Below are positions 1-64,000 of a DNA stretch of 64,000 nucleotides, piece by piece. The notes under the pieces are model-generated. The model was not told where the DNA came from. It saw only the letters and a program-made list of their open reading frames with translations, and ran no database searches. Location of the stretch: NCBI RefSeq assembly GCF_024757985.1, contig NZ_CP103289.1, positions 1,736,001-1,800,000 on the forward strand. The letters are read 5' to 3'. A program made the position numbers and the translations under genes. Origin of the DNA: Cellulomonas sp. NS3. Its GTDB lineage: Bacteria > Actinomycetota > Actinomycetes > Actinomycetales > Cellulomonadaceae. Within the stretch, counting starts at the first letter, position 1; every line of letters starts with the position of its first letter.

Positions 1-222
1 GTACATCACCCGGCCGGAGACGAGCGCGCGGGACATGACGCCCTCGGGCGTCACGCGCAGCAGGAGCCCGACGGCGACCACATCGCCGGACTCGTCGACG
101 CGGACGGGCACGGCGTCCACGTAGAGCAGCGGGAGGGTCGCGCGCGCGTTCTGGATGGCGTCGGGGCTGAGCCAGCCGGCGGGTCGCTCGGGCTCGCGGG
201 GGAAGTCGGCGGTGTCGGTCAC
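1..222 (-). CDS. NUDIX-family DUF4916 protein (N-terminal part)
   Basis: The first 74 codons of a minus-strand gene run off the left edge. The segment WLSPDAIQNARATLPLLYVD, followed by VPVRVDESGDVVAVGLLLRV and SRALVSGRVMY, is what I remember of the actinobacterial DUF4916 proteins, which have a NUDIX-like fold. The NUDIX box, if present, lies outside the window, so the substrate is unknown. The start is GTG at 222. A TAGAAC hexamer at 229-234 sits exactly 6 nt upstream, with no Shine-Dalgarno sequence, so the mRNA is probably leaderless. Transcription diverges from the thioredoxin gene at 382. Confidence 0.72.
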   Translation of the reverse strand, partial: MTDTADFPREPERPAGWLSPDAIQNARATLPLLYVDAVPVRVDESGDVVAVGLLLRVTPEGVMSRALVSGRVMY

Positions 223-381
223 CGTGCTGTTCTACCCTGCCCGGCGCCTGCGCCGCTCGCGGCACGCTTCGGCGCGTGCCCCGGCGTGCCCTTGCCTGCC
301 TCTGCGTTCGCCCGTCGGGGAATACCCGGCGGCCCCCGTGCGCTCTACCGGGCGGAACCCACGACCCCGAGGAGGCACCGC

Positions 382-759
382 ATGGCCACCACCGAGCTGA
401 CCCACGACACGATCCAGCAGACCATCACGAGCAACGAGATCGTGCTCATCGACTTCTGGGCCGAGTGGTGCGGACCGTGCAAGCGGTTCGGCCCCGTCTT
501 CGAGGCGTCGTCGGACAAGCACCCCGACGTCGTCCACGCGAAGGTCGACACCGAGGCCGAGCAGCTGCTCGCGAGCGAGCTCGCGATCACGTCGATCCCG
601 ACCCTGATGGCCTTCCGCGACGGCATCCTGGTCTTCAACCAGGCCGGCGCGCTGCCGGGCCCGGCGCTCGAGAGCGTGCTGCAGAAGGTCAAGGAGCTCG
701 ACATGGACGAGGTGCGCCAGCTGATCGCGGCTCAGGCCGCGGAGCCCGCCGAGGCCTGA
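382..759 (+). CDS. Thioredoxin
   Basis: This 125-residue cytosolic dithiol-disulfide oxidoreductase has the classical thioredoxin active site WCGPC at residues 29-33 and the cis-proline loop SIPT near residue 74. It presumably reduces disulfides in client proteins using electrons from thioredoxin reductase, which is not in this window. The ATG at 382 was chosen because GAGGAG lies about 8 nt upstream and the thioredoxin fold starts right after it. A frame upstream stays open but has no family resemblance. The C-terminus carries a short Ala/Glu tail. The gene stands alone and ends at a strong hairpin terminator, so it is probably monocistronic. Confidence 0.93.
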   Translation: MATTELTHDTIQQTITSNEIVLIDFWAEWCGPCKRFGPVFEASSDKHPDVVHAKVDTEAEQLLASELAITSIPTLMAFRDGILVFNQAGALPGPALESVLQKVKELDMDEVRQLIAAQAAEPAEA

Positions 760-772
760 CCTGCGCGATCGG

Positions 773-806
773 GGGCCCGTCTGCCGTCCGGCAGGCGGGC
801 CCTTTT
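773..806 (+). terminator. Rho-independent terminator after thioredoxin
   Basis: GGGCCCGTCTGCC pairs with GGCAGGCGGGCCC (one G-U) around a 4-nt loop and is followed by TTTT. This is one of the few terminators in the window with a real T tract. Confidence 0.85.
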
Positions 807-821
807 GCATCCTTTAGTCCC

Positions 822-850
822 TTGACGGGGAATTTGTGCCTCCTTATCCT
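822..850 (+). promoter_or_regulatory. Sigma-70-like promoter for the GH81 gene
   Basis: TTGACG (822-827), a 17-bp spacer and TATCCT (845-850) form a close match to a vegetative promoter in a notably AT-richer patch between the thioredoxin terminator and the glucanase gene. It predicts a 5' UTR of about 165 nt. Confidence 0.65.
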
Positions 851-889
851 TCGGTTTGCTCTCTGGCAAGACACGACTTACGGTGTTCA

Positions 890-903
890 TGAGACCGCTC
901 TCA
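890..903. promoter_or_regulatory. LacI/CelR-like operator
   Basis: TGAGACCGCTCTCA is a 14-bp near-perfect palindrome centred on CG (six of seven pairs). It matches 11 of 14 positions of the CelR operator TGGGAGCGCTCCCA known from cellulolytic actinobacteria. It lies about 35 bp downstream of the predicted transcription start and 120 bp before the glucanase start codon, where a bound LacI-family repressor could block transcription until a sugar inducer is present. Confidence 0.5.
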
Positions 904-1023
904 CAGTCTGACCAAACGGGGGCCTGACGGGGAGCGGATCTCGGCGGCACGCAACGATGCGTGCCGTCCGACACACGGGGCACGGCGTCAGGACACGCGC
1001 CGGTCCCGCGGGGGCTCCAGAAA

Positions 1024-4000
1024 ATGCACTCACGCACAGAGATCCACTCACCTCAACCCTCCTCGGGCGCGCCACGCAGCGCCCGGACGCGGGTCACGTC
1101 GGCTGCGCTCGTCGCGCTGCTCGCCGCGGCCACCGTCGGCACCGTGGCGTCGTCCGCCGGTGCCGCCGTGCGCGACGTCGGGGCCGGCGGGTACACGACC
1201 GATCAGGTCGGGCCGGCGCCCGAGGGGTGCGCCGCCCTGGCGACCGACGCGCGCGCCTACGTGACGGACGACGCTCCCGAAGGGCCCGTCCCGACCAACG
1301 ACTGGTGGTCGTCGCTGCTGTTCAAGAAGTGGAACTGCACGGCGAGCGAACCGCTGCACGCGCACCCGCTCGCGTACCAGCCCAGCGCCACCGGGCTCGG
1401 CCTGTCGTACACCACCACGCCCGTGATCAGCGGGCGGTCCGGCGGGGTCGGGGAGTTCCACTACTCCTACGCGGAGGACGTCGTCGTCGGGGTCGCCGGC
1501 CTGTCCGCCGGGGTCGTCGAGGTCGCGGACTGGACCGACTGGACCGTGACCGCGTCGTGGGCCGACTCCGACCAGTCGCTGCGCGCGACGATCGGCCACG
1601 GCCTGCCGTTCAGCTGGTACCACGTGACCGGCGGTGACGCGGTGCTCAGCTCCGCGGAGGACCAGACGGTGTGGCTCAACGACGGCGAGACCGTCGGGTT
1701 CACCGCGGGCGGCACCGACTACGTCGCGTACGCCCCGAGCGGCTCGACCTGGACCGTCTCCGGCTCGTCGCTGCGCAGCACGCTCGGCGGCAAGGGCTAC
1801 CTGAGCGTCGCCTCGCTGCCGACCACCGCCGACGACACCGACGCCGACCGCAAGGCGCTCGCGGAGCAGTACGCGGAGCACGCCTACGCCGAGGTCACCG
1901 GCACCACGGTCGCCTACGAGTACGACGAGCAGGCGGGCGCCGTGCGCACCACCTACGCGCTCGAGACCACCGCGCTCGAGGGCGAGCAGTCCGGCACCGT
2001 CGTCTCGCTCTACCCGCACCAGTCGCAGTTCGTGACGGAGGCCGCCGCGGGCGACGGCTCCGCGGCCGAGCTCGATCGCGAGTACTTCTCGCCCCGCGGC
2101 GACATGACGACCTACGTCGGCGCGACGTCCTTCACCACCGAGACGCCGTTCACGGGCGTGCTGCCGGAGATCCCGGCCGTCGCGACCGGTGAGGGTGCCG
2201 CGAACACGCGCCTCGACGGCCTGCTCGACCAGGTCAAGGACGACCCGATGGGCATCATCAACGGCGACACCTACTGGACCGGCAAGGCCCTCGGCCGCGC
2301 CACCCGCATCGCCGAGATCGCCGACCAGGTCGGCCGGGACGACGTGCGCGACAAGGCGCTCGCCCAGATCAAGGCGACGCTGACCGAGTGGTTCACCGCG
2401 ACGCCCGGCAAGGCCGAGAAGGTGTTCGCGTACAACGAGAACTGGGGCACGCTCGTCGGCTTCCCGGCCTCGTACGGCTCCGACAAGGAGCTCAACGACC
2501 ACCACTTCCACTACGGCTACTACATCGTCGCGGCCGCGACCCTCGCCCGGTTCGACCCCGAGTGGGCGTCGGACGAGCAGTACGGCGGCATGGTCGACCT
2601 CCTGATCCGCGACGCGAACAACTACGACCGCGACGAGACCCGCTTCCCGTACCTGCGCGACTTCGACATCTACGCGGGCCACGACTGGGCCTCGGGCCAC
2701 GGCGCGTTCGCCGCGGGCAACAACCAGGAGTCGAGCTCCGAGGGCATGAACTTCGCGAACGCCCTGATCCAGTGGGGCGAGGCGACCGGTGACACCGAGG
2801 TCCGTGACGCCGGTGTCTTCATGTACGCGACGCAGGCCGCCGCGATCCAGGCGTACTGGTTCAACGGGGCGGACAACCTCCCGGAGAAGTTCGGCCACAC
2901 GACGGTCGGCATGGTCTGGGGCGACGGCGCCACATACACGACGTGGTTCAGCGCCGAGCCGGAGATGATCCAGGGCATCAACACGCTCCCGATCACCGGC
3001 GGGCACCTGTATCTCGGCATGCGTCCCGAGGACGTGCGGTCCAACTACGCCGAGCTGGTCAAGGCCAACGCGGGTGAGCCGACGGTGTGGCAGGACATCC
3101 TGTGGGAGTACCTCGCCCTCGGTGACGCGCCGGCCGCGCTGAAGGCGCTCGACGCCAACCCGGGCTACACGGTCGAGGAGGGCGAGAGCCGGGCGCACAC
3201 GTACCACTGGGTGGCCAACCTGGCCGCTCTCGGGACGCTCGACACCGGCGTCCACGGCGACCACCCGCTCTCCGCGGTGTTCAGCGACGACGGCGACCGC
3301 ACGTACGTCGCGGCGAACGTGACCTCGGAGGACCTCACGGTCACCTTCTCCGACGGCACGACGCTCGACGTCGCCGCCGGCACCACGGCGACCACGGGCA
3401 AGTACACGTGGAGCGGTGGCTCGGGCACCGGTGGCCCCGGGGGCAACCCGGACCCGACGCCGACGACGTCACCGACCGCGACGCCCAAGCCGACGGCCAC
3501 GGCCACCCCGAAGCCGACGGTGACGCCCAAGCCGACCGCCACGGCGACGCCGAAGCCGACCGTCACGCCGACACCGACCCCGACGTCGACGGCCCCGACC
3601 GGCTTCACGCTGTTCCTGCAGTCGAACGGCTCGCTCGGCTCGAAGGCCGGCACCACGCCTACCGCGACCGTGCCGATCGCCACCGGCGTCGACGCGGTCG
3701 GTGAGCCCGGCAAGGGCCTCGTCTACACGGCGACCGGGCTCACGGGGAAGCTCGGCGGCGGGACGACGTCGTTCGACGTCGCGCTCGACGCCGGCACCAG
3801 CGTCGGGCAGGCGACCCGCGTGCGGGTCTCGTACGACCTGACCGGCAACGGCAGCTGGGACCGCGTGGAGACCTACCGGTACTTCGCGACCGACCCGGTG
3901 ACCGGCTGGGAGCGGTACACGCAGGCCGCCGGCCTGGAGAGCCAGTCCGGCACGCTGGGCGACCTCGCGAAGGGGTCCGTGCGCGTCGAGATCTGGAACG

Positions 4001-4065
4001 TGTTCGGCGGGGCGACCAGCACGGTCGACCTGACCAGCTCGAAGGTGAGCCTGCCGTTCAGCTGA
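1024..4065 (+). CDS. Secreted GH81 endo-beta-1,3-glucanase with C-terminal binding module
   Basis: This 1013-residue enzyme is predicted to hydrolyse internal beta-1,3 linkages of laminarin, callose or fungal wall glucan outside the cell. Residues about 15-50 form a signal peptide (RSARTRV, then a long Ala/Val/Leu core). The catalytic region carries GH81 landmarks: NENWGTLVGFP near 470, GHDWASGHG near 553 and NNQESSSEGMNF near 566, the last holding the conserved glutamates. Residues about 800-858 are a Thr/Pro/Lys linker (TPKPTATATPKPT repeats). The last 150 residues form a beta-rich domain, perhaps a CBM56-like glucan-binding module; that name is tentative. ATG at 1024 is preferred to an upstream in-frame GTG because the signal peptide follows it directly. 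Confidence 0.9.
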   Translation: MHSRTEIHSPQPSSGAPRSARTRVTSAALVALLAAATVGTVASSAGAAVRDVGAGGYTTDQVGPAPEGCAALATDARAYVTDDAPEGPVPTNDWWSSLLFKKWNCTASEPLHAHPLAYQPSATGLGLSYTTTPVISGRSGGVGEFHYSYAEDVVVGVAGLSAGVVEVADWTDWTVTASWADSDQSLRATIGHGLPFSWYHVTGGDAVLSSAEDQTVWLNDGETVGFTAGGTDYVAYAPSGSTWTVSGSSLRSTLGGKGYLSVASLPTTADDTDADRKALAEQYAEHAYAEVTGTTVAYEYDEQAGAVRTTYALETTALEGEQSGTVVSLYPHQSQFVTEAAAGDGSAAELDREYFSPRGDMTTYVGATSFTTETPFTGVLPEIPAVATGEGAANTRLDGLLDQVKDDPMGIINGDTYWTGKALGRATRIAEIADQVGRDDVRDKALAQIKATLTEWFTATPGKAEKVFAYNENWGTLVGFPASYGSDKELNDHHFHYGYYIVAAATLARFDPEWASDEQYGGMVDLLIRDANNYDRDETRFPYLRDFDIYAGHDWASGHGAFAAGNNQESSSEGMNFANALIQWGEATGDTEVRDAGVFMYATQAAAIQAYWFNGADNLPEKFGHTTVGMVWGDGATYTTWFSAEPEMIQGINTLPITGGHLYLGMRPEDVRSNYAELVKANAGEPTVWQDILWEYLALGDAPAALKALDANPGYTVEEGESRAHTYHWVANLAALGTLDTGVHGDHPLSAVFSDDGDRTYVAANVTSEDLTVTFSDGTTLDVAAGTTATTGKYTWSGGSGTGGPGGNPDPTPTTSPTATPKPTATATPKPTVTPKPTATATPKPTVTPTPTPTSTAPTGFTLFLQSNGSLGSKAGTTPTATVPIATGVDAVGEPGKGLVYTATGLTGKLGGGTTSFDVALDAGTSVGQATRVRVSYDLTGNGSWDRVETYRYFATDPVTGWERYTQAAGLESQSGTLGDLAKGSVRVEIWNVFGGATSTVDLTSSKVSLPFS

Positions 4066-4191
4066 GGCTGACCGGCGAGCACACCCGCTGACGGGACCGG
4101 TGGCCGTCCCTGCGTCACGACGACGCGGGGGCGGCCACCGTCGTGCGCCCCGCGGCCGCCCGCCCGCACGCCCGCCCGCGTGGTACTCCGG

Positions 4192-4274
4192 TGCGGGAGA
4201 CGGGAGTCGAACCCGCACGCCCGTGAGGGCACCAGGACCTAAACCTGGCGTGGCTGCCGTTTCACCACTCCCGC
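4192..4274 (-). tRNA. tRNA-Leu (UAG)
   Basis: The minus strand folds into a class II tRNA with acceptor GCGGGAG paired to CTCCCGC, discriminator A, the T-loop GGTTCGACTCC, and a variable arm typical of leucine tRNA. The anticodon loop reads TTTAGGT, giving UAG. CCA is not encoded. Confidence 0.93.
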
Positions 4275-4331
4275 GCGCGCACCCGGCTGCTGCCGCCCGC
4301 CGGAGGTGCGCGTCCGGCGGGCGGAGGTGCG

Positions 4332-4799
4332 TCAGTCGATCTCGAGGTCGCGCCGCAGCTTCGCGACGTGCCCGGTGGCCTTGACGTTGTACTGCGCGAG
4401 CTCGACCTTCCCGTCCGGGTCGACGACGACGGTGGAGCGGATCACGCCCGTGACGGTCTTCCCGTACAGCTTCTTCTCCCCGAACGCGCCCCACGCCTCG
4501 AGCACCGACCGCTCGGTGTCCGACGCGAGCGGGAACGTCAGGCCGTCCTGCTCGGCGAACTGCGCCAGCTTGTCGACCGGGTCGGGGGAGATGCCGACGA
4601 CCGCGTAACCGGCCCCCTGCAGCGCCGAGAGGGAGTCGCGGAAGTCGCACGCCTGCGTCGTGCAGCCCGGCGTCATCGCGGCCGGGTAGAAGTACACGAC
4701 CACGTGCTGGCCGCGCAGCTCCGAGAGCGTCACGCTGCGGCCGTCGGCCGTGGGCAGCGTGAAGTCCGGCGCGGTGTCTCCGGCGGTGAGGCGAGGCAT
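4332..4799 (-). CDS. bcp: Bcp-type peroxiredoxin
   Basis: This 155-residue thiol peroxidase of the BCP/PrxQ class reduces hydrogen and alkyl peroxides in the cytosol with thioredoxin or a mycothiol system as electron donor. The peroxidatic cysteine is C46 in TPGCTTQACDFRD, with the resolving cysteine C51 five residues on, the typical atypical-2-Cys BCP spacing. PDFTLPTADG opens the fold. The ATG at 4799 begins MPRLTAGDTAPDF, which matches the usual family start, although the reading frame stays open far upstream. It is transcribed away from the GroES-like gene and towards tRNA-Leu. Confidence 0.93.
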   Translation of the reverse strand: MPRLTAGDTAPDFTLPTADGRSVTLSELRGQHVVVYFYPAAMTPGCTTQACDFRDSLSALQGAGYAVVGISPDPVDKLAQFAEQDGLTFPLASDTERSVLEAWGAFGEKKLYGKTVTGVIRSTVVVDPDGKVELAQYNVKATGHVAKLRRDLEID

Positions 4800-4898
4800 G
4801 GGTCTCCGAGGCTCGTGCGGGTGGTCGGCGCCCGCAAGCCTACGTCGGGGCGGCGGGGCGCGGCTGTCGGTCGTCGCGCGTGCGGGTAGCGTCGGCCC

Positions 4899-5240
4899 GT
4901 GAGCCAGCCCGTCCCGTCCCCGCGCCCCGAGCTCCCGATCCGGATGCTGAACGACCGCCTGCTCGTCGAGCTCGACGACGAGGCGTCCGAGCGCCGGTCG
5001 ACGGCCGGCATCGTCATCCCGGCCACGGCGGTCGTGGGCAAGCGCCTGGCGTGGGCCGTCGTGGTCGCCGCGGGCCAGCACGTCCGCCAGGTCGAGATCG
5101 GCGACCGCGTGCTGTTCGACCCGGACGAGCGCGCCGAGGTCGAGCTCGAGGCCCGGACCTACCTGCTCCTGCGCGAGAAGGACGTCCACGCCGTCGCGCA
5201 GCCACACGCTGGGCGTGAGGGCACCGGGCTGTACCTGTGA
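4899..5240 (+). CDS. GroES-like co-chaperone family protein
   Basis: This 113-residue protein is recognisable as a divergent GroES/Cpn10 relative by IRMLNDRLLVELDD, TAGIVIPA and IGDRVLFDPDERAEVELEARTYLLLREKDVHAV. Real GroES caps GroEL. Here the mobile-loop region reads STAGIVIPATAVVGKRLAWA and the downstream roof region is different, so it may not be the main GroES, and no groEL follows. The GTG at 4899 has TAGCGT exactly 6 nt upstream and no Shine-Dalgarno, which indicates a leaderless transcript. It is divergent from bcp, about 100 bp apart. Confidence 0.75.
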   Translation: MSQPVPSPRPELPIRMLNDRLLVELDDEASERRSTAGIVIPATAVVGKRLAWAVVVAAGQHVRQVEIGDRVLFDPDERAEVELEARTYLLLREKDVHAVAQPHAGREGTGLYL

Positions 5241-5400
5241 CGTCCGTTGTGACGTCCCCCGTGGCGACGGCGCCCGCTCGGGTCCGTGGGGGCCGCTCGG
5301 GGCCCGGCCGGGTGCAGCCGCACGGGGCACGCGCGGATCTCCTGCTTGCGCGCACGGCACCACGGGTGCTGCGATGACGGTCGACCAGGGAGATGAACGG

Positions 5401-5703
5401 ATGACTGACAACCTCGAGAACCCGGCTGACGACGCCCCGGCCGACGCGTCCGTGGAGCCGCCGGCCGTGGCGCCTGCCGTCACGCCGCCCTCCGTGATGG
5501 ACCTGCTGGCCGAGCACGTGCCGCTCGCGCTGCTCGCCGACCTCGCCGCGCCGGACGGTCCCGTGTCGCAGGCGATCCTCGAGACCGAGGGCATCCCCGA
5601 GGACGCCTGGTGGGAGGGCGACGACCGCCCCGCCTCCGCGGACGACGCGGCCGCGGGCGCCGAGGACGAGCTCCCGGTCGACCCCGACGCCGCCGCGGGG
5701 TGA
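5401..5703 (+). CDS. Small acidic conserved hypothetical protein
   Basis: This 100-residue, acidic, Ala/Pro/Asp-rich protein has a more structured centre, PPSVMDLLAEHVPLALLADLAAP, then PVSQAILETEGIPEDAWWEG. No catalytic motif, signal peptide or membrane segment is visible. I do not recognise a function. The start was placed at ATG 5401 because AGGGAGA lies 9-14 nt upstream. An in-frame ATG 27 nt earlier overlaps that Shine-Dalgarno and is less likely. It lies between the GroES-like gene and tRNA-Lys. Similar small proteins occur in relatives as far as I recall. Confidence 0.7.
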   Translation: MTDNLENPADDAPADASVEPPAVAPAVTPPSVMDLLAEHVPLALLADLAAPDGPVSQAILETEGIPEDAWWEGDDRPASADDAAAGAEDELPVDPDAAAG

Positions 5704-5779
5704 ACCGCGTCACAGTGCCGCCCGGCGGCGGTATCCGGTTCGCGACCACGGCCTGACCCCTGGTAACGTTTCGCCCCGC

Positions 5780-5855
<76 letters not shown>

Positions 5856-5860
5856 CCGCG

Positions 5861-5890
5861 AGGCCCCTGACCTGGATGGTCGGGGGCCTT
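5861..5890 (+). terminator. Terminator after tRNA-Lys
   Basis: AGGCCCCTGACC pairs with GGTCGGGGGCCT (one wobble) around a 5-nt loop and is followed by TT. Confidence 0.75.
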
Positions 5891-6041
5891 CGCCGTTCCC
5901 GGGCATGGTCTCCGGTCGGGTACCCGACGCTGCGCCGCACCGCGGACGGTGCCCGCGGGTCGCCGCGCCGACGTCCGCCCACGCTGGTGCAACGGGGGCG
6001 TCCGCCGCGACGATGAGGCTTCACCTCAGGAGGGAGCGGAC

Positions 6042-7493
6042 ATGGCGCAGGACGACCGGCAGGTGCACGAGTACGACGTCGTGGTGATCGGGGCGGGAGC
6101 CGTCGGGGAGAACGCCGCCGACCGCGCGCACCGGGACGGGCTGAGCGTCGTCGTGCTGGAGGAGGAGCTCGTCGGCGGGGAGTGCTCCTACTGGGCGTGC
6201 ATGCCGTCCAAGGCGCTGCTGCGCCCCGGCGCGGTCCTCGAGGCCGCGCGGGCGGTCCCGGGTGCTGCCCAGGCCGTCACCGGGACGGTCGACGTCGCCG
6301 CGACCCTGGCGCGGCGTGACGAGTTCACGTCGCACTGGGACGACCACGGCCAGGTCGGGTGGCTCGAGGGCGCGGGGCTCGCGCTGCTGCGCGGCCGTGC
6401 GCGGTTCACCGGGCCGCGCGAGCTCGCGCTGACCGACGCCGACGGCGGGGTGCAGGTCGTGCGCGCGCGGCACGCGGTCGTGGTCGCGACGGGCAGCGAG
6501 CCGGTCGTCCCCGACGCCCTCGCGGCGGTCCGTCCGTGGACGAGCCGCGAGGTGACGTCCGCGGAGCAGGTGCCCGGGACGCTGGTGGTCGTCGGCGGCG
6601 GAGTCGTCGCGGTCGAGATGGCCGTCGCGTACACCGACCTGGGCTCGCGGGTCACGTTGCTCGTGCGCGGCGAGCGCGTGCTGCCGCGCGCCGAGCCGTT
6701 CGCGGGCGACGAGGTCGGGGAGTCGCTCGTGAAGCGCGGGGTCGACGTGCGCTACGGGGTGGAGGCGACGGCGGCGACGCGCGACGAGAGCGGAGTGCAC
6801 CTCACCCTGGCCGACGGCTCGCGGGTGGACGCCGACGAGCTGCTCGTCGCGACGGGCCGCACGCCGCGCACCGCCGACCTCGGGATCGACGTGCTGGGCC
6901 TCACGCCGGGCGAGCCGCTCGCCGTCGACGACGCGCTCGAGGTCACCGGGGTCGAGGGCGGCTGGCTCTTCGCTGCGGGCGACGTGACCGGCCGGACCGC
7001 CACGACGCACCAGGGGAAGTACGACGCCCGGGTCGTGGGCGACGTGGTCGCGGCGAGGTTCAGCGGCGTCGAGACGGCGGCGGAGCGCGAGCGCACGGCC
7101 GGGCCGTGGAGCCGGTACCGGGCGAGCGCCGACCACACGGCGGTGCCGCAGGTCGTCTTCTCCCGCCCCGAGGTGGCGTGGGTCGGGCACACCGAGCGCG
7201 AGGCGCGCGACGCCGGGCTCGACGTGCGCACCGTGCGCTACGCGATCGGGTCGGTCGCCGGGGCGGCCGTCGCGGCTGACGGGTACGCGGGCACCGCCCA
7301 GCTCGTGCTCGACGAGGTGCGCGGCACGATCGTCGGTGCGACGTTCACCGGCCCCGACGCGGCCGAGCTGCTGCAGGCCGCGACCGTCGCCGTGGTGGGG
7401 GAGGTGCCGCTCGACCGGCTCTGGCACGCCGTGCCGGCCTACCCGACCGTGAGCGAGGTGTGGCTCCGGCTGCTCGAGACCGCGGGCCTCTGA
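6042..7493 (+). CDS. FAD-dependent pyridine nucleotide-disulfide oxidoreductase
   Basis: This 483-residue protein belongs to the dihydrolipoamide dehydrogenase/mercuric reductase superfamily. The FAD-binding GxGxxG motif is VIGAGAVGENAA near residue 16. The redox disulfide is C48-SYWA-C53, in place of the usual C-LNVG-C. The NAD(P) motif is VVGGGVVAVEMA, and GRTPRTADLG and LFAAGDVTGR complete the FAD domain. Near the C-terminus, HAVPAYPTVSE supplies the His and Glu of the dimer-interface base. The altered active-site loop and lack of a neighbouring lipoyl complex argue against the pyruvate dehydrogenase E3 role, so the substrate is open. The ATG at 6042 is preceded by a good AGGAGGGA. Confidence 0.85.
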   Translation: MAQDDRQVHEYDVVVIGAGAVGENAADRAHRDGLSVVVLEEELVGGECSYWACMPSKALLRPGAVLEAARAVPGAAQAVTGTVDVAATLARRDEFTSHWDDHGQVGWLEGAGLALLRGRARFTGPRELALTDADGGVQVVRARHAVVVATGSEPVVPDALAAVRPWTSREVTSAEQVPGTLVVVGGGVVAVEMAVAYTDLGSRVTLLVRGERVLPRAEPFAGDEVGESLVKRGVDVRYGVEATAATRDESGVHLTLADGSRVDADELLVATGRTPRTADLGIDVLGLTPGEPLAVDDALEVTGVEGGWLFAAGDVTGRTATTHQGKYDARVVGDVVAARFSGVETAAERERTAGPWSRYRASADHTAVPQVVFSRPEVAWVGHTEREARDAGLDVRTVRYAIGSVAGAAVAADGYAGTAQLVLDEVRGTIVGATFTGPDAAELLQAATVAVVGEVPLDRLWHAVPAYPTVSEVWLRLLETAGL

Positions 7494-7527
7494 CCCGCAC
7501 GACGGGCGCCGTCCGGGTCCGGACAGC

Positions 7528-7572
7528 ACGACGCCCCGCCCGCCCGGTCGTGCCGGGGGAGCGGGGCGTCGT
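7528..7572. terminator. Convergent hairpin terminator
   Basis: ACGACGCCCCGC (7528-7539) and GCGGGGCGTCGT (7561-7572) form a perfect 12-bp stem with a 21-nt loop between the convergent oxidoreductase and binding-protein genes. There is no T tract, so it probably acts on both strands only weakly or as a boundary structure. Confidence 0.6.
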
Positions 7573-7578
7573 CGTGGG

Positions 7579-8577
7579 TCAGCTCGCGAGCGAGCCGTCG
7601 CTCGACAGCACGAGGCCGATCGCTGCCTCGCCCTGGCGGACGGCCTCGCCGATCAGGCCGAAGTCGTAGGCCGTGAACTCGGCGAACTCGAGCCCGTAGG
7701 TCTCCTCGAGCCCGGGCTGGCAGAACGGGCGCTCGGGGCACTCGGCCGGGCCGGCGAGCACGAGGCCGCCACAGGCCTCGGCGAGCTCGCTGAGCGTCTC
7801 GACGCCGTGCTCCTCGGCGAACGCGCTCGTCACCGCGAACGCGTTCTGGTCCTGGGCCTCGGCGACCGCGCCGAACGTCAGGCCGACCTCCTCGCCGAGC
7901 GAGGTCAGCGCCGTGACGGTCTCCCCGGGGTCGGCGCTCGCGACCGGCTCCGCGCCGTCGCCGTTGACCTTCGTGTTGAGGAACTCGGCGAGCGTGGCCG
8001 CGTACTCGGGCGTCAGCGTGATCTGGCCGCTCTCGAGCGCCGGCAGGTAGGTCTCGCGGTTGCCGATCGTCTGGACCTCGACCTCGTAGCCGGCGGAGCG
8101 GAGCACCTCGCCGTAGACCTCGGAGAGCGTCGCGCTCTCGGAGAAGTTGGCCGCGCCGATGACGACCTTGGTGCCGGCACCTGCGCTCGCGTCCGCCGCG
8201 GCCAGGCCCTCGTCGGCGACGTACTCGGCCGCGACCTCGCTCGACGTGCGCCGGTCGATGTCGACCGAGCGGTTCAGCTCGATGAGGTCGTCCGTGTCGA
8301 GCGACTCGGAGACCGAGTCGAGCAGCGGGACCAGCGCCGGGTCCGCCGCCGCGGCCGCGGCGTTGACCGCCGGGATGACGTTGTCCGCATTCTGCAGCCC
8401 CTTGTCGTCCTCGAGCACGACGAGCTCGTCGCCCGCGACAGGCTCGCAGGTGGCGCCGGCCGCCGTCGACGCGGCGGTCTCCTCCTCGCCTCCGCCGGAG
8501 CCCGGGCTGCCGCACGCGGCGACGAGGAGCAGGAGTCCGGCGGCGCCGGCAGTCAGGATCGGGCGACGTGCGGGCAT
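7579..8577 (-). CDS. Compatible-solute ABC transporter binding lipoprotein (OpuBC/OsmF-like, apparently permuted)
   Basis: This 332-residue lipoprotein has the lipobox LLVAACGS with lipidated C22. It should capture glycine betaine, choline or a related quaternary amine for the two permeases and ATPase upstream. The family signature VVIGAANFSESATLSEVY begins only at about residue 136, and the protein ends at LVLSSDGSLAS. In OsmF/OpuBC proteins that point is followed by a tail of the type VVLEDDKGLQ...LDTDDLIELNRSVD. Here that tail lies at residues about 50-115, before the main domain. This is the order expected from a circular permutation. GAGGAGAA precedes the ATG. It is the last gene of the operon. 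Confidence 0.85.
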   Translation of the reverse strand: MPARRPILTAGAAGLLLLVAACGSPGSGGGEEETAASTAAGATCEPVAGDELVVLEDDKGLQNADNVIPAVNAAAAAADPALVPLLDSVSESLDTDDLIELNRSVDIDRRTSSEVAAEYVADEGLAAADASAGAGTKVVIGAANFSESATLSEVYGEVLRSAGYEVEVQTIGNRETYLPALESGQITLTPEYAATLAEFLNTKVNGDGAEPVASADPGETVTALTSLGEEVGLTFGAVAEAQDQNAFAVTSAFAEEHGVETLSELAEACGGLVLAGPAECPERPFCQPGLEETYGLEFAEFTAYDFGLIGEAVRQGEAAIGLVLSSDGSLAS

Positions 8578-8722
8578 GGCGTTCTCCTCGCGAAGGCCTG
8601 GCGGGGTGGTGGCACAATTCGACCGGTCCTGGCGTGCGTCGGCAACAGCACGCGGGGTGGAGCACGTCACCATCGGGTCACGATCCTGCGGGGCCGGAGG
8701 GTCGCGGCGACGGTCCGGCGGG

Positions 8723-9406
8723 TCACGAGCTCTCGCGCGCGACGCGGCCGCGCATCGGGCGGGGCGTCAGCGCACGCTGCCCGCCGGCCAGGACGGCCTC
8801 GACGAGCAGGCACAGGCCGGCGACGAGCACGCCGCCCGCGAGGACCTCGCCGTAGCGCTGCAGGGCCAGGCCCGACGCGATGAGCGAGCCGAGCGAGGTC
8901 CCGCCGACGAACGCGGCGAGGGGCACGGTCGCGACGACCTGCACCGCGGCCGTCCGCAGCCCCGCCCCGATCAGGGGGAGCGCGAGGGGCAGCTCGACGC
9001 GCCGCAGCGAGGTCCAGGCGGACATCCCCATGCCCCGGGCGGCGTCCCGCACGTCGGCGTCGACCTCGAGGACGCCCGTGTAGGCGTTCGTGAGGATGGG
9101 CGGGACCGCGAAGATCGCGACCGCGAGGGTCGTCGCCGAGCCGCCGAAGAGCCCGGCGGACGCGAAGATCGTGAGCAGCGCGAACGTGGGCAGCGCGCGC
9201 GAGGTGTTCGCGACGACGACCGTGACCGCGCCGCCGCGGCGCCGGTGGCCGAGCCACACCCCGAGCGGCAGTGCGACGAGCGCCGCGAGCGCGACCGCCG
9301 CGACCGAGATCAGCAGGTGCTCGCGGGCCAGCGCGAGCACGCCGCCCCGGCCCGTCCAGTTGAGCGGGTCGTTGAGCCAGAGCAGCGCGTCCTGGACGAC
9401 GTCCAT
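8723..9406 (-). CDS. ABC transporter permease (compatible solutes)
   Basis: This 227-residue integral membrane protein has about five or six hydrophobic segments. The EAA-type loop, AARGMGMSAWTSLRRVELPLALPLI, marks a binding-protein-dependent permease of the ProW/OpuBB class. It pairs with the second permease and the divergent ATPase. A GTG (9409) and ATG (9406) are adjacent. ATG 9406 is preferred because the GGGAGG at 9411-9416 is too close to the GTG. The neighbouring binding protein starts 145 bp downstream. Confidence 0.87.
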   Translation of the reverse strand: MDVVQDALLWLNDPLNWTGRGGVLALAREHLLISVAAVALAALVALPLGVWLGHRRRGGAVTVVVANTSRALPTFALLTIFASAGLFGGSATTLAVAIFAVPPILTNAYTGVLEVDADVRDAARGMGMSAWTSLRRVELPLALPLIGAGLRTAAVQVVATVPLAAFVGGTSLGSLIASGLALQRYGEVLAGGVLVAGLCLLVEAVLAGGQRALTPRPMRGRVARESS

Positions 9407-9428
9407 CACGCCTCCCTCAGGGTGTCCG

Positions 9429-9473
9429 GGACGACGCGGCCCGGGACGACGTGGCCCCGGACGACGCGGCCCG
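9429..9473. repeat. Three 15-bp tandem repeats between the permease genes
   Basis: Three consecutive copies of GGACGACGCGGCCCG (the middle one has T and C substitutions) lie in the 115-bp gap between the two permeases. The rest of the gap keeps a looser CACGGTCCGG motif. No gene is present. The role is unknown. Confidence 0.8.
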
Positions 9474-9521
9474 GCCCCGCACGGTCCGGCCTGGCACGGT
9501 CCGGAGCGCTGCGGTCCCGCG

Positions 9522-10214
9522 TCATGCGGTCCGGCCCGCCCGCGACCACGGGGTCACGGCGCGCCCCGCGGCGTACAGCACGAGGTCGCAGACGAGCGCG
9601 AGCGCGAGGCACAGCAGCGTCGCCGTCATGATCTCGGCGTGGTACCGGCTGCGGAAGCCCCGGAACATCAGCTGCCCGAGCCCGCCGTAGCCGACCACGA
9701 CACCGACCGTCACGAGCGCGACCGTGGTCACGGTCGCGAGCCGGACGCCCGCGACGATCGCCGGGAGCGCGTTCGGCAGCTCCACGGTCAGCAGCAGCCG
9801 CAGCCGGCCGTACCCGAGGCCGCGGGCGGCGTCGCGCACCGCGGGGTCGACCCCGGCGAGCCCGACGACGATGTTGCGCAGGAGCACGAGCAGCGCGTAG
9901 GTGACGAGGCCGATCAGCACGGTCGTGCGGCCGATCCCCGTCCACGGGGCGAGGATGGCGAAGAGCGCGACGGACGGCACGGTGTAGAGCACGCCCGCGG
10001 TCCCGACGAGCGGACCGGCGAGCCGCGGCCGCACGTGCGCGATCGCGCCGAGCGGCAGCGCGAGCACGAGGGCGATCGCGACGGCCTGGAAGGTCAGCGT
10101 CGTGTGCTGGGAGAGCGCGCGCAGCAGGTCCTCCTGGTTGCGCGTGACGTAGTCCCACGACAGCCACGGATTCGCGGGCTCGGTCGCGGCGCGCAGCGCA
10201 CGGGAGGGGATCAT
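9522..10214 (-). CDS. ABC transporter permease (compatible solutes)
   Basis: This 230-residue membrane protein is paralogous to the permease at 8723. It has the loop AARGLGYGRLRLLLTVELPNALPAIVAGVRLAT and about six hydrophobic segments, and should form a heterodimeric channel with the other permease. The ATG at 10214 has TACGTT 7 nt upstream and no Shine-Dalgarno, so it is likely leaderless and is the first gene of the minus-strand permease-permease-binding protein unit. It diverges from the ATPase at 10315, with the two promoters sharing about 100 bp. Confidence 0.87.
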   Translation of the reverse strand: MIPSRALRAATEPANPWLSWDYVTRNQEDLLRALSQHTTLTFQAVAIALVLALPLGAIAHVRPRLAGPLVGTAGVLYTVPSVALFAILAPWTGIGRTTVLIGLVTYALLVLLRNIVVGLAGVDPAVRDAARGLGYGRLRLLLTVELPNALPAIVAGVRLATVTTVALVTVGVVVGYGGLGQLMFRGFRSRYHAEIMTATLLCLALALVCDLVLYAAGRAVTPWSRAGRTA

Positions 10215-10314
10215 CCGGGCGAACGTACCGGCGCCCGCCGACAGCCGCACCGGGGGACGCGGCGGGCGTCGCTCCGGAGGACCGTTGTCGGTCCGGCCCG
10301 GTAGCGTCCCCGGG

Positions 10315-11346
10315 ATGGGAACCGCGATCGCGTTCGAGCACGTGCGCAAGGTCTACGCGGACGGCTCCGTGGCGGTCGAGGACCTCTCGCTCGAGGTCCG
10401 CGAGCACGAGCTGCTCGCGCTCGTCGGCCCGTCAGGCTGCGGCAAGTCCACGACGCTGCGCATGGCGAACCGCCTCGTCGAGCCCACGTCGGGCCGCATC
10501 CTGCTCGGGGGCGAGGACGTCACGAACGCCGACGCGGTCGAGCTGCGCCGGCGCATGGGCTACGTGATCCAGCACGTCGGGCTGTTCCCGCACCGCACGG
10601 TGGCGCAGAACGTCGCGACGGTCCCGGTGCTGCTGCGCTGGGACCGGCGCCGGACGACCGCCCGCGTCGAGGAGCTGCTCGATCTCGTCGGCCTCGACCC
10701 CGCGGTGTACGCCCGGCGCTACCCGCACGAGCTCTCGGGCGGCGAGCGCCAGCGCGTCGGGGTCGCCCGCGCGCTCGCGTCGGACCCGCCGGTGCTGCTC
10801 ATGGACGAGCCGTTCGGCGCCGTCGACCCGGTCGGGCGCCGCCGCCTCCAGTCCGAGTTCGCGCGGATCCGGCGCGAGCTCGGCACGACCGTGATGCTGG
10901 TCACGCACGACGTCGACGAGGCCGTCCGGCTCGGGGACCGCATCGCGGTCCTGAGCAAGGGCGGGCACCTCGAGCAGCTCGCCGACCCGGTGCAGGTGCT
11001 CGCGGCACCCGCGAGCGCCGCGGTCGCGGACCTCGTCGGACAGGGGGCGGCGGTCCGGCTGCTCGCGCTGGGTCGCGTCGAGCTCGGCGACCTGGTCCCC
11101 GTCCCGAGCGCTCCCGGTGCGGGTGAGGAGCGTGAACCCGCCCTGCCGCCCGCGGAACCGCTCCCGCTGGGGGCGTCGCTCGACATGGCCTTCGCCCGGC
11201 TGGCGGCCGCCCACGGCGGGCACGTGCCGGTCACGGACGGCGGGAGGGTCGTCGGCTCGCTCGACGGCGCGTCCCTGCTCGCCGCGCTCCACCGGGTGAC
11301 CCGCGCGGCGCTCGACGCCGAGGCAGCGGCCGGTCGCACCGCCTGA
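10315..11346 (+). CDS. ABC transporter ATPase (OpuBA/ProV-like)
   Basis: This 343-residue cytosolic ATPase energises the compatible-solute importer encoded divergently at 7579-10214. Walker A is GPSGCGKST (residues 38-46), the signature is LSGGERQRVGVARAL, Walker B is VLLMDEPFGAVD, and the switch histidine lies in LVTHDVDEA. After residue about 245 there is a degenerate CBS-like region (GHVPVTDGGRVVGSLDGASLL). In OpuA-type transporters CBS domains sense ionic strength. The ATG has TAGCGT 7 nt upstream and no Shine-Dalgarno, so the transcript is probably leaderless. Confidence 0.9.
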   Translation: MGTAIAFEHVRKVYADGSVAVEDLSLEVREHELLALVGPSGCGKSTTLRMANRLVEPTSGRILLGGEDVTNADAVELRRRMGYVIQHVGLFPHRTVAQNVATVPVLLRWDRRRTTARVEELLDLVGLDPAVYARRYPHELSGGERQRVGVARALASDPPVLLMDEPFGAVDPVGRRRLQSEFARIRRELGTTVMLVTHDVDEAVRLGDRIAVLSKGGHLEQLADPVQVLAAPASAAVADLVGQGAAVRLLALGRVELGDLVPVPSAPGAGEEREPALPPAEPLPLGASLDMAFARLAAAHGGHVPVTDGGRVVGSLDGASLLAALHRVTRAALDAEAAAGRTA

Positions 11347-11402
11347 CCGGCCGCGGCCGCACCCGCGCTGTGGCCCGGACGACGGCTCGCTACGCTGCAC
11401 GG

Positions 11403-12326
11403 GTGACCCAGCCCCGCATCGCCCTCGCGACCTCGTCCGCCCTCCCCGAGCTCGAGGCCGACGACCGCCCGCTGGTCCCGGCCCTGGCGGAGCGCGGCAT
11501 CACCGCCGAGCCCGTCGTCTGGGACGACCCGGCGGTCGACTGGTCGTCCTACGACCTCGTGCTCATCCGCTCGACGTGGGACTACACCCAGCACCCCGAC
11601 GACTTCCTGGCCTGGAGCCGGAAGGTCGAGGAGGTCTCGCGCCTCGTCAACCCGGCGTCGGCCGTCGCGTGGAACGTCGACAAGCAGTACCAGCGCGCGC
11701 TCGAGAGCGCCGGCCTGCCGATCATCCCGACCATCTGGCTCGACCCCGAGCGCAACTTCGACTCGCGCGCGATCCACACGCGCTTCCCGGCGTTCGGCGA
11801 CTTCGTCATCAAGCCGACCATCTCGACGGGCTCGCGGGACACCGGGCGGTACAACGCCGGGGAGACCCCGTCCCGGGCCCTGGCCATCACGCACGCGAAG
11901 AACCTGCTCACCGCGGGCCGGCACGTCATGGTCCAGCGCTACCTCCGGCAGGTCGACACCGTCGGCGAGAGCGCGCTCGTGTTCATCGACGGCCGGTTCA
12001 GCCACGCGGTCCGCAAGGCCCCGCAGCTCGAGGGCCCGTTCCGCGCCGAGGACGCCGAGGGCGACAAGACCGTCAAGCACGAGGTCATGACGGCGCGCGA
12101 GGCGAGCGCCGAGGAGATCGCGGTCGCCGAGCGCGTCGTCGCGGCGCTGCCGCAGCTCGTGGACGGCGTCGAGAGCCCGCTGCTGTACGCGCGCGTCGAC
12201 CTCGTCCCGGACGACGCCGGGCGCCCCGTCGTGCTCGAGCTCGCACTGACGGAGCCGTCGCTGTTCTTCTCCCTCGGCGACGGGTCCCTCGAGCGCTTCG
12301 CGGACGCCCTCGCCGCGAGGCTCTGA
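11403..12326 (+). CDS. ATP-grasp ligase-like protein
   Basis: This 307-residue protein of the RimK/glutathione-synthetase-like ATP-grasp group has the family marker VLIRSTWDYTQHPDDFLAW. WNVDKQYQRALESAGLPIIPT starts the ATP-grasp domain, FVIKPTISTGSRDTGRY supplies the ATP-binding lysine and glycine-rich loop, and YARVDLV plus VLELALTEPSLFF hold metal ligands. Relatives are often labelled O-ureido-D-serine cyclo-ligase (DcsG-like), but no cycloserine genes are nearby, so the substrate is unknown. GTG 11403 has TACGCT exactly 6 nt upstream, consistent with a leaderless mRNA. A perfect hairpin follows at 12408. Confidence 0.82.
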   Translation: MTQPRIALATSSALPELEADDRPLVPALAERGITAEPVVWDDPAVDWSSYDLVLIRSTWDYTQHPDDFLAWSRKVEEVSRLVNPASAVAWNVDKQYQRALESAGLPIIPTIWLDPERNFDSRAIHTRFPAFGDFVIKPTISTGSRDTGRYNAGETPSRALAITHAKNLLTAGRHVMVQRYLRQVDTVGESALVFIDGRFSHAVRKAPQLEGPFRAEDAEGDKTVKHEVMTAREASAEEIAVAERVVAALPQLVDGVESPLLYARVDLVPDDAGRPVVLELALTEPSLFFSLGDGSLERFADALAARL

Positions 12327-12407
12327 ACCCGCGGACCGCGGCTCCGGCCCGGCCCGGCCCGCGAGGCCGGAGTGGCCGCGAGGGTCCGTGGCTCCCGGGC
12401 TCATGAC

Positions 12408-12440
12408 GAAGGCCCCGCACTCGACGAGTGCGGGGCCTTC
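12408..12440. terminator. Terminator shared by ATP-grasp gene and tRNA-His
   Basis: GAAGGCCCCGCACTCG is followed immediately by its complement, a long perfect palindrome. It sits just downstream of tRNA-His on the minus strand and about 80 bp after the ATP-grasp stop on the plus strand. Confidence 0.78.
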
Positions 12441-12447
12441 GTGCCGG

Positions 12448-12521
12448 GGTGAGTAACGGGACTTGAACCCGCGACCCCCTGGACCACAACCAGGTGCTCT
12501 ACCAGCTGAGCTATACCCACC
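12448..12521 (-). tRNA. tRNA-His (GUG)
   Basis: The anticodon loop TTGTGGT gives GUG. An extra G at position -1 (12521) opposite discriminator C (12448) is the hallmark of tRNA-His. The acceptor GTGGGTA pairs with TACTCAC with one wobble. CCA is not encoded. Confidence 0.94.
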
Positions 12522-12596
12522 ATGCCTGCGCGGGACCCGTCGCTCCGGGACCCGGCCAGCCTGCGCCGCGGACGGCGCGAGAAGAAGTGTACAAGG

Positions 12597-13310
12597 TCAG
12601 GCGGGGTGCGGTGCACCGGATACCGCGGCACCGGTCGCGTCCCCGGTCCCGGCGCCCGTCGGCGCCGCGGCCGCGACGCGCGCGACGGAGGTCGCGACGA
12701 CCTCGGCGGCGATGGCCTTCGCCGTCTTGGAGTCCGGACCCGGCTGCGGCGCGAGGAGCGCCGCCCGGTAGTACCGCAGCTCGTCGATGCTCTCGAGGAT
12801 GTCGGCGAGCGCGCGGTGCCCGCCGTTCTTCTTGGGGGACGCGAAGTACACCCGCGGGTACCAGCGCCGCGCGAGCTCCTTGATGGAGGACACGTCGATG
12901 ACCCGGTAGTGCAGGTAGCCGACGAGCTCGGGCATGTCGCGGTCGAGGAACGTCTTGTCCGTCCCCACCGAGTTGCCCGCGAGCGGCGCGCGCCCGGGCT
13001 CGGGGACCCACTGGCGGATGTAGTCGAGCACCTGCTCCTGCGCCTGGGCGAGCGACGTGCCGCCGGGCAGGTCGAGCAGCAGCCCGGACGTCGTGTGCAT
13101 GTCCCGCACGAAGTCGTTCATCTGCTCGAGCGCGCCCGGTGGCGGTGCCACGACCACCTCGACGCCCTCGCCGAGCACGTTCAGCTCGGAGTCCGTCACG
13201 ACCGCGGCCACCTCGATGAGGGCGTCCGCCGTGAGGTCGAGGCCCGTCATCTCGCAGTCGATCCACACGATCCGGTCGTTGCTCGTGTGTCCGTTACCCG
13301 TCGTCGTCAC
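12597..13310 (-). CDS. orn: Oligoribonuclease
   Basis: This 237-residue DEDDh 3'-5' exoribonuclease finishes mRNA decay by cutting 2-5-nt RNAs and pGpG, the linear product of c-di-GMP. Motif I is VWIDCEMTGLD, motif II is GNSVGTDKTFLDRDMP, and motif III includes HRALADILESI with the catalytic His and Asp. YRVIDVSSIKELARRW is typical. It is about 40 residues longer than E. coli Orn owing to an Ala/Gly/Pro-rich tail. GTG 13310 has TAGGCT exactly 6 nt upstream, so it is leaderless. Cleavage of pGpG is relevant to the c-di-GMP riboswitch candidate at 61.7 kb. Confidence 0.94.
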   Translation of the reverse strand: MTTTGNGHTSNDRIVWIDCEMTGLDLTADALIEVAAVVTDSELNVLGEGVEVVVAPPPGALEQMNDFVRDMHTTSGLLLDLPGGTSLAQAQEQVLDYIRQWVPEPGRAPLAGNSVGTDKTFLDRDMPELVGYLHYRVIDVSSIKELARRWYPRVYFASPKKNGGHRALADILESIDELRYYRAALLAPQPGPDSKTAKAIAAEVVATSVARVAAAAPTGAGTGDATGAAVSGAPHPA

Positions 13311-13319
13311 CCCGCCAGC

Positions 13320-13715
13320 CTACGGCGCGGGGCGGTGCGGGCCCGACCTGCCCGGTTCGTCTGGCGCGCCGTCGCGCGTTCTGCCCGGGGCGATCGACGG
13401 CCCGGGCACGGGTGGCACGGTCGACGCGACCCACGCGGCCAGCACCACGACGGCCGCGCCGACGCCTCCCGCGACGAGCGCGGTGCGCCACGGCAGACCG
13501 GCCCACGCGAGCACGAGCGTGGTGGCCCCGCCGGCGACGGCCCCCAGCACCGCACGCTCGCCGAGCGCGCGCAGCCCGGCCCGCAGGCGCTGGACTCGAC
13601 CCGGCCGCGCCGCGGGACGGCCCCGCGCCCCGTGGTCGCCCGCGGTCACGGCGCGGGCAGGGCGCGCGAGCCGGTCGGCGGCGGCACCCCGGGAGTCATC
13701 CGGCCATCGTTCCAC
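13320..13715 (-). CDS. Small membrane protein, function unknown
   Basis: This 131-residue hypothetical protein has a basic, Arg/Pro-rich N-terminus and two adjacent hydrophobic stretches in the middle (VLGAVAGGATTLVLAWAGL and TALVAGGVGAAVVVLAAWVA). Its tail is hydrophilic. Third codon positions are GC-rich in the expected way, which supports real coding. Its start is probably GTG 13715. It ends 10 bp before the oligoribonuclease start, and its TAG stop overlaps the TAGGCT -10 element of orn. Function not recognised. Confidence 0.5.
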   Translation of the reverse strand: MERWPDDSRGAAADRLARPARAVTAGDHGARGRPAARPGRVQRLRAGLRALGERAVLGAVAGGATTLVLAWAGLPWRTALVAGGVGAAVVVLAAWVASTVPPVPGPSIAPGRTRDGAPDEPGRSGPHRPAP

Positions 13716-13758
13716 GCGTCCCCCACGTGCGGGCGTGGATCGGTGCCTCCGGGCAGCG

Positions 13759-13795
13759 CGACGACGCGGACCCCCAGGGGTGGTCCGCGTCGTCG
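13759..13795 (-). terminator. Hairpin terminator for the small gene at 13895
   Basis: CGACGACGCGGACC (13759-13772) pairs perfectly with GGTCCGCGTCGTCG (13782-13795). It lies 100 nt downstream of the small minus-strand gene and has no T tract. Confidence 0.65.
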
Positions 13796-13860
13796 GTCGT
13801 GCGGTGCTCGGGTCCTGCCGGGTGGCCGGCCCGAACGGGTGAGCGCGCGCTCGCGGTCCG

Positions 13861-13911
13861 CGTGCGGCGCCGGGCTCAGCGTGCGGCGCCGGGCTCAGCG
13901 TGCGGCGCCGG
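13861..13911. repeat. 19-bp tandem repeat, 2.7 copies
   Basis: CGTGCGGCGCCGGGCTCAG is repeated perfectly twice and then partially. It overlaps the 3' end of the small gene on the minus strand, and each full copy contributes an in-register TGA on that strand. Confidence 0.85.
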
Positions 13912-14092
13912 CGAGAGCCGGGACCGCGAGGATCAGCCACGGACGGCGCCGCTGTTCGGGCGGTCGACCGGAGGCCTCGGAGGCGGGATCTCGCCGGTCG
14001 GGGACCGGGCGGCGCGCCCGCTCCGCACGCGCGGCGGCGAGGCGCTCCTCGTGGTCGCGACGGACGAGGTCGAAGGTCGTGGTGGGGTGCAT
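13895..14092 (-). CDS. Small basic protein, function unknown
   Basis: This 65-residue Arg-rich protein starts MHPTTTFDLVRRDHEERLAAARAERARR in character (a predicted helical, charged N-terminal half) and ends in a hydrophobic PWLILAVPALAGAAR. Small proteins of this pattern are common in actinobacteria as I remember, without assigned function. ATG 14092 is preceded by GGAGACC. The TGA falls inside the 19-bp repeat, so the present C-terminus may have been shaped by repeat expansion. Confidence 0.55.
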   Translation of the reverse strand: MHPTTTFDLVRRDHEERLAAARAERARRPVPDRRDPASEASGRPPEQRRRPWLILAVPALAGAAR

Positions 14093-14316
14093 GGTGGTGG
14101 TCTCCGTGAGTCGTGCGAGTGGGCCTGGCCTGGCCCGGGAGGTCACCGCGGTAGGTCCACGGAACCACCGCGCACGTGCCCGGGTCATCCCTTTTTTCTG
14201 GTGCGAGCCGCCCCGGCGGCGGGTGGGCGCCCCGGGGTCCCGCCCGCCGGTGCGGTGCGCTCGTCGACCTCGGGGTTCGACGCGCCGGTCGCGGGACGCC
14301 TGGGTAGCGTCGGTGC

Positions 14317-15087
14317 ATGTCCCACGAGCACGCGGTCCCCGGCGACACCTCGTCGCTGCGCCGCGCGTGGTCGCGGGTCACCGGCGACGCGCTCGTCCGC
14401 GCGACCGTCCCGGGCCTGCTGCTCGTCGCGCTCGGTCTGGCCGTGTTCGGCGGTCTGCTCGACGGCGTGCAGGAGCAGGACGACCTCACGGTGCTCGACC
14501 GCCCGCTGCTCACGTGGCTCGTCGAGCAGCGGGGTGACGCCGCGACGGCGGTGCTCGCGGCGATCACGTTCGTCACCGGCCCCACCGTGCTGCCGGCGGT
14601 GGTCGTCGTGGCGTGCGCGCTGTGGGCCCTCGTGCGGCGCGAGTGGTGGCGGCCGCTGCTCCTCGCGGGGGCCATGGCAGGCTCGACGCTGCTCTCCCTC
14701 GCGATCAAGGGGCTGGTCGCCCGCCCTCGGCCGCCGATGGAGACGATGGACATCCCCGGCGCTGAGACGACGGCGTCGTTCCCGTCGGGGCACACGATCG
14801 GCACGTCGACGTTCCTGCTCGTGGCGGGCTACCTCGCGTGCCGTCGGCGGCCGACCGCGGCCCGCATCGTGACGTGGACCGTCGGGGGAGCGCTCGGCAT
14901 CGCCGTGGTCGGCCTGAGCCGGCTCTACCTCGGCTACCACTTCCTCACGGACGTGCTCGCGGCGATCGCGCTCGCGGTGGCGATCACGGGGGTCGTGACG
15001 ATCGTGGACCGGTGGCGCGCGTGGAAGTCGGCGCGAGGGCACGCGGGCGACCTGCCGCCCGACGAGCCGCTGCGCCCGGTGGACTGA
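14317..15087 (+). CDS. PAP2-family membrane phosphatase
   Basis: This 256-residue integral membrane phosphatase has the three PAP2 motifs in order: KGLVARPRP, FPSGHTIG and SRLYLGYHFLTD. It likely dephosphorylates a lipid phosphate such as undecaprenyl pyrophosphate or phosphatidate on the outer face of the membrane. About six hydrophobic segments flank the motifs. ATG 14317 has TAGCGT exactly 6 nt upstream, so the transcript appears leaderless. The hydrolase gene follows after 43 bp with its own Shine-Dalgarno and may be co-transcribed. Confidence 0.9.
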   Translation: MSHEHAVPGDTSSLRRAWSRVTGDALVRATVPGLLLVALGLAVFGGLLDGVQEQDDLTVLDRPLLTWLVEQRGDAATAVLAAITFVTGPTVLPAVVVVACALWALVRREWWRPLLLAGAMAGSTLLSLAIKGLVARPRPPMETMDIPGAETTASFPSGHTIGTSTFLLVAGYLACRRRPTAARIVTWTVGGALGIAVVGLSRLYLGYHFLTDVLAAIALAVAITGVVTIVDRWRAWKSARGHAGDLPPDEPLRPVD

Positions 15088-15130
15088 GCAGCCCGGCGCA
15101 GGGTGCGACGGGGCGGACGAGGGAGCGGCG

Positions 15131-16111
15131 ATGGAGACGTTCACGCGGGACGGCCTGACGTTCGACGTCCGCGACACGGGGCCGGCGGGTGCGCCGACGG
15201 TCGTGTGCCTGCACGGGTTCCCGCAGGACGCGCGCGCGTTCGAGGGCGTGGTCCCGGGGCTCGTCGCCGCCGGGTTCCGGGTCCTGGTACCCGATCAGCG
15301 CGGGTACTCCCCGGGTGCCCGGCCGGCGGGGCGCTCCGCGTACGTGCTGCGCGAGCTCGTCGCCGACGTGGCGGCGCTGCTCGACGCGGCGGGCGTCGAC
15401 CGGGCGCACCTCGTCGGCCACGACTGGGGCGGTGCCGTCGGGTGGGCGTTCGCGAGCCGGCGCGCCGAGCGCACGGCGTCGCTCACCGTGCTCTCGACCG
15501 CGCACCCCGCGGCGATGGTCCGGGCCCTCACGCGCAGCTCGCAGGGGCTGCGCTCCGCGTACGTCGCCGGCTTCCAGCTCCCGTGGCTGCCCGAGCGCCT
15601 GCTGCTCGCCCGGGGTGGCTCCGTCCTCCGTCGCGCGCTCGTGCGCTCCGGGCTGCCCGACGACCTCGCCACCCACGACCTGCGCCGCATGCAGGAGCCC
15701 GGCGCCCTCACGGCCGCCCTGGCGTGGTACCGCGCGATCCCGCTGGGACGCGGGTCCGCCGCGGGCGAGGTGCACGTGCCGACGGTGCTCGTGACCGGGA
15801 CGCAGGACCCCTCCTTCGCGCCCGCGTCGGTCGAGGGCACCCGGCGTCTGGTGCGCGGGCCGTACGAGCACCGTCCGCTGGCCGCCGGGCACTGGCTGCC
15901 CGAGACGCGCCCGGACGACGTGGTCGCCGCCGTCCTCTCCGCGGTGCGCGCGTCCGACGCGGAGCCGGACCGTGCAGCCGCGCCCGGGCTCGCCGGGTGG
16001 GAAGGTGCGGGGCGGTGGCCGGTCGACGACCAGCCCGTCCGGGAGGACGCGGGGCCCACGATCGAGCCCTGGGCCAACGTGGACCCCGGCCGCCCGGGTC
16101 CCAACCTCTGA
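15131..16111 (+). CDS. Alpha/beta hydrolase, epoxide-hydrolase-like
   Basis: This 326-residue cytosolic hydrolase carries HGFPQDARAF (oxyanion loop), DQRGYSPGARP and the nucleophile elbow GHDWGGAVGW with Asp near residue 98. That aspartate is typical of epoxide hydrolases and haloalkane dehalogenases. AGHWLPE supplies the catalytic histidine, and TGTQDPSFAPAS precedes it. The last 60 residues are an unusual hydrophilic tail rich in Pro/Gly. GAGGGAG lies 6 nt before ATG. The natural substrate cannot be told from sequence. Confidence 0.83.
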   Translation: METFTRDGLTFDVRDTGPAGAPTVVCLHGFPQDARAFEGVVPGLVAAGFRVLVPDQRGYSPGARPAGRSAYVLRELVADVAALLDAAGVDRAHLVGHDWGGAVGWAFASRRAERTASLTVLSTAHPAAMVRALTRSSQGLRSAYVAGFQLPWLPERLLLARGGSVLRRALVRSGLPDDLATHDLRRMQEPGALTAALAWYRAIPLGRGSAAGEVHVPTVLVTGTQDPSFAPASVEGTRRLVRGPYEHRPLAAGHWLPETRPDDVVAAVLSAVRASDAEPDRAAAPGLAGWEGAGRWPVDDQPVREDAGPTIEPWANVDPGRPGPNL

Positions 16112-16164
16112 GGTGCCGGTCCGGGGCCGGACGCACCGCCGCCCGAGAGCCGGCGCCGCCGGTG

Positions 16165-16237
<73 letters not shown>

Positions 16238-16421
16238 GGGGCCCGGACATCGGTGCTCACGGGGAGCGTCGGGCCGCCGGGCCTCTCCGGCCTACCGTAT
16301 CGGCTCGGCCCGCGCGTGCTCGCGACCCGGGCCGTCGCGGCCTGACCCGGATCGCACGCCTCGGCTGTGACGGCCGACACACGCACCGGCGGACGCGCCG
16401 CCGTCGCTGCGGCGCGTGCGT

Positions 16422-16450
16422 TTGGCCTGTTCACGTCGGCACGCGACTAT
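16422..16450 (+). promoter_or_regulatory. Promoter of the first GTPase pair
   Basis: TTGGCC (16422-16427), 17 bp and GACTAT (16445-16450) are followed after exactly 6 nt by the GTG at 16457. This supports a leaderless start and the choice of that GTG over an upstream in-frame GTG at 16367. Confidence 0.5.
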
Positions 16451-16456
16451 AGGGAC

Positions 16457-18163
16457 GTGAGTGCGCACGCGGGGACCGCAGTCGCTGAGGAGCTGCTCGT
16501 CCGGCCCCTGGCGCAGATGTCGCTGCTCGACGCCGTGCGCGTGCTGCACCGGGACGTCGAGCGGACGGGGTTCCCCCTGGAGATCCCCGGCGTGCCCGAG
16601 GCACGGGCGTCACGGGCCCGCCTGCTCGACCAGCTCGCCGACCACCTCGTCCCGCGGCTCGAGGAGCTCTCGGCGCCCGCGGTCGTCGTCGTGGCCGGCT
16701 CGACCGGCGCGGGCAAGTCGACGCTCGTCAACTCCCTCCTCGGCGCCGAGGTCACCGCGGCGGGCGTGCTGCGGCCGACGACGCGCCGCCCCGTGCTCGT
16801 GCACCACCCCGACGACGAGGACCTCCTCGCGCACCACCCCGTCCTCGAGGCCGTCCAGGTCGTCGCGAACGCGAACGTCCCGCGCGGCGTCGCGCTGCTC
16901 GACGCCCCCGACCTCGACTCGGTGCTCGAGTCGAACCGGGCGTCCGCGCACCGGCTCCTCGAGGCCGCCGACCTGTGGCTGTTCGTCACGACGGCCGCGC
17001 GCTACGGCGACGCGCTCCCGTGGCAGGTGCTGCGGGGTGCCGTCGCGCGCGGGGCCTCGATCGCGATGGTGCTCAACCGGGTGACCCCGGCGTCCCTGCC
17101 GACCGTGCGCGGCGACCTGCTCGAGCGCCTGCGCGCGCACGGGATGCAGGGCGCGCCGCTGTTCGTGGTGCCGGACGTCGGTCCGCACGAGGGTCTGCTG
17201 GGCTCCGCGGTCGTCGCGCCGATCAACCGCTGGCTCACGATGCTGGCCGGCCCCGACCGGGCGCGCACCGTGATCGGCCGCACGCTGCGCGGCTCGCTCG
17301 CGGCCCTGCGCCCGTGGGTCGACGAGCTCGCCGAGGCGGTCCAGGCGCAGGCCGACGCCGCCCAGGCGATCGCGGCCGAGCTCGACGTGGCCGCGGCCGG
17401 GCCGGCCGACGCCGCGCGCGCCGCCGTCCACGGCGGTGTCGTCGCCGACGGTGCGGTGCGCGCGCGCTGGGCCGAGCTGACCGCCGCGGGTGGCCCGCTG
17501 GCCGACGTGGTGCGCTCGTCCGGCCGGGTGCACCGCTCGCGCCGCGCGGGCCGGCGCCGCGAGGAGGCCGTCGCACCGCTCAGCCGTGACCTGACCCGGT
17601 CGGCCGCCGCGAACCTGACCGCTGCGGGCGCGCAGGCCGAGCGCCTCCTGCGCACGCGCCTGACCGGCGCCGGGGCACCGGTGGGCGGGCCGTCGGTCGA
17701 GGCGCTCTGGCCGGCGCAGGAGCGCAAGGACGCCCGCGTCGCTGCCGCGGAGCGCTCGGCGCGCGACTGGGTCGACGAGGCGCCCGTGATCGTGCGCGCG
17801 GCGCTCGCCCGCGCGCGTGGCGAGGGACGCGACGCGGCGGAGCTGCGCAGCGCCAAGGACGTCGCGCGTGCGGCCCGGCGCGCCGAGCTCGCGGAGCGCG
17901 CGCTGGGGGAGCAGGGCATCGCGGCGGTCGCGCTCGCCGCCGCCGCCGGGCTCGAGCCCGCCCGCTTCCTGCTCGAGGACCTCCTGGGCGACGCGGGCAC
18001 GTGGGCGCGAGACGTGCTGCGTGAGGAGCTCGCGGACCGCGCCGCGGCGCAGGTCGAGCTCGAGCGCACCTCCGCCGCCGCGCTGCTCGACCAGCCCGAC
18101 CTCGCGGAGGACGCCTCGTCCCTCCTGCGCCTGCGCCTCGCCGTCCTGAAGGGGCTCACATGA
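16457..18163 (+). CDS. Dynamin-like/YfjP-like GTPase, pair A subunit 1
   Basis: This 568-residue P-loop GTPase has G1 GSTGAGKST (about 81-89), a switch region LRPTTRRPVLVHH, and a G3-like LLDAPDLDSVLESNR near 147. G4 is degenerate (MVLNRVTPA, no NKxD Asp). The C-terminal two thirds are Ala/Arg/Glu-rich and largely helical, with a short hydrophobic patch IAAVALAAAAGLEPARF near 490. It is clearly homologous to the protein at 22289. Related bacterial dynamin-like pairs remodel or stabilise membranes, so a similar membrane role is inferred, not shown. It overlaps the next gene by ATGA. Confidence 0.78.
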   Translation: MSAHAGTAVAEELLVRPLAQMSLLDAVRVLHRDVERTGFPLEIPGVPEARASRARLLDQLADHLVPRLEELSAPAVVVVAGSTGAGKSTLVNSLLGAEVTAAGVLRPTTRRPVLVHHPDDEDLLAHHPVLEAVQVVANANVPRGVALLDAPDLDSVLESNRASAHRLLEAADLWLFVTTAARYGDALPWQVLRGAVARGASIAMVLNRVTPASLPTVRGDLLERLRAHGMQGAPLFVVPDVGPHEGLLGSAVVAPINRWLTMLAGPDRARTVIGRTLRGSLAALRPWVDELAEAVQAQADAAQAIAAELDVAAAGPADAARAAVHGGVVADGAVRARWAELTAAGGPLADVVRSSGRVHRSRRAGRRREEAVAPLSRDLTRSAAANLTAAGAQAERLLRTRLTGAGAPVGGPSVEALWPAQERKDARVAAAERSARDWVDEAPVIVRAALARARGEGRDAAELRSAKDVARAARRAELAERALGEQGIAAVALAAAAGLEPARFLLEDLLGDAGTWARDVLREELADRAAAQVELERTSAAALLDQPDLAEDASSLLRLRLAVLKGLT

Positions 18164-19692
18164 CCGAGAGGACCGAGACGGTCCGCACGCTGCCGGGCTG
18201 GGCGACCGTGCACGGGACGCTCCACGGCGCCGAGACGGAGGCGCTGACGCACCGCGTGGCGCAGCTCGAGGAGGCGCTCGAGGTCGGTGGTGACCGGCTG
18301 GACCCCGAGGTCTCGGCGCGCGTCGCCGCGTCGGTCGGGCGGGTGCGCGAGCGGCTCGCCCTCGGCGTCGACCACACGATCGTCGCGCTCGTCGGCGGCA
18401 CGGGCTCCGGCAAGTCGAGCCTGTTCAACGCGATCTGCGGGCTCGACTTCGCGGACGTCGGGGTCAAGCGCCCGACGACGTCCAAGGTCACCGCGTGCGT
18501 GTGGGGCGAGGGCGGCGGTGCGCTGCTCGACTGGCTGGGCGTCGACGAGGACCGGCGCATCGAGCGCGAGAGCCTGCTCGACGGCGACACCGAGGCGCCC
18601 CTGCGCGGGCTCGTGCTGCTCGACCTGCCCGACCACGACTCGATCGAGCCCGCGCACCGTGCGGTCGTCGACCTGCTGCTGCCCATGGCGGACCTGCTCG
18701 TCTGGGTCGTCGACCCGCAGAAGTACGCGGACGACGCGCTGCACTCCGGCTACCTGCGCCGGCTCGTGGGGCACGAGGCGGCGATGGCCGTCGTGCTCAA
18801 CCAGATCGACACGGTCGCTGCCGACATGCACGACGAACTGGTCCGCGACGTCGAGGGCCTGCTCGTCGAGGACGGCCTGACCGGGGTGCACGTGCGCACC
18901 GCGTCGGCGCACACCGGCGAGGGCGTCCCCGAGCTGCGGGACGGGCTCGCCGCGGTGGTCCGCCGCCGTAGCGTCGCCGCGGAGCGCGCGGGCGCCGAGC
19001 TCAACGACGCCGCGACCCTGCTCGCGAGCCAGGTCGCCGACCGCGAGCCCGCGCCGAGCCGGCTGGGGGTCGTCGAGCTCGTCGACGTGCTCGCCGAGGG
19101 CGCCGGCCTGCCCGCGATCGCTGACGCCGTCGGCGCCGTCGTGCGCGGCGGCTCCCGCACCGTGCCGTCGTTCGGCGCCGTCCAGGCCGACACGGTGGTG
19201 CTCGCACGGGCCGGCTGGCTCGCGGGCGTGACCCGCACCGTCCCCGTCCGGTGGGCCGACGACATCGTCGCGCGCGTGACGCCCGCCGAGCGGCTGCGCC
19301 TCGAGATCGACGACGCGCTCGCGCGGGTGACCGTCGCGGCCCGCCGCTCCCGGCTCGCCGTCACGGGCTTCGTGCTCGCGGTGCTCGCGGGCGTCGGCGC
19401 CGTGGCCGTGGCGTCGATCGGGCTCGGCCTGGAGCTGGGGTCCGTGGGGCAGGGCTCGGAGGACTGGGCGCTACCCGTCGCGGCCGGGCTCGCGGTGCTC
19501 GCGCTCGTGCTGGCCGTGGCCACGTGGCTGCTGCGCCGCGCGCTCGCGCGCCGCCGCTCCGAGCGGGTCCTGAGCGAGGGTCGGGCCGAGCTGGAGGCCG
19601 TCGCGCGGACCCGGCTCGCGGAGCCCGCAGCCGAGGTCGTCGCGGAGCACCGCCGCGTGCGCGAGCTCGTCGCGCTCGCGACCGTGCGCTGA
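18160..19692 (+). CDS. Membrane-anchored dynamin-like/YfjP-like GTPase, pair A subunit 2
   Basis: This 510-residue GTPase has G1 GGTGSGKSSLFNAI (about 79), GVKRPTTSKVTA, G3-like LLDLPDHDSIEPAHR (about 155), and a more canonical G4, VVLNQID (about 210). Two transmembrane helices lie near residues 397-420 and 434-458, followed by a basic RRALARRRSER stretch, so the G domain is cytosolic and tethered. It is paralogous to the protein at 24427. The ATGA overlap with subunit 1 implies equimolar synthesis and probably a heteromeric complex, as in bacterial dynamin pairs such as DynA/DynB or IniA/IniC. Confidence 0.78.
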   Translation: MTERTETVRTLPGWATVHGTLHGAETEALTHRVAQLEEALEVGGDRLDPEVSARVAASVGRVRERLALGVDHTIVALVGGTGSGKSSLFNAICGLDFADVGVKRPTTSKVTACVWGEGGGALLDWLGVDEDRRIERESLLDGDTEAPLRGLVLLDLPDHDSIEPAHRAVVDLLLPMADLLVWVVDPQKYADDALHSGYLRRLVGHEAAMAVVLNQIDTVAADMHDELVRDVEGLLVEDGLTGVHVRTASAHTGEGVPELRDGLAAVVRRRSVAAERAGAELNDAATLLASQVADREPAPSRLGVVELVDVLAEGAGLPAIADAVGAVVRGGSRTVPSFGAVQADTVVLARAGWLAGVTRTVPVRWADDIVARVTPAERLRLEIDDALARVTVAARRSRLAVTGFVLAVLAGVGAVAVASIGLGLELGSVGQGSEDWALPVAAGLAVLALVLAVATWLLRRALARRRSERVLSEGRAELEAVARTRLAEPAAEVVAEHRRVRELVALATVR

Positions 19693-19832
19693 CCCCGGCA
19701 CCAGCCACCCCCAGCCCGTCCGGCCGCCGCCGCGCGCACCGTCGCGGTCACGTCGCCCCGGTGCGGTCGTGCCCGCGCGCCACGCTGCCTCCACAGGGTC
19801 GGCGCTCGCCGGCCCCTCACCGAGGAGGACGC

Positions 19833-20456
19833 ATGAGCACGAACGAGCTGACCCTGACGCTGGTCGGGTGGCTGGGCACCGACCCCAAGCACTACCCCGG
19901 CACGAGCAACGGCCCCGGCGCCGTCCCGGGCCAGGCCCCGACGGCGGCGGGGACGTCGGGCGGTGCGACGCCGGGCGCACCGTCGGCGGCCGGCGGCTCG
20001 TCGACCCCCTTCACGACGTTCCGCATGGCGTCGACCCGCCGGTGGTTCGACCGCGAGCGCGGCACCTGGGTCGACGGGCGCACCGAGTGGTTCACGGTCA
20101 AGGCCTGGCGCGGGGCTGCGCGCAACGTCGCCGAGTCGCTGCGCAAGGGCGACCCGGTCCTCGTGCACGGGCGGCTCTCGACCGACGAGTGGAGCACCGC
20201 CGACGGCGAGCCCCGCACGTCGCTCGTGCTCGACGCGATCGCGATCGGGCCGGACCTGGCGTTCGGCACCGCCCGCTACATGCGCACGATCCACTCGAGC
20301 GCGGGCGACGCCGCCCCGGCGGACACCCCGGACGGCGCACCGGGCGACGGCGACGGGTTCGACGCGCTCGACGACGCGGAGGCCGGCGACCCGGCGCTCT
20401 ACGGGCTGGCCGACGTGCGCCCCGACGAGGACCTCGCACTGACCGGTACGAGGTGA
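19833..20456 (+). CDS. SSB-like single-stranded DNA-binding protein paralogue
   Basis: This 207-residue OB-fold protein starts MSTNELTLTLVGWLGTDP and contains FTTFRMASTRRWFDRERGTWVDGRTEWFTV and VAESLRKGDPVLVHGRLS, the core SSB features. About 35 residues of Gly/Ala/Pro/Ser-rich sequence are inserted in the first strand-turn. The acidic C-terminus ends DEDLALTGTR and lacks the DDDIPF tip that recruits repair partners. It is therefore more likely an SsbB-type paralogue than the replication SSB. CGAGGAGG precedes the ATG. It lies between the first GTPase pair and ettA. Confidence 0.85.
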   Translation: MSTNELTLTLVGWLGTDPKHYPGTSNGPGAVPGQAPTAAGTSGGATPGAPSAAGGSSTPFTTFRMASTRRWFDRERGTWVDGRTEWFTVKAWRGAARNVAESLRKGDPVLVHGRLSTDEWSTADGEPRTSLVLDAIAIGPDLAFGTARYMRTIHSSAGDAAPADTPDGAPGDGDGFDALDDAEAGDPALYGLADVRPDEDLALTGTR

Positions 20457-20467
20457 TCGCCTAGGCT
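20439..20467 (+). promoter_or_regulatory. Promoter of ettA and the second GTPase pair
   Basis: CTGACC (20439-20444), 17-bp spacer, TAGGCT (20462-20467). The -35 lies inside the end of the ssb-like gene. The predicted 5' leader is about 115 nt. Confidence 0.55.
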
Positions 20468-20490
20468 GGGGCCACCGGACCGCAGGGCCC

Positions 20491-20536
20491 GGGCCTTCCG
20501 GCTGCCGACGCGACACCGCGCGCGGCCGGGAGGCCC
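20491..20536 (+). other. Hairpin in the ettA 5' leader
   Basis: GGGCCTTCCGG (20491-20501) pairs with CCGGGAGGCCC (20526-20536) with one wobble. It lies in the predicted untranslated leader, about 50 nt before the GTG start. It could be an attenuator or an mRNA stabiliser. Confidence 0.45.
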
Positions 20537-20589
20537 GTTCCGTGCACTCCCTCGACACACCCCCGAGCACCGAGGCGGACGAAGAGCCA

Positions 20590-22272
<1,683 letters not shown>

Positions 22273-22288
22273 GCCGGAGAGCCGCGCA

Positions 22289-24430
22289 GTGGCAGCGAGC
22301 GTGCACACGGAGCTGGTCGACGCCCTCACGGTGCTGCGCTCGCGCGTCGCCGAGACCCGGCTCGCGCTCGACGTCGCCTCGGCAGGGCCGGGGCGCGTCG
22401 AGCGCGCGCAGGTGCTCGACCAGCTCGACGACTACCTGCTGCCGAGGCTGCGCGCGGAGAACGCGCCGCTGCTCGTCGTGGTCGGCGGGTCGACGGGCGC
22501 GGGCAAGTCCACGCTCGTGAACTCGCTGCTCGGTGAGCAGGTCACGACGTCGGGCGTGCTGCGGCCGACGACCCGCTGGCCGGTGCTCGTGCACCACCCG
22601 CTCGACGCGCGGTGGTTCTCGACCGACCGCGTCCTGCCCGGTCTCGCGCGGCTCGTCGGCGCGCGCGTGGACCTCGCGAAGGGCGGGACCGACGGCGGCG
22701 CTGCGGGAGGGACCGGGAACGCGGGCTGGTCCGGCGGTGCCGGTGCGACGGGTGGCGGATCGACCGGAGGCTCCTCGATCGCCGGTGGTGACGCCGGCGA
22801 GACGGGCACGGACGGGCGCGGTGCCGGGCTGCGGCTCGTGTCCTCGCCCGCCCTGCCGCCGGGACTCGCGCTGCTCGACGCACCCGACATCGACTCGGTC
22901 GTCGAGGAGAACCGCGCGCTCGCGACCCAGCTGCTCGCCGCCGCGGACCTGTGGCTCTTCGTCACGACTGCGGCGCGCTATGCCGACGCCGTCCCGTGGG
23001 AGCTGCTCGGGGCGGCCGCGCGCCGTCGGGTGCACCTCGCGCTCGTGCTCGACCGGGTCGACGACGGCACCGAGGCGCTCGTGAGCGCCCACCTGCGGCA
23101 GATGCTCGACGAGCACGACCTCACCGAGGCCACGGTCCTCCTCGTGCCGGAGACCTCGACCGACGGCGGGCTCCTCCCCGAGGTCGCAGTCGGGGCCGTC
23201 GCGGACTGGCTCACGGCCCTCGGCGGCGACCCGGCGGCGCGGGCCCGCGTGATCCGCGGGACCCGCGAGGGCGTGACGCGCGACGTGCTGGTGCGCGCCG
23301 AGGACCTGGCCCGCGCCGCCGACGACCAGCGCGCGGCCGACGCCCGGCTGCGTGCCGCGGTCGCCGCCGCCTACGAGGACGCCGCGACGCAGGTCGAGCG
23401 CGCGACGTCCGACGGCACGATGCTGCGCGGCGAGGTGCTCGCGCGCTGGCAGGACGTCGTCGGGACCGGTGAGTTCCTGCGGGCCGTCGAGCAGAAGGTC
23501 TCGGGGCTCCGCGACCGGATCACCGCCGCGTTCCGCGGTCAGCGGGCACCGGAGCCTGCCCTCGCCCACGCGATCGGCCACGGCCTCGAGGCGGTCGTGC
23601 TCGACGCCGCCGAGGACGCCGCCGAGCGCGCGCACTCGGCGTGGCGCACCGACCCGGCGGGCGTCGCGCTGCTCGAGGGGCTCGCGCTGTCCCGCGCGTC
23701 GGGCGACCTGCGCGGCCAGGTCGCGGAGCAGATCCGTGCGTGGCAGTCCGACGTCCTCGCGCTCGTCGAGCGGGAGGGCGCCGACAAGCGCACGACCGCC
23801 CGCGCCGTGTCCTACGGGGTCAACGGTCTCGGCGCCGCGCTCATGGTCGCGGTGTTCGCCTCGACCGGCGGCCTCACCGGTGCCGAGGTCGGCATCGCGG
23901 GCGGTGCGGCGATCCTCGCCCAGCGGCTCCTGGAGGCGGTGTTCGGCGACGAGGCCGTGCGCCAGCTCGCCCGCGAGGCCCACGAGCGGCTCGCGGTGCG
24001 CGTCCGCGCGGTGCTCGCCGGCCAGGCCGCGCGGTTCACGGCGCAGCTCGACGCGCTGGGCACCGCCGACGCGAGCGGTGACTCGCTGCGCACGGCGGTC
24101 GCCCAGGTCACCGCCGCGGCTGCACGCGCCGAGGGCGCGGCCGCGGCGTCGGCGGCGGAGCCCGTCGTCGGCGTCCCCGGCGCGGGTGCCGAGACCGGGC
24201 GGCTCCGGGGTGCCGGCATGCTCGCGCGCCTCGCCGCCGAGCGCGGGGAGCTCCCGACCGGACGGGGTGGACGCGGCACCACGACGGACGGCGAGCCCGA
24301 CCCGCTCGCGCCGGAGGGGACGAGCGCGCAGCGCACCGGGGCGCCGTCGCCCGAGCGGCCGCCCGAGGGTCGGCTGCGGTCCTGGTGGCGACGCGTCACC
24401 GGTGCGCCGCAGGACGGCCAGGACGCGTGA
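22289..24430 (+). CDS. Dynamin-like/YfjP-like GTPase, pair B subunit 1
   Basis: This 713-residue paralogue of the 16457 protein has G1 GGSTGAGKSTLVNSLLG (about 64-80), LRPTTRWPVLVHH, and G3-like LLDAPDIDSVVEENR near 194. The G4-like segment is LVLDRVDDG. Residues about 131-183 are an inserted Gly/Thr/Ser-rich low-complexity loop inside the G domain. Near residues 510-560 a hydrophobic region (LGAALMVAVFASTGGLTGAEVG) could be a membrane paddle or hairpin. The Arg/Pro-rich tail is disordered. It starts at GTG 16 bp after ettA, with GGAGA upstream, and overlaps the next gene by GTGA. Confidence 0.78.
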   Translation: MAASVHTELVDALTVLRSRVAETRLALDVASAGPGRVERAQVLDQLDDYLLPRLRAENAPLLVVVGGSTGAGKSTLVNSLLGEQVTTSGVLRPTTRWPVLVHHPLDARWFSTDRVLPGLARLVGARVDLAKGGTDGGAAGGTGNAGWSGGAGATGGGSTGGSSIAGGDAGETGTDGRGAGLRLVSSPALPPGLALLDAPDIDSVVEENRALATQLLAAADLWLFVTTAARYADAVPWELLGAAARRRVHLALVLDRVDDGTEALVSAHLRQMLDEHDLTEATVLLVPETSTDGGLLPEVAVGAVADWLTALGGDPAARARVIRGTREGVTRDVLVRAEDLARAADDQRAADARLRAAVAAAYEDAATQVERATSDGTMLRGEVLARWQDVVGTGEFLRAVEQKVSGLRDRITAAFRGQRAPEPALAHAIGHGLEAVVLDAAEDAAERAHSAWRTDPAGVALLEGLALSRASGDLRGQVAEQIRAWQSDVLALVEREGADKRTTARAVSYGVNGLGAALMVAVFASTGGLTGAEVGIAGGAAILAQRLLEAVFGDEAVRQLAREAHERLAVRVRAVLAGQAARFTAQLDALGTADASGDSLRTAVAQVTAAAARAEGAAAASAAEPVVGVPGAGAETGRLRGAGMLARLAAERGELPTGRGGRGTTTDGEPDPLAPEGTSAQRTGAPSPERPPEGRLRSWWRRVTGAPQDGQDA

Positions 24431-26250
24431 GCGCCCGACGCAGCGGCCGCGCACCGGGACGGGACCTCACCGCGCAGGTCGACGCGCTCGCGGAAGCCGT
24501 GGACGCGGGCCAGGGCCGCCTCCCGCAGCGCGTGCTCGACGACGCCGACGCGGTGCTCGCGCACGCACGCGAGCGAGCGGCGCTGTCGGGGGAGTACACC
24601 GTCGTCGCGCTCGCCGGGGCGACCGGCTCGGGCAAGTCCTCGTTGCTCAACGCCGTCGCCGGTGCGGACCTCGCGGTCCCGGGGGTGCGCAGGCCGACCA
24701 CCGGCCGTGCGCTCGCTGCGGTGTGGCCCACGCCCGCGAGCGAGGGCTCCGCGCGCGACGACACGGCAGCAACGGGCACGTCGGGAACGGGCACCGCGGA
24801 GACGCGCTCGGCGGGGACGGGCTCGGCGGGGACGGGCACGGCGGGGAGCGGCTCGGCGGGGACCGGCGGGGCACGGGCCGGCACGGCGGTGCGGGCACTG
24901 ACGGGGGGACCGGGCGACGCGGCCGGGGAGGACGGCGCCGCGCACGCGCTGCTCGACTGGCTCGGGGTCGACGAGCGGCACGAGGTCGCCGGGACGGTCA
25001 CGCCCTCGGGCGTCACGACGGGCCTCGTGCTCCTCGACCTGCCCGACCACGACTCGGTCGAGACCGAGCACCGTGTGCGCGCCGAGCGGCTCTACGGCCG
25101 GGTCGACCTCCTCGTGTGGGTCGTCGACCCGCAGAAGTACGCCGACGCCGCGCTGCACGTGCGCTACCTCCGCCCGCTCGCGGGGCACTCCTCGGTCGTC
25201 GTGCTCGTGCTCAACCACGCGGACCGGCTGACGCCCGACGAGCGCGAGCGCTGCCTGGCCGACCTGCGCCGGCTCGCCGCCGAGGACGGCCTCCGCGACG
25301 TCCCCGTGCTCGCCGTCAGCGCGCGCACGGGCAACGGTGTCCCTGACCTCCAGGCGCTGCTCGCCGAGGCGGCGCGGCGGCGTGAGGCCGCGACCGAACG
25401 CGTCCGGGCCGACGTCCGCCGTGCTGCGCGCGAGCTGCTCGCCGCCTGCGGCGAGGCCCCCGCGAACCGCGCGGCCAAGCAGGCGCGCGCCGAGCTCGTC
25501 TCGGCGCTCGAGGAGGCGGCCGCCGTCCCGACGGTCGTGGCGGCGGTGCGGCGCTCGGCGGCGCGGCAGGCCCGCGCTGCGACGGGGTGGCCCGCCACGC
25601 GCTGGCTCGCGCGCTTCCGGCCGGACCCGCTGCGGCGGCTCGGCCTCGGCTCCGGGCGCTCGGACGAGCAACGCCCCGACCTCGCCCGCACGTCGCTCCC
25701 GACGCCGGGACCCGCCGCACGCGCCCGCGCGGCGACCGCGGTGCGGACCTACGCGGACGCGGCCACGGCCGGGGCGCCCGACGACTGGGTCCTCGCGGCG
25801 CGCCGGCGGGCCACGACCGACGGTCTGCCGGACGCGCTCGACCAGGCGGTGGCCGGGACGCGGCTCGAGGCGGAGCGTCGTCCGGTGTGGTGGGGGGTGC
25901 TCGGTGCCCTGCAGTGGGTGCTGTTCGCGGCCCTCGTCGCGGGGCTGCTGTGGCTCGCGCTGCTCGCCGGTGCGGCGTACCTCCAGCTGCCCGCACCCCC
26001 CACGCCCGTCTGGTGGGAGCTGCCCGCGCCGACGGTGCTCGCGGTCGGCGGCGCGCTCGCCGGGCTGCTCGTGGCGCTGCTCGGGCGGGTCGCCGGGGGA
26101 GTCGGAGCCCGGCGGAGGGCGACTCGGGTGCGGCGACGGCTGCGCGAGGCGATCGACGCGGTCGCGGGACGGCTCGTCGTCGAACCCGTCACGTCGGAGC
26201 TCGCCGCGCTCGAGCGGTGCCGCGACGGAGCACGCCGCGCCGCTCGCTGA
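24427..26250 (+). CDS. Membrane-anchored dynamin-like/YfjP-like GTPase, pair B subunit 2
   Basis: This 607-residue paralogue of the 18160 protein has G1 GATGSGKSSLLNAV (about 64-72), GVRRPTTGRALAAV, G3 LLDLPDHDSVETEHR (about 203) and G4 VLVLNHAD (about 260). Residues about 101-171 are a low-complexity loop with SAGTG repeats inside the G domain. Two transmembrane segments lie near 484-519 and 534-558, followed by basic residues. Partner binding and membrane remodelling are inferred from pair organisation and bacterial dynamin precedent. The alternative is a YfjP-type GTPase of unknown role. Confidence 0.78.
   Translation: MSARRSGRAPGRDLTAQVDALAEAVDAGQGRLPQRVLDDADAVLAHARERAALSGEYTVVALAGATGSGKSSLLNAVAGADLAVPGVRRPTTGRALAAVWPTPASEGSARDDTAATGTSGTGTAETRSAGTGSAGTGTAGSGSAGTGGARAGTAVRALTGGPGDAAGEDGAAHALLDWLGVDERHEVAGTVTPSGVTTGLVLLDLPDHDSVETEHRVRAERLYGRVDLLVWVVDPQKYADAALHVRYLRPLAGHSSVVVLVLNHADRLTPDERERCLADLRRLAAEDGLRDVPVLAVSARTGNGVPDLQALLAEAARRREAATERVRADVRRAARELLAACGEAPANRAAKQARAELVSALEEAAAVPTVVAAVRRSAARQARAATGWPATRWLARFRPDPLRRLGLGSGRSDEQRPDLARTSLPTPGPAARARAATAVRTYADAATAGAPDDWVLAARRRATTDGLPDALDQAVAGTRLEAERRPVWWGVLGALQWVLFAALVAGLLWLALLAGAAYLQLPAPPTPVWWELPAPTVLAVGGALAGLLVALLGRVAGGVGARRRATRVRRRLREAIDAVAGRLVVEPVTSELAALERCRDGARRAAR
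24806..24865 (+). repeat. 15-bp in-frame tandem repeat inside a GTPase domain
   Basis: Four units of the type GCTCGGCGGGGACGG encode the repeated SAGTG/TAGSG peptide in the loop between switch I and switch II of the protein at 24427. The unit length keeps the frame, so copy number can vary without disruption. Confidence 0.85.
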
Positions 26251-26485
26251 CCCCGTCCGCCCCGTGCCGTGACGGTGGGCGAGCCGTCGGCCGTCCAGCC
26301 CCGTCCTCCGTGCGGCCCCGTCCTCCGTCCGGCTCCGTCGGCCGCCTGGTCAGTCGGCCGTCCGGTCCCGTCCGCTGCCCCGCCCTGTCCGCCGCCTGCG
26401 CGCACGAAGTGCACGTCCCCGGTTCCCGACTTCCGACCCCCACCCCCGACCCCACCCCCGACCCCGCTCGTCGAAGGAGATCCCC
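26251..26485. other. Intergenic low-complexity region
   Basis: This stretch of 235 bp is rich in CCGTC/CGGCCGTCC motifs and ends with three CCCCCGACCCCA-like units. No convincing ORF, tRNA or promoter was seen apart from the thioesterase Shine-Dalgarno GAAGGAGA at its right end. Confidence 0.5.
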
Positions 26486-26971
26486 GTGACCCGACTCGTG
26501 GTCCCGGTCCAGCTGCGCTGGTCCGACATGGACGCGTACGCGCACGTCAACAACGTCGCCATGCTGACGCTGCTCGAGGAGGCGCGGATCCAGGCGTTCT
26601 GGCGCCAGGTGCCGTCCGCCGACGTCCCCGAGGGGACGTGGCCCACGGCGGTGCTCGACGCGGGACCGGGCGCCGAGCTGTCGACGCTCGTCGCGCGCCA
26701 GGAGATCGAGTACCTGCGGCCGCTGGGCTACCGGCGCACGCCGGTCCTCGTCGAGATGTGGATCGGGCACCTCGGCGGCGCGAGCCTCGACGTCTGCTAC
26801 GAGGTGCGGGACGCACCCGCGGACGACGGCGGCACGGTGTTCGCCCGCGCGCTCACGACCGTGGTCCTCGTCGACGCTGCGACCGGGGGGCCGCGGCGCA
26901 TCGGCCCCGAGGTGCGCGCCGCCTGGGAGGTCTACCTCGAGGCGCCCGTCCAGCTGCGTCGCCGCCGCTGA
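26486..26971 (+). CDS. Hotdog-fold acyl-CoA thioesterase (YbgC/FadM type)
   Basis: This 161-residue 4HBT-family hydrolase opens with LVVPVQLRWSDMDAYAHVNNVAMLTLLEEARIQ in pattern. The catalytic Asp of the hotdog helix is in SDMDAYAHVNN. The later IEYLRPLGYRRTPVLVEMWI and DVCYEVRD strands fit the fold. It should hydrolyse acyl-CoA or a related thioester in the cytosol, with chain length undetermined. GTG 26486 follows GAAGGAGA by 7 nt. Confidence 0.86.
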   Translation: MTRLVVPVQLRWSDMDAYAHVNNVAMLTLLEEARIQAFWRQVPSADVPEGTWPTAVLDAGPGAELSTLVARQEIEYLRPLGYRRTPVLVEMWIGHLGGASLDVCYEVRDAPADDGGTVFARALTTVVLVDAATGGPRRIGPEVRAAWEVYLEAPVQLRRRR

Positions 26972-27068
26972 GCCGTCCGGGGGCCGGTCGGGTATTCCCC
27001 GCCGGGCAGACCGGGCGGAACGCGACAGCCGCAGGACGGCCGCCCGGTCCGCTCACTACCGTGCCCGC

Positions 27069-27746
27069 GTGACGATCCCGCCCACGTGGCCGACCGATGA
27101 CGACGCTCGACCGCCCGTGGCGTGGACCCCTGACCCGGCCGCGCTGCCCGACAGCGCGTCCGTGCCCGCGGCCTCGGTGCCGGCCCCCGCCGGGCTGCCG
27201 TACGCACCGGCGGTCCAGGAGCCCGCGGCGTCGGGCCACGCCCCGACCGGCGAGAGCCCGGCGGTCCGCGGTGGGTACGCCGCGTACCCCACGCAGGGCG
27301 GGTTCGACGGGCAGTCGGTGCAGGGCGGGTTCGACGGGCAGTCGGTGCAGGGCGGCTTCGCCGGGCAGCCGGTGCCGGGCGGGTTCGCCGGGCAGCCGGT
27401 GCCGGGCGGGTTCGGCGGGCAGCCGGTGCAGGGCGGGTTCGGCGGGTACCCCGCGCAGGGCGGGTTCGCCGGCTACCCCGCGCAGGGCGGGTACGCCGGG
27501 CACCCTGCGTACGGCGCGCCGGACGCGCGGGTCCGCGCCCGGAAGAAGGCGAGCTGGTCGCTGGTCTGGGGTGCCGTGAGCCTGCTCCTCGGCGCGGTCC
27601 TGGCCGCGGTCGCGGCGCTGTGGCTCGGGATCGAGGCGCGGCGGCTCCAGCGGGCGAACGGTGAGACGGCGACCGGGGTCGCGACCGCGGGCATCGTGAC
27701 GGGTGCGCTCGGGCTCGTCTCGCTGCGGGCGACCGGGACGCTCTGA
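27069..27746 (+). CDS. Repeat-bearing two-TM membrane protein (DUF4190-like)
   Basis: This 225-residue protein has a Pro/Ala-rich N-terminal arm, then eight 9-residue repeats of the form QGGFxGQPV (residues about 76-147), which grade into GYPA versions. The C-terminal third resembles DUF4190: SWSLVWGAVSLLLGAVLAAVAALWLGIEARR, then TGVATAGIVTGALGLVSL, two transmembrane helices. The Gly/Phe/Gln/Tyr repeats probably lie in the cytoplasm and may phase separate or bind a partner. GTG 27069 has TACCGT exactly 6 nt upstream, so it is leaderless. Confidence 0.8.
   Translation: MTIPPTWPTDDDARPPVAWTPDPAALPDSASVPAASVPAPAGLPYAPAVQEPAASGHAPTGESPAVRGGYAAYPTQGGFDGQSVQGGFDGQSVQGGFAGQPVPGGFAGQPVPGGFGGQPVQGGFGGYPAQGGFAGYPAQGGYAGHPAYGAPDARVRARKKASWSLVWGAVSLLLGAVLAAVAALWLGIEARRLQRANGETATGVATAGIVTGALGLVSLRATGTL
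27294..27509 (+). repeat. Eight 27-bp in-frame repeats
   Basis: Eight consecutive 27-bp units encode QGG-F/Y-x-G-Q/Y/H-P/S-V/A. The first two units are identical and later ones diverge progressively, as expected from unequal crossing-over or slippage. Confidence 0.92.
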
Positions 27747-27796
27747 GCACGACGTACGCGCCCGCCGCAATGAGGAGCGTCGCGGCGGGTCCGGGT

Positions 27797-29422
27797 TCAG
27801 CTGCGCGAGCGGACGTCCTCGCCGGCCGGCCGGCGGTCAGTGCGCGCGCGCTCGGCGGTCTCGGCGGCGCGGGCGATGTTGCGCTGCATCCCGCCGAACA
27901 CGACGCCGTGGAACGGGTAGACCGCACCCCAGTAGAGCTGGCCGGCGAGCCCGTGCGGGTGGAACAGCGCGCGCTGCGCGAAGACCGTGCGGTGGTCGTC
28001 GCCCTCGACCGGCTCGACCCGCAGCTCGAGCCACGCGAGGCCGGGCACCCGCATCTCGGCGCGCAGCCGCAGCAGCGCGCCCGGCTCGACCTCCTCGACG
28101 CGCCACCAGTCGACCGCGTCGTCCACGAGCAGCCGCCCCGGCCGGCGCCCACGACGCAGGCCCGGGCCGCCGACGAGCTTGTCCGCGAGCCCGCGCAGCT
28201 GCCACGCCAGGGGCCAGGAGTACCAGCCGCTCTCGCCGCCGATCGTCTCGATGACGCGCCACAGCGACTCGGGCGAGGCGTCCACCTCGACGCGCCGCTC
28301 GTCGACGTACATCGAGCCGCCCGCCCAGTCGGGGTCGCCCGGCAGCGGGTCGCTCGGCGCTCCCGTGACCGACGCCGAGGACCAGCGCGTCGTGACGTCG
28401 GCGTCCTGGATGCGCTGGAGCGCGAGGCGCACGGCCCGGTCGAAGCCGATGAGCCCGCCGGGCGGGTCGGGGACGTGCTCGGCGATGTCGTGCTCGTCGC
28501 ACACGACCTCGTGCACGAGCGACTCGACGAGCGGGCGGGCGAGGCCCGACGGCACCGGGGTGACGAGCGAGACCCACAGGCTCGACAGCCGCGGGGTGAG
28601 CACGCCCACGCCGACGATGATCCGGCGGGGGAGCCCGGCGGCCTGCGCGTAGCGCTGCATCATCTCGCGGTAGGTGAGGACGTCGGGGCCGCCGATGTCG
28701 AAGCCGCGGCTCACGTCGGGCGGCATCGCGGCGGAGCCGACCAGGTAGCGCAGCACGTCGCGGATCGCGATCGGCTGGATGCGGTTCTCGACCCAGCGCG
28801 GCACGGTCATCGCGGGGAGCCGCTCGGTCAGGTAGCGCATCATCTCGAACGACGCCGAGCCCGAGCCGAGGATCACTGCGGCGCGCAGCACGGTCGTCGG
28901 GACGCCCGACGCGAGCAGGATCTCGCCGACCTCGGTGCGCGACGCGAGGTGCGGCGACAGCTCCTCGCCCTCGGGATAGAGCCCGCCGAGGTAGACGATG
29001 CGCTCGACGCCGGCCTCGCGCGCGGCCTGCGCGAACGTCAGCGCGGTGCGCCGGTCGCGGGCCTCGAACGTCGGGCCGGTCCCGAGCGCGTGGATCAGGT
29101 AGTAGGCGATCCGCACGCCGCGCAGCGCGGCCCGGATCTCCTCGAGCTCGCCCGCGTCGGCCTGCGCGACCTCGACGTCGGCGTACCAGGACCTCCCGCG
29201 CAGCCGCTCGGGGTTGCGGGCGAGCGCACGCACGCGGTACCCCGCGGCGAGCAGCTCGGGGACGAGCCGACCGCCGACGTAGCCGGTCACGCCGGTCACG
29301 GCCACGAGAGGCGCGTCGGGCGCCGGTCGACCGTCGGCGTCCAGCCCTGGCACGAGCCCCGGGAGGGAGGGCGCGACGGGCTCGGGCAGCAGGTCGGGCG
29401 AGGGCCGGGGGTCGTCGGTCAT
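27797..29422 (-). CDS. NAD(P)-binding SDR fused to DUF2867 domain
   Basis: This 541-residue protein starts with an atypical extended SDR domain. The nucleotide motif is TGVTGYVGGRLVPELL near residue 44, then RALARNPERL, VYLGGLYPEG and TVLRAAVILGSGSASFEMMRYL. The C-terminal half (SMYVDERRVEVDASPESLW to the end) is the DUF2867/SRPBCC-like domain, with WYSWPLAWQLRGLADKLVGG. This fusion is common in actinobacteria, with unknown substrate, possibly a quinone or lipid. It starts at ATG 29422 and is convergent with the repeat protein. Confidence 0.85.
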   Translation of the reverse strand: MTDDPRPSPDLLPEPVAPSLPGLVPGLDADGRPAPDAPLVAVTGVTGYVGGRLVPELLAAGYRVRALARNPERLRGRSWYADVEVAQADAGELEEIRAALRGVRIAYYLIHALGTGPTFEARDRRTALTFAQAAREAGVERIVYLGGLYPEGEELSPHLASRTEVGEILLASGVPTTVLRAAVILGSGSASFEMMRYLTERLPAMTVPRWVENRIQPIAIRDVLRYLVGSAAMPPDVSRGFDIGGPDVLTYREMMQRYAQAAGLPRRIIVGVGVLTPRLSSLWVSLVTPVPSGLARPLVESLVHEVVCDEHDIAEHVPDPPGGLIGFDRAVRLALQRIQDADVTTRWSSASVTGAPSDPLPGDPDWAGGSMYVDERRVEVDASPESLWRVIETIGGESGWYSWPLAWQLRGLADKLVGGPGLRRGRRPGRLLVDDAVDWWRVEEVEPGALLRLRAEMRVPGLAWLELRVEPVEGDDHRTVFAQRALFHPHGLAGQLYWGAVYPFHGVVFGGMQRNIARAAETAERARTDRRPAGEDVRSRS

Positions 29423-29461
29423 GTCGCAGTCTGAGCCCGGCGGGGTCCGGTCCGCATCCGC

Positions 29462-30460
29462 TCAGGCGAGCAGCGCGAGCGTCTCCTTCTCGGCGACGAG
29501 CCGGGAGCGCGTCGGGCGGATGGTGTGCCCCCGCTCCCAGAGGTCGATCACGCGCGGGTCGATGTACGACGCGCGGCACACGGCCGGGGTGTTCCCGAGC
29601 TCTCCCGAGACGTCGCGGACCACCTCGGTGACGACCTTGCGGCGCGCGCGCTCGGACCGGGGTGGCGGGCCGGCGTCGGCCAGGGCGCGCGCGGCGAGCA
29701 CCGTCGCGTGCCACGTGCGGAAGTCCTTGGGGCTCGCGTCGGACCCGAGCCGGTCCTTGACGTAGGCGACGACGTCGGCGCTCGTGACGTCGTGCCACGT
29801 GTCGCCGTCGTCCTGCCAGGCGAGCAGGTCGCCCGCGTCGTCGCGGCGGCGCACGAGCCGGCGCAGGAGCGTCGCGACCTCGTCGTCCTCGATCACGACG
29901 TCACGGACCTGGCCGGACTTCGCGGGGTAGTGGAAGTGCACGCGTCCCTCGCCGTCGGGGGTCTCGGGGCGCAGGATCCGCACGTGCTCCTTCTGGAGCG
30001 TCGCGAGCCCGTACGAGCCGTTCTTCGCGGCGTACCCCTCCCCGCCGGCGCGGAAGTAGGCGAGGTCGAGCAGCCGGAACGCGAGGGCGAGCACCTTCTC
30101 GCGCGGCATGCCGTCGAGGTCGAGGTCCTTGCGCACCCGGCGCCGTGCCGCGGGCAGGCTGCGGGCGACCTGGAGCACCTTGTCGTGCTTGAGGCGGTCC
30201 CGGCGCAGCCGCCACTGCGCGTGGTACAGGTACTGGCGCCGCCCGGCGTCGTCCATCCCCGTCGCCTGGATGTGCGCGTTCGCGTGCGGGCTGATCCACA
30301 CGTCGCGCCACGCGGGCGGGATCGCGAGCGAGGCGATCCGGTCGAGGTCGTCCTCGTCGGTGATCCGCTCGCCGTGGGCGTCCAGGTAGAAGAAGCCCCG
30401 GCCGGCGCGGCGACGCGTCCAGCCGGGACCGTCGACACGTGCGCGGCGCAGCCTGGGCAT
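29462..30460 (-). CDS. DNA topoisomerase IB
   Basis: This 332-residue poxvirus-type type IB topoisomerase relaxes supercoils by transient 3'-phosphotyrosine cleavage. The N-terminal domain has GRGFFYLDAHGERITDEDDLDRI and IPPAWRDVWISPHANAHIQATG. Catalytic residues are the Lys in HFHYPAKSG, His in FRTWHATVLAA, and the nucleophile Tyr near residue 299 in CRASYIDPRVID. The ATG at 30460 has GAGACT exactly 6 nt upstream, so it is leaderless. An upstream in-frame extension lacks similarity. Confidence 0.93.
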   Translation of the reverse strand: MPRLRRARVDGPGWTRRRAGRGFFYLDAHGERITDEDDLDRIASLAIPPAWRDVWISPHANAHIQATGMDDAGRRQYLYHAQWRLRRDRLKHDKVLQVARSLPAARRRVRKDLDLDGMPREKVLALAFRLLDLAYFRAGGEGYAAKNGSYGLATLQKEHVRILRPETPDGEGRVHFHYPAKSGQVRDVVIEDDEVATLLRRLVRRRDDAGDLLAWQDDGDTWHDVTSADVVAYVKDRLGSDASPKDFRTWHATVLAARALADAGPPPRSERARRKVVTEVVRDVSGELGNTPAVCRASYIDPRVIDLWERGHTIRPTRSRLVAEKETLALLA

Positions 30461-30605
30461 GCCGGAAGTCTCACCCCGCGACGCGCCGACCGCGCGGCGA
30501 GCCGCCGAGCGGTGGAACGGCACCACTCGGGCGCGCCCGTCGGACGGGTGCCCGGGCTGCCGGCGAGCCGGTCGGTCCGGGACCGCGACCGTGCCGGAGA
30601 GCCCG

Positions 30606-31481
30606 TCAGTCGGGGACCCGGACCATGCCCTCCTGCGCGATCGACGCGACGTGCGTCCCGTCGCGCGTGAACACCCGGGCCGCCCCGAGGCCGCGGCCGC
30701 CCTGCGCGCTCGGCGCCGTCTGCGTGTAGAGCAGCCAGTCGTCGACGCGCACGTCCCGGTGCCACCACATCGCGTGGTCGAGGCTCGCGATCGACAGCCC
30801 GCGCGTCGCCCAGCTGTGCCCGCTCCGGCGCAGGACCGGCTCGAGCATCACCTGGTCGCACGCGAAGGCGAGCAGCGCGCGGTGCAGGAGCTGGTCGTCG
30901 GGGAGGGCCTCGCGCGAGCGGACCCACACCATCTGCTGGCCCGCCGGCTCGCCCGAGCCGCCGAGGTAGATCGCGCCCTCGACGTGCCGGACGTCGAACG
31001 CGCTCTCCTGGCTCCAGAACCGCGCGACGGGGTGGTCGATGCCGGCGAGGTGGGTGTCCGCGGAGACGACGTCCTCCGGGTCGGGGGCGTCCGGCATCGG
31101 CTCGGCGTAGTCGAGGCCGGGCTGCTCCTCCTGGAACGACGCGATCATCGACAGGATCGGGGCCCCGCCCTGGAGCGCGTGCGTGCGCCGTGCGGTGAAC
31201 GACCGCCCGTCGCGCAGCCGCTCGACCGCGAACGAGATCGGCTCGCGGACGTCGCCCGCCCGCAGGAAGTAGCCGTGCAGCGAGTGCGGCAGCCGCGTCA
31301 CCGGCACGGTGCGCCCGGCGGCGAGCAGGGCCTGCGCGAGCACCTGGCCGCCGAAGACGCGACCGCTGGGCTGGGGGAGGCTCGTGCCGGTGAAGGCGTC
31401 GGGGTCCGCGGCGTCCGGGCCCAGGTCGAGCACGTCGAGCAGGGCCCGCGTGGGGGTCACGGCGGTGGGTTCGGTCGTCAT
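30606..31481 (-). CDS. tesB: Acyl-CoA thioesterase II
   Basis: This 291-residue double-hotdog TesB enzyme hydrolyses medium- and long-chain acyl-CoA. RVFGGQVLAQALLAAGRT, LHGYFLRAGD and FTARRTHALQGG mark the first hotdog, and LSIASLDHAMWWHRDVRVDDWLLYTQ holds the catalytic Asp in the second. It starts at ATG 31481, 4 bp after the haemoglobin stop, so the two are co-transcribed. Confidence 0.93.
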   Translation of the reverse strand: MTTEPTAVTPTRALLDVLDLGPDAADPDAFTGTSLPQPSGRVFGGQVLAQALLAAGRTVPVTRLPHSLHGYFLRAGDVREPISFAVERLRDGRSFTARRTHALQGGAPILSMIASFQEEQPGLDYAEPMPDAPDPEDVVSADTHLAGIDHPVARFWSQESAFDVRHVEGAIYLGGSGEPAGQQMVWVRSREALPDDQLLHRALLAFACDQVMLEPVLRRSGHSWATRGLSIASLDHAMWWHRDVRVDDWLLYTQTAPSAQGGRGLGAARVFTRDGTHVASIAQEGMVRVPD

Positions 31482-31485
31482 GGGC

Positions 31486-31902
31486 TCAGTCCTCGAACGT
31501 GTTGAGCATCGAGTGGGCGGCGCGCTCGAGGTAGTCCCACAGCTGCGCCTCGTGCAGCGGGGCCAGCCCGAGCTCCATGACCGCCTCGCGCATGTGCGCG
31601 AGCCAGCGGTCGCGGGCGTCGGGGTTGACCTTGAACGGCGCGTGCCGCATGCGCAGGCGCGGGTGCCCGCGCTGGTCCGAGTACGTCGTCGGGCCGCCCC
31701 AGTACTGCTCGAGGAACAGCGTGAGGCGCTCGGCCGCGGGGCCGAGGTCCTCCTCGGGGTACATCGGCCGCAGCACCGGGTCGTCGGCGACTCCGCGGTA
31801 GAACGCGTCGACGAGCCGGACGAACGTGTCGTGGCCGCCGATCACGGCGTAGAACGAGTCGGCGCGGTGGGCCGGGCCGGGCTCGGGAGCGGGGGAGGTC
31901 AC
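31486..31902 (-). CDS. glbO: Truncated haemoglobin, group II (trHbO)
   Basis: This 138-residue 2/2 globin has the trHbO pattern: FYAVIGGHDTFVRLVDAFYRGV, RPMYPEEDLGPAAERLTLFLEQYWGGP, then the proximal histidine in RMRHAPFKV and the G8 tryptophan in RDRWLAHM. It binds haem and O2 and is implicated in NO or peroxide handling in actinobacteria. GTG 31902 has GAGACT 7 nt upstream, suggesting a leaderless start. It is the first gene of the pair with tesB. Confidence 0.92.
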   Translation of the reverse strand: MTSPAPEPGPAHRADSFYAVIGGHDTFVRLVDAFYRGVADDPVLRPMYPEEDLGPAAERLTLFLEQYWGGPTTYSDQRGHPRLRMRHAPFKVNPDARDRWLAHMREAVMELGLAPLHEAQLWDYLERAAHSMLNTFED

Positions 31903-32045
31903 GCGCCCCAGTCTCGCACCGCCACGCACCAACACGGCTGTCCACGCCGCGACCTGGGCGCGCCGGGCGGCACGGCCGGGACTAGGCTGGACGCCTGTGC
32001 GCCTCCACCAGCGCACGACGGCGCAGGGACGAGCTGAGGAGTTCG

Positions 32046-32276
32046 ATGAGCAAGGCAGAGCAGATCCTCGCGGCGCTGGGCGGCGACGCGAACGTCGTCG
32101 ATCTGGAGCCGTGCATCACCCGTCTGCGCGTCGAGGTGACGGACCCGCAGCTCGTCGACGAGACGGCGCTCAAGGCGACCGGCGCGTTCGGCGTGGTCCG
32201 GTCCGGTCGCGTCGTGCAGGTCATCGTCGGCCCCGAGGCCGACAACCTCGCCGCGGAGCTCGACACCCTCCGCTGA
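32046..32276 (+). CDS. Stand-alone PTS glucose-type EIIB domain
   Basis: This 76-residue protein is a complete EIIB domain of the glucose/N-acetylglucosamine family. The phosphorylated cysteine lies in VDLEPCITRLRVEV, and ALKATGAFGVVRSGRVVQVIVG follows. It passes phosphate from EIIA to sugar, but no EIIA or EIIC is in the window, so its membrane partner must be elsewhere. ATG 32046 is preceded by GAGGAG. A TAGGCT hexamer at 31983-31988 could be its -10. A strong terminator follows, so it is monocistronic. Confidence 0.93.
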   Translation: MSKAEQILAALGGDANVVDLEPCITRLRVEVTDPQLVDETALKATGAFGVVRSGRVVQVIVGPEADNLAAELDTLR

Positions 32277-32293
32277 GCGGACCCACGCGACTG

Positions 32294-32327
32294 CCCAGGG
32301 CCCGCACCGCCAGGCGCGGGCCCTGGG
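32294..32327. terminator. Convergent terminator after EIIB
   Basis: CCCAGGGCCCGC and GCGGGCCCTGGG form a perfect 12-bp stem with a 10-nt loop between EIIB and the convergent MscS gene. Confidence 0.75.
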
Positions 32328-32333
32328 ACCGCG

Positions 32334-33485
32334 TCAGCGCCCCGCGCGGCCCGGGTCGGCGGGCGGCGCCGTCGTGTCGAGCGAGTCCGACTCCCGCCGC
32401 GTGTCCGTGACCGGCGCCGGCTTGCCGCCCTCCCCGGTCGCCTCCGGGGCAGCGGCGCCCTCGTCGGGCACGCGCACCGCCGCGTCGAGCTGCGCCCGGT
32501 AGGCCTCCAGCAGGTCGCGCTGACCGCCGAGCGGGATGCCGGCCTCCTCGAGCGCGCGGCGCACCGCGGCGCGCAGGGCCCGGGCGACCTCCCACTGCAT
32601 CGCGGGCGCGGTCTTGACGGTCACCTGGAGCGTCACGGCGTCGAACGCCAGGTCCTCGATCCCGGTGACCGACGGCTCGCCCTCGAGGTACGTGCCGAGC
32701 ACCGGGTCGGCGGCGACGCGCCCGACGGCCTCCTCGAGCACGTGCCGCACCTCGTCGAGGTCCGCGAAGTAGTCGACCTTGACCTCGACGACCGCCTTGG
32801 CCCATCCCTGGGTCTTGTTGCCGACGCGGACCATCGTCCCGTTGGGGACGTACCAGAGCGTGCCCGAGCTGTCGCGGATCTTGGTCACGCGCAGCGCGAC
32901 GGCCTCGACGGTCCCGGTCGCGTGCCCCACGTCGACGACGTCGCCGACGCCGTACTGGTCCTCGAGGAGCATGAACATGCCCGAGAGGAAGTCCTTGACG
33001 AGGCTCTGGGCGCCGAAGCCCAGCGCGACGCCGACGATCCCCGCGGACGCGATGAACGGCGCGATGTTGGCGCCGAGCGCGTCGAGCACCATGAGCACCG
33101 CGAGCGTCCCGACGACGATCGTCGCGGTCGAGCGCAGGACCGAGCCGATGGTGCGCGCGCGCTGCGCCCGGCGGGCCGTGACGATCGGGCTCGCCCGCCG
33201 CAGGGCCGCTGCGACCTCGGAGTCCCCGAGCCGGCCGCGCTCGAGCAGCGGGGTGCCCTCGGCGATGTGGTTGGTGACGGTGCGGATGACCCGCCGCAGC
33301 GCGAGCAGCACCAGGCCGGCGACCGTGAGGATCACGGCGACGCGGAGGCCGGTGCTGAGCAACCACGGGAGCCCGGTCTCGAGCAGCCAGCGCATCGCGG
33401 CGTTCGCCTCGCGCACGACGTCGGCGGGCGTCGTCTCGGTGGGCTCCGGCGTGGCCCCGGCCGCCAGCAGCGTCCGGGCGCTCAC
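32334..33485 (-). CDS. MscS-family mechanosensitive channel
   Basis: This 383-residue membrane protein has hydrophobic helices near residues 40-65 and 115-140. The pore helix is APFIASAGIVGVALGFGAQSLVKDFLSGMFMLLEDQYGVGD, with the beta domain VVDVGHATGTVEAVALRVTKIRD and YVPNGTMVRVGN. It would open under membrane tension and release solutes on osmotic downshock. The tail is hydrophilic. GTG 33485 overlaps the peptidase stop by GTGA, so it is translationally coupled to it. Confidence 0.93.
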   Translation of the reverse strand: MSARTLLAAGATPEPTETTPADVVREANAAMRWLLETGLPWLLSTGLRVAVILTVAGLVLLALRRVIRTVTNHIAEGTPLLERGRLGDSEVAAALRRASPIVTARRAQRARTIGSVLRSTATIVVGTLAVLMVLDALGANIAPFIASAGIVGVALGFGAQSLVKDFLSGMFMLLEDQYGVGDVVDVGHATGTVEAVALRVTKIRDSSGTLWYVPNGTMVRVGNKTQGWAKAVVEVKVDYFADLDEVRHVLEEAVGRVAADPVLGTYLEGEPSVTGIEDLAFDAVTLQVTVKTAPAMQWEVARALRAAVRRALEEAGIPLGGQRDLLEAYRAQLDAAVRVPDEGAAAPEATGEGGKPAPVTDTRRESDSLDTTAPPADPGRAGR

Positions 33486-35737
33486 CGCTCACCGCCCGCC
33501 GCGCGCAGCCCCGTCCGGTCGGCGACGAACTGCAGCTGCTCGACCGTGAGCCCGACGGTCCGGGAGAGCGCCCGCCCGCCGTGCCCGACGCCGGTCTCGC
33601 GGCGGACCAGCACGGGTGCCGCCTCGGGGTCGGCGCTCGTGGCGGCCTGGAGCGCCGCCGCGAGCTTGCGCGCGTGCAGCGGGTCGACGCGCGAGTCGCC
33701 CTCGAACACCGTGAAGAGCGTCGCGGGGTAGGCCGTGCCGTGCGTGACGCGGTGGTACGGCGAGTACCCGAGCAGCCAGTCGAGCTCGCGCGGGTTGTCG
33801 GCGTCGCCGTACTCCTCGGTCCACGTCACGCCGAGCCCGAACCGCTGGTAGCGCACCATGTCGAGCAGCGGCGCGGAGCACACGACGGCCGCGAACAGGT
33901 CGGGCCGCTGCGTGAGCGCGGCGCCGACCAGCAGGCCGCCGTTCGAGCCGCCCCAGCACGCGAGCCGGTCGGGGGTGGTCCACCCGTCCGCGACGAGTCG
34001 CTCGCCGACCGCGTGGAAGTCGTCGAAGACGTTCTGCTTGGCCCCGCGCATGCCGCTGCGGTGCCACTCCTCGCCCTCCTCGCCGCCGCCCCGCAGGTTG
34101 GTCACGACGTAGACCCCGCCGGCCTCGACCCACGCGAGCGTCGTCGCGGAGTAGGCCGGGTCGAGCGAGATCTGGAAGCCGCCGTAGCCGTAGAGGATCG
34201 TCGGCGCCGGTGCGAGCGGGCGCCCGTCCGCGTCGAGCGCGTCGGCCCGTGCGACGACGAACGCCCGCACGGTCGTCCCGTCGGCGCTCGGGGTCGCGAG
34301 CTGCTGCACCCGCACGTCGGGCAGGTCGGCGAGGAGCCCGGGCGGTGCGGCCCACACGGACGTGGTGCGGGTCCGGGCGTCGAAGCGGTGGACCGTCGAG
34401 ACCGTCGTGTGGTCGGTGTAGGAGAACCACAGCTCCGGGCCGCCCTCGGGCCGCGTCGCGAGGCCGCCGATCGAGCCGAGCCCGGGCAGCACGAGCGTGC
34501 CGTCGTCGCCGGGGAGCCGCTCGCCCGTGCGCGGGTCGTGCAGCGTCACCTCGCTCACGGCGTGCCGGCGCCACGCGGCCACGAGCAGCTCGGGCTCGAC
34601 GACGTCCCCGGGACCGCCGCCGGCGTCGGTGAACGCCACGTCCTCGAGCACCGCCTCGGGGTCCTCGGCGAGCAGCGTGCGCCAGTGCGGGACCCCCGGC
34701 GACGTCGGGTCGGTGACCGCGACGCGGCCGCGCGGGGCGTCGAGGTCGGTGTGCAGGTAGAGCCGCCCGTCGCGCCCGACCCACGCGTGCGTCTGCGCGT
34801 CGACGCCGACGACGACCGGGACGAGCTCCGGCGCCTCGACGCCCGCGGTCAGGTCGGCGATCCACACGTCGGAGCGCGGTGCGGTGCCCGCGGACGCCGA
34901 GACGACGAGCCAGCGCCCGTCGCGCGAGACGGTGACGCCGTAGTAGCTCGTGCGGTCCAGGCCCGCGCCGAACACCTCGACGTCCTGCGCGGCGTCGGTG
35001 CCGAGCCGGTGCAGCCAGACGCGCCGGTGGTACTGCTGCTCGCCCTCGGGCAGCTCCTCGGGCGGGAGCCGGCGCACGTAGTAGAACGCCTCACCGCCCG
35101 GCAGCCACGCGACGGGCGAGTAGCGCGCGCGGTCGATCGGGCCGTCGACCAGGGCGCCGGTCGCGACGTCGAGCACGTGCAGGACGCTCTCCTCGGTGCC
35201 GCCCGAGGACACCTGGTACGCGAGCAGGTCGCCCTCCTTGCTCGGCTGCCACGCGTCGAGCGTCGTGGTTCCGGCGGGGTCGAGCGCGACGGGGTCGAGC
35301 AGCACGCGCTCGACCGTGCCGCCGTCGGGTCCCGGCTCGGCGACGACGACGACCGCGTGCTCCTGGTCGCCCGAGCGACGCGAGAAGAACCGGCGCTCGC
35401 CGCGCCACGCGGGGGTCCCGACGAAGCCCGCGCCGAGCAGCTCGCGCAGCCGCGCGGTGAGCCGGGCGGTGGACAGGGCGCCGTCCGCGGGAGCCCCGGG
35501 GGTCGGGCCGTCGCCCGCCGGGTCGCGGTGCACGAGCCGAGCACGGTAGGCGGCGTAGAGCGCGTCCTGCGCGTCCGACCACGCCTGCGTGCGCGGGTCG
35601 TGCGGGTCCTCGAGCCAGCGGTACGGGTCGGCCACCCGGCGCCCGTGCAGGTCCTCGACGAGGTCCAGCCGCTCGGCGGGCGGGTAGGGCGGCAGCGCGG
35701 TGCCGTGCGGGGTCGGGAGGGGAACGGAGGAGCTCAT
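33482..35737 (-). CDS. Prolyl oligopeptidase (S9A)
   Basis: This 751-residue cytosolic serine peptidase cuts short peptides after proline. [25 protein letters not shown] opens the family, the middle is a seven-bladed propeller, and the C-terminal hydrolase domain has the nucleophile in WGGSNGGLL (Ser near 597), ILYGYGGF and [16 protein letters not shown]. The catalytic Asp is in [14 protein letters not shown] and the His in [12 protein letters not shown] 35737 has TAGCCT about 8 nt upstream. The downstream mscS gene is coupled by a 4-bp overlap. Confidence 0.93.
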
Positions 35738-35774
35738 GGTCGGCAAGGCTACGTCGCCCGCACGGCCGCCATGC

Positions 35775-36524
35775 TCAGGGCGAGACGGGCACCGGGAGGT
35801 CGCTCGCCTCGACCGTCGGGGAGTCCGTGACGGTGAGGTCGCTGCCGATCCGCACGACGTGCCGGACGAGCGTCGAGCCGTCGACCGTCCAGGCCTCGAC
35901 GGCCCACGCCGAGCCGTCCGGCGCCGCCACCGGGGGACCGACGCGCTCGCGGAAGCCCGTGAGCACCGCATCCCGTGCGGCCGTCCCCGCCTCGTCGAGG
36001 GTCGGCAGCCAGCGGATGTCGTCGACCGAGCGGACCGGGTACGAGAGCTGCCGGAACGTGCGCGTGGTGTCGAGGAACGCCGCCGCGACCGCCTCGGCCG
36101 TCGCCTCGTCCGCGACGTCGACCCTGTCGTCCTCGAGCACCGCGGAGAACTCCTCGGGGCGCCCGGTGAGCACACGGACCTCGCCGTCGGCCGTCCACGC
36201 GACGAACAGCCGCGTCGGGTGCGCCCCGTGTCCGAGGACGTCCGCCACGCGCCACCGGTCGAGGAAGTCGAGCTCGACCTCGGTCACGTCGGTGGTGGGG
36301 TCCGCCACGAGCCTCGCCGTCGCCGCGCTGAGCGGCTCGAGGCCGCGGGCCAGGATGTCGCGCACGTCCGGCTCACCTTCGTCCGTCGTCGTCGGCGCCG
36401 AGGTGGCGCTCGCCGTGGGGTCGGGCTCCGTGCCCGGGTCGCTGCACGCCGTGAGGGTCAGGGCGCCGAGCGTGACGCCCGCGGCGAGGGACAGCAGCCG
36501 TCGCCGGGCGCGGTTCGTGGTCAT
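35775..36524 (-). CDS. Secreted lipoprotein, function unknown
   Basis: This 249-residue protein has an Arg-rich n-region and lipobox LTLTACSD (C27), followed by a Thr/Ser/Pro/Asp linker. The mature domain contains TDVTEVELDFLDRWRVADVLGHG, RLFVAWTADGEVRVLTGRPEEFSAVL and AVEAWTVDGSTLVRHVVRIGSD, an all alpha/beta pattern I do not recognise. It lies 29 bp downstream of the pilin-like metallopeptidase on the same strand and is likely co-transcribed, so it could be its surface partner or an inhibitor. That link is inference. Confidence 0.75.
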   Translation of the reverse strand: MTTNRARRRLLSLAAGVTLGALTLTACSDPGTEPDPTASATSAPTTTDEGEPDVRDILARGLEPLSAATARLVADPTTDVTEVELDFLDRWRVADVLGHGAHPTRLFVAWTADGEVRVLTGRPEEFSAVLEDDRVDVADEATAEAVAAAFLDTTRTFRQLSYPVRSVDDIRWLPTLDEAGTAARDAVLTGFRERVGPPVAAPDGSAWAVEAWTVDGSTLVRHVVRIGSDLTVTDSPTVEASDLPVPVSP

Positions 36525-36553
36525 GGGATGAAGTCTCCCCTGCTCGGTGCCCA

Positions 36554-37627
36554 TCAGTTGTTGTCCTCCCACGAGTCGCCGTAGTAGTCCTCGTAGCTCT
36601 CGCCCGTCGTCGAGGTGACGAACGTCCCGTCCGTGAACATCTCGCGCACCGCGGCGAAGCCCGCGTCCTCGGCCTGCGCCCTCGACCGCCCTGCGGCGAT
36701 CGCGGCGTCGTACGCGGCGCCGTACCGGGACTCCGCGGCCGACACCGGCACCTCCGTGCCGGTGTCGCGGAGCTCCCGGGCGCCGAGGACCTCCTGGACG
36801 ACGCCGTCGGTCTCCTCGTCGAGCATCCCGCCCACGTACTCGTCCCTCGGGAGGTCGCCGATGTCGTCGCCGACCGAGCGGCCCTCGCGGTCGTACCTCG
36901 CGTGGTTCGCCTCGTGCAGGATCGTGAGCGCCGCCTGGACCGGGTCGTCGTAGCCGGTGCCCAGCGTGACGGAGGTGCCGTCCCACCACGCGCCACCGGC
37001 GACGGAGTCGAACACGACGGGGATCCCGTGGTCGGCGAGCCACTGCAGCGTCTGGCGCCCGCGCTCCGTCGCGAGCAGCGTCTGCACCGTCTCCGAGCTC
37101 GGGATCAGCCCTTCGGGGATCGTGACGCCGTCGACGACGTAGGTGCCGTCGCTCGGCTCGTCGGCGCCCGAGTCCTCGGTCTCCTCCTCGTCCTCGTCCT
37201 CGCCCTGCGTCCCGTCGTCGTCGCACCCGATGCCGAACCAGTCGCAGTGCCACGGCTGGTCCTCGTCGTCGCCGCCCTCGTCTGCGCTGTCACCCTCGTC
37301 GTCCGAGCTGCCGCCCTCGTCGTCCGACCCGGTGTCCTCGCAGCCGATCCCGAACCAGCTGCAGTGCCACGGGTCGTCGCGGTCCTCCTCGCCGTCCGGC
37401 GCCGGGAGCGTGCAGTCGCCGCCGCCGAACGTCGAGATCGTGCACAGGGCCGAGCGCAGCGTGCTGTGGAACCTCGGGTTGGCCGCGGCGACCGCGGCGA
37501 CGACGCCGAGCACGAGGACGGCGGCGAGGCAGACGATGCCGAGGTACTCGAGCGTGCCCTGGCCCGCGTCACGGGACGGGCGCCAGGTGCCCCGGCGAGG
37601 GGCGCCGGCCGAGGTGCGGGAGGACAT
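36554..37627 (-). CDS. Flp-pilin-like protein fused to DUF6782-type metallopeptidase
   Basis: This 357-residue protein has three parts. Residues 22-45, AGQGTLEYLGIVCLAAVLVL, match a type IVb (Flp/TadE-like) pilin N-terminus, with a Glu five residues into the mature start. Residues 60-170 are very acidic and contain two copies of PWHCxWFGIGC (about 86 and 125) spaced by Asp/Glu/Ser-rich sequence. The last 190 residues carry the zinc site HEANH at 238-242, preceded by GTSVTLGTGYDD and followed by EETDGVVQE, resembling DUF6782 putative metallopeptidases. It is probably exported or membrane-anchored. No other pilus genes are nearby. Confidence 0.72.
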   Translation of the reverse strand: MSSRTSAGAPRRGTWRPSRDAGQGTLEYLGIVCLAAVLVLGVVAAVAAANPRFHSTLRSALCTISTFGGGDCTLPAPDGEEDRDDPWHCSWFGIGCEDTGSDDEGGSSDDEGDSADEGGDDEDQPWHCDWFGIGCDDDGTQGEDEDEEETEDSGADEPSDGTYVVDGVTIPEGLIPSSETVQTLLATERGRQTLQWLADHGIPVVFDSVAGGAWWDGTSVTLGTGYDDPVQAALTILHEANHARYDREGRSVGDDIGDLPRDEYVGGMLDEETDGVVQEVLGARELRDTGTEVPVSAAESRYGAAYDAAIAAGRSRAQAEDAGFAAVREMFTDGTFVTSTTGESYEDYYGDSWEDNN

Positions 37628-37768
37628 GGGAGGAGCCTCGCGCACGCCCGGTTCGTCCCGCTGGGTCCGTGGACCCGCTCCTGGGCCCACCGTGCCCGGG
37701 CGGCGGGACGCCGTCGTGTCCCCCTTCTCGTCCTGCGGTCCTCCGGGGGGCTCTGGCAGGATCGACGC

Positions 37769-39910
37769 GTGGCAGCCGATACCCTTGAACCCTCCCCGGA
37801 CCTGCTACGTCTCGCCGCCGCCTACGGGATCGTGCCCGACTACTGGGCGCACGACGGCACGCAGCACCGGGTCACCGCGTCGACGCTCGTCGGCGTGCTG
37901 CGCGCGCTCGGCGTCGACGCGTCGTCGCCCGAGCGGGTCGCGCTCGCGATCGCCCACGTCGAGGACATGCCGTGGCGGCGCACCCTCCCGCCCGTCACGG
38001 TGGTCCGCGAGGGCCGGAACGCGCACGTGGCGGTGCACGTCACGCACGGAGACCCGGTGCGCGTGTGGCTCGAGCTCGACCCCGAGGCGGGCGGGGGGCG
38101 GCGCGACCTGCCGCAGGCGGACGTCGTGATCGACCCGCGCAGCGTCGACGGCCGGCTCGTCGGGCGCGCGACGTTCACGCTCCCGACGGACCTGCCCCTC
38201 GGCTGGCACGAGCTGCACGCGGACGGGCCCAGCGCCCGCGCCCGCTCGACCGTGGTCGTGACCCCGAACGCCCTCGAGCTCCCGGAGCAGCTGCGCGACG
38301 GCCGCGCGTGGGGCTTCATGACGCAGCTCTACTCGGTGCGCTCGCGGGCGTCCTGGGGCGTCGGGGACCTCGCCGACCTCGCCGACCTCGGCTGGCTCGC
38401 GGGCCGCACGTGCGGCGCCGACTTCCTGCTCATCAACCCGCTGCACGCGGCCGAGCCGGTCACCCCGCTGACGCCGTCGCCGTACCTGCCGACGACGCGC
38501 CGGTTCGTGAACCCGGTCTACATCCGCGTGGAGGACGTCCGCGAGACGGCGTACCTCTCGGCGGCGGACCGCGCGCTCGTCGAGTGGGCGTCCGAGCCGG
38601 CCCGGGCCCTCGACACCGACGCCGGCCCGATCGACCGCGACGTGGCGTGGGACGCGAAGCGCTCGGCGCTCGAGGTCGTGTTCGCCGCACCCCGCTCGGC
38701 GGCGCGTCAGGCGGCGTTCGAGGACTACCGCGAGGACGAGGGGCAGGGCCTCGAGGACTTCGCGCTGTGGTGCGCGCTCGTGGAGAAGTACGCCGGGGAG
38801 CCGTGGCCGCCCGGCGCGCAGGACCTGTCCTCCGCTTTCGTCGAGCGGGCACGGACGGAGCTCGCGGACCGCGTCGACTTCTACTGCTGGCTGCAGTGGG
38901 TCGCGGACTCCCAGCTCGCAGACGCCCAGCGCGCCGCGCACGAGGGCGGCATGACGATCGGGATCATGCATGACCTCGCCGTGGGCGTGCACCCCGAGGG
39001 CGCGGACGTCTGGGCGCTCGGCGACGTGCTCGCGACCGGCGCGACCGTCGGCGCGCCGCCCGACATGTACAACCAGCAGGGCCAGAACTGGTCGCAGCCA
39101 CCGTGGCACCCCGAGCGGCTCGCGCGCGTCGGCTACCGGCCCTACCGGGACATGCTGCGCACGGTGCTGCGGCACGCGGGCGCCATCCGGATCGACCACG
39201 TCATCGGCCTGTTCCGGCTGTGGTGGATCCCGGAGGGCGCGCCCGCGGACCAGGGCGCGTACGTGCGCTACGACCACGAGGCGCTCGTGGGCATCCTCGC
39301 GCTCGAGGCCCACCGCGCGGGCGCGGTCGTGATCGGGGAGGACCTCGGCACGTTCGAGCCGTGGGTCCGCGACTACCTGAGCGACCGCGGCGTGCTCGGC
39401 ACGTCGGTGCTGTGGTTCGAGAAGGACCACGCCGGCAAGCCCCTGGCGCCCGAGGAGTACCGCCGCCTCACGCTCGCGAGCGTCACGACGCACGACCTGC
39501 CACCGACCGCCGGCTACCTCGCCGAGGAGCACGTGACGATCCGCGACCGCCTCGGGCTGCTCTCGGAGCCGGTCGAGCAGGTCCGCCGGGCCGCGCGCGC
39601 CGAGCGCGAGCAGATGGTCGAGGCGCTGCGCGGACGCGGGCTCGTCGGCCCGCAGCCGTCCGAGCGCGAGACCGTCGAGGCGCTGCACGCGTGGGTGCTC
39701 GAGAGCCCGGCCGCGCTCGTCGGGGTCTCGCTCGCGGACGCCGTGGGGGAGCGGCGCGCGCAGAACCAGCCGGGCACCGACCAGGAGTACCCGAACTGGA
39801 AGGTCCCGCTGGCGGACGGCGCCGGGCAGGTCGTGCTTGTCGAGGAGCTCTTCGACAACGCGCGCCTGCGGTCCCTCGCCGCGGTGCTGAACCGCCTCGA
39901 CCGCGGCTGA
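37769..39910 (+). CDS. malQ: 4-alpha-glucanotransferase
   Basis: This 713-residue GH77 amylomaltase transfers alpha-1,4-glucan segments in maltodextrin metabolism. WGFMTQLYSVRSRASWGVGD and DFLLINPLHA are typical, the nucleophile Asp lies in IRIDHVIGLFRLWWIP (about 475), and the acid/base Glu in VIGEDLGTFEPWV (about 523). TTHDLPPTAGY and QEYPNWKVPL finish the barrel. An N-terminal domain of about 170 residues is the bacterial long-form extension. GTG 37769 has CAGGAT exactly 6 nt upstream, so it is leaderless. The frame is open for 290 codons further upstream but antisense to the pilin-like gene. Confidence 0.95.
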   Translation: MAADTLEPSPDLLRLAAAYGIVPDYWAHDGTQHRVTASTLVGVLRALGVDASSPERVALAIAHVEDMPWRRTLPPVTVVREGRNAHVAVHVTHGDPVRVWLELDPEAGGGRRDLPQADVVIDPRSVDGRLVGRATFTLPTDLPLGWHELHADGPSARARSTVVVTPNALELPEQLRDGRAWGFMTQLYSVRSRASWGVGDLADLADLGWLAGRTCGADFLLINPLHAAEPVTPLTPSPYLPTTRRFVNPVYIRVEDVRETAYLSAADRALVEWASEPARALDTDAGPIDRDVAWDAKRSALEVVFAAPRSAARQAAFEDYREDEGQGLEDFALWCALVEKYAGEPWPPGAQDLSSAFVERARTELADRVDFYCWLQWVADSQLADAQRAAHEGGMTIGIMHDLAVGVHPEGADVWALGDVLATGATVGAPPDMYNQQGQNWSQPPWHPERLARVGYRPYRDMLRTVLRHAGAIRIDHVIGLFRLWWIPEGAPADQGAYVRYDHEALVGILALEAHRAGAVVIGEDLGTFEPWVRDYLSDRGVLGTSVLWFEKDHAGKPLAPEEYRRLTLASVTTHDLPPTAGYLAEEHVTIRDRLGLLSEPVEQVRRAARAEREQMVEALRGRGLVGPQPSERETVEALHAWVLESPAALVGVSLADAVGERRAQNQPGTDQEYPNWKVPLADGAGQVVLVEELFDNARLRSLAAVLNRLDRG

Positions 39911-40004
39911 CGCCGCAGGGCGCCGGGACCGGCCGGCCGAGCCCGTCAGGTCCGGGCCGGCCCTCGGTGCGCACGGACGACGACGCGCCGCCCCGCACGG
40001 ACGA

Positions 40005-40040
40005 CGACGGCCCGGTCCCCACGCGGGGTCCGGGCCGTCG
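40005..40040. terminator. Convergent terminator between malQ and pepN
   Basis: CGACGGCCCGGTCCCC and GGGGTCCGGGCCGTCG pair over 16 bp with one T-T mismatch. A CGCACGGACGACGACG direct repeat precedes it. Confidence 0.72.
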
Positions 40041-40056
40041 CCGTCGTACCCGGTCG

Positions 40057-42678
40057 TCAGCCGCGGGCGCGGTCCGCCTCCTGCGCGGCCAGCGAGCGAC
40101 GCACGCCGTCGCGGGACTCCACCACGAGCCGGCGCAGCGCGGGGGCCGCGTCGGGGTGGGCCGCGAGCCACGCGTCCGTGGCGCCGAGCACGTCGACGCG
40201 CGTGTCGTCGGCGAGGTCCGTCGGGTAGAGGCCGAGCACGATGTTCTGTGCGATCTCGTTGGTCCGGTTCTCCCAGACGTCTTCGATCGCCGCGAAGTAC
40301 GGCTCGACGTAGGGCACGAGCAGGCCGCGGTCGTGCACGCGCCCGAAGCCGCCGATCGTGGCCGCCTGCAGGGCGTTGGCGAGCTCGTCGCTCTCGACCG
40401 CCGAGCGCCACGCCGCCGCCTTCGCCTCGGGCGTCGGGATCGCGGCGCGCGCGGCGGCAGCCGCCCGGTGACCGGTGGCGGTCGGGTCGGCCTCGAGCTG
40501 ACGGGCGATCTCCGGCTCCCCGGCGCGCCCGCCCGTGACGAGCGCGGTCAGGAGCTCCCAGCGCAGGTCGGTGTCGATGGTCAGGCCGTCGAGCGTGCGC
40601 GAGCCGTCGAGCAGCGCGGCGACGACGTCGAGGTGCTCCGCGGTCACGGAGCGGCCCGCGAACGCCTTGAGGAGCTGCAGCTGGGTGTCGGAGCCGTCCG
40701 TCGCCTGCTCGGCGAGCACGAGCAGGCGGTCCGCCGCGGCGACCTCGGTGGCCTGGCGGTGCTCGGGTGCGACGTAGAGGTCGAGCGCGGTCGAGAGCTG
40801 GCGCAGCAGCACCTGGACGACCGACGAGTCGGACTCGCGCGCGAGGTTGCCGAGCACGAGGTCGACGAAGTCGCGTGCCGGGGTCTCACCGTCGCGGGTC
40901 GCGTCCCACATCGCCGTCCACACGAGGGTGCGCGGGAGGGAGTCGGTGAACGCGCCGAGGTGCTCGAGCGCGGTCGCGTGCGAGCGGCCGTCGAGCCGGA
41001 CCTTCGCGTAGGCGAGGTCGCCGTCGTTGACCAGGACGAGGTCCGGTCGCTGCTCCCCGACGAGCTGCGGCACCTCGGTGCGCGGGCCGTCGACGTCGAG
41101 CTCGACGTGCAGGGTGCGCTCGAGGGCCGTGCTGCCGTCGGGCTGCTCGACGACGTCGTAGCCACCGATCGCGAGGCGGTGCGGGCGCTGCACGGGGTGC
41201 TCGGCGGGCACCTCCTGCAGGACGGCGAACGACGTGATCGTCTCGACGCCGTCCTCGCCGGGCGCGGACTCGATCGCGGGCCGCAGGAGCGTCACGCCCG
41301 AGCGCTCCAGCCACAGCCCGGACCAGGCCGACAGGTCGCGCCCGCTCGTCGCCTCGAGCTCGCGCAGCAGGTCGGCGAGCTCGGTGTTGCCCCACGCGTG
41401 CTTGGCGAAGTAGCTCCGCACGCCCGCGAAGAACTCGTCCTTCCCGACCCACGCGACGAGCTGCTTGAGGACGCTCGCGCCCTTCGCGTACGTGATGCCG
41501 TCGAAGTTGACCTCGACGTCCTCGAGGTCGCGCATGTCCGCGACGATCGGGTGCGTCGAGGGCAGCTGGTCCTGGCGGTACGCCCAGTTCTTCTCCATCG
41601 AGGAGAACGTGCTCCAGGCGCTCGTCCAGCGCGTCGCCTCGGCGGTCGCGAGCGTCGAGACGTACTCGGCGAACGACTCGTTGAGCCAGAGGTCGTCCCA
41701 CCAGCGCATCGTGACGAGGTCGCCGAACCACATGTGCGCGAGCTCGTGCAGGATCGTGACGGCGCGGCGCTCGACGGTCGCGTCGGGCACCTTGGAGCGG
41801 AAGACGTAGTTCTCGAGGAACGTCACCGCCCCCGCGTTCTCCATGGCGCCGGCGTTGAACTCGGGCACGAAGAGCTGGTCGTACTTCGCGAACGGGTACG
41901 GGACGCCGAACGCCTCCTCGTAGAACGCGAAGCCGGCACGCGTGATGTCGAGGATGTTCTCGGTGTCGAGGTGCTGCGCGAGCGAGCCGCGGCAGTACAC
42001 CCCGAGCGGCACGGTGCGCCCGTCGCTGCTCGTGAGCTCGCCGTGCTCCGCGTGGTACGGGCCCGCCACGACCGCGGTGATGTAGCTCGAGATGCGCGGG
42101 GTGCGCTCGAACGTCCACGTCGCGGTGCCGGCGTCGCGGCCGCCGTTGCGGTTCGTCCCGCCCTCGACGGCGACGGGCTCCCCGGCGGCGGGGTAGTTCG
42201 ACACCACGGTCCAGTGCGCCGGCGCGGTCACGGTGAACGCGAACGTGGCCTTGAGGTCGGGCTGCTCGAACACCGCGAAGACGCGGCGCGAGTCGGCGAC
42301 CTCGAACTGCGAGTACAGGTAGACCTCGTCGTCGACCGGGTCGACGAACCGGTGCAGGCCCTCGCCGGTGTTCATGTAGGCGCAGTCGGCGAGCACGACG
42401 ACCTCGTTCTCGGCGGCGAGGTCGTCGAGCCGGATGCGGGACTCGGCGACGACGTCCGCGACGTCGAGCGCGCGGCCGTTGAGAGTCACCTCGTGGACCG
42501 TCGGGGCGATCAGGTCGAGGAACGTGCCGGCGCCGGGCGTCGCGGTGAACCGCACGACGGTGCGCGAGGAGAACGTGGCCGGGCCCGTGGTGAGGTCGAG
42601 CGCGACGTCGTACGACTCGACGGCGACGACGCCCGCGCGCTCGCGCGCCTCGTCACGGGTGAGGTTCTCAGCAGGCAC
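40057..42678 (-). CDS. pepN: Aminopeptidase N (M1)
   Basis: This 873-residue zinc exopeptidase removes N-terminal residues from peptides in the cytosol. The substrate-binding GAMEN motif is near residue 277, the zinc site HELAH (about 311) with NESFAEY 18 residues on, and YDQLFVPEF precedes GAMEN. The C-terminal helical domain is of the Lys-specific/PepN actinobacterial type. It starts at GTG 42678 with AAGGAGA upstream, in a 120-bp divergent gap with the DsbA-like gene. Confidence 0.95.
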   Translation of the reverse strand: MPAENLTRDEARERAGVVAVESYDVALDLTTGPATFSSRTVVRFTATPGAGTFLDLIAPTVHEVTLNGRALDVADVVAESRIRLDDLAAENEVVVLADCAYMNTGEGLHRFVDPVDDEVYLYSQFEVADSRRVFAVFEQPDLKATFAFTVTAPAHWTVVSNYPAAGEPVAVEGGTNRNGGRDAGTATWTFERTPRISSYITAVVAGPYHAEHGELTSSDGRTVPLGVYCRGSLAQHLDTENILDITRAGFAFYEEAFGVPYPFAKYDQLFVPEFNAGAMENAGAVTFLENYVFRSKVPDATVERRAVTILHELAHMWFGDLVTMRWWDDLWLNESFAEYVSTLATAEATRWTSAWSTFSSMEKNWAYRQDQLPSTHPIVADMRDLEDVEVNFDGITYAKGASVLKQLVAWVGKDEFFAGVRSYFAKHAWGNTELADLLRELEATSGRDLSAWSGLWLERSGVTLLRPAIESAPGEDGVETITSFAVLQEVPAEHPVQRPHRLAIGGYDVVEQPDGSTALERTLHVELDVDGPRTEVPQLVGEQRPDLVLVNDGDLAYAKVRLDGRSHATALEHLGAFTDSLPRTLVWTAMWDATRDGETPARDFVDLVLGNLARESDSSVVQVLLRQLSTALDLYVAPEHRQATEVAAADRLLVLAEQATDGSDTQLQLLKAFAGRSVTAEHLDVVAALLDGSRTLDGLTIDTDLRWELLTALVTGGRAGEPEIARQLEADPTATGHRAAAAARAAIPTPEAKAAAWRSAVESDELANALQAATIGGFGRVHDRGLLVPYVEPYFAAIEDVWENRTNEIAQNIVLGLYPTDLADDTRVDVLGATDAWLAAHPDAAPALRRLVVESRDGVRRSLAAQEADRARG

Positions 42679-42798
42679 GCGGTGTCTCCTTCAGGCGCGG
42701 GGGCGGCTCGTGGCCGACCCGATCATTTCACGGGCGGAATGCCCGCGCGGCTGATGTGGTTGCCCCGAAGAACCTGATTCGACCCTCGAGGAGACGAC

Positions 42799-43461
42799 GT
42801 GCCGCAGACCGCCGAGACGACCGCGACCGAGACCGCCGCGACGGCCGCCGACGGGGCGACCCGCACGACCGTGGACTTCTGGTTCGACCCGGCGTGCCCG
42901 TGGGCGTGGATGACCTCGCGCTGGATGGTCGAGGTCGAGAAGGTGCGCGACGTCGACGTGCGCTGGCACGTCATGAGCCTGTCCGTGCTGAACGAGGGCC
43001 GCGACCTCCCGGAGAGCTACCGGACGCTCATGGACGACTCGTGGGCGGCGGTCCGTGTGCTGGTCGCCGCCGCGGAGCAGCACGGCCCGCAGGTGCTGCG
43101 GCCGCTGTACGACGCGCTGGGCTCGCGCCGGCACCCGGGCGGCCGGCGCGACACGGCCGAGATCATCGCGGAGTCGCTCGCCGAGGTCGGCCTGCCCGCG
43201 GAGCTCGCGGAGGCCGGCTCGACCGACGCCCACGACGCGCAGCTGCGTGCGTCGCACCAGCGCGCGATCGACCTCGTGGGCGACGAGGTCGGCACGCCCG
43301 TCGTCGCGATCGACGAGACCGCGTTCTTCGGCCCGGTCATGACCCCGGCGCCCAAGGGCGAGGCCGCGGGCCGGCTCTTCGACGGCTTCGTGCTCGTGAC
43401 CAGCGTGCCCGGCTTCTACGAGATCAAGCGCACCCGCACCCAGGGGCCCGTCTTCGACTGA
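42799..43461 (+). CDS. DsbA-like mycothiol-dependent nitroreductase homologue
   Basis: This 220-residue thioredoxin-fold protein is a close match in pattern to mycobacterial Rv2466c: VDFWFDPACPWAWMTSRWM, VEKVRDVDVRWHVMSLSVLNE, VGDEVGTPVVAID and FFGPVMTPAPKGE. The active-site motif reads CPWA, whereas Rv2466c has CPWC, so the resolving cysteine is missing. It may work as a one-cysteine mycothiol-dependent reductase. GTG 42799 follows GAGGAGA. Confidence 0.87.
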   Translation: MPQTAETTATETAATAADGATRTTVDFWFDPACPWAWMTSRWMVEVEKVRDVDVRWHVMSLSVLNEGRDLPESYRTLMDDSWAAVRVLVAAAEQHGPQVLRPLYDALGSRRHPGGRRDTAEIIAESLAEVGLPAELAEAGSTDAHDAQLRASHQRAIDLVGDEVGTPVVAIDETAFFGPVMTPAPKGEAAGRLFDGFVLVTSVPGFYEIKRTRTQGPVFD

Positions 43462-43629
43462 CGGGACGCGGCTGCCGGCCCCCCCGCGCCCTCGCCGCCC
43501 GCCTCGCCCCGCGGCACCCGACCCCGCGCCCCGTCCGACCGGCGGGTGCGCGGGGTCACCCGTGTGGAGCAGCACGCCCGGCTCGTGTGATGCTGGGCGC
43601 CGCACGCACGGCCGACGGAAGGGTGCGAG

Positions 43630-44187
43630 GTGGGTCTGTCGTCACGCATGGCGGGGCTGAGCCGGGGGATGAGGGCGTTCCTGCTGATCGACCTCGTGCT
43701 CGTGCTCGCCCTGGTCGTCGTCGCCGCCGTCGTCCTGAGCGGCGTGCTCCGCGGCTCGGGCCCACGTGACGCCGCGCCGGGCACGGAGCCGGGCGCGTCG
43801 GCGTCCGCCTCGCCCGGGACCCCGTCCGCCCGACCGACGGGCGTCGAGACGTTCGCGAGCCCGACGGGGAACATCTCCTGCGCCATGGCGGACGACGGCG
43901 TGACCTGCTCGATCGCGAGCATCACGTTCACCCCGCCGGGCGCGGAGGCGTGCGCCGCGGGAACCCTCGGCCATGTCGTGGTCGCGGGTGCCGACGGGGT
44001 CGAGCTGCCGTGCGCCGACGGGCCGGTGCCGGCCGTGGCCGCGGACGACGTCCCGCGGCTCGAGTACGGGGCGACGTCGACCGTGGGCGGGTGGACGTGC
44101 ACGAGCGCCACGAACGGCGTGACGTGCGTCGACGAGTCCGGGACCGGCTTCAGGCTCGCGCGCGCGGAGCTCGTCGAGCTCGGCTGA
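43630..44187 (+). CDS. Membrane-anchored DUF6636-like protein
   Basis: This 185-residue protein has one N-terminal transmembrane helix (FLLIDLVLVLALVVVAAVVL), a Ser/Pro/Ala linker, and an extracytoplasmic domain with six cysteines. The pattern FASPTGNISCAMADDGVTCSI ... WTCTSATNGVTC ... GFRLARAELVEL resembles DUF6636. The cysteines probably form disulfides. Function unknown. GTG 43630 has GGAAGGG upstream. The last codons and stop lie in a 26-bp tandem duplication. Confidence 0.75.
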   Translation: MGLSSRMAGLSRGMRAFLLIDLVLVLALVVVAAVVLSGVLRGSGPRDAAPGTEPGASASASPGTPSARPTGVETFASPTGNISCAMADDGVTCSIASITFTPPGAEACAAGTLGHVVVAGADGVELPCADGPVPAVAADDVPRLEYGATSTVGGWTCTSATNGVTCVDESGTGFRLARAELVELG

Positions 44188-44215
44188 CCGCGGAGCTCGT
44201 CGAGCTCGGCTGACC
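44164..44215. repeat. Perfect 26-bp tandem duplication over a stop codon
   Basis: GCGGAGCTCGTCGAGCTCGG plus CTGACC occurs twice in a row, covering the end of the DUF6636-like gene and its TGA. The second copy is in a different frame, so it does not extend the protein. Confidence 0.93.
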
Positions 44216-44257
44216 GCACCGTCGCCCGCCGCGGCTCCTCGCACGGCCCGCGCGGCC

Positions 44258-44293
44258 GAGCCGGGCCCCTGCGTCGCGGCAGGGGCCCGGCTC
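44258..44293. terminator. Convergent terminator
   Basis: GAGCCGGGCCCCTGC and GCAGGGGCCCGGCTC form a perfect 15-bp stem with a 6-nt loop between the DUF6636-like gene and the M13 peptidase. Confidence 0.78.
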
Positions 44294-44299
44294 GTCGCC

Positions 44300-46285
44300 T
44301 CACCAGATGCGCACGCGCTCCTCCGGCGCGAGGTACAGCGCGTCGCCGGGCTGCACGTCGTACGCCGTGTAGAACTCGTCGAGGTTGCGCAGCACGCCGT
44401 TGCAGCGGAACTCCGCGGGCGCGTGCGGGTCGACCGCGAGGCGACGGACCGCCTCCTCGTCGCGCGCCTTGGTCTGCCAGACCTGCGCCCAGCCGAGCAG
44501 CACGCGCTGCACGCCGGTCAGCCCGTCGATCACCGGGGCCTTGTCGAGCGGGCGCCCGAGCGCGAGGCGGTACGCCTTGAGCGCGATCGTGAGCCCGCCG
44601 AGGTCGCCGATGTTCTCGCCGACCGTCAGGGCGCCGTTGACGCGGTGCTCGTCGCCGAGCTGGGCCGGGGAGAACGCCGAGTACTGCGCGACGAGCGCGG
44701 CCGCCCGCTCCTCGAACTCGGCGCGGTCCTCGGCCGTCCACCAGTCCTCGAGCCGGCCGTCGCCGTCGTACTTCGAGCCCTGGTCGTCGAACCCGTGCCC
44801 GATCTCGTGCCCGATGACCGCGCCGATCCCGCCGAAGTTCACCGCGTCGTCGGCCTCGGCGTCGAAGAACGGCGGCTGGAGGATCGCGGCCGGGAACACG
44901 ATCTCGTTCATGCCCGGGTTGTAGTACGCGTTGACGGTCTGCGGCGTCATGAACCACTCGTCGCGGTCGATCGGCTTCCCGATCTTCGCGAGCTCGCGGT
45001 CCTGCTCGAACGCGTTGGCGCGCCGCACGTTCCCGAGGAGGTCGTCGGGCTCGACGACGAGCGCCGAGTAGTCGCGCCACCGCGCCGGGAAGCCGATCTT
45101 GGGCGTGAACGCGTCGAGCTTCGCGAGCGCCTTGACCCGCGTCTCCTCGCCCATCCAGTCGAGCTCGCCGATCGACTCGCGGTACGCCTCGACGAGGTGC
45201 CCGACGAGCACCTCCATGCGCTGCTTGTGCTCCGCGGGGAAGTGCCGCTCGACGTAGACCTTGCCGACGGCCTCGCCGAGGGCCGCCTGGACGAGCGCGA
45301 CGCCGCGCTTCCAGCGGTCCCGCAGCTCCTGGGCGCCGGTCAGCGTGCGGCCGTAGAAGTCGAAGTTCGCCTCGACCACCTCGGCCGGCAGGTACGGCGC
45401 GCGGGCGGAGACGAGGTGGTACGCCAGCCAGGCCTTCCAGTCCTCGAGCGGCAGCTCGGTCCACAGGCGCGCGAACACCTCGGCGAACGACGGCTCACGC
45501 ACGACGAGCTGCTCCATCGCCGCCTCGGGCGCGCCGAGCGCGCGGGCCCACGCGTGCCAGTCGAAGCCCGGCGCCGCCGCCGCGAGCGCGTCGAGCGTCG
45601 TCGGGTTGTAGGTCAGGTCCGCGTCGCGGTCCTTGACGACGTCCCAGTGGCCGGCGGCGAGCTGTGTCTCGAGCGCGACGACCCGGCCCGCGAGCTCGTC
45701 GGCCCGGTCCGCGTCGGCCACCGCGCCCCCGAGGCGCAGCATCCGGGCGACGTGGGGGCGGTACGCCGTGAGCACCTCGGCGTACTGCGCGTCCCGGTAG
45801 TACGACTCGTCGGGCAGCCCCAGGCCCGACTGCACGAGGTAGACGACGTACCGCGTCGGGTCCTTGGCGTCGTTGTCGACCCAGAAGCCGACCGCGCCCG
45901 CGCCGCCCGTGCGCTGGAGCGCGCCGAGGGCCTCCGTGAGCTCGGCCGCGGTGGTCGCGCCGTCGACGAGCGCGAGGTCCGCGCGCAGCGGCTCGACGCC
46001 GGCGGCCTCCACCCGGTCCTCGTCCATGAAGCTCGCGTACAGCGCGCCGACCTGGGCCTCGACACCCTCGCCCTCGCCCGCGGCGGCCCGCGCCGCGGCC
46101 TCCTCGATGATGACGCGGACCTGCTCCTCGGCGCGGTCGTGCAGCGCGCGGAACGCGCCGTCCGTCGCCCGGTCCGCCGGGATCTCGTGCGACGCGACCC
46201 ACCGGCCGTTGACGTGCGCGTAGAGGTCGTCCTGGGGGCGGACGTCGGTGTCGAGCGCGGTCAGGTCGATGCCGCTGCGTGCCAT
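44300..46285 (-). CDS. M13-family (neprilysin-like) zinc endopeptidase
   Basis: This 661-residue metallopeptidase has NAYYNPGMNEIVFPAAILQPPFF, the zinc site HEIGHGFDDQGSKYD near 493, and the third ligand in ENIGDLGGLTIALKAY. PEERVRIW is the conserved M13 C-terminus. It has no signal peptide or membrane helix, so it is probably cytosolic like other actinobacterial PepO-type enzymes, acting on short peptides. ATG 46285 was chosen at MARSGIDLTALD. The upstream extension is Arg-rich and lacks similarity. GAGGAGAG lies upstream. Confidence 0.94.
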   Translation of the reverse strand: MARSGIDLTALDTDVRPQDDLYAHVNGRWVASHEIPADRATDGAFRALHDRAEEQVRVIIEEAAARAAAGEGEGVEAQVGALYASFMDEDRVEAAGVEPLRADLALVDGATTAAELTEALGALQRTGGAGAVGFWVDNDAKDPTRYVVYLVQSGLGLPDESYYRDAQYAEVLTAYRPHVARMLRLGGAVADADRADELAGRVVALETQLAAGHWDVVKDRDADLTYNPTTLDALAAAAPGFDWHAWARALGAPEAAMEQLVVREPSFAEVFARLWTELPLEDWKAWLAYHLVSARAPYLPAEVVEANFDFYGRTLTGAQELRDRWKRGVALVQAALGEAVGKVYVERHFPAEHKQRMEVLVGHLVEAYRESIGELDWMGEETRVKALAKLDAFTPKIGFPARWRDYSALVVEPDDLLGNVRRANAFEQDRELAKIGKPIDRDEWFMTPQTVNAYYNPGMNEIVFPAAILQPPFFDAEADDAVNFGGIGAVIGHEIGHGFDDQGSKYDGDGRLEDWWTAEDRAEFEERAAALVAQYSAFSPAQLGDEHRVNGALTVGENIGDLGGLTIALKAYRLALGRPLDKAPVIDGLTGVQRVLLGWAQVWQTKARDEEAVRRLAVDPHAPAEFRCNGVLRNLDEFYTAYDVQPGDALYLAPEERVRIW

Positions 46286-46488
46286 GCGTTCTCTCGCTCT
46301 CCTCGGGCGTCCCACGAGCTCTCCTCGTGCGGGGCGCACCCAGCGTAGGCGTGGGGTGCTCACCGGCGACGGGCCGCGCCGCGGTGTTCGCTGGAGGCGT
46401 GCAGCCCGCCGGGCGTCCGCGGGCGTGGGCGCGGACCGGGCCCGGACGGCTCCCGCGCGGCCGGTCCGGGATGCGGCAGAATCGCCCC

Positions 46489-46938
46489 ATGCGCATCCAC
46501 GTCGCCGCCGACCACGCCGGTTTCGAGCTCAAGTCCGCCCTCACCGAGCACCTCCGGGCCGCGGGGCACGAGGTCGTGGACCACGGTGCGCACGAGTACG
46601 ACGCGCAGGACGACTACCCCCCGGTGTGCTTCGCGGCGGGCGAGGCCGTCGTCGCGGAGCCGGGCTCGCTCGGCATCGTGATCGGCGGGTCGGGCAACGG
46701 CGAGCAGATCGCTGCGAACAAGGTGCCCGGCGTGCGTGCGGTGCTCGCGTGGAGCACCGAGACCGCGCAGCTGGGCCGCCAGCACAACGACGCCAACGTG
46801 ATCGCGATCGGTGCGCGGCAGCACCCGGTCGACGACGCCGTCGCGCTCGTCGAGGCCTTCGTCGCCGAGCCCTTCAGCGGCGACCCGCGCCACCAGCGCC
46901 GCATCGACCTGCTCACGGCGTACGAGGCCGCTCGCTGA
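46489..46938 (+). CDS. rpiB: Ribose-5-phosphate isomerase B
   Basis: This 149-residue enzyme interconverts ribose 5-phosphate and ribulose 5-phosphate in the pentose phosphate pathway. VAADHAGFELK and VIGGSGNGEQIAANKV are diagnostic. The Glu in NGEQ replaces the catalytic Cys of E. coli RpiB, as in mycobacterial RpiB. The ATG at 46489 has CAGAAT exactly 6 nt upstream, so the transcript appears leaderless. Confidence 0.95.
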   Translation: MRIHVAADHAGFELKSALTEHLRAAGHEVVDHGAHEYDAQDDYPPVCFAAGEAVVAEPGSLGIVIGGSGNGEQIAANKVPGVRAVLAWSTETAQLGRQHNDANVIAIGARQHPVDDAVALVEAFVAEPFSGDPRHQRRIDLLTAYEAAR

Positions 46939-47010
46939 CCCTCGGGCGACCGAGCCTCCGTCGACCGGCGGCGCGCCCGCAGCTCGACCCGCGTCGCGAC
47001 CGGCCGCGGG

Positions 47011-48276
47011 TCAGAACGCCCAGCTGCACACCGGTGCGAGCGGCCACGCGAACGCGGTCGACGCCCGGTGCAGCGTCCCGGGCACGAGCTCGGTGACCAG
47101 GCCGGCCTGGCCCAGCGCACCGAGCGCGCGGCCTCCGAGGTAGGCGGCCCCGAGCTCGCGCACGTCGAGCGCGAGATCGGCCGGGTCGTCCGTCGGCTCG
47201 ACACGGGCGTCCCAGGTGCCGTCGGTGCCGACCTCGCCGGTGGTCACCCGCCACCGCCCGGCGTTCGCGGGCAGCCGGGCGTCCTGCACGTCGAGCACGA
47301 CGTCGACCGGAGCGCTCCACCGGCGGGCGGTGAGGGCCGCGCGCACGTCGAGGACGCGCAGCCACAGGTTGTCGGCGACGCGCGGTCGCGCGCCCCGCGG
47401 GTCGAGGAGCAGCTGCACGAGCGCGTCGTCCACCGCGAGCATCGGGGTCTCCACGACCGAGGTCAGGTCCAGGTCGAGCACGACCGACCACAGGCGGTGC
47501 GCGGCGGCCGCGTCGAGCGCGGCGAGGTCGTGCATCCGCACGACCATCGAGGGCTGCCCGTCCGTCCAGACCTCCTTCCGGCGCAGGAGCGCGTAGCCGC
47601 GGGGCTCGTCGCCGTCGAGGGCCGTGACGACGCGCAGCGGCTCGGCGCCGTCGCGCCACGCGGGCGGGTCCGCCAGGTGCTTGCGCCGCAGGGCGTCGGT
47701 GTCCCGGGTGATCCAGCCCGGCCGGCCCGCGCCCGCGGCGACGTGCACGCGCTGCACGAGCGGTCCGTGCACGTCCGGGTCGAGCTTCTCGTACCGCACG
47801 CCCAGGGCGTCCGAGCCCGGGACGGGGCGCAGCGCGGCGCCGCGCGGGACGTTCAGCCGCACGTTCTGGGCGGCGCTGCCGTAGCCGAACCGGCCGTAGA
47901 TCGCCGACTCCGCGGCGTACAGCGCGGACACCGGCTCGCCGCGGGCCAGCGACCGCGCGAAGTGGGCGTCGACCATCGTGGACAGCAGCCCGCGCCGGCG
48001 CTGGTCCGGCCGCGTGCCGACCCACGTCAGCCCCGCGCACGGGACGGAGCCGCCCGGCACGGGCAGGACGAGGCGGAACGAGCCGTGCACGGCGGCGAGC
48101 GAGCCGTCCGGTGCCTCGACGCCGACGGTCCGGTCCCACTCGAGGGTCATCGGGACCTGCGCGGACGTCTCGGCGTCGGGCTCGAACGCGAACGCGAGGT
48201 GGTCGACCTCGAGGAGCTCGTCCTTGCGCGACTCCGGGATCTCGACGACGCGGTAACCAGCGGGAGCAGACGTCAT
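47011..48276 (-). CDS. eis: Eis-type GNAT N-acetyltransferase
   Basis: This 421-residue protein has two GNAT domains and a sterol-carrier-like C-terminal domain, as in mycobacterial Eis. The acetyl-CoA loop is TWVGTRPDQRRRGLLSTMV, followed by ALYAAESAIYGRFGYG. The protein ends in a C-terminal Phe (VCSWAF), and in Eis the terminal carboxylate is catalytic. It probably acetylates amines, such as aminoglycosides or protein lysines. ATG 48276 has GAGGAT exactly 6 nt upstream and diverges from the phosphatase at 48371. Confidence 0.9.
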   Translation of the reverse strand: MTSAPAGYRVVEIPESRKDELLEVDHLAFAFEPDAETSAQVPMTLEWDRTVGVEAPDGSLAAVHGSFRLVLPVPGGSVPCAGLTWVGTRPDQRRRGLLSTMVDAHFARSLARGEPVSALYAAESAIYGRFGYGSAAQNVRLNVPRGAALRPVPGSDALGVRYEKLDPDVHGPLVQRVHVAAGAGRPGWITRDTDALRRKHLADPPAWRDGAEPLRVVTALDGDEPRGYALLRRKEVWTDGQPSMVVRMHDLAALDAAAAHRLWSVVLDLDLTSVVETPMLAVDDALVQLLLDPRGARPRVADNLWLRVLDVRAALTARRWSAPVDVVLDVQDARLPANAGRWRVTTGEVGTDGTWDARVEPTDDPADLALDVRELGAAYLGGRALGALGQAGLVTELVPGTLHRASTAFAWPLAPVCSWAF

Positions 48277-48370
48277 GCCCCCATCCTCGGGTGGAGCGGC
48301 GGCGCAGGTCACGTGCAATTCCGGCCGCGTCCGCCTGTCCCTGGACGTGCGCCCTGGATACCCTCACGAC

Positions 48371-49468
48371 GTGACGACATCGGGGGGCCGCGTCCGGGGC
48401 CGCGCGCCCGCCCGGGCCCGGTTCAGCGCGCTGCAGCGCCGGCTCGGGCTGCAGTCGCAGGTGGTCCTGACCGCTGCGCTCAGCGGCGTCAGCATCCTCG
48501 TCGTGCTGGGCGCGCTCACGTTCCCCGACTGGGTGCCGCCCGCGACGTTCCTGCTGCTCCTGCTCGTGAGCGCGTTCCTGCTGCGCTTCGGCGGGATGGC
48601 CGTGCTGTGCGGCTTCGTCCTCGCGGAGATCGTGCTGCTGTGGTCGAGCGGTCTGCGGACCCTCGTCCCGGGGGTGCTCGTGGTGCTCGCGATCTCGGTG
48701 GTCGCGGTGCTGTCGTTCGCGCGGGCCCGGGCGCGGCTCGGCCTCCAGGGCGCGCCGGGCGAGCTCATGCTCGTCGACCTGCGCGACCGCCTCGCGGCGC
48801 ACGGCCGCATCCCGCCGCTCCCGCCGGGCTGGCGCGTCGACACCGCGCTCCGGTCGGCGCACGCCGAGGCGTTCTCCGGGGACTTCATGGTCGCCACGAA
48901 GCGCGAGCGCGGGGACCAGCTCGAGATCGTGCTCGTCGACGTCTCCGGCAAGGGGCAGGACGCGGGGGTGCGGTCGCTGCTGCTGTCCGGCGCGTTCGGC
49001 GGGCTGCTCGGCTCGATGCCGCGCACGGAGTTCCTCGGGGCAGCCAACGAGTACCTGCTCTCCCAGGAGTGGGACGAGGGGTTCGCGACCGCGGTGCACG
49101 TCGCGGTGCACCTCGGGACGGGCGAGTACTGGATCGCGTCGGCGGGGCACCCGCCCGCGGTGCACCTGCACGCCGGCTCGGGGCGCATCGAGGTCGTCGA
49201 CACGGTCGGCAGCCCGGCTCTGGGGGTCGTCGGCAGCGTGACCTACACGGCACGGTCGGGCCGGCTCGACCACGGGGACGTCCTGCTGCTGTACACCGAC
49301 GGCCTCGTCGAGATGCCCGGCTACGACCTCGACCTGGGCATCGACCGGCTCATGGGCGCCGCGGAGCAGCTCCTCGCGACCCGGCGCGGAGGCGCGGAGG
49401 CCGTGCTCGCCGAGGTGCGCGCGGGCGAGAACGACGACCGGGCCCTCGTGCTCGTGCACCGCGACTGA
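48371..49468 (+). CDS. Membrane PP2C (SpoIIE-type) serine phosphatase
   Basis: This 365-residue phosphatase has about four N-terminal transmembrane helices (residues 35-115), then a PPM/SpoIIE domain. IVLVDVSGKGQDAGVRSLLL, AHPP-like ASAGHPPAVHLH, LLLYTDGLVEMPG and ENDDRALVLVHRD carry the metal-binding aspartates. Such enzymes usually dephosphorylate anti-anti-sigma factors (RsbU-like). No sigma factor is adjacent. GTG 48371 has TACCCT exactly 6 nt upstream. The alkyltransferase-like gene follows in 16 bp. Confidence 0.9.
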   Translation: MTTSGGRVRGRAPARARFSALQRRLGLQSQVVLTAALSGVSILVVLGALTFPDWVPPATFLLLLLVSAFLLRFGGMAVLCGFVLAEIVLLWSSGLRTLVPGVLVVLAISVVAVLSFARARARLGLQGAPGELMLVDLRDRLAAHGRIPPLPPGWRVDTALRSAHAEAFSGDFMVATKRERGDQLEIVLVDVSGKGQDAGVRSLLLSGAFGGLLGSMPRTEFLGAANEYLLSQEWDEGFATAVHVAVHLGTGEYWIASAGHPPAVHLHAGSGRIEVVDTVGSPALGVVGSVTYTARSGRLDHGDVLLLYTDGLVEMPGYDLDLGIDRLMGAAEQLLATRRGGAEAVLAEVRAGENDDRALVLVHRD

Positions 49469-49484
49469 GCGGGGGAGGCGCACC

Positions 49485-49820
49485 GTGGACGAGGAGTACC
49501 TCGAGGCCGTCCTCGACCTGGTGGAGCGGATCCCGGCCGGCCGGGCGATGACCTACGGCACGATCGCCGAGGTCGTCGCCGACGGGCTCGTGGCGTCGGG
49601 CGGCACGGCGCGCGGCGGTCCGCGCCAGGTCGGTCAGGTGCTCGCGCGCGCGGGCAGCGGCGTGCCGTGGTGGCGCGTCGTGAACGCCGCGGGCCGGCCG
49701 CCCGTGCACGCGACCCGGCGGGCGCTCGACCAGCTCGGCGCCGAGGGCACGCCCCTCACGGCCGACGGCACCCGCGTCGCGCTGCGCCGGGCGATCTGGT
49801 TCCCCGATGACGACGACTGA
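49485..49820 (+). CDS. Alkyltransferase-like protein (ATL)
   Basis: This 111-residue relative of O6-methylguanine-DNA methyltransferase has the DNA-binding segment MTYGTIAEV, GGPRQVGQVLARAG (Arg finger) and PWWRVVNAAGRP. The acceptor Cys of PCHRV is replaced by Trp, so it should bind alkylated guanine and flag it for nucleotide excision repair without removing the alkyl group. GGGGGAGG precedes GTG 49485. Confidence 0.93.
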   Translation: MDEEYLEAVLDLVERIPAGRAMTYGTIAEVVADGLVASGGTARGGPRQVGQVLARAGSGVPWWRVVNAAGRPPVHATRRALDQLGAEGTPLTADGTRVALRRAIWFPDDDD

Positions 49821-49847
49821 CGCCCGCGCCTCTGCGGCGCGGGCGTC
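49819..49847. terminator. Terminator overlapping the ATL stop codon
   Basis: GACGCCCGCGCC and GGCGCGGGCGTC pair perfectly around TCTGC. The left arm contains the last base pairs of the TGA stop, and the convergent sulfur operon ends 66 bp away. Confidence 0.72.
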
Positions 49848-49912
49848 GGTCGAGGGGTCGGGCCGTGTCGTGCGCGCGGTCGTCGAACCCGCCCGCCGCC
49901 GGACGTCGACCG

Positions 49913-50494
49913 TCAGGACGTGGCGCGCCGCGAGCTGATGACGCCCGTGTCGAAGCCCGCGAGGTGCAGGCCGCCGTGGAAACGCGCGTGCTCGATCTTC
50001 AGGCACCGGTCCATGACGACCTGGACCCCGGCGGCCTCGCCCCGCCGCGCGACGTCCTCGTGCCACGAGCCGAGCTGGAGCCACAGGGCCTTCACGCCGA
50101 CTGCGAGCGTCTCGTCGAGCACGCTCGGGAGGTCGTCGTGGCGGCGGAACACGTCGACGAGGTCGGGCACGACCGGCAGCGCCGCGAGCGACGGGTAGAC
50201 CGGGCGGCCGAGGATCTCGCTCGCGCGCGGGTTGACGAAGTACACCTCGTACGGCGAGCTCGACAGCAGGTATGTCGAGACGAAGTAGCTCGCGCGCGCC
50301 GGGTTCGTCGACGCCCCGACGATCGCGACCGTACGCGTGCGCCGCAGGAGCGCGAGCCGCTCCTGCGCGCCCGGACCCGTCCACGTGCGGGCCGGCTGCG
50401 CGGGCGCTCCGGCGTCGGCGGGCGCGGCTGTCGCGGTGGTGGACGGCACCGCGCAGGCGTCGCCGCCCCCGGCCGGGGGGATCACGGTGCTCAT
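49913..50494 (-). CDS. CoA-binding (YccU-type) protein
   Basis: This 193-residue Rossmann-fold protein of the CoA_binding_2 family has TVAIVGASTNPARASYFV, YEVYFVNPRASEILGRPVYPSLAALP, VVPDLVDVFRR and LWLQLGSWHEDVARRGEAAG with VVMDRCLKIEH. The conserved Cys may carry CoA or a persulfide. It is the last gene of the sulfur operon and overlaps metY by ATGA, which hints at a role in thioester or sulfur handling. The N-terminal 35 residues are Ala/Thr-rich and unusual. Confidence 0.88.
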   Translation of the reverse strand: MSTVIPPAGGGDACAVPSTTATAAPADAGAPAQPARTWTGPGAQERLALLRRTRTVAIVGASTNPARASYFVSTYLLSSSPYEVYFVNPRASEILGRPVYPSLAALPVVPDLVDVFRRHDDLPSVLDETLAVGVKALWLQLGSWHEDVARRGEAAGVQVVMDRCLKIEHARFHGGLHLAGFDTGVISSRRATS

Positions 50495-51801
50495 CGGGTC
50501 GCTCCGCTCGCCTCGGTGAGGGCCTGGTCGAGGTCCCACAGGATGTCCTCGACGTCCTCGATGCCGACGCTGAGCCGCACGAGGTCCACGGGGATGCCCG
50601 CGGCGACGAGCTGCTCGGCGCTCAGCTGCTGGTGCGTCGTGGACGCGGGGTGGATGACGAGCGTGCGCGCGTCGCCGATGTTCGCGAGGTGGCTCGCGAG
50701 CTGCAGGGCCTCGATGAACCGGCGGCCGACCTCGCGGCCGTCCCGCTCGGGCGTCGCGGCCAGCCCGAAGGCGAAGACCGAGCCCGGTCCCTGGGGCAGG
50801 TAGTGCGCGGCGCGCTCGTGGTGCGGGTGGCTCGGCAGCCCCGCCCAGTTCACGTAGGACACGCGAGGGTCCTCCTCGAGCCACCGGGCGACCGCGTGGG
50901 CGTTCGCGAGGTGCGCGTCGAGGCGCTGCGGCAGGGTCTCGACGCCCTGGAGCAGCTGGAACGCGGACTGCGCGGACAGCGCGGGGCCGATGTCGCGGAG
51001 CTGCTCGCTGCGCAGCTTGGTGAGGAAGCCGTACTCCCCGAAGTTCTCCCACCAGCTCACGCCGCCGTACGACGGCACGGGCTCGGTCATCTGCGGGAAG
51101 CGCCCGTTGCCCCAGTCGAACCGCCCCGACTCGACCACGACGCCGCCGAGCGTCGTGCCGTGCCCGCCGAGGAACTTGGTCGCGGAGTGGATGACGATGT
51201 CCGCGCCGTGCTCGATCGGCCGCAGGAGGTACGGCGTCGCGAGCGTCGAGTCGACGACGAGCGGGACCCCGGCGGCGTGCGCGACCTCGGCGAGCCCGGC
51301 GAGGTCGGCGATCTCGCCCGACGGGTTCGCGATGGACTCGACGTACACGACCTTGGTCTCGGGGCGGATCGCCGCGGCGAAGTCCGCGGGGTCGGTGCCG
51401 GGCACGAACGTCGTTTCGACGCCGAACCGGCGCAGCGTCACGTCGAGCTGCGTGACGGTGCCGCCGTAGAGCTGGGCCGCCGCGACGACGTGGTCGCCGG
51501 CCCCGACGAGCGCCGCGAAGACGATGAACTCGGCGGCCATGCCGGACGCGGTCGCCACGGCGCCGATCCCGCCCTCGAGCGAGGCGATGCGCTCCTCGAA
51601 CGCGGCGACCGTGGGGTTGCCGATGCGGGAGTAGATGTTGCCGTACTTCTGCAGCGCGAACAGCGTCGCGGCGTCGGTCGTGTCCTGGAACACGAACGAC
51701 GTCGACTGGTAGATCGGCACGGCGCGCGCGCCGGTCGCGGCGTCGGGGATGGCCCCGGCGTGCAGCGCGCGCGTGCGGAACCCGAAGCGGTGGTCGGTCA
51801 T
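50491..51801 (-). CDS. metY: O-acetylhomoserine sulfhydrylase
   Basis: This 436-residue PLP enzyme makes homocysteine from O-acetylhomoserine and sulfide. RTRALHAGAIPDAATGARAVPIYQSTSF opens the family pattern, SRIGNPTVAAFEERIASLEGG is typical, and the PLP lysine lies near 208 in HSATKFLGGHGT. It could also act as a gamma-lyase, but the length and the CGNIYSR-type region favour MetY. It overlaps both neighbours by 4 bp. Confidence 0.93.
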   Translation of the reverse strand: MTDHRFGFRTRALHAGAIPDAATGARAVPIYQSTSFVFQDTTDAATLFALQKYGNIYSRIGNPTVAAFEERIASLEGGIGAVATASGMAAEFIVFAALVGAGDHVVAAAQLYGGTVTQLDVTLRRFGVETTFVPGTDPADFAAAIRPETKVVYVESIANPSGEIADLAGLAEVAHAAGVPLVVDSTLATPYLLRPIEHGADIVIHSATKFLGGHGTTLGGVVVESGRFDWGNGRFPQMTEPVPSYGGVSWWENFGEYGFLTKLRSEQLRDIGPALSAQSAFQLLQGVETLPQRLDAHLANAHAVARWLEEDPRVSYVNWAGLPSHPHHERAAHYLPQGPGSVFAFGLAATPERDGREVGRRFIEALQLASHLANIGDARTLVIHPASTTHQQLSAEQLVAAGIPVDLVRLSVGIEDVEDILWDLDQALTEASGATR

Positions 51802-53909
51802 GCGGTGCGGGCCTCCTCGGCCTCGGTCGTGCGGGGGTGGGTCGCGTCGTCAGCCGGCGTGCCCGGCTGCACGGTACCCAGGATCCGGGCGATGTCCTCG
51901 ACGGCCCACGGGTTCTGCAGCGACGTGGTGTCGCCCAGTGTCTCGCCGTCCCACAGCTGGGCGAGCAGGCGGCGCAGGATCTTGCCCGAGCGGGTCTTGG
52001 GGACCTCGGGGACGACGACGACGTCGCGCGGCTTGGCGATCGGGCCGATGGCCGTCGCGACGTGCGCGCGGAGCTCGTCGCGCAGCGCCGCTGCCGCCGC
52101 CTGCCACGCCGCGACGTCCTCGACCGGCCCGGGCGGGGTCGTGGGCACGACGAACGCGGCGATGCCCTGCCCGGTGAGCGCGTCCAGCACTCCCGTCACG
52201 CCCGCCTCGCCCACGGCCGCGTGCGCGACGAGCGCGGACTCGATCTCGATCGTCGAGAGCAGGTGGCCCGAGACGTTGATCGCCTCGTCGACCCGGCCGA
52301 GCAGCCAGATGTCGCCGTCCTCGTCGTACCGCGCGCCGTCGCCCGCGAAGAACCAGCCCTGCGCGGCGTACCGGGACCAGTACGCGTCGCGGTACCGCTC
52401 GGGGTCGTTCCAGATGGTGCGGGCCATCGCCGGCCAGGTGCGGTCCAGCACGAGGAAGCCCTGCTCGCCCGGCGCGCTCCGCTCGCCCGCCTCGTCGACC
52501 ACGCGGGCCGAGACCCCGAGCGACGGCCGGGTGGCCGAGCCGGGCTTGAGCGTCGACACGCCGGGCACGGGAGCGACGATCGCCGCGCCCGTCTCCGACT
52601 GCCACCACGTGTCGACGACCGGCGCCTCGCCGCGGCCGAGGTTGCGGTGGAACCACGCCCACGCCTCGGGGTTGATCGCCTCGCCGACGCTGCCGAGCAG
52701 CCGGACCGAGGACAGGTCGTGCCCGGCGGGCACGTCGTTGCCGAACCACGTCATGAACGTCCGGATCAGGGTCGGCGCGGTGTAGTACACCGTGACGCCG
52801 TAGCGCTCGATGATCTCGAGGTGGCGCTCCTGGTGCGGGGCGTTCGGGACGCCCTCGTAGATCACCTGCGTCAGGCCGTTGGACAGCGGGCCGTAGATCT
52901 CGTACGTGTGCGCGGTGACCCAGGCGAGGTCCGCGGTGCACCAGTGCACGTCGTCGTCGCGCGCGTCGAAGTGCAGCCAGTGCGACCACGACGCCTGCGT
53001 GAGGTAGCCGCCCGCGGTGTGCACGAGCCCCTTGGGCCGCCCGGTCGTGCCGGACGTGTAGATGATGAAGAGCGGGGTCTCCGAGTCGAACGACTCGGCC
53101 TCGTGGACGTCGCTCGCCGCGCCGACCACGTCGTGCCACCAGACGTCGCGGCCCTCGGTCCACGGCACGTCGGGCGTCGCGTCGCCGGTGCGGCGCACCA
53201 CGAGCACGTGCTCGAGGGTGTCGAGCCCCTCGGCGGCCCGGTCCGCGGTCGCCTTGGTCGGCGTCGCGACGCCGCGGCGGAACTGGCCGTCGGACGTCAC
53301 GAGCAGCTTCGCGCCGGTGTCCTGGAGCCGGAACCGCACGGCCTCCGCGGAGAACCCGCCGAAGACGAGCGAGTGGATCGCGCCGATCCGGGCGATCGCG
53401 AGCGTCACGACCACGGTCTCGACGAGGACGGGCAGGTAGACGACGACGCGGTCGCCCGTCCCGACGCCGAGCGCGGTGAGCGCGTTCGCCGCGCAGGCCA
53501 CCTCGCGCTGCAGCTCGGCGTAGGTCACCGCCCGGCGGTCGCCCGGCTCGCCCTCGAAGAACAGCGCGACCTTGTCACCCTTGCCGGCGGCGACGTGCCG
53601 GTCGACGCAGTTCACCGCGACGTTGAGCGTCCCGCCGAGGAACCAGCGCGCCTCGGGGACGCTCAGCGGCGCGTCGGGGTCGTCGCTCGTGGGGACGGCC
53701 GGCGACCACGTGTGCGCGGTGTGCCACGGGGTGTCCCACTGCAGCCGCCGGGCGGCGTCCTCCCAGAACGCGACCGGGTCCGCGTCGGCGGACTCGGCGA
53801 GCCGGGCGTGCTCGGCCGGGCCGACCTGGGCATGCGCGGAGAACGACGCCGGGGCGGGGTAGGAGCGCTCGCGCGCGTGGGTCGTCACGGTGTCGGTGCC
53901 GGTCGTCAC
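51798..53909 (-). CDS. Acetyl/acyl-CoA synthetase (AcsA-like)
   Basis: This 703-residue AMP-forming synthetase activates acetate or a short acyl acid to acyl-CoA. GTLNVAVNCVDRHV, the ATP loop YTSGTTGRPKG (about 285), WWQSETGAA and the catalytic acetylatable Lys in PKTRSGKILRR (about 643) are clear. Its place inside a sulfonate-MetY operon suggests it may activate an organosulfonate-derived acid or supply acetyl-CoA for O-acetylhomoserine. This is inference. GTG 53909 overlaps the permease by GTGA, with GGAGGTGG as its Shine-Dalgarno. Confidence 0.9.
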   Translation of the reverse strand: MTTGTDTVTTHARERSYPAPASFSAHAQVGPAEHARLAESADADPVAFWEDAARRLQWDTPWHTAHTWSPAVPTSDDPDAPLSVPEARWFLGGTLNVAVNCVDRHVAAGKGDKVALFFEGEPGDRRAVTYAELQREVACAANALTALGVGTGDRVVVYLPVLVETVVVTLAIARIGAIHSLVFGGFSAEAVRFRLQDTGAKLLVTSDGQFRRGVATPTKATADRAAEGLDTLEHVLVVRRTGDATPDVPWTEGRDVWWHDVVGAASDVHEAESFDSETPLFIIYTSGTTGRPKGLVHTAGGYLTQASWSHWLHFDARDDDVHWCTADLAWVTAHTYEIYGPLSNGLTQVIYEGVPNAPHQERHLEIIERYGVTVYYTAPTLIRTFMTWFGNDVPAGHDLSSVRLLGSVGEAINPEAWAWFHRNLGRGEAPVVDTWWQSETGAAIVAPVPGVSTLKPGSATRPSLGVSARVVDEAGERSAPGEQGFLVLDRTWPAMARTIWNDPERYRDAYWSRYAAQGWFFAGDGARYDEDGDIWLLGRVDEAINVSGHLLSTIEIESALVAHAAVGEAGVTGVLDALTGQGIAAFVVPTTPPGPVEDVAAWQAAAAALRDELRAHVATAIGPIAKPRDVVVVPEVPKTRSGKILRRLLAQLWDGETLGDTTSLQNPWAVEDIARILGTVQPGTPADDATHPRTTEAEEARTA

Positions 53910-54853
53910 GACCACCTCCGGAGCAGGTGCTTCTCGGCGAGGCCGAGCAGCGAGTCGGTGATCTTCCCGAGCACGGCGAGCAGGACGATCGCGAGCAGCA
54001 GCCGGTCGATCCGGCCGTTGTTGCCCGAGTCCATCAGCAGGAACCCGAGCCCCATCGACGACGCGATGAGCTCCGCGGCGACGAGGAAGAGCCAGGACTG
54101 CGCGAGCGCGAGGCGCAGCCCCGAGACCATCGACGGCAGCACCGCGGGCAGCTGGACCCGGCTGAAGAGCGACACCGCGCGCAGGCCGTACGCGCGACCG
54201 ACCTCGACGAGGTGCGGGTCGACGTGCCGCAGCGCGGCCGCGACGGTCGTGTAGACGGGGAAGAACGCCCCGATCGCGATGAGGGTGATCTTGGACTCCT
54301 CGCCGATCTTCATCCAGAGGATGAGCAGCGGGATCCAGGCGAGCGACGGCACGGCGCGGACGGCGCCGATCGTGGGCGCGAGCAGCGCGCTCGCGACGCG
54401 CGAGAGGCCGACGAGCGCGCCCACCAGGAGCCCGAGGCTGCCGCCGATCGCGAAGCCGAGCAGCACCCGCTGCGTCGAGATCGCGGTGTACTGCGCGAGC
54501 TGACCGCGCTCGGCGAGGTCGACCGCCGCCGTCCACACCGACGCCGGGGCCGGCAGCTGGTAGGCGGGCACGAGGCCGGTCGTCGTCACGGCGTGCCAGA
54601 CGCCGAGCAGCGTGAGCGGGAGCACGGCGCCCAGGGCGGCGCGGACCCAGGCCCGCGAGAGCGCGGGACGGCGGTGCGCGCGCGCCGGCGAGGCACCCGC
54701 GAGCGCGACGCCGGAGCCCGCGCCGACCGGTCCGGGCGCGTCCGGGCGGGACGTGCCCGCAGCAGGGGAGGACGGGAGCGGGTCGAGGCGCGCGCGGGGC
54801 CCGTCCTCGTCGTCGGTCACCGGTCCCGTCCCGAGGCTGCCGGGGATGGTCAT
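53906..54853 (-). CDS. Sulfonate/taurine/nitrate-type ABC permease
   Basis: This 315-residue protein has an unusually long (about 70 residues) disordered Pro/Ala-rich N-terminus before six transmembrane helices. The EAA loop is GRAYGLRAVSLFSRVQLPAVLPSMVSGLRLA, of the SsuC/TauC type. MGLGFLLMDS follows. AGGAGC precedes ATG 54853. Confidence 0.9.
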   Translation of the reverse strand: MTIPGSLGTGPVTDDEDGPRARLDPLPSSPAAGTSRPDAPGPVGAGSGVALAGASPARAHRRPALSRAWVRAALGAVLPLTLLGVWHAVTTTGLVPAYQLPAPASVWTAAVDLAERGQLAQYTAISTQRVLLGFAIGGSLGLLVGALVGLSRVASALLAPTIGAVRAVPSLAWIPLLILWMKIGEESKITLIAIGAFFPVYTTVAAALRHVDPHLVEVGRAYGLRAVSLFSRVQLPAVLPSMVSGLRLALAQSWLFLVAAELIASSMGLGFLLMDSGNNGRIDRLLLAIVLLAVLGKITDSLLGLAEKHLLRRWS

Positions 54854-54914
54854 GAGTGCTCCTGGTGGTGCGGGTGCGGGGTCGTGCACGGGTGCGGCCC
54901 GGGGGTCGCGAGGA

Positions 54915-54954
54915 GGGCCGTCCGCGCGCCGCTGCGGCGGCGCGGGGACGGCCC
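54915..54954 (-). other. Intercistronic hairpin after the binding-protein gene
   Basis: GGGCCGTCC and GGACGGCCC pair, extended by inner GC pairs, in the 107-bp gap between binding-protein stop and permease start. Such a structure can protect the upstream mRNA or partly terminate, giving more binding protein than permease. Confidence 0.5.
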
Positions 54955-54960
54955 CGACGG

Positions 54961-56010
54961 TCAGTCCGCGATCGTGCTCGGGTCGGCCTTCTCGGCGAAC
55001 GCCGGCTCGAGGAGCGCGTCGAGCGCGTCGTCGATGAGGTCCTGGCTCGCGACGTCGCCGGACTCGACGAAGATCGGGCCGACGACCTCGAGCACCTCAC
55101 GCTGCGCGTCGCCGGGGACCGGGTCGACCGCGAGGTTGGTGCGCTCGGTGATGACCGTCGTGGCGACGGCCGGGTCGATCGCGGCGACCTCGGCGAGGAT
55201 CGCGGCGACCTCCTCGGGGTTCTCCTCGGCCCACGCGCGCGCCTTCTCGTACGCGTCGACGACGACCTGCGCGAGGTCCGGGTTCTCGGTGAGGAACTCC
55301 TCGGTCGCGTTGAGGAAGCCGTAGGTGTTGAAGTCGATGTTGCGGTAGATGAGCTTCGAGCCGGCGGTCGCCTCGCTCGCGGCCATGAGCGGGTCGAGCC
55401 CGGACCACGCCTGGACGCTGCCGTTCTCGAGGGCGGCCTTGCCGTCGGCGTGCTGGAGGTTCTGCACCTCGACGTCGGCGAGCGGGACGCCGGCCTCCTC
55501 GAGCGACTGCAGCAGGAAGAAGTACGGGTCGGTGCCCTTGGTCGCGGCGACCGACTTGCCGGCGAGCTGCTTCACGTCGGTGATGTCCGAGCCCGCGGGC
55601 ACGACGATGGCCGCCCACTCGGGCTGGGAGTAGATGTCGATGACCTTGATCGGCGAGCCGTTCGCGCGGGCGAGCAGCGCCGCGGAGCCGGCGGTCGAGC
55701 CGACGTCGACGGCACCGGCGCGCAGCGCCTCGTTGGCCTTGTTCGAGCCGGCCGACTGGACCCAGGTGACGGTCACGTCGTCGCCGAGGGTCTCCTCGAT
55801 CCAGCCCTGCTCCTTGATGACGAGGCTCAGCGGGTTGTAGGTCGCGAAGTCGAGGGTGAGCTCGGTGTCGCTCCACCCGGCGTCGGCCGCGGGCGTGCCC
55901 GCGTCGTCGGGCTCGGCGGCGGCGCCCTCGCCCGCGACGCAGCCGCTCAGCACGCTCGTGGCCAGCACGGTGACGAGGGCGGCGGCGGGCAGTGCGGTAC
56001 GGATCTTCAT
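54961..56010 (-). CDS. Sulfonate/taurine-type ABC substrate-binding lipoprotein
   Basis: This 349-residue lipoprotein has lipobox TSVLSGCVAG (Cys about 24), then the NMT1/SsuA-like domain: LDFATYNPLSLVIKEQGWIEE, WVQSAGSNKANEALRAGAVDVGSTAG, KSVAATKGTDPYFFLLQSLEEAG and FLNATEEFLTENPDL. It should deliver an aliphatic sulfonate or related organosulfur compound to the importer. The ligand is inferred from family and operon. Confidence 0.9.
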   Translation of the reverse strand: MKIRTALPAAALVTVLATSVLSGCVAGEGAAAEPDDAGTPAADAGWSDTELTLDFATYNPLSLVIKEQGWIEETLGDDVTVTWVQSAGSNKANEALRAGAVDVGSTAGSAALLARANGSPIKVIDIYSQPEWAAIVVPAGSDITDVKQLAGKSVAATKGTDPYFFLLQSLEEAGVPLADVEVQNLQHADGKAALENGSVQAWSGLDPLMAASEATAGSKLIYRNIDFNTYGFLNATEEFLTENPDLAQVVVDAYEKARAWAEENPEEVAAILAEVAAIDPAVATTVITERTNLAVDPVPGDAQREVLEVVGPIFVESGDVASQDLIDDALDALLEPAFAEKADPSTIAD

Positions 56011-56065
56011 GGTCTCTCTCTCGGGTGGTGCGCCGCGGGGGACGGCGCCGGTGGGGGAGCGGGGG

Positions 56066-56920
56066 TCAGATGGAGTGGTGCAGGTCCGGGTCGCCGGGCG
56101 CGCGGTGGTGGGTCGGGACGCCGAGGCCCTCGAGCAGCTCGGCGCGCAGCTCTGCGAGCACGTGGTCGGCGCGGTCGCGCGGCCGCTCGCCGGGCACGGT
56201 GATGACCGAGCGGACGGAGCCGGTCCCGGCGTCCGCGGCGGCGAGGGTCGCGAGCAGCACGACCCGGTCGGCGAGGTAGAGGGCCTCCTCGACGTCGTGC
56301 GTCACGAGCAGCACGGTCGTCGGCTCGGCGGCGTGGACCTCGAGCAGGAGGTCCTGCATCTTGAGGCGGGTCAGGGCGTCCAGGGCGCCGAACGGCTCGT
56401 CGAGCAGGAGCACCCCGGGGTTGCGGGCGAGCGCCCGGGCGAGCGACGCGCGCTGCGCCATGCCGCCCGAGACCTGACGTGGCCGCAGCCCCGCGGAGGA
56501 CGCGAGCCCGACGAGGTCGAGCAGCTCGGCGACCCGGCGGGCGCCCGCCGCCCGCTCGGTGCCGCGCGGCAGCCCGAGCGCGACGTTCTGGCTGAGCGTG
56601 CGCCAGGGCAGCAGGCGCGGTTCCTGGAAGGCCACGGCGGTGCGGGTGTCGACGCCCGCGACGGGGCTGCCGTCGAGCAGGATCTGACCGGCGTCCGGCA
56701 CGTCGAGCCCGGCCACCTGGCGCAGGAGGGTCGACTTGCCGCAGCCCGAGGGGCCGATGATGGCGACGATCTCCCCGGCGGCGAGCTCGAGGTCCACGGC
56801 GTGCAGCACGACGCGCGGGCCGGTCGCGGTGGGGAAGGTGCGGCTCACGCCGCGCAGCGCGACGGGGTGGGCGCCCGCGGCGCGGGGCGCGCGGCTCGCG
56901 AGGGAGGCGGTGAGGGCCAT
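56066..56920 (-). CDS. Sulfonate/taurine-type ABC ATPase
   Basis: This 284-residue ATPase has Walker A GPSGCGKST, signature VSGGMAQRASLARAL, Walker B VLLLDEPFGALD and LVTHDVEEALYLADR, of the SsuB/TauB class. It is the first structural gene of the operon. ATG 56920 was chosen at MALTASLASR. A 140-nt gap separates it from the cysteine-rich leader ORF. A long frame upstream is not believed to be translated as one protein. Confidence 0.92.
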   Translation of the reverse strand: MALTASLASRAPRAAGAHPVALRGVSRTFPTATGPRVVLHAVDLELAAGEIVAIIGPSGCGKSTLLRQVAGLDVPDAGQILLDGSPVAGVDTRTAVAFQEPRLLPWRTLSQNVALGLPRGTERAAGARRVAELLDLVGLASSAGLRPRQVSGGMAQRASLARALARNPGVLLLDEPFGALDALTRLKMQDLLLEVHAAEPTTVLLVTHDVEEALYLADRVVLLATLAAADAGTGSVRSVITVPGERPRDRADHVLAELRAELLEGLGVPTHHRAPGDPDLHHSI

Positions 56921-57060
56921 GACCGTCCTGGGGGAGTCGGGCACGGGCTCCGGGACGGGTGGGGCGCCGGCCGGGTGCACGCGTGCTGGGGAGCTGCGGG
57001 CTGTGGTGCACCGGCGGGCGCGCCGGTCGGGGACCGGGAGGGTCTGGGCGGGCGGACCCG

Positions 57061-57153
57061 TCAGGCGCGGCTGCGGTGCGGCTGCGGACAACAGCACGCG
57101 CGACAGCTCGTCGCGGCGACGTGCGACGGGACGGGCATGGTGCGCTGCGCCAC
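57061..57153 (-). CDS. Cysteine-rich leader peptide of the sulfonate/MetY operon
   Basis: This 30-codon ORF (from GTG 57153; 25 codons if ATG 57138 is used) ends with TSCRACCCPQPHRSRA. It has four Cys codons in a span of six, three of them TGT, a rare codon in this genome. GAGAGGCAGG lies upstream of the GTG. Short polycysteine ORFs before sulfur operons act as cysteine-responsive attenuators in mycobacteria. When Cys-tRNA is low, ribosomes stall at the Cys run and expose downstream genes. The promoter is at 57224-57253. Confidence 0.62.
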   Translation of the reverse strand: MAQRTMPVPSHVAATSCRACCCPQPHRSRA

Positions 57154-57175
57154 GAGCCTGCCTCTCGTCGTCGTC

Positions 57176-57199
57176 GGGTGTCCACATGTTGGGACACCC
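57176..57199. promoter_or_regulatory. Inverted repeat in sulfur-operon leader
   Basis: GGGTGTCC and GGACACCC flank ACATGTTG. It is a perfect 8-bp arm palindrome, either an operator or an RNA hairpin just before the leader ORF. Confidence 0.5.
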
Positions 57200-57216
57200 T
57201 TCCCACACAGTGGGAA
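57200..57216. promoter_or_regulatory. Inverted repeat at the predicted transcription start
   Basis: TTCCCAC-ACA-GTGGGAA is a perfect 7-bp arm palindrome that begins at about +1/+2 of the predicted transcript, suited to a repressor operator or a 5'-end hairpin. Confidence 0.5.
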
Positions 57217-57223
57217 CGGCCCG

Positions 57224-57253
57224 ACAGTAGCGCCCCTTCGCCCCCGCGGCCAA
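57224..57253 (-). promoter_or_regulatory. Promoter of the sulfonate/MetY operon
   Basis: On the minus strand TTGGCC (57248-57253), 18-bp spacer, TACTGT (57224-57229). It puts transcription start near 57217. Confidence 0.5.
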
Positions 57254-57334
57254 CCCGGTCCACGCGGGCCGCTGCCGACATCACCCGCTCGGGTGGCGTC
57301 GCGAGGGGTGCGTCCGGAGGGCAGCACCGATCGG

Positions 57335-57355
57335 CCGTGACGGTCTCCGTCACGG
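57335..57355. terminator. Palindrome downstream of the LLM gene
   Basis: CCGTGACGG-TCT-CCGTCACGG is a perfect 9-bp hairpin 90 nt beyond the LLM oxidoreductase stop and upstream of the sulfur operon promoter. It may be a terminator without T tract or a regulator site. Apart from the leader ORF, palindromes and promoter, 56921-57444 holds no other gene that I can see. Confidence 0.45.
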
Positions 57356-57444
57356 CGCAGGGGTCCCCGGGCGGCGTGGTCGGCGGCCCGGGCCGCAGCC
57401 CGGCACACGCACGCGGCTCGCACGCCCGACCGCGTGCGCGCAGG

Positions 57445-58473
57445 TCAGGCGAGCAGCGCCGCGATCTCCGCGAGCGCGCGCGGGTCCGCCTGCACGAGCA
57501 GAGTCGTGATCGCGGTGCTCCGCCACGACGGCAGCCGGTCCCGGATCTCCTCCGCCGGCCCGACGAGCGCGACGTCCTGCACGAGCTCGAGCGGCACGGC
57601 CGCCGTCGCCCGCGCGCGGTCGCCGGCGAGGAAGTGCGCCTGGATCTCGTCGCACGCCTCCGCGTACCCGAGCCGGTCGAGCACGTCACGGTGGAAGTTC
57701 GCGCCCTTGGCGCCCATCCCGCCCGCGTAGAGCGCGATGAACGGCCGGACCCGGTCGGCCGCGCGCTCGACGTCGTCGTCCAGCACGACGGGCACCGTCG
57801 CGGTCACCTCGAACTCCTCGGCGGGACGCGACCCCGCCCTGCGCCGCGCGAAGCCGTCCGCGAGCAGCTCGCGGTAGGTCGCGTCCATGCGCGGGGAGTA
57901 GAACAGCGGCAGCCAGCCGTCCGCGATCTCGGCGGAGAGGGCGACGTTCTTCGGCCCCTCGGCGGCGAGGTGGACCGGCAGGTCGGCGCGCAGCGGGTGC
58001 ACCGTGGAGCGCAGGGCCTTGCCGAGGCCCGCGCCGCCCTGGAGCGGCAGCTGGTAGAACGCGCCGTCGTAGGTCACCGGCGCCTCGCGGGCGAGCACCT
58101 GGCGGACGACCTCGACGTACTCGCGGGTGCGGGCGAGCGGGCGGGGGTAGGGCTGGCCGTACCAGCCCTCGACGACCTGGGGCCCGGACGCCCCGAGGCC
58201 GAGCGTGAACCGCCCACCGGACAGGTGGTCGAGCGTGAGGGCCGCCATCGCGGCCGCGGTCGGGGTGCGCGCCGAGATCTGCGCGATCGCGGTGCCGAGC
58301 CGGATGCGCGAGGTCCGGGCCCCCCACCAGGCGAGCGGGGTCAGGGCGTCCGACCCGTACGCCTCTGCCGTCCAGACCGAGTCGAACCCGAGCTGCTCGG
58401 CTGCGAGCACCGCCTCCTGCGCGCCCGGGGGCGGACCCGCCGACCAGTAGCCCGTGTGGTAACCCAGTCGCAT
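57445..58473 (-). CDS. LLM-class (F420-type) flavin oxidoreductase
   Basis: This 342-residue TIM-barrel protein of the bacterial luciferase-like family has RLGYHTGYW, LGFDSVWTAEAYGSDALTPLAWW, RIRLGTAIAQISARTPTAAAMAA and LDHLSGGRFTLGLGASGPQVVEGWYG, typical of F420-dependent LLM proteins. The substrate is unknown. Because some FMN-dependent relatives are sulfonate monooxygenases and it lies between two sulfur operons, desulfonation is a possible role. AGGGA precedes ATG 58473. It may be the third gene of the cysK-cysE unit (107-bp gap). Confidence 0.85.
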   Translation of the reverse strand: MRLGYHTGYWSAGPPPGAQEAVLAAEQLGFDSVWTAEAYGSDALTPLAWWGARTSRIRLGTAIAQISARTPTAAAMAALTLDHLSGGRFTLGLGASGPQVVEGWYGQPYPRPLARTREYVEVVRQVLAREAPVTYDGAFYQLPLQGGAGLGKALRSTVHPLRADLPVHLAAEGPKNVALSAEIADGWLPLFYSPRMDATYRELLADGFARRRAGSRPAEEFEVTATVPVVLDDDVERAADRVRPFIALYAGGMGAKGANFHRDVLDRLGYAEACDEIQAHFLAGDRARATAAVPLELVQDVALVGPAEEIRDRLPSWRSTAITTLLVQADPRALAEIAALLA

Positions 58474-58580
58474 CGCGTCCCTCGTCCCTGCCTCGTGCGG
58501 GCGCCTCGTCGCGCCCGGGGAGGAGTCTGTCAGGTCGCGACCGGCCAAATCAGGTGCCGGTCAGGTGCGCCACGACGCCG

Positions 58581-59165
58581 TCAGATGTAGATCGCCGGGT
58601 CGTCCACGATCTCCTCGGTCGTCCACGCCGCGGGCCGGCGACGCACCTCGGCCGGGACGCCGACGGCGACCGAGCCCGCCGGCACGTCCTTGACCACGAC
58701 CGCGTTCGCGCCGATCTGCGCGCCGTCGCCGATCCAGACCGGGCCCAGGATCTTGGCGCCGGCGCCCACCACGACCTCGTTGCCGAGCGTCGGGTGCCGC
58801 TTGCCGACGCGCATCGTGCGGCCCCCGAGCGTCGCGCCGTGGAAGAGGACGACGTCGTCGCCCACGACCGCCGTCTCGCCGATCACGACACCCATGCCGT
58901 GGTCGATGAACAGCCGGCGCCCGAGCCGCGCGCCGGGGTGGATCTCGATGCCCGTGGCCGCCCGCGTCGCCTGCGAGAGCAGGCGCGCGGGCAGCCTCAG
59001 GCCGGGCTCGCGCCACATGCGGTGGAACAGCCGGTACGCCCACACCGCGTGCACCCCCGGGTAGCCGAGGGCGACCTCGGCGAGCGAGCGGGCCGCGGGG
59101 TCACGGCGCCGCGCGACGTCGAGGTCCTCGCGCAGGACACGGAGGAAGCGGGTGAGCGAGGGCAC
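58581..59165 (-). CDS. cysE: Serine O-acetyltransferase
   Basis: This 194-residue enzyme makes O-acetylserine from serine and acetyl-CoA, the substrate of CysK. The N-terminal helices include [19 protein letters not shown], then HRMWREPG, and the left-handed beta-helix carries [38 protein letters not shown] and [17 protein letters not shown]. It is the short form with a reduced N-terminal domain. GTG 59165 lies 2 bp after the cysK stop. Confidence 0.95.
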
Positions 59166-59167
59166 GG

Positions 59168-60103
59168 TCAGTCCAGCAGGTCGGCGTAGAGGATCGACGT
59201 CAGGTAGCGCTCGCCGAACGACGGGATGATCGTCACGATCAGCTTGCCGGCGTTCTCGGGGCGCTTGGCGACCTGGACGGCGGCGTAGAGCGCCGCGCCG
59301 GAGGAGATGCCGACGAGGAGCCCCTCCTCCTTCGCCGCGCGGCGCGCCCACTGGACGGCCGTCTCGGCGTTGACGTCGAACACCTCGTCGTAGACCGACG
59401 TGTCGAGGATCTCGGGGACGAAGTTCGCGCCGATGCCCTGGATCTTGTGCGGCCCCGGCTGGCCGCCGTTGAGGATCGGCGACTCCTCCGGCTCGACCGC
59501 GATGATCTGGATGTCGGGGTTGCGCTCCTTGAGCACCTGGCCGACGCCCGTGATGGTCCCGCCCGTGCCGATCCCGGCGACGAAGATGTCGACCTTGCCG
59601 TCGGTGTCGGCCCAGATCTCCTCGGCGGTCGTCGCGCGGTGGATCGCCGGGTTGGCGGCGTTCGCGAACTGGCGGGCGAGCACGGCGCCCGGACGCTCCG
59701 CGGCGATCTCGTTCGCGCGGTTGACCGCGCCCTTCATGCCCTCGGAGCCGGGCGTCAGGATGAGCTCGGCGCCGTACGCCCGCAGCAGCGCCCGGCGCTC
59801 CTTCGACATGGTCTCGGGCATCGTCAGGACGACCTTGTACCCGCGAGCCGCGCCGACGAACGCGAGCGCGATGCCGGTGTTGCCGCTGGTCGCCTCGACG
59901 ATCGTGCCGCCCGCGGGCAGCTCGCCCGACGCCTCGGCGGCGTCGATGATCGCGACGCCGATGCGGTCCTTGACCGAGCTCGCCGGGTTGTAGAACTCGA
60001 GCTTGCCGACCACCGTGGCACCGGCGCCCTCGGTCAGCTTGTTGATGCGGACCAGGGGGGTGTTGCCGATGAGCTGCGTCGCGTCGTCGTAGATGCGGGC
60101 CAT
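59168..60103 (-). CDS. cysK: Cysteine synthase (O-acetylserine sulfhydrylase)
   Basis: This 311-residue PLP enzyme makes cysteine from O-acetylserine and sulfide. [15 protein letters not shown] lysine K45 in [41 protein letters not shown] and [14 protein letters not shown] are the classical motifs. It is transcribed from the promoter at 60492-60520 through a 250-nt leader with a Cys-rich ORF, and is followed by cysE after 2 bp. Confidence 0.96.
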
Positions 60104-60321
60104 GTCGTCCTCGTCTGTGCGGGGCCACGGGGGGCGTGGCGGGGTGGGGGAGGTGAGCCGGGGGACCGGGAGGGCTCCGGGGTCGCGCGCCGGGGGGTGG
60201 GCTCGTCGTCCGGCCGGGCGGCAGGGCGCAGGGCACGCTGCCGGGGAACCGCCGAGCGCCGGGAACAACCGGGGCGGCGCGTGGGGCGAGCGCTGGCGCG
60301 GGGGGATGTGCCCGTGCGGGC

Positions 60322-60345
60322 CTCCCGCTGCCGGGGCAGCGGGAG
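60322..60345 (-). other. Hairpin just after the cysK leader ORF
   Basis: CTCCCGCTGCC and GGCAGCGGGAG pair perfectly with almost no loop, 12 nt downstream of the leader ORF stop codon. A ribosome at the stop would melt it, so it could be the attenuator switch. Confidence 0.5.
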
Positions 60346-60356
60346 CGGCCAGCGCT

Positions 60357-60455
60357 CTAGTGACAGCGACAGCAGGCGGCGGCGACCCGGTCGAGCCGGG
60401 CGCACGAGGCCTCGCACGGGACCAGGGCGGTGACGGACGCGCGGCGGAGCAGCAC
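60357..60455 (-). CDS. Cysteine-rich leader peptide of cysK-cysE
   Basis: This 32-codon ORF starts at GTG 60455 after a strong GGAGGAGAGG and ends with [20 protein letters not shown], five Cys in the last 19 residues. The C-terminal CCRC run includes two rare TGT codons. It fits the actinobacterial Cys-rich leader peptides that sense cysteine by ribosome stalling. It lies 30 nt after the predicted transcription start and 253 nt before cysK. Confidence 0.72.
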
Positions 60456-60491
60456 GGTCACCTCTCCTCCCGGTCGGTCATGGACGCGCTG

Positions 60492-60520
60492 ACGCTATCG
60501 ACAACGTCCCCGCGGTGCAA
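60492..60520 (-). promoter_or_regulatory. Promoter of cysK-cysE
   Basis: On the minus strand TTGCAC (60515-60520), 17-bp spacer, TAGCGT (60492-60497). The local sequence is less GC-rich than its surroundings. Confidence 0.6.
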
Positions 60521-60591
60521 AGCATGCCCGAGGCGCGGGACATCACCCGCGACGGTGCCGCGACACAGACGCACGACTCGCGGCGCACGGC

Positions 60592-60654
60592 GCACGACGC
60601 ACGACGCACGACGCACGACGCACGACGCACGACGCACGACGCACGACGCACGAC
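60592..60654. repeat. Nine perfect 7-bp tandem repeats
   Basis: GCACGAC is repeated nine times without error, with degenerate copies back to about 60571. It lies between the cysK promoter and the terminator of the beta-helix gene. It gives open frames in several registers, none believed coding. Confidence 0.95.
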
Positions 60655-60686
60655 GAGCGGTGCACGGGAGACCCGTGCACCGCTCG
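60654..60686 (-). terminator. Terminator of the beta-helix protein gene
   Basis: CGAGCGGTGCACGGG-AGA-CCCGTGCACCGCTCG is a perfect 15-bp stem 40 nt downstream of the stop. Its left arm abuts the heptamer array. Confidence 0.8.
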
Positions 60687-60726
60687 CCGTGCGTGCCCCC
60701 TCAGCGAGAGGCCGTGCCGTCCTGCG

Positions 60727-61689
60727 TCAGCCGCGGGAGATCTTCACCGCCGCGCCGTCCGTGAAGTAGTTGTCGACGTTCCCGATCGTGTTCGTGCTCG
60801 GGGCGATGATCGCGCAGCGCGTGTGCCGCGTGTCGAGCCGGAAGACGTTGTTCGTGACGGCGAGACCCACGATGGCCGGGCGGCTGCCGTACGCCACGTT
60901 GACGGTGCACCCACCGCCGCCGATCCGGTTGTCGCGGATGGTCACGTCGGACACCGCGGCGCGGTCCTGCGTCGTCTGGACGGCGGAGGAGTACGCACCC
61001 TCGATGTTGTTGCGCACGATCCGGATGTTCGAGCCGCCCTGGATCTGCACGCTGTCGGCGTGGCTCGGGCCGCCCTTCTGGTTCGGGTCCTGCGCGTAGA
61101 ACAGGTTGGCGTGGAGCCACGAGCTCTCGACGAGCACGTTCGAGCCGGTGATGTGGACCGAGTCGATGACGTTGGCGATCTCGGTGCGGCGGACCGTGAA
61201 GTTGTGGCCGATGATCCCGTTGATCCACGGCGAGGCCTCGGTCGCGACCAGCTCGCTGTCCTCGACCGTGAAGGGGTGCGCCCCGAGATCGTTGGTGATG
61301 AGGCCGAAGCTGCCGGTGATCGGGCGGCCGCGGACGATCGAGCGCTTGATCGTGACGTTCGGCGCCTTGACCTTGATGAACCCGCGGACGTCGACCGCGT
61401 CGACGACGGCGCCCGGCGTGGTGACGACCAGGTCACCGGTGACGACCTTGAGGACCGTGCCGGCCGGCACGCCCGTCGTGTCGGGACCGGCGTTGCTGAG
61501 GACCGGGATGTCGAGCGCGGTCGGCGCGACGCCGACGGCCGACGCGGGGACGGTCGCGGCGAGCGTCGCGGCGACGCTCAGGCCGGCGACGAGGGCGAGC
61601 GAGCGGGCCCGGCGGCGGGACGTGCGGCGGTCGTCACGACCGGCCGTGGCGTCGATGGGCGCGCGGAAGCTACGGACTGCATTGAGCAC
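60727..61689 (-). CDS. Secreted right-handed beta-helix protein
   Basis: This 320-residue exported protein has a basic n-region (RRTSRRRARS), a hydrophobic core LALVAGLSVAATLAATV and an AlaXAla-type site near residue 50. The mature part shows parallel beta-helix turns: FIKVKAPNVTIKRSIVRG, FTVEDSELVATE, FTVRRTEIANVIDSVHITGSNV, NIRIVRNNIEGAYSSAVQ and VTIRDNRIGGGGCTVN. This is the pectate lyase/parallel beta-helix repeat type that binds or cleaves polysaccharides. Catalytic residues are not certain. GTG 61689 follows GGAGAA and the riboswitch candidate directly. The longer in-frame extension covers the RNA element and is rejected. Confidence 0.82.
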   Translation of the reverse strand: MLNAVRSFRAPIDATAGRDDRRTSRRRARSLALVAGLSVAATLAATVPASAVGVAPTALDIPVLSNAGPDTTGVPAGTVLKVVTGDLVVTTPGAVVDAVDVRGFIKVKAPNVTIKRSIVRGRPITGSFGLITNDLGAHPFTVEDSELVATEASPWINGIIGHNFTVRRTEIANVIDSVHITGSNVLVESSWLHANLFYAQDPNQKGGPSHADSVQIQGGSNIRIVRNNIEGAYSSAVQTTQDRAAVSDVTIRDNRIGGGGCTVNVAYGSRPAIVGLAVTNNVFRLDTRHTRCAIIAPSTNTIGNVDNYFTDGAAVKISRG

Positions 61690-61699
61690 TGGATTCTCC

Positions 61700-61778
61700 G
61701 TCGTTCGGCAGCCTGGCGAACCTCGTGGGTCCCATGGCTTTGCGTCACTGCCTCGCGGCAGCTTTGCCTTTTCGTGGA
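61700..61778 (-). promoter_or_regulatory. Cyclic di-GMP-I (GEMM) riboswitch candidate
   Basis: Reading the minus strand: CACGAAAAGGCAAAG, a CTGCC-GCGA-GGCAG hairpin with GNRA loop, the conserved GACGCAAAGCC (61736-61746), then ATGGGACCCACGAGGTTCG and CAGGCTGCCGAAC. Order and bases follow the GEMM-I consensus (GGCAAACC..., GNRA-capped stem, GGGACGCAAAGCC, GGGxC, GGTAGC-like tail). It ends about one base before the Shine-Dalgarno GGAGAA of the beta-helix gene, suggesting translational control by c-di-GMP. Confidence 0.75.
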
Positions 61779-61785
61779 CAGGAGG

Positions 61786-61815
61786 ACCGTATGCGGTCGC
61801 GACCGCGTGCGACAA
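61786..61815 (-). promoter_or_regulatory. Promoter of the riboswitch-controlled gene
   Basis: On the minus strand TTGTCG (61810-61815), 18-bp spacer, TACGGT (61786-61791). Transcription would start within a few bases of the riboswitch 5' end. Confidence 0.55.
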
Positions 61816-62100
61816 GAGTCACAGCGCACGGCAGGCGGGTGAAAGATCGCCGACCGGGCGGCGGCGCTCCGGTGTCGGTGATATCGGCCCGTGCGGATCG
61901 GGGCGATCGTGCAGGTCACGGGCGTGAGAATGCGCAAGAAGGCGTTGTTTTCGACAAGTTTCGGAACGGCTCCACGCCGCGGTCGCGAGGAGTCCGGAAC
62001 ATCCGTTTGCGGTCGATATCGACAGCGCCGTCGCATTCACGGACGGGTGCACCCGGAGGGGTGGTGCGGGCGCTCGTCCGCCGGTGCCCCTGCAGGGCCC
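61816..62100. other. AT-richer intergenic region with palindrome
   Basis: No gene is convincing here. The minus-strand frames 61819-62052 and 61578-62036 lack a codon bias or family resemblance. It includes a perfect GTCGATATCGAC palindrome (62012-62023) and AT-rich patches (GTTGTTTTCGACAAGTTTCGG) unusual for the chromosome, perhaps regulator sites. Confidence 0.5.
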
Positions 62101-62730
62101 TCAGCGGAGCCCGAGGGCGTCGAGCCACGCCTGGGCGAGCAGGCCGTGCCCGGCGGGGGTGGGGTGCACGCCGTCGTACGCCCACGCGGCCGGCGTGGTG
62201 CGGACGGAGGCTGCGGCGAACAGGCCGTCGGCCGGCACGAGCGTCGCGCGGAACTCCGCGGCGAGCCGGCGGACGACCCCGATGCGCGGGTCGAGGTCCT
62301 CGCGCCAGCCGTGCTGCGCCTCCTCGACGGGCACGACGAACGGCTCGACGAGCACCAGACGTGCGCCGAGGCGGTCGCGCGCGGAGTCGAGCATCGCGCG
62401 GTAGTCCTCCTCGTACGCGTCGACCGACGTGGAGCGACCCGCGTCGTAGCGGCGCCACGTGTCGTTGATGCCGACGAGCACCGAGATCACCGTCGGCTCG
62501 AGCGCGAGGGCGTCGGCCTCCCAGCGGTCCCGCAGCTGGCGCGCGGTGTCCCCGCCGACCCCGCGGTTGAGGAACGTCAGGCCCAGGTCGGGCCGCCGCG
62601 CGCCGGCGAGCGCGGCGACGAGCATCGCGTACCCGTGCCCGAGGCTCGCCGGGTCGCGGCGGTCGCGGCCCCCGTCGGTGATGGAGTCGCCGGTCAAGAG
62701 GATGCGGTCGCCCGCCTCGAGAAGCGTCAT
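62101..62730 (-). CDS. SGNH/GDSL hydrolase
   Basis: This 209-residue esterase has block I GDSITDGG (14-21), block II NRGVGGD, block III GINDTWRR, and block V DGVHPTPAGH with the catalytic Asp/His. No signal peptide is seen, so it is cytosolic, likely deacetylating a sugar or ester. ATG 62730 has TGCACT 6 nt upstream, a weak leaderless signal. Confidence 0.93.
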   Translation of the reverse strand: MTLLEAGDRILLTGDSITDGGRDRRDPASLGHGYAMLVAALAGARRPDLGLTFLNRGVGGDTARQLRDRWEADALALEPTVISVLVGINDTWRRYDAGRSTSVDAYEEDYRAMLDSARDRLGARLVLVEPFVVPVEEAQHGWREDLDPRIGVVRRLAAEFRATLVPADGLFAAASVRTTPAAWAYDGVHPTPAGHGLLAQAWLDALGLR

Positions 62731-62793
62731 GCCCGGAGTGCAGCACAGGCGCCCGGGACGGACAAGCCGGTCGGGCGCCGTCGACGAGGCCGG

Positions 62794-63408
62794 TCAGGCG
62801 GCGACCACGAGCGAGACCGCGAGCGCCGCCATCACGACCGCGACGAGGGCGTCGAGGACCTGCCACGCGCGCGGCCGCGCGAACAGCGGGGCGAGCCGGC
62901 CCGCCCCGAAGCCGAGCGTGACGAACCAGCCGATGCTCGCGGCGACCGCCCCGGCGGCGAAGGCCCACGGCCGGTCCTGCTGGTGCGCGACCGAGCCGAG
63001 CAGCACCACGGTGTCGAGGTACACGTGCGGGTTGAGGAACGTCAGGGCGGCGCACGTGAGCAGCACGCGGGCGCGTCCGCCCGGGGCGTCGTCCGCGGCG
63101 GGCTGCAGCGTCGCGGGCCGCAGCGCGCGGCGTGCGGCGCTGATCGCGAACCAGCCGAGGAACGCCGCACCGCCGTACCGCACGGCGGTCATGACCGTCT
63201 CGTGAGCCGTGAGCACCGGTCCCAGTCCGGCGACGCCCGCGGTGACGAGCGCGGCGTCGGCGAGCGCGCACACCAGCACGACGCCGAGCACGTGCTCGCG
63301 GCGCAGGCCCTGCCGGAGCACGAACGCGTTCTGCGCGCCGATCGCCACGATGAGGCCGAGGCCCGTCACGAGGCCGACGAGCGCGTCGGCGGGCGCGGAG
63401 GCGCTCAC
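62794..63408 (-). CDS. LysE/ArgO-type basic amino-acid exporter
   Basis: This 204-residue membrane protein has six hydrophobic helices and the LysE/ArgO motifs GLGLIVAIGAQNAFVLRQGLRREHV, TFLNPHVYLDTVVLLGSVA and GWFVTLGFGAGRL. It exports lysine or arginine. GTG 63408 overlaps the stop of a 10-codon upstream ORF by GTGA. The divergent LysR-type gene is its likely activator. Confidence 0.93.
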   Translation of the reverse strand: MSASAPADALVGLVTGLGLIVAIGAQNAFVLRQGLRREHVLGVVLVCALADAALVTAGVAGLGPVLTAHETVMTAVRYGGAAFLGWFAISAARRALRPATLQPAADDAPGGRARVLLTCAALTFLNPHVYLDTVVLLGSVAHQQDRPWAFAAGAVAASIGWFVTLGFGAGRLAPLFARPRAWQVLDALVAVVMAALAVSLVVAA

Positions 63409-63437
63409 GGGTGGGCCCGGAGGTGCGAGGAAGCCAT
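63405..63437 (-). CDS. Leaderless 10-codon upstream ORF of lysE
   Basis: MASSHLRAHP is encoded from ATG 63437, with TACCGT exactly 6 nt upstream (63444-63449). Its TGA overlaps the lysE GTG by 4 bp, so lysE has no other ribosome entry visible and may depend on translational coupling. It contains two His and one Arg codon. Confidence 0.5.
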   Translation of the reverse strand: MASSHLRAHP

Positions 63438-63506
63438 GGCCCGACGGTAGGCAGCCTGGCGCGTGCAGACCAGCGAATCATCCGCACGGATCGTTAGCAT
63501 CGCTTC
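63438..63506. promoter_or_regulatory. Divergent lysE/lysR-type promoter region
   Basis: Two -10 elements face outward: TACCGT (minus, 63444-63449) and TAGCAT (plus, 63495-63500), each 6 nt from a start codon. The AT-rich centre GCGAATCATCCGCACGGATCG is a likely regulator site. Confidence 0.55.
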
Positions 63507-64000
63507 ATGGACCTGGACCCCGCGCAGCTCAAGGCGCTCGCCGCCGTGGTCGACGAGGGCAGCTTCGAGGGCGCGGCGCGGGCGCTGAACGTCACGCCGT
63601 CCGCCGTGAGCCAGCGCATCAAGGCGCTCGAGCGGGCCGCCGGCCACGTCGTCGTGCGGCGGGCCCGGCCGTGCGAGCCCACCGTCCCGGGCCGCGCCCT
63701 GCTCCGCCTCGCGCGCGAGTGGAGCGTGCTGGAGGCGGAGGCCGCGGGCGTCCTCGGGGGCGACGACCCGGACGCGCACGTCCGGCTCGCGATCGCCGTC
63801 AACGCCGACTCGCTGTCCACGTGGTTCCCGCCGGTGCTCGCGGGCCTCCCGGCGCACGTCCTGCTCGACGTGCGCCGCGAGGACCAGGACCACTCGGCGG
63901 CGCTGCTGCGCGAGGGCTCGGTCATGGCCGCGGTGACGACCGACAGCGCCCCCGTGCAGGGCTGCCGCGTGCACCACCTCGGCGACATGCGGTACCTCGC
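63507..64000 (+). CDS. LysR-type regulator, LysG/ArgP-like (partial)
   Basis: The first 164 codons are present and the gene runs off the right edge. The helix-turn-helix is DLDPAQLKALAAVVDEGSFEGAARALNVTPSAVSQRIKALE in pattern (LDxxQLxAL, SAVSQRIK), with REWSVLEAEA following and an effector domain starting RLAIAVNADSLSTWFPPVL, as in ArgP/LysG (IciA). It should sense lysine or arginine and activate the divergent exporter. ATG 63507 has TAGCAT exactly 6 nt upstream. Confidence 0.93.
   Translation, partial: MDLDPAQLKALAAVVDEGSFEGAARALNVTPSAVSQRIKALERAAGHVVVRRARPCEPTVPGRALLRLAREWSVLEAEAAGVLGGDDPDAHVRLAIAVNADSLSTWFPPVLAGLPAHVLLDVRREDQDHSAALLREGSVMAAVTTDSAPVQGCRVHHLGDMRYL

Follow-up and report, generated by a model that had tools for sequence, protein, structure and literature searches.

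A predicted c-di-GMP-I riboswitch adjoining the Shine-Dalgarno sequence of a gene for a secreted beta-helix protein in Cellulomonas

Introduction

The c-di-GMP-I riboswitch contacts its ligand, in the usual numbering, through G20, A47 and C92, and in Streptomyces c-di-GMP acts through a protein, BldD. Binding of c-di-GMP to BldD is stated in the accessible part of PMC9530166. For the Bc1 riboswitch of Bacillus thuringiensis, the accessible part of PMC11218506 describes a long expression platform with two terminators, while a tendency of Actinomycetota to translational riboswitches is cited in that of PMC12452182, and riboswitch use in Kineococcus is suggested, without data, in that of PMC2587704. 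Within the accessible parts of the open-access literature we found no c-di-GMP riboswitch reported for Cellulomonas or before bldC; in those parts, a Cellulomonas paper (PMC8832061) has c-di-GMP in its references only and an Actinoplanes paper (PMC11626248) has the riboswitch in a cited title only. Here we analyse a window of 64,000 nucleotides from Cellulomonas sp. NS3 (NZ_CP103289.1, positions 1,736,001 to 1,800,000), in which an initial annotation had proposed a candidate c-di-GMP-I riboswitch as controlling a secreted beta-helix protein.

Results

The leader contains a c-di-GMP-I aptamer next to the Shine-Dalgarno sequence

Searching the whole window with Rfam cmscan, we found an RF01051 (c-di-GMP-I) match on the minus strand scoring 62.8 bits, far above the gathering score of 35 (E 6.4e-10), which bears out the proposed riboswitch; the remaining four Rfam matches in the window are tRNAs. 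The alignment spans model positions 1-87 without marked non-standard pairs, and the likeness to RF01051 thus covers the full-length model, including P2 with its GNRA loop, P3 and the GGCAAA / GACGCAAAGCC / GCUGCCGAA core. All of the motifs on which the proposal was based, namely GGCAAA, a GCGA-capped stem, GACGCAAAGCC, GGG and GGCTGCCGAA, are present and in that order. From this agreement with the RF01051 consensus we regard the identity of the element as a c-di-GMP-I riboswitch aptamer (Table 1) as confirmed at the sequence level, and its conserved core suggests that it binds c-di-GMP.

Table 1. Positions of the leader elements and of the coding sequence in the window
Feature	Position	Strand	Basis
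Probable -35 element TTGTCG	61810..61815	-	18-nt spacer to TACGGT; conserved in C. cellasea L044
Probable -10 element TACGGT	61786..61791	-	6 nt before P1
Inferred transcription start, P1 first base (G61779)	61779	-	-10 spacing
Aptamer, RF01051	61704..61778	-	62.8 bits and alignment
P2 stem-loop, GCGA (GNRA) tetraloop	61747..61762	-	helix 3 of leader alignment
P3 stem with U-A pair	61710..61739	-	helix 4 of leader alignment
Outer P1 3' strand GAC	61700..61702	-	can pair with GUC 61779-61777
Shine-Dalgarno GGAG	61696..61699	-	directly 3' of P1; anti-SD -6.6 kcal/mol
CDS from GTG (320 aa; predicted secreted protein with right-handed beta-helix)	60727..61689	-	orthologue alignment, AF2 model

Reading along the minus strand, the aptamer is followed by CCGAA, C, GAC, GGAG, six nucleotides and the GTG start codon, which lies 14 nt from the aptamer end on the same strand. 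The element therefore does end by the Shine-Dalgarno (SD) sequence, as claimed, and because GUC can pair with GAC, P1 would end directly at the SD. This position of the SD is common in the family: among 14 positions searched, the best anti-SD match fell at 0-6 after CCGAA in 104 of 105 loci, compared with 63, 46, 53 and 62 loci when the search was shifted by +60, +90, +150 and -120, and a match of -4 kcal/mol or better was found in 93 of the 105 loci, compared with 28, 24, 50 and 34 at the same shifts.

The claim that a promoter lies only a few bases from the element is supported by comparison with relatives. A strict sigma-70 scan of 60600-62150 returned no promoter, but of 105 family aptamers 60 carry a TANNNT hexamer at a distance of 5-8 nt upstream of P1, and in four shifted controls, counted at 4-8 nt, it occurred in 0, 0, 1 and 0 of 105. 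No upstream TANNNT was present in 44 of the 105, many of them bldC leaders that by eye read CATAGT. The spacing from TACGGT places the probable transcription start at the initial P1 base, so that the mRNA would begin with the aptamer itself. A pairing of CCUCC (61785-61781) with the SD, which appears favourable on inspection of the window, was not retained since the same -10 spacing puts CCUCC before the transcription start.

P2 and P3 are supported by covariation in related leaders

Helix conservation was scored at 21 pairs in an alignment of 99 family leaders. Changes on both sides of a pair were seen in 12 of the 21, against a mean of 7.0 in shuffled alignments, and none of 500 shuffles was as high. 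P2 was paired in 98.7% of cells, with both-sided changes in all six pairs, and P3 in 97.3%, with both-sided changes in four of ten pairs; with 10 of 16 pairs changed on both sides, P2 and P3 covary across the 99 leaders. P1, which has 3 bp in the window, was paired in 71.4% of cells and showed both-sided changes in two of three pairs. At least three P1 pairs were observed in 19 of 41 distinct combinations, which is not significant against permuted partners (mean 17.1; 519 of 2000 permutations gave as many), and the permutation script found no 3-bp P1 in 32 of 105 loci. P1 duplex energy differed little between own (-2.20 kcal/mol) and foreign (-2.10 kcal/mol) partners.

The downstream gene encodes a predicted secreted beta-helix protein

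The open reading frame had been drawn from 60727 to 61815, with a TTG start that proves to be too far 5', as the Cellulomonas cellasea orthologue aligns from residue 1 of the shorter GTG-initiated protein, at 75% identity over residues 1-320. The TTG at 61815 was rejected as a start codon: translation from it would run through the aptamer, and it sits in the probable -35 box. The leader of the C. cellasea orthologue (L044) is nearly identical, and a cysK-like gene lies downstream in both genomes. By eye, the N-terminus is that of a signal sequence, being Arg-rich with a hydrophobic stretch ending in ASA.

For residues 55-320, AlphaFold2 with 48 aligned relatives predicted a right-handed beta-helix with a pLDDT of 95.1 and a pTM of 0.92. 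The protein differs from PF13229 proteins in staying below the family cut-off (20.2 bits against 25.9); two relatives in L185 pass it (32.4 and 28.0), and those in L187 and L184 remain below (24.8 and 22.5). Searching the model against the PDB with Foldseek, we obtained 420 matches, two of them with E <= 0.001, both to the Dettilon tailspike (TMq 0.49 and 0.42; best E 7.4e-4). Among the 50 matches listed are AlgE epimerases, PL6 lyases, the adhesin PfbA and Vibrio cholerae RbmB (E 0.015), and a PDB sequence search gave one weak match, to an endopolygalacturonase (E 0.002). The predicted protein is thus like the polysaccharide-acting beta-helices (tailspikes, AlgE, PL6 lyases, RbmB) and the adhesin PfbA in its right-handed fold, but it differs from known beta-helices in its identity of only about 8-17% and in the low TM-scores among those 50 matches, and the Foldseek comparison of the model fixes the fold class, not the activity. 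A polysaccharide-active or adhesive role of the product is plausible, given that enzymes as well as an adhesin share the fold and that polysaccharide-synthesis genes stand close to its relatives at two loci.

Two features lie downstream of the beta-helix gene. A tandem array of the 7-base unit GACGCAC, in 12.6 copies, occupies 60568-60655, and no such array was seen by eye downstream of the C. cellasea orthologue. At 60357-60461 on the minus strand, before cysK-cysE, a small ORF encodes 34 aa with ACCRCH at the C-terminus, and C. cellasea L006 has a similar one; we take the product to resemble a cysteine-rich leader peptide for attenuation.

Riboswitch and beta-helix gene are paired in other genomes

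Relatives of the beta-helix protein are present in 75 of 221 family genomes. By eye, a riboswitch lies upstream of a beta-helix match, on the same strand and within about 1.4 kb, in at least 11 of 30 genomes, a lower bound from genomes picked mainly for their many riboswitches and not at random. The linkage rests on a continuous ORF in G000, G001, G069, G106 and G035 and on position in G014, G081, G099, G118, G150 and G156, the G156 match covering query residues 34-109 only and that of G150 being distant (32% identity). The contigs of G011 and G112 end too soon, and in G078 the riboswitch is 3' of the gene. No RF01051 match was found near the two paralogues of the NS3 genome (at 3.56 Mb). On a tree of 48 beta-helix domains, the riboswitch label, carried by 8 rows, needs 7 changes; the shuffled mean is 7.5, and 194 of 500 shuffles were as low. 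On this tree the riboswitch-regulated copies are scattered rather than forming one lineage.

Neighbourhood annotation covered two loci. The NS3 paralogues lie about 4-7 kb from a flippase-type polysaccharide-biosynthesis protein and a glycosyltransferase, and in G170 a glycosyltransferase gene sits between two beta-helix genes, with an initiating sugar transferase nearby. In a separate observation, G081 carries two c-di-GMP-I matches on the same strand, 361 bases apart (C31:119791-119865 and 120227-120301), possibly a tandem or duplicated cassette.

Control is probably translational, with an OFF direction favoured

We consider it fairly probable that the aptamer forms the 5' end of the mRNA and controls translation of the secreted beta-helix protein as an OFF switch. 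In such a mechanism, transcription would start on the first base of P1; binding of c-di-GMP would close P1, in which the 3' strand (GAC) is immediately followed by the SD (GGAG), and the docked aptamer would keep the 30S subunit off the SD, so that high c-di-GMP would mean less beta-helix protein. Once exported, the protein would presumably act on or bind polysaccharide, either the cell's own or that of the environment. Control is probably at the translational level, because the 3' strand of P1 touches the SD and there is no room for a terminator; transcriptional attenuation was rejected on the 14-nt distance to the start codon and on a terminator scan that found none on the minus strand at the window leader. 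An OFF switch by SD occlusion is favoured since a ligand-closed P1 would abut the SD.

The main alternative, which we regard as unlikely, is an ON switch, in which alternative folds would hide the SD without c-di-GMP and the ligand would free it, so that the protein would be made in the sessile, high-c-di-GMP state. The direction was addressed by computing SD accessibility with ViennaRNA, using a script that forced a minimum-energy core fold rather than a checked aptamer structure. Mean accessibility over 105 leaders was 0.41 with the core forced and 0.44 in the free ensemble, in a run in which the SD offset was 11-13 in 18 of the 105 leaders, mostly with the 3' anchor misplaced in bldC leaders; the window leader gave 0.30 and 0.38, respectively. 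Because forced and free values are nearly equal, the predicted folding does not separate OFF from ON. An SD about half paired in the free ensemble is what an ON switch would have, and 13 of the 105 leaders gained more than 0.1 in accessibility when the core was forced, but 25 lost more than 0.1. Proximity of beta-helix relatives to polysaccharide-synthesis genes would also fit expression during matrix building; against this stand the P1 that abuts the SD in the window and the lack, by eye, of a recurring alternative helix. We judge it highly improbable that the element is instead a switch of mRNA stability, where the ligand would shield or expose the P1 5' end to 5'-dependent decay with translation secondary: in many family members the inferred +1 coincides with the initial base of P1, as this would have it, but a pure stability switch would not need the conserved SD position behind the aptamer. 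That the aptamer has lost binding or senses another ligand, as a variant class such as c-di-GMP-I-GGC (RF03167) or a cGAMP type would, is the least probable of all, for although RF03167, of the same clan, matches too, at 56.3 bits, it misses its cut-off of 59, its consensus G in GACGCGAA is in the window the A of RF01051, and 28 positions are invariant across the 99 leaders, some of them because the pattern used to select the leaders required them.

Related aptamers precede bldC, small-protein, EAL and secreted-protein genes

The 4.78 Mb genome contains five RF01051 matches together with 38 GGDEF and 24 EAL matches (one EAL below cut-off). RF01051 matches occur in the genus (7 of 7 genomes), the family (96 of 200 genomes, 7 of 25 genera) and the class (43 of 394 genomes, 28 of 138 genera), with 0 of 14 controls positive at each level. 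The oligoribonuclease noted in the window is indeed encoded there, at about 12.6-13.3 kb on the minus strand (NF003765, 261.2 bits); as a general enzyme encoded about 48 kb from the riboswitch, it adds little to the c-di-GMP link.

Targets of 109 aptamer loci were sorted by a rough script that considered only start codons 8-27 nt after the aptamer; the loci being mutually related, the resulting counts of 50 small ORFs, 28 bldC, 16 secreted, 14 other and one EAL are not independent, and L044 was wrongly filed as a small ORF while L118 is doubtful as secreted. The bldC motif is also found in L099 and L134, both filed as other, which brings it to 30 of the 109 loci; in NS3, the one genome in which this was tested, the protein matches NF033787 at 103.1 bits (cut-off 77). 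In one such case, L027:4454-4678 on the minus strand, the c-di-GMP-I aptamer lies directly upstream of bldC. An aptamer before bldC might let c-di-GMP act on a Bld regulator at the mRNA level. The EAL target (L097:636-1487, minus strand) matches PF00563 at 198.8 bits, and L117, filed as other, resembles it by look; an EAL gene behind a c-di-GMP-I aptamer could possibly provide feedback on the signal itself.

Riboswitch-led small proteins occur in about 49 of the 109 loci under script limits of 25-75 aa (for example L024:1101-1265, plus strand), often starting with MDQRG and often ending like VPAQRE. Neither Pfam nor NCBIfam matched the 55-aa small protein of the NS3 genome at E 0.001. Two other secreted targets of this genome carry PKD domains and presumably resemble family-26 glycoside hydrolases; Pfam gave no such match.

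A P3 pair with a 5' U occurs in 13 of the 109 loci. By a filing that rested on a crude hydropathy rule, 12 of them precede putatively secreted proteins, the thirteenth being the C. cellasea orthologue (L044), and the other 96 loci include four filed as secreted (L091, L105, L107 and L118). The partner of this U is A in all 11 such rows of the leader alignment. As a further variation, the aptamers of L102, L106 and L091 (at about 301-375), which stand before putatively secreted proteins, have GGCGCAAAG at a place where those of the other 106 loci have ACGCAAAG.

Discussion

The covariance score, a genome rich in c-di-GMP enzymes and the recurrence of the pairing in other genomes together support the interpretation given in the initial annotation. 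More broadly, we tentatively propose, with rather less confidence than in the switch itself, that in Cellulomonadaceae the riboswitch is a mobile minimal translation cassette, reaching from the first transcribed base to the SD, which would have been attached to bldC, to a small-protein family, to EAL proteins and, on several occasions, to a single copy within a local set of beta-helix paralogues; aptamers with the P3 U-A pair would form a sub-lineage dedicated to secreted proteins, and a Bld regulator would be controlled via its mRNA. If this is true, c-di-GMP would control a Bld regulator through mRNA, in contrast to its action through the BldD protein in Streptomyces, and we consider the bldC link the most interesting by-product of the analysis. 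The minimal layout, in which the 5' end is the aptamer and the aptamer adjoins the SD, would also offer a simple model of how a ligand can govern the access of ribosomes.

As a kind of gene switch the element is known, and a Cellulomonas riboswitch before a secreted beta-helix gene is well supported as an additional case. It differs from Bc1 of B. thuringiensis, as described in the accessible part of PMC11218506, in that its expression platform would be the SD right behind P1, with the probable +1 on P1.
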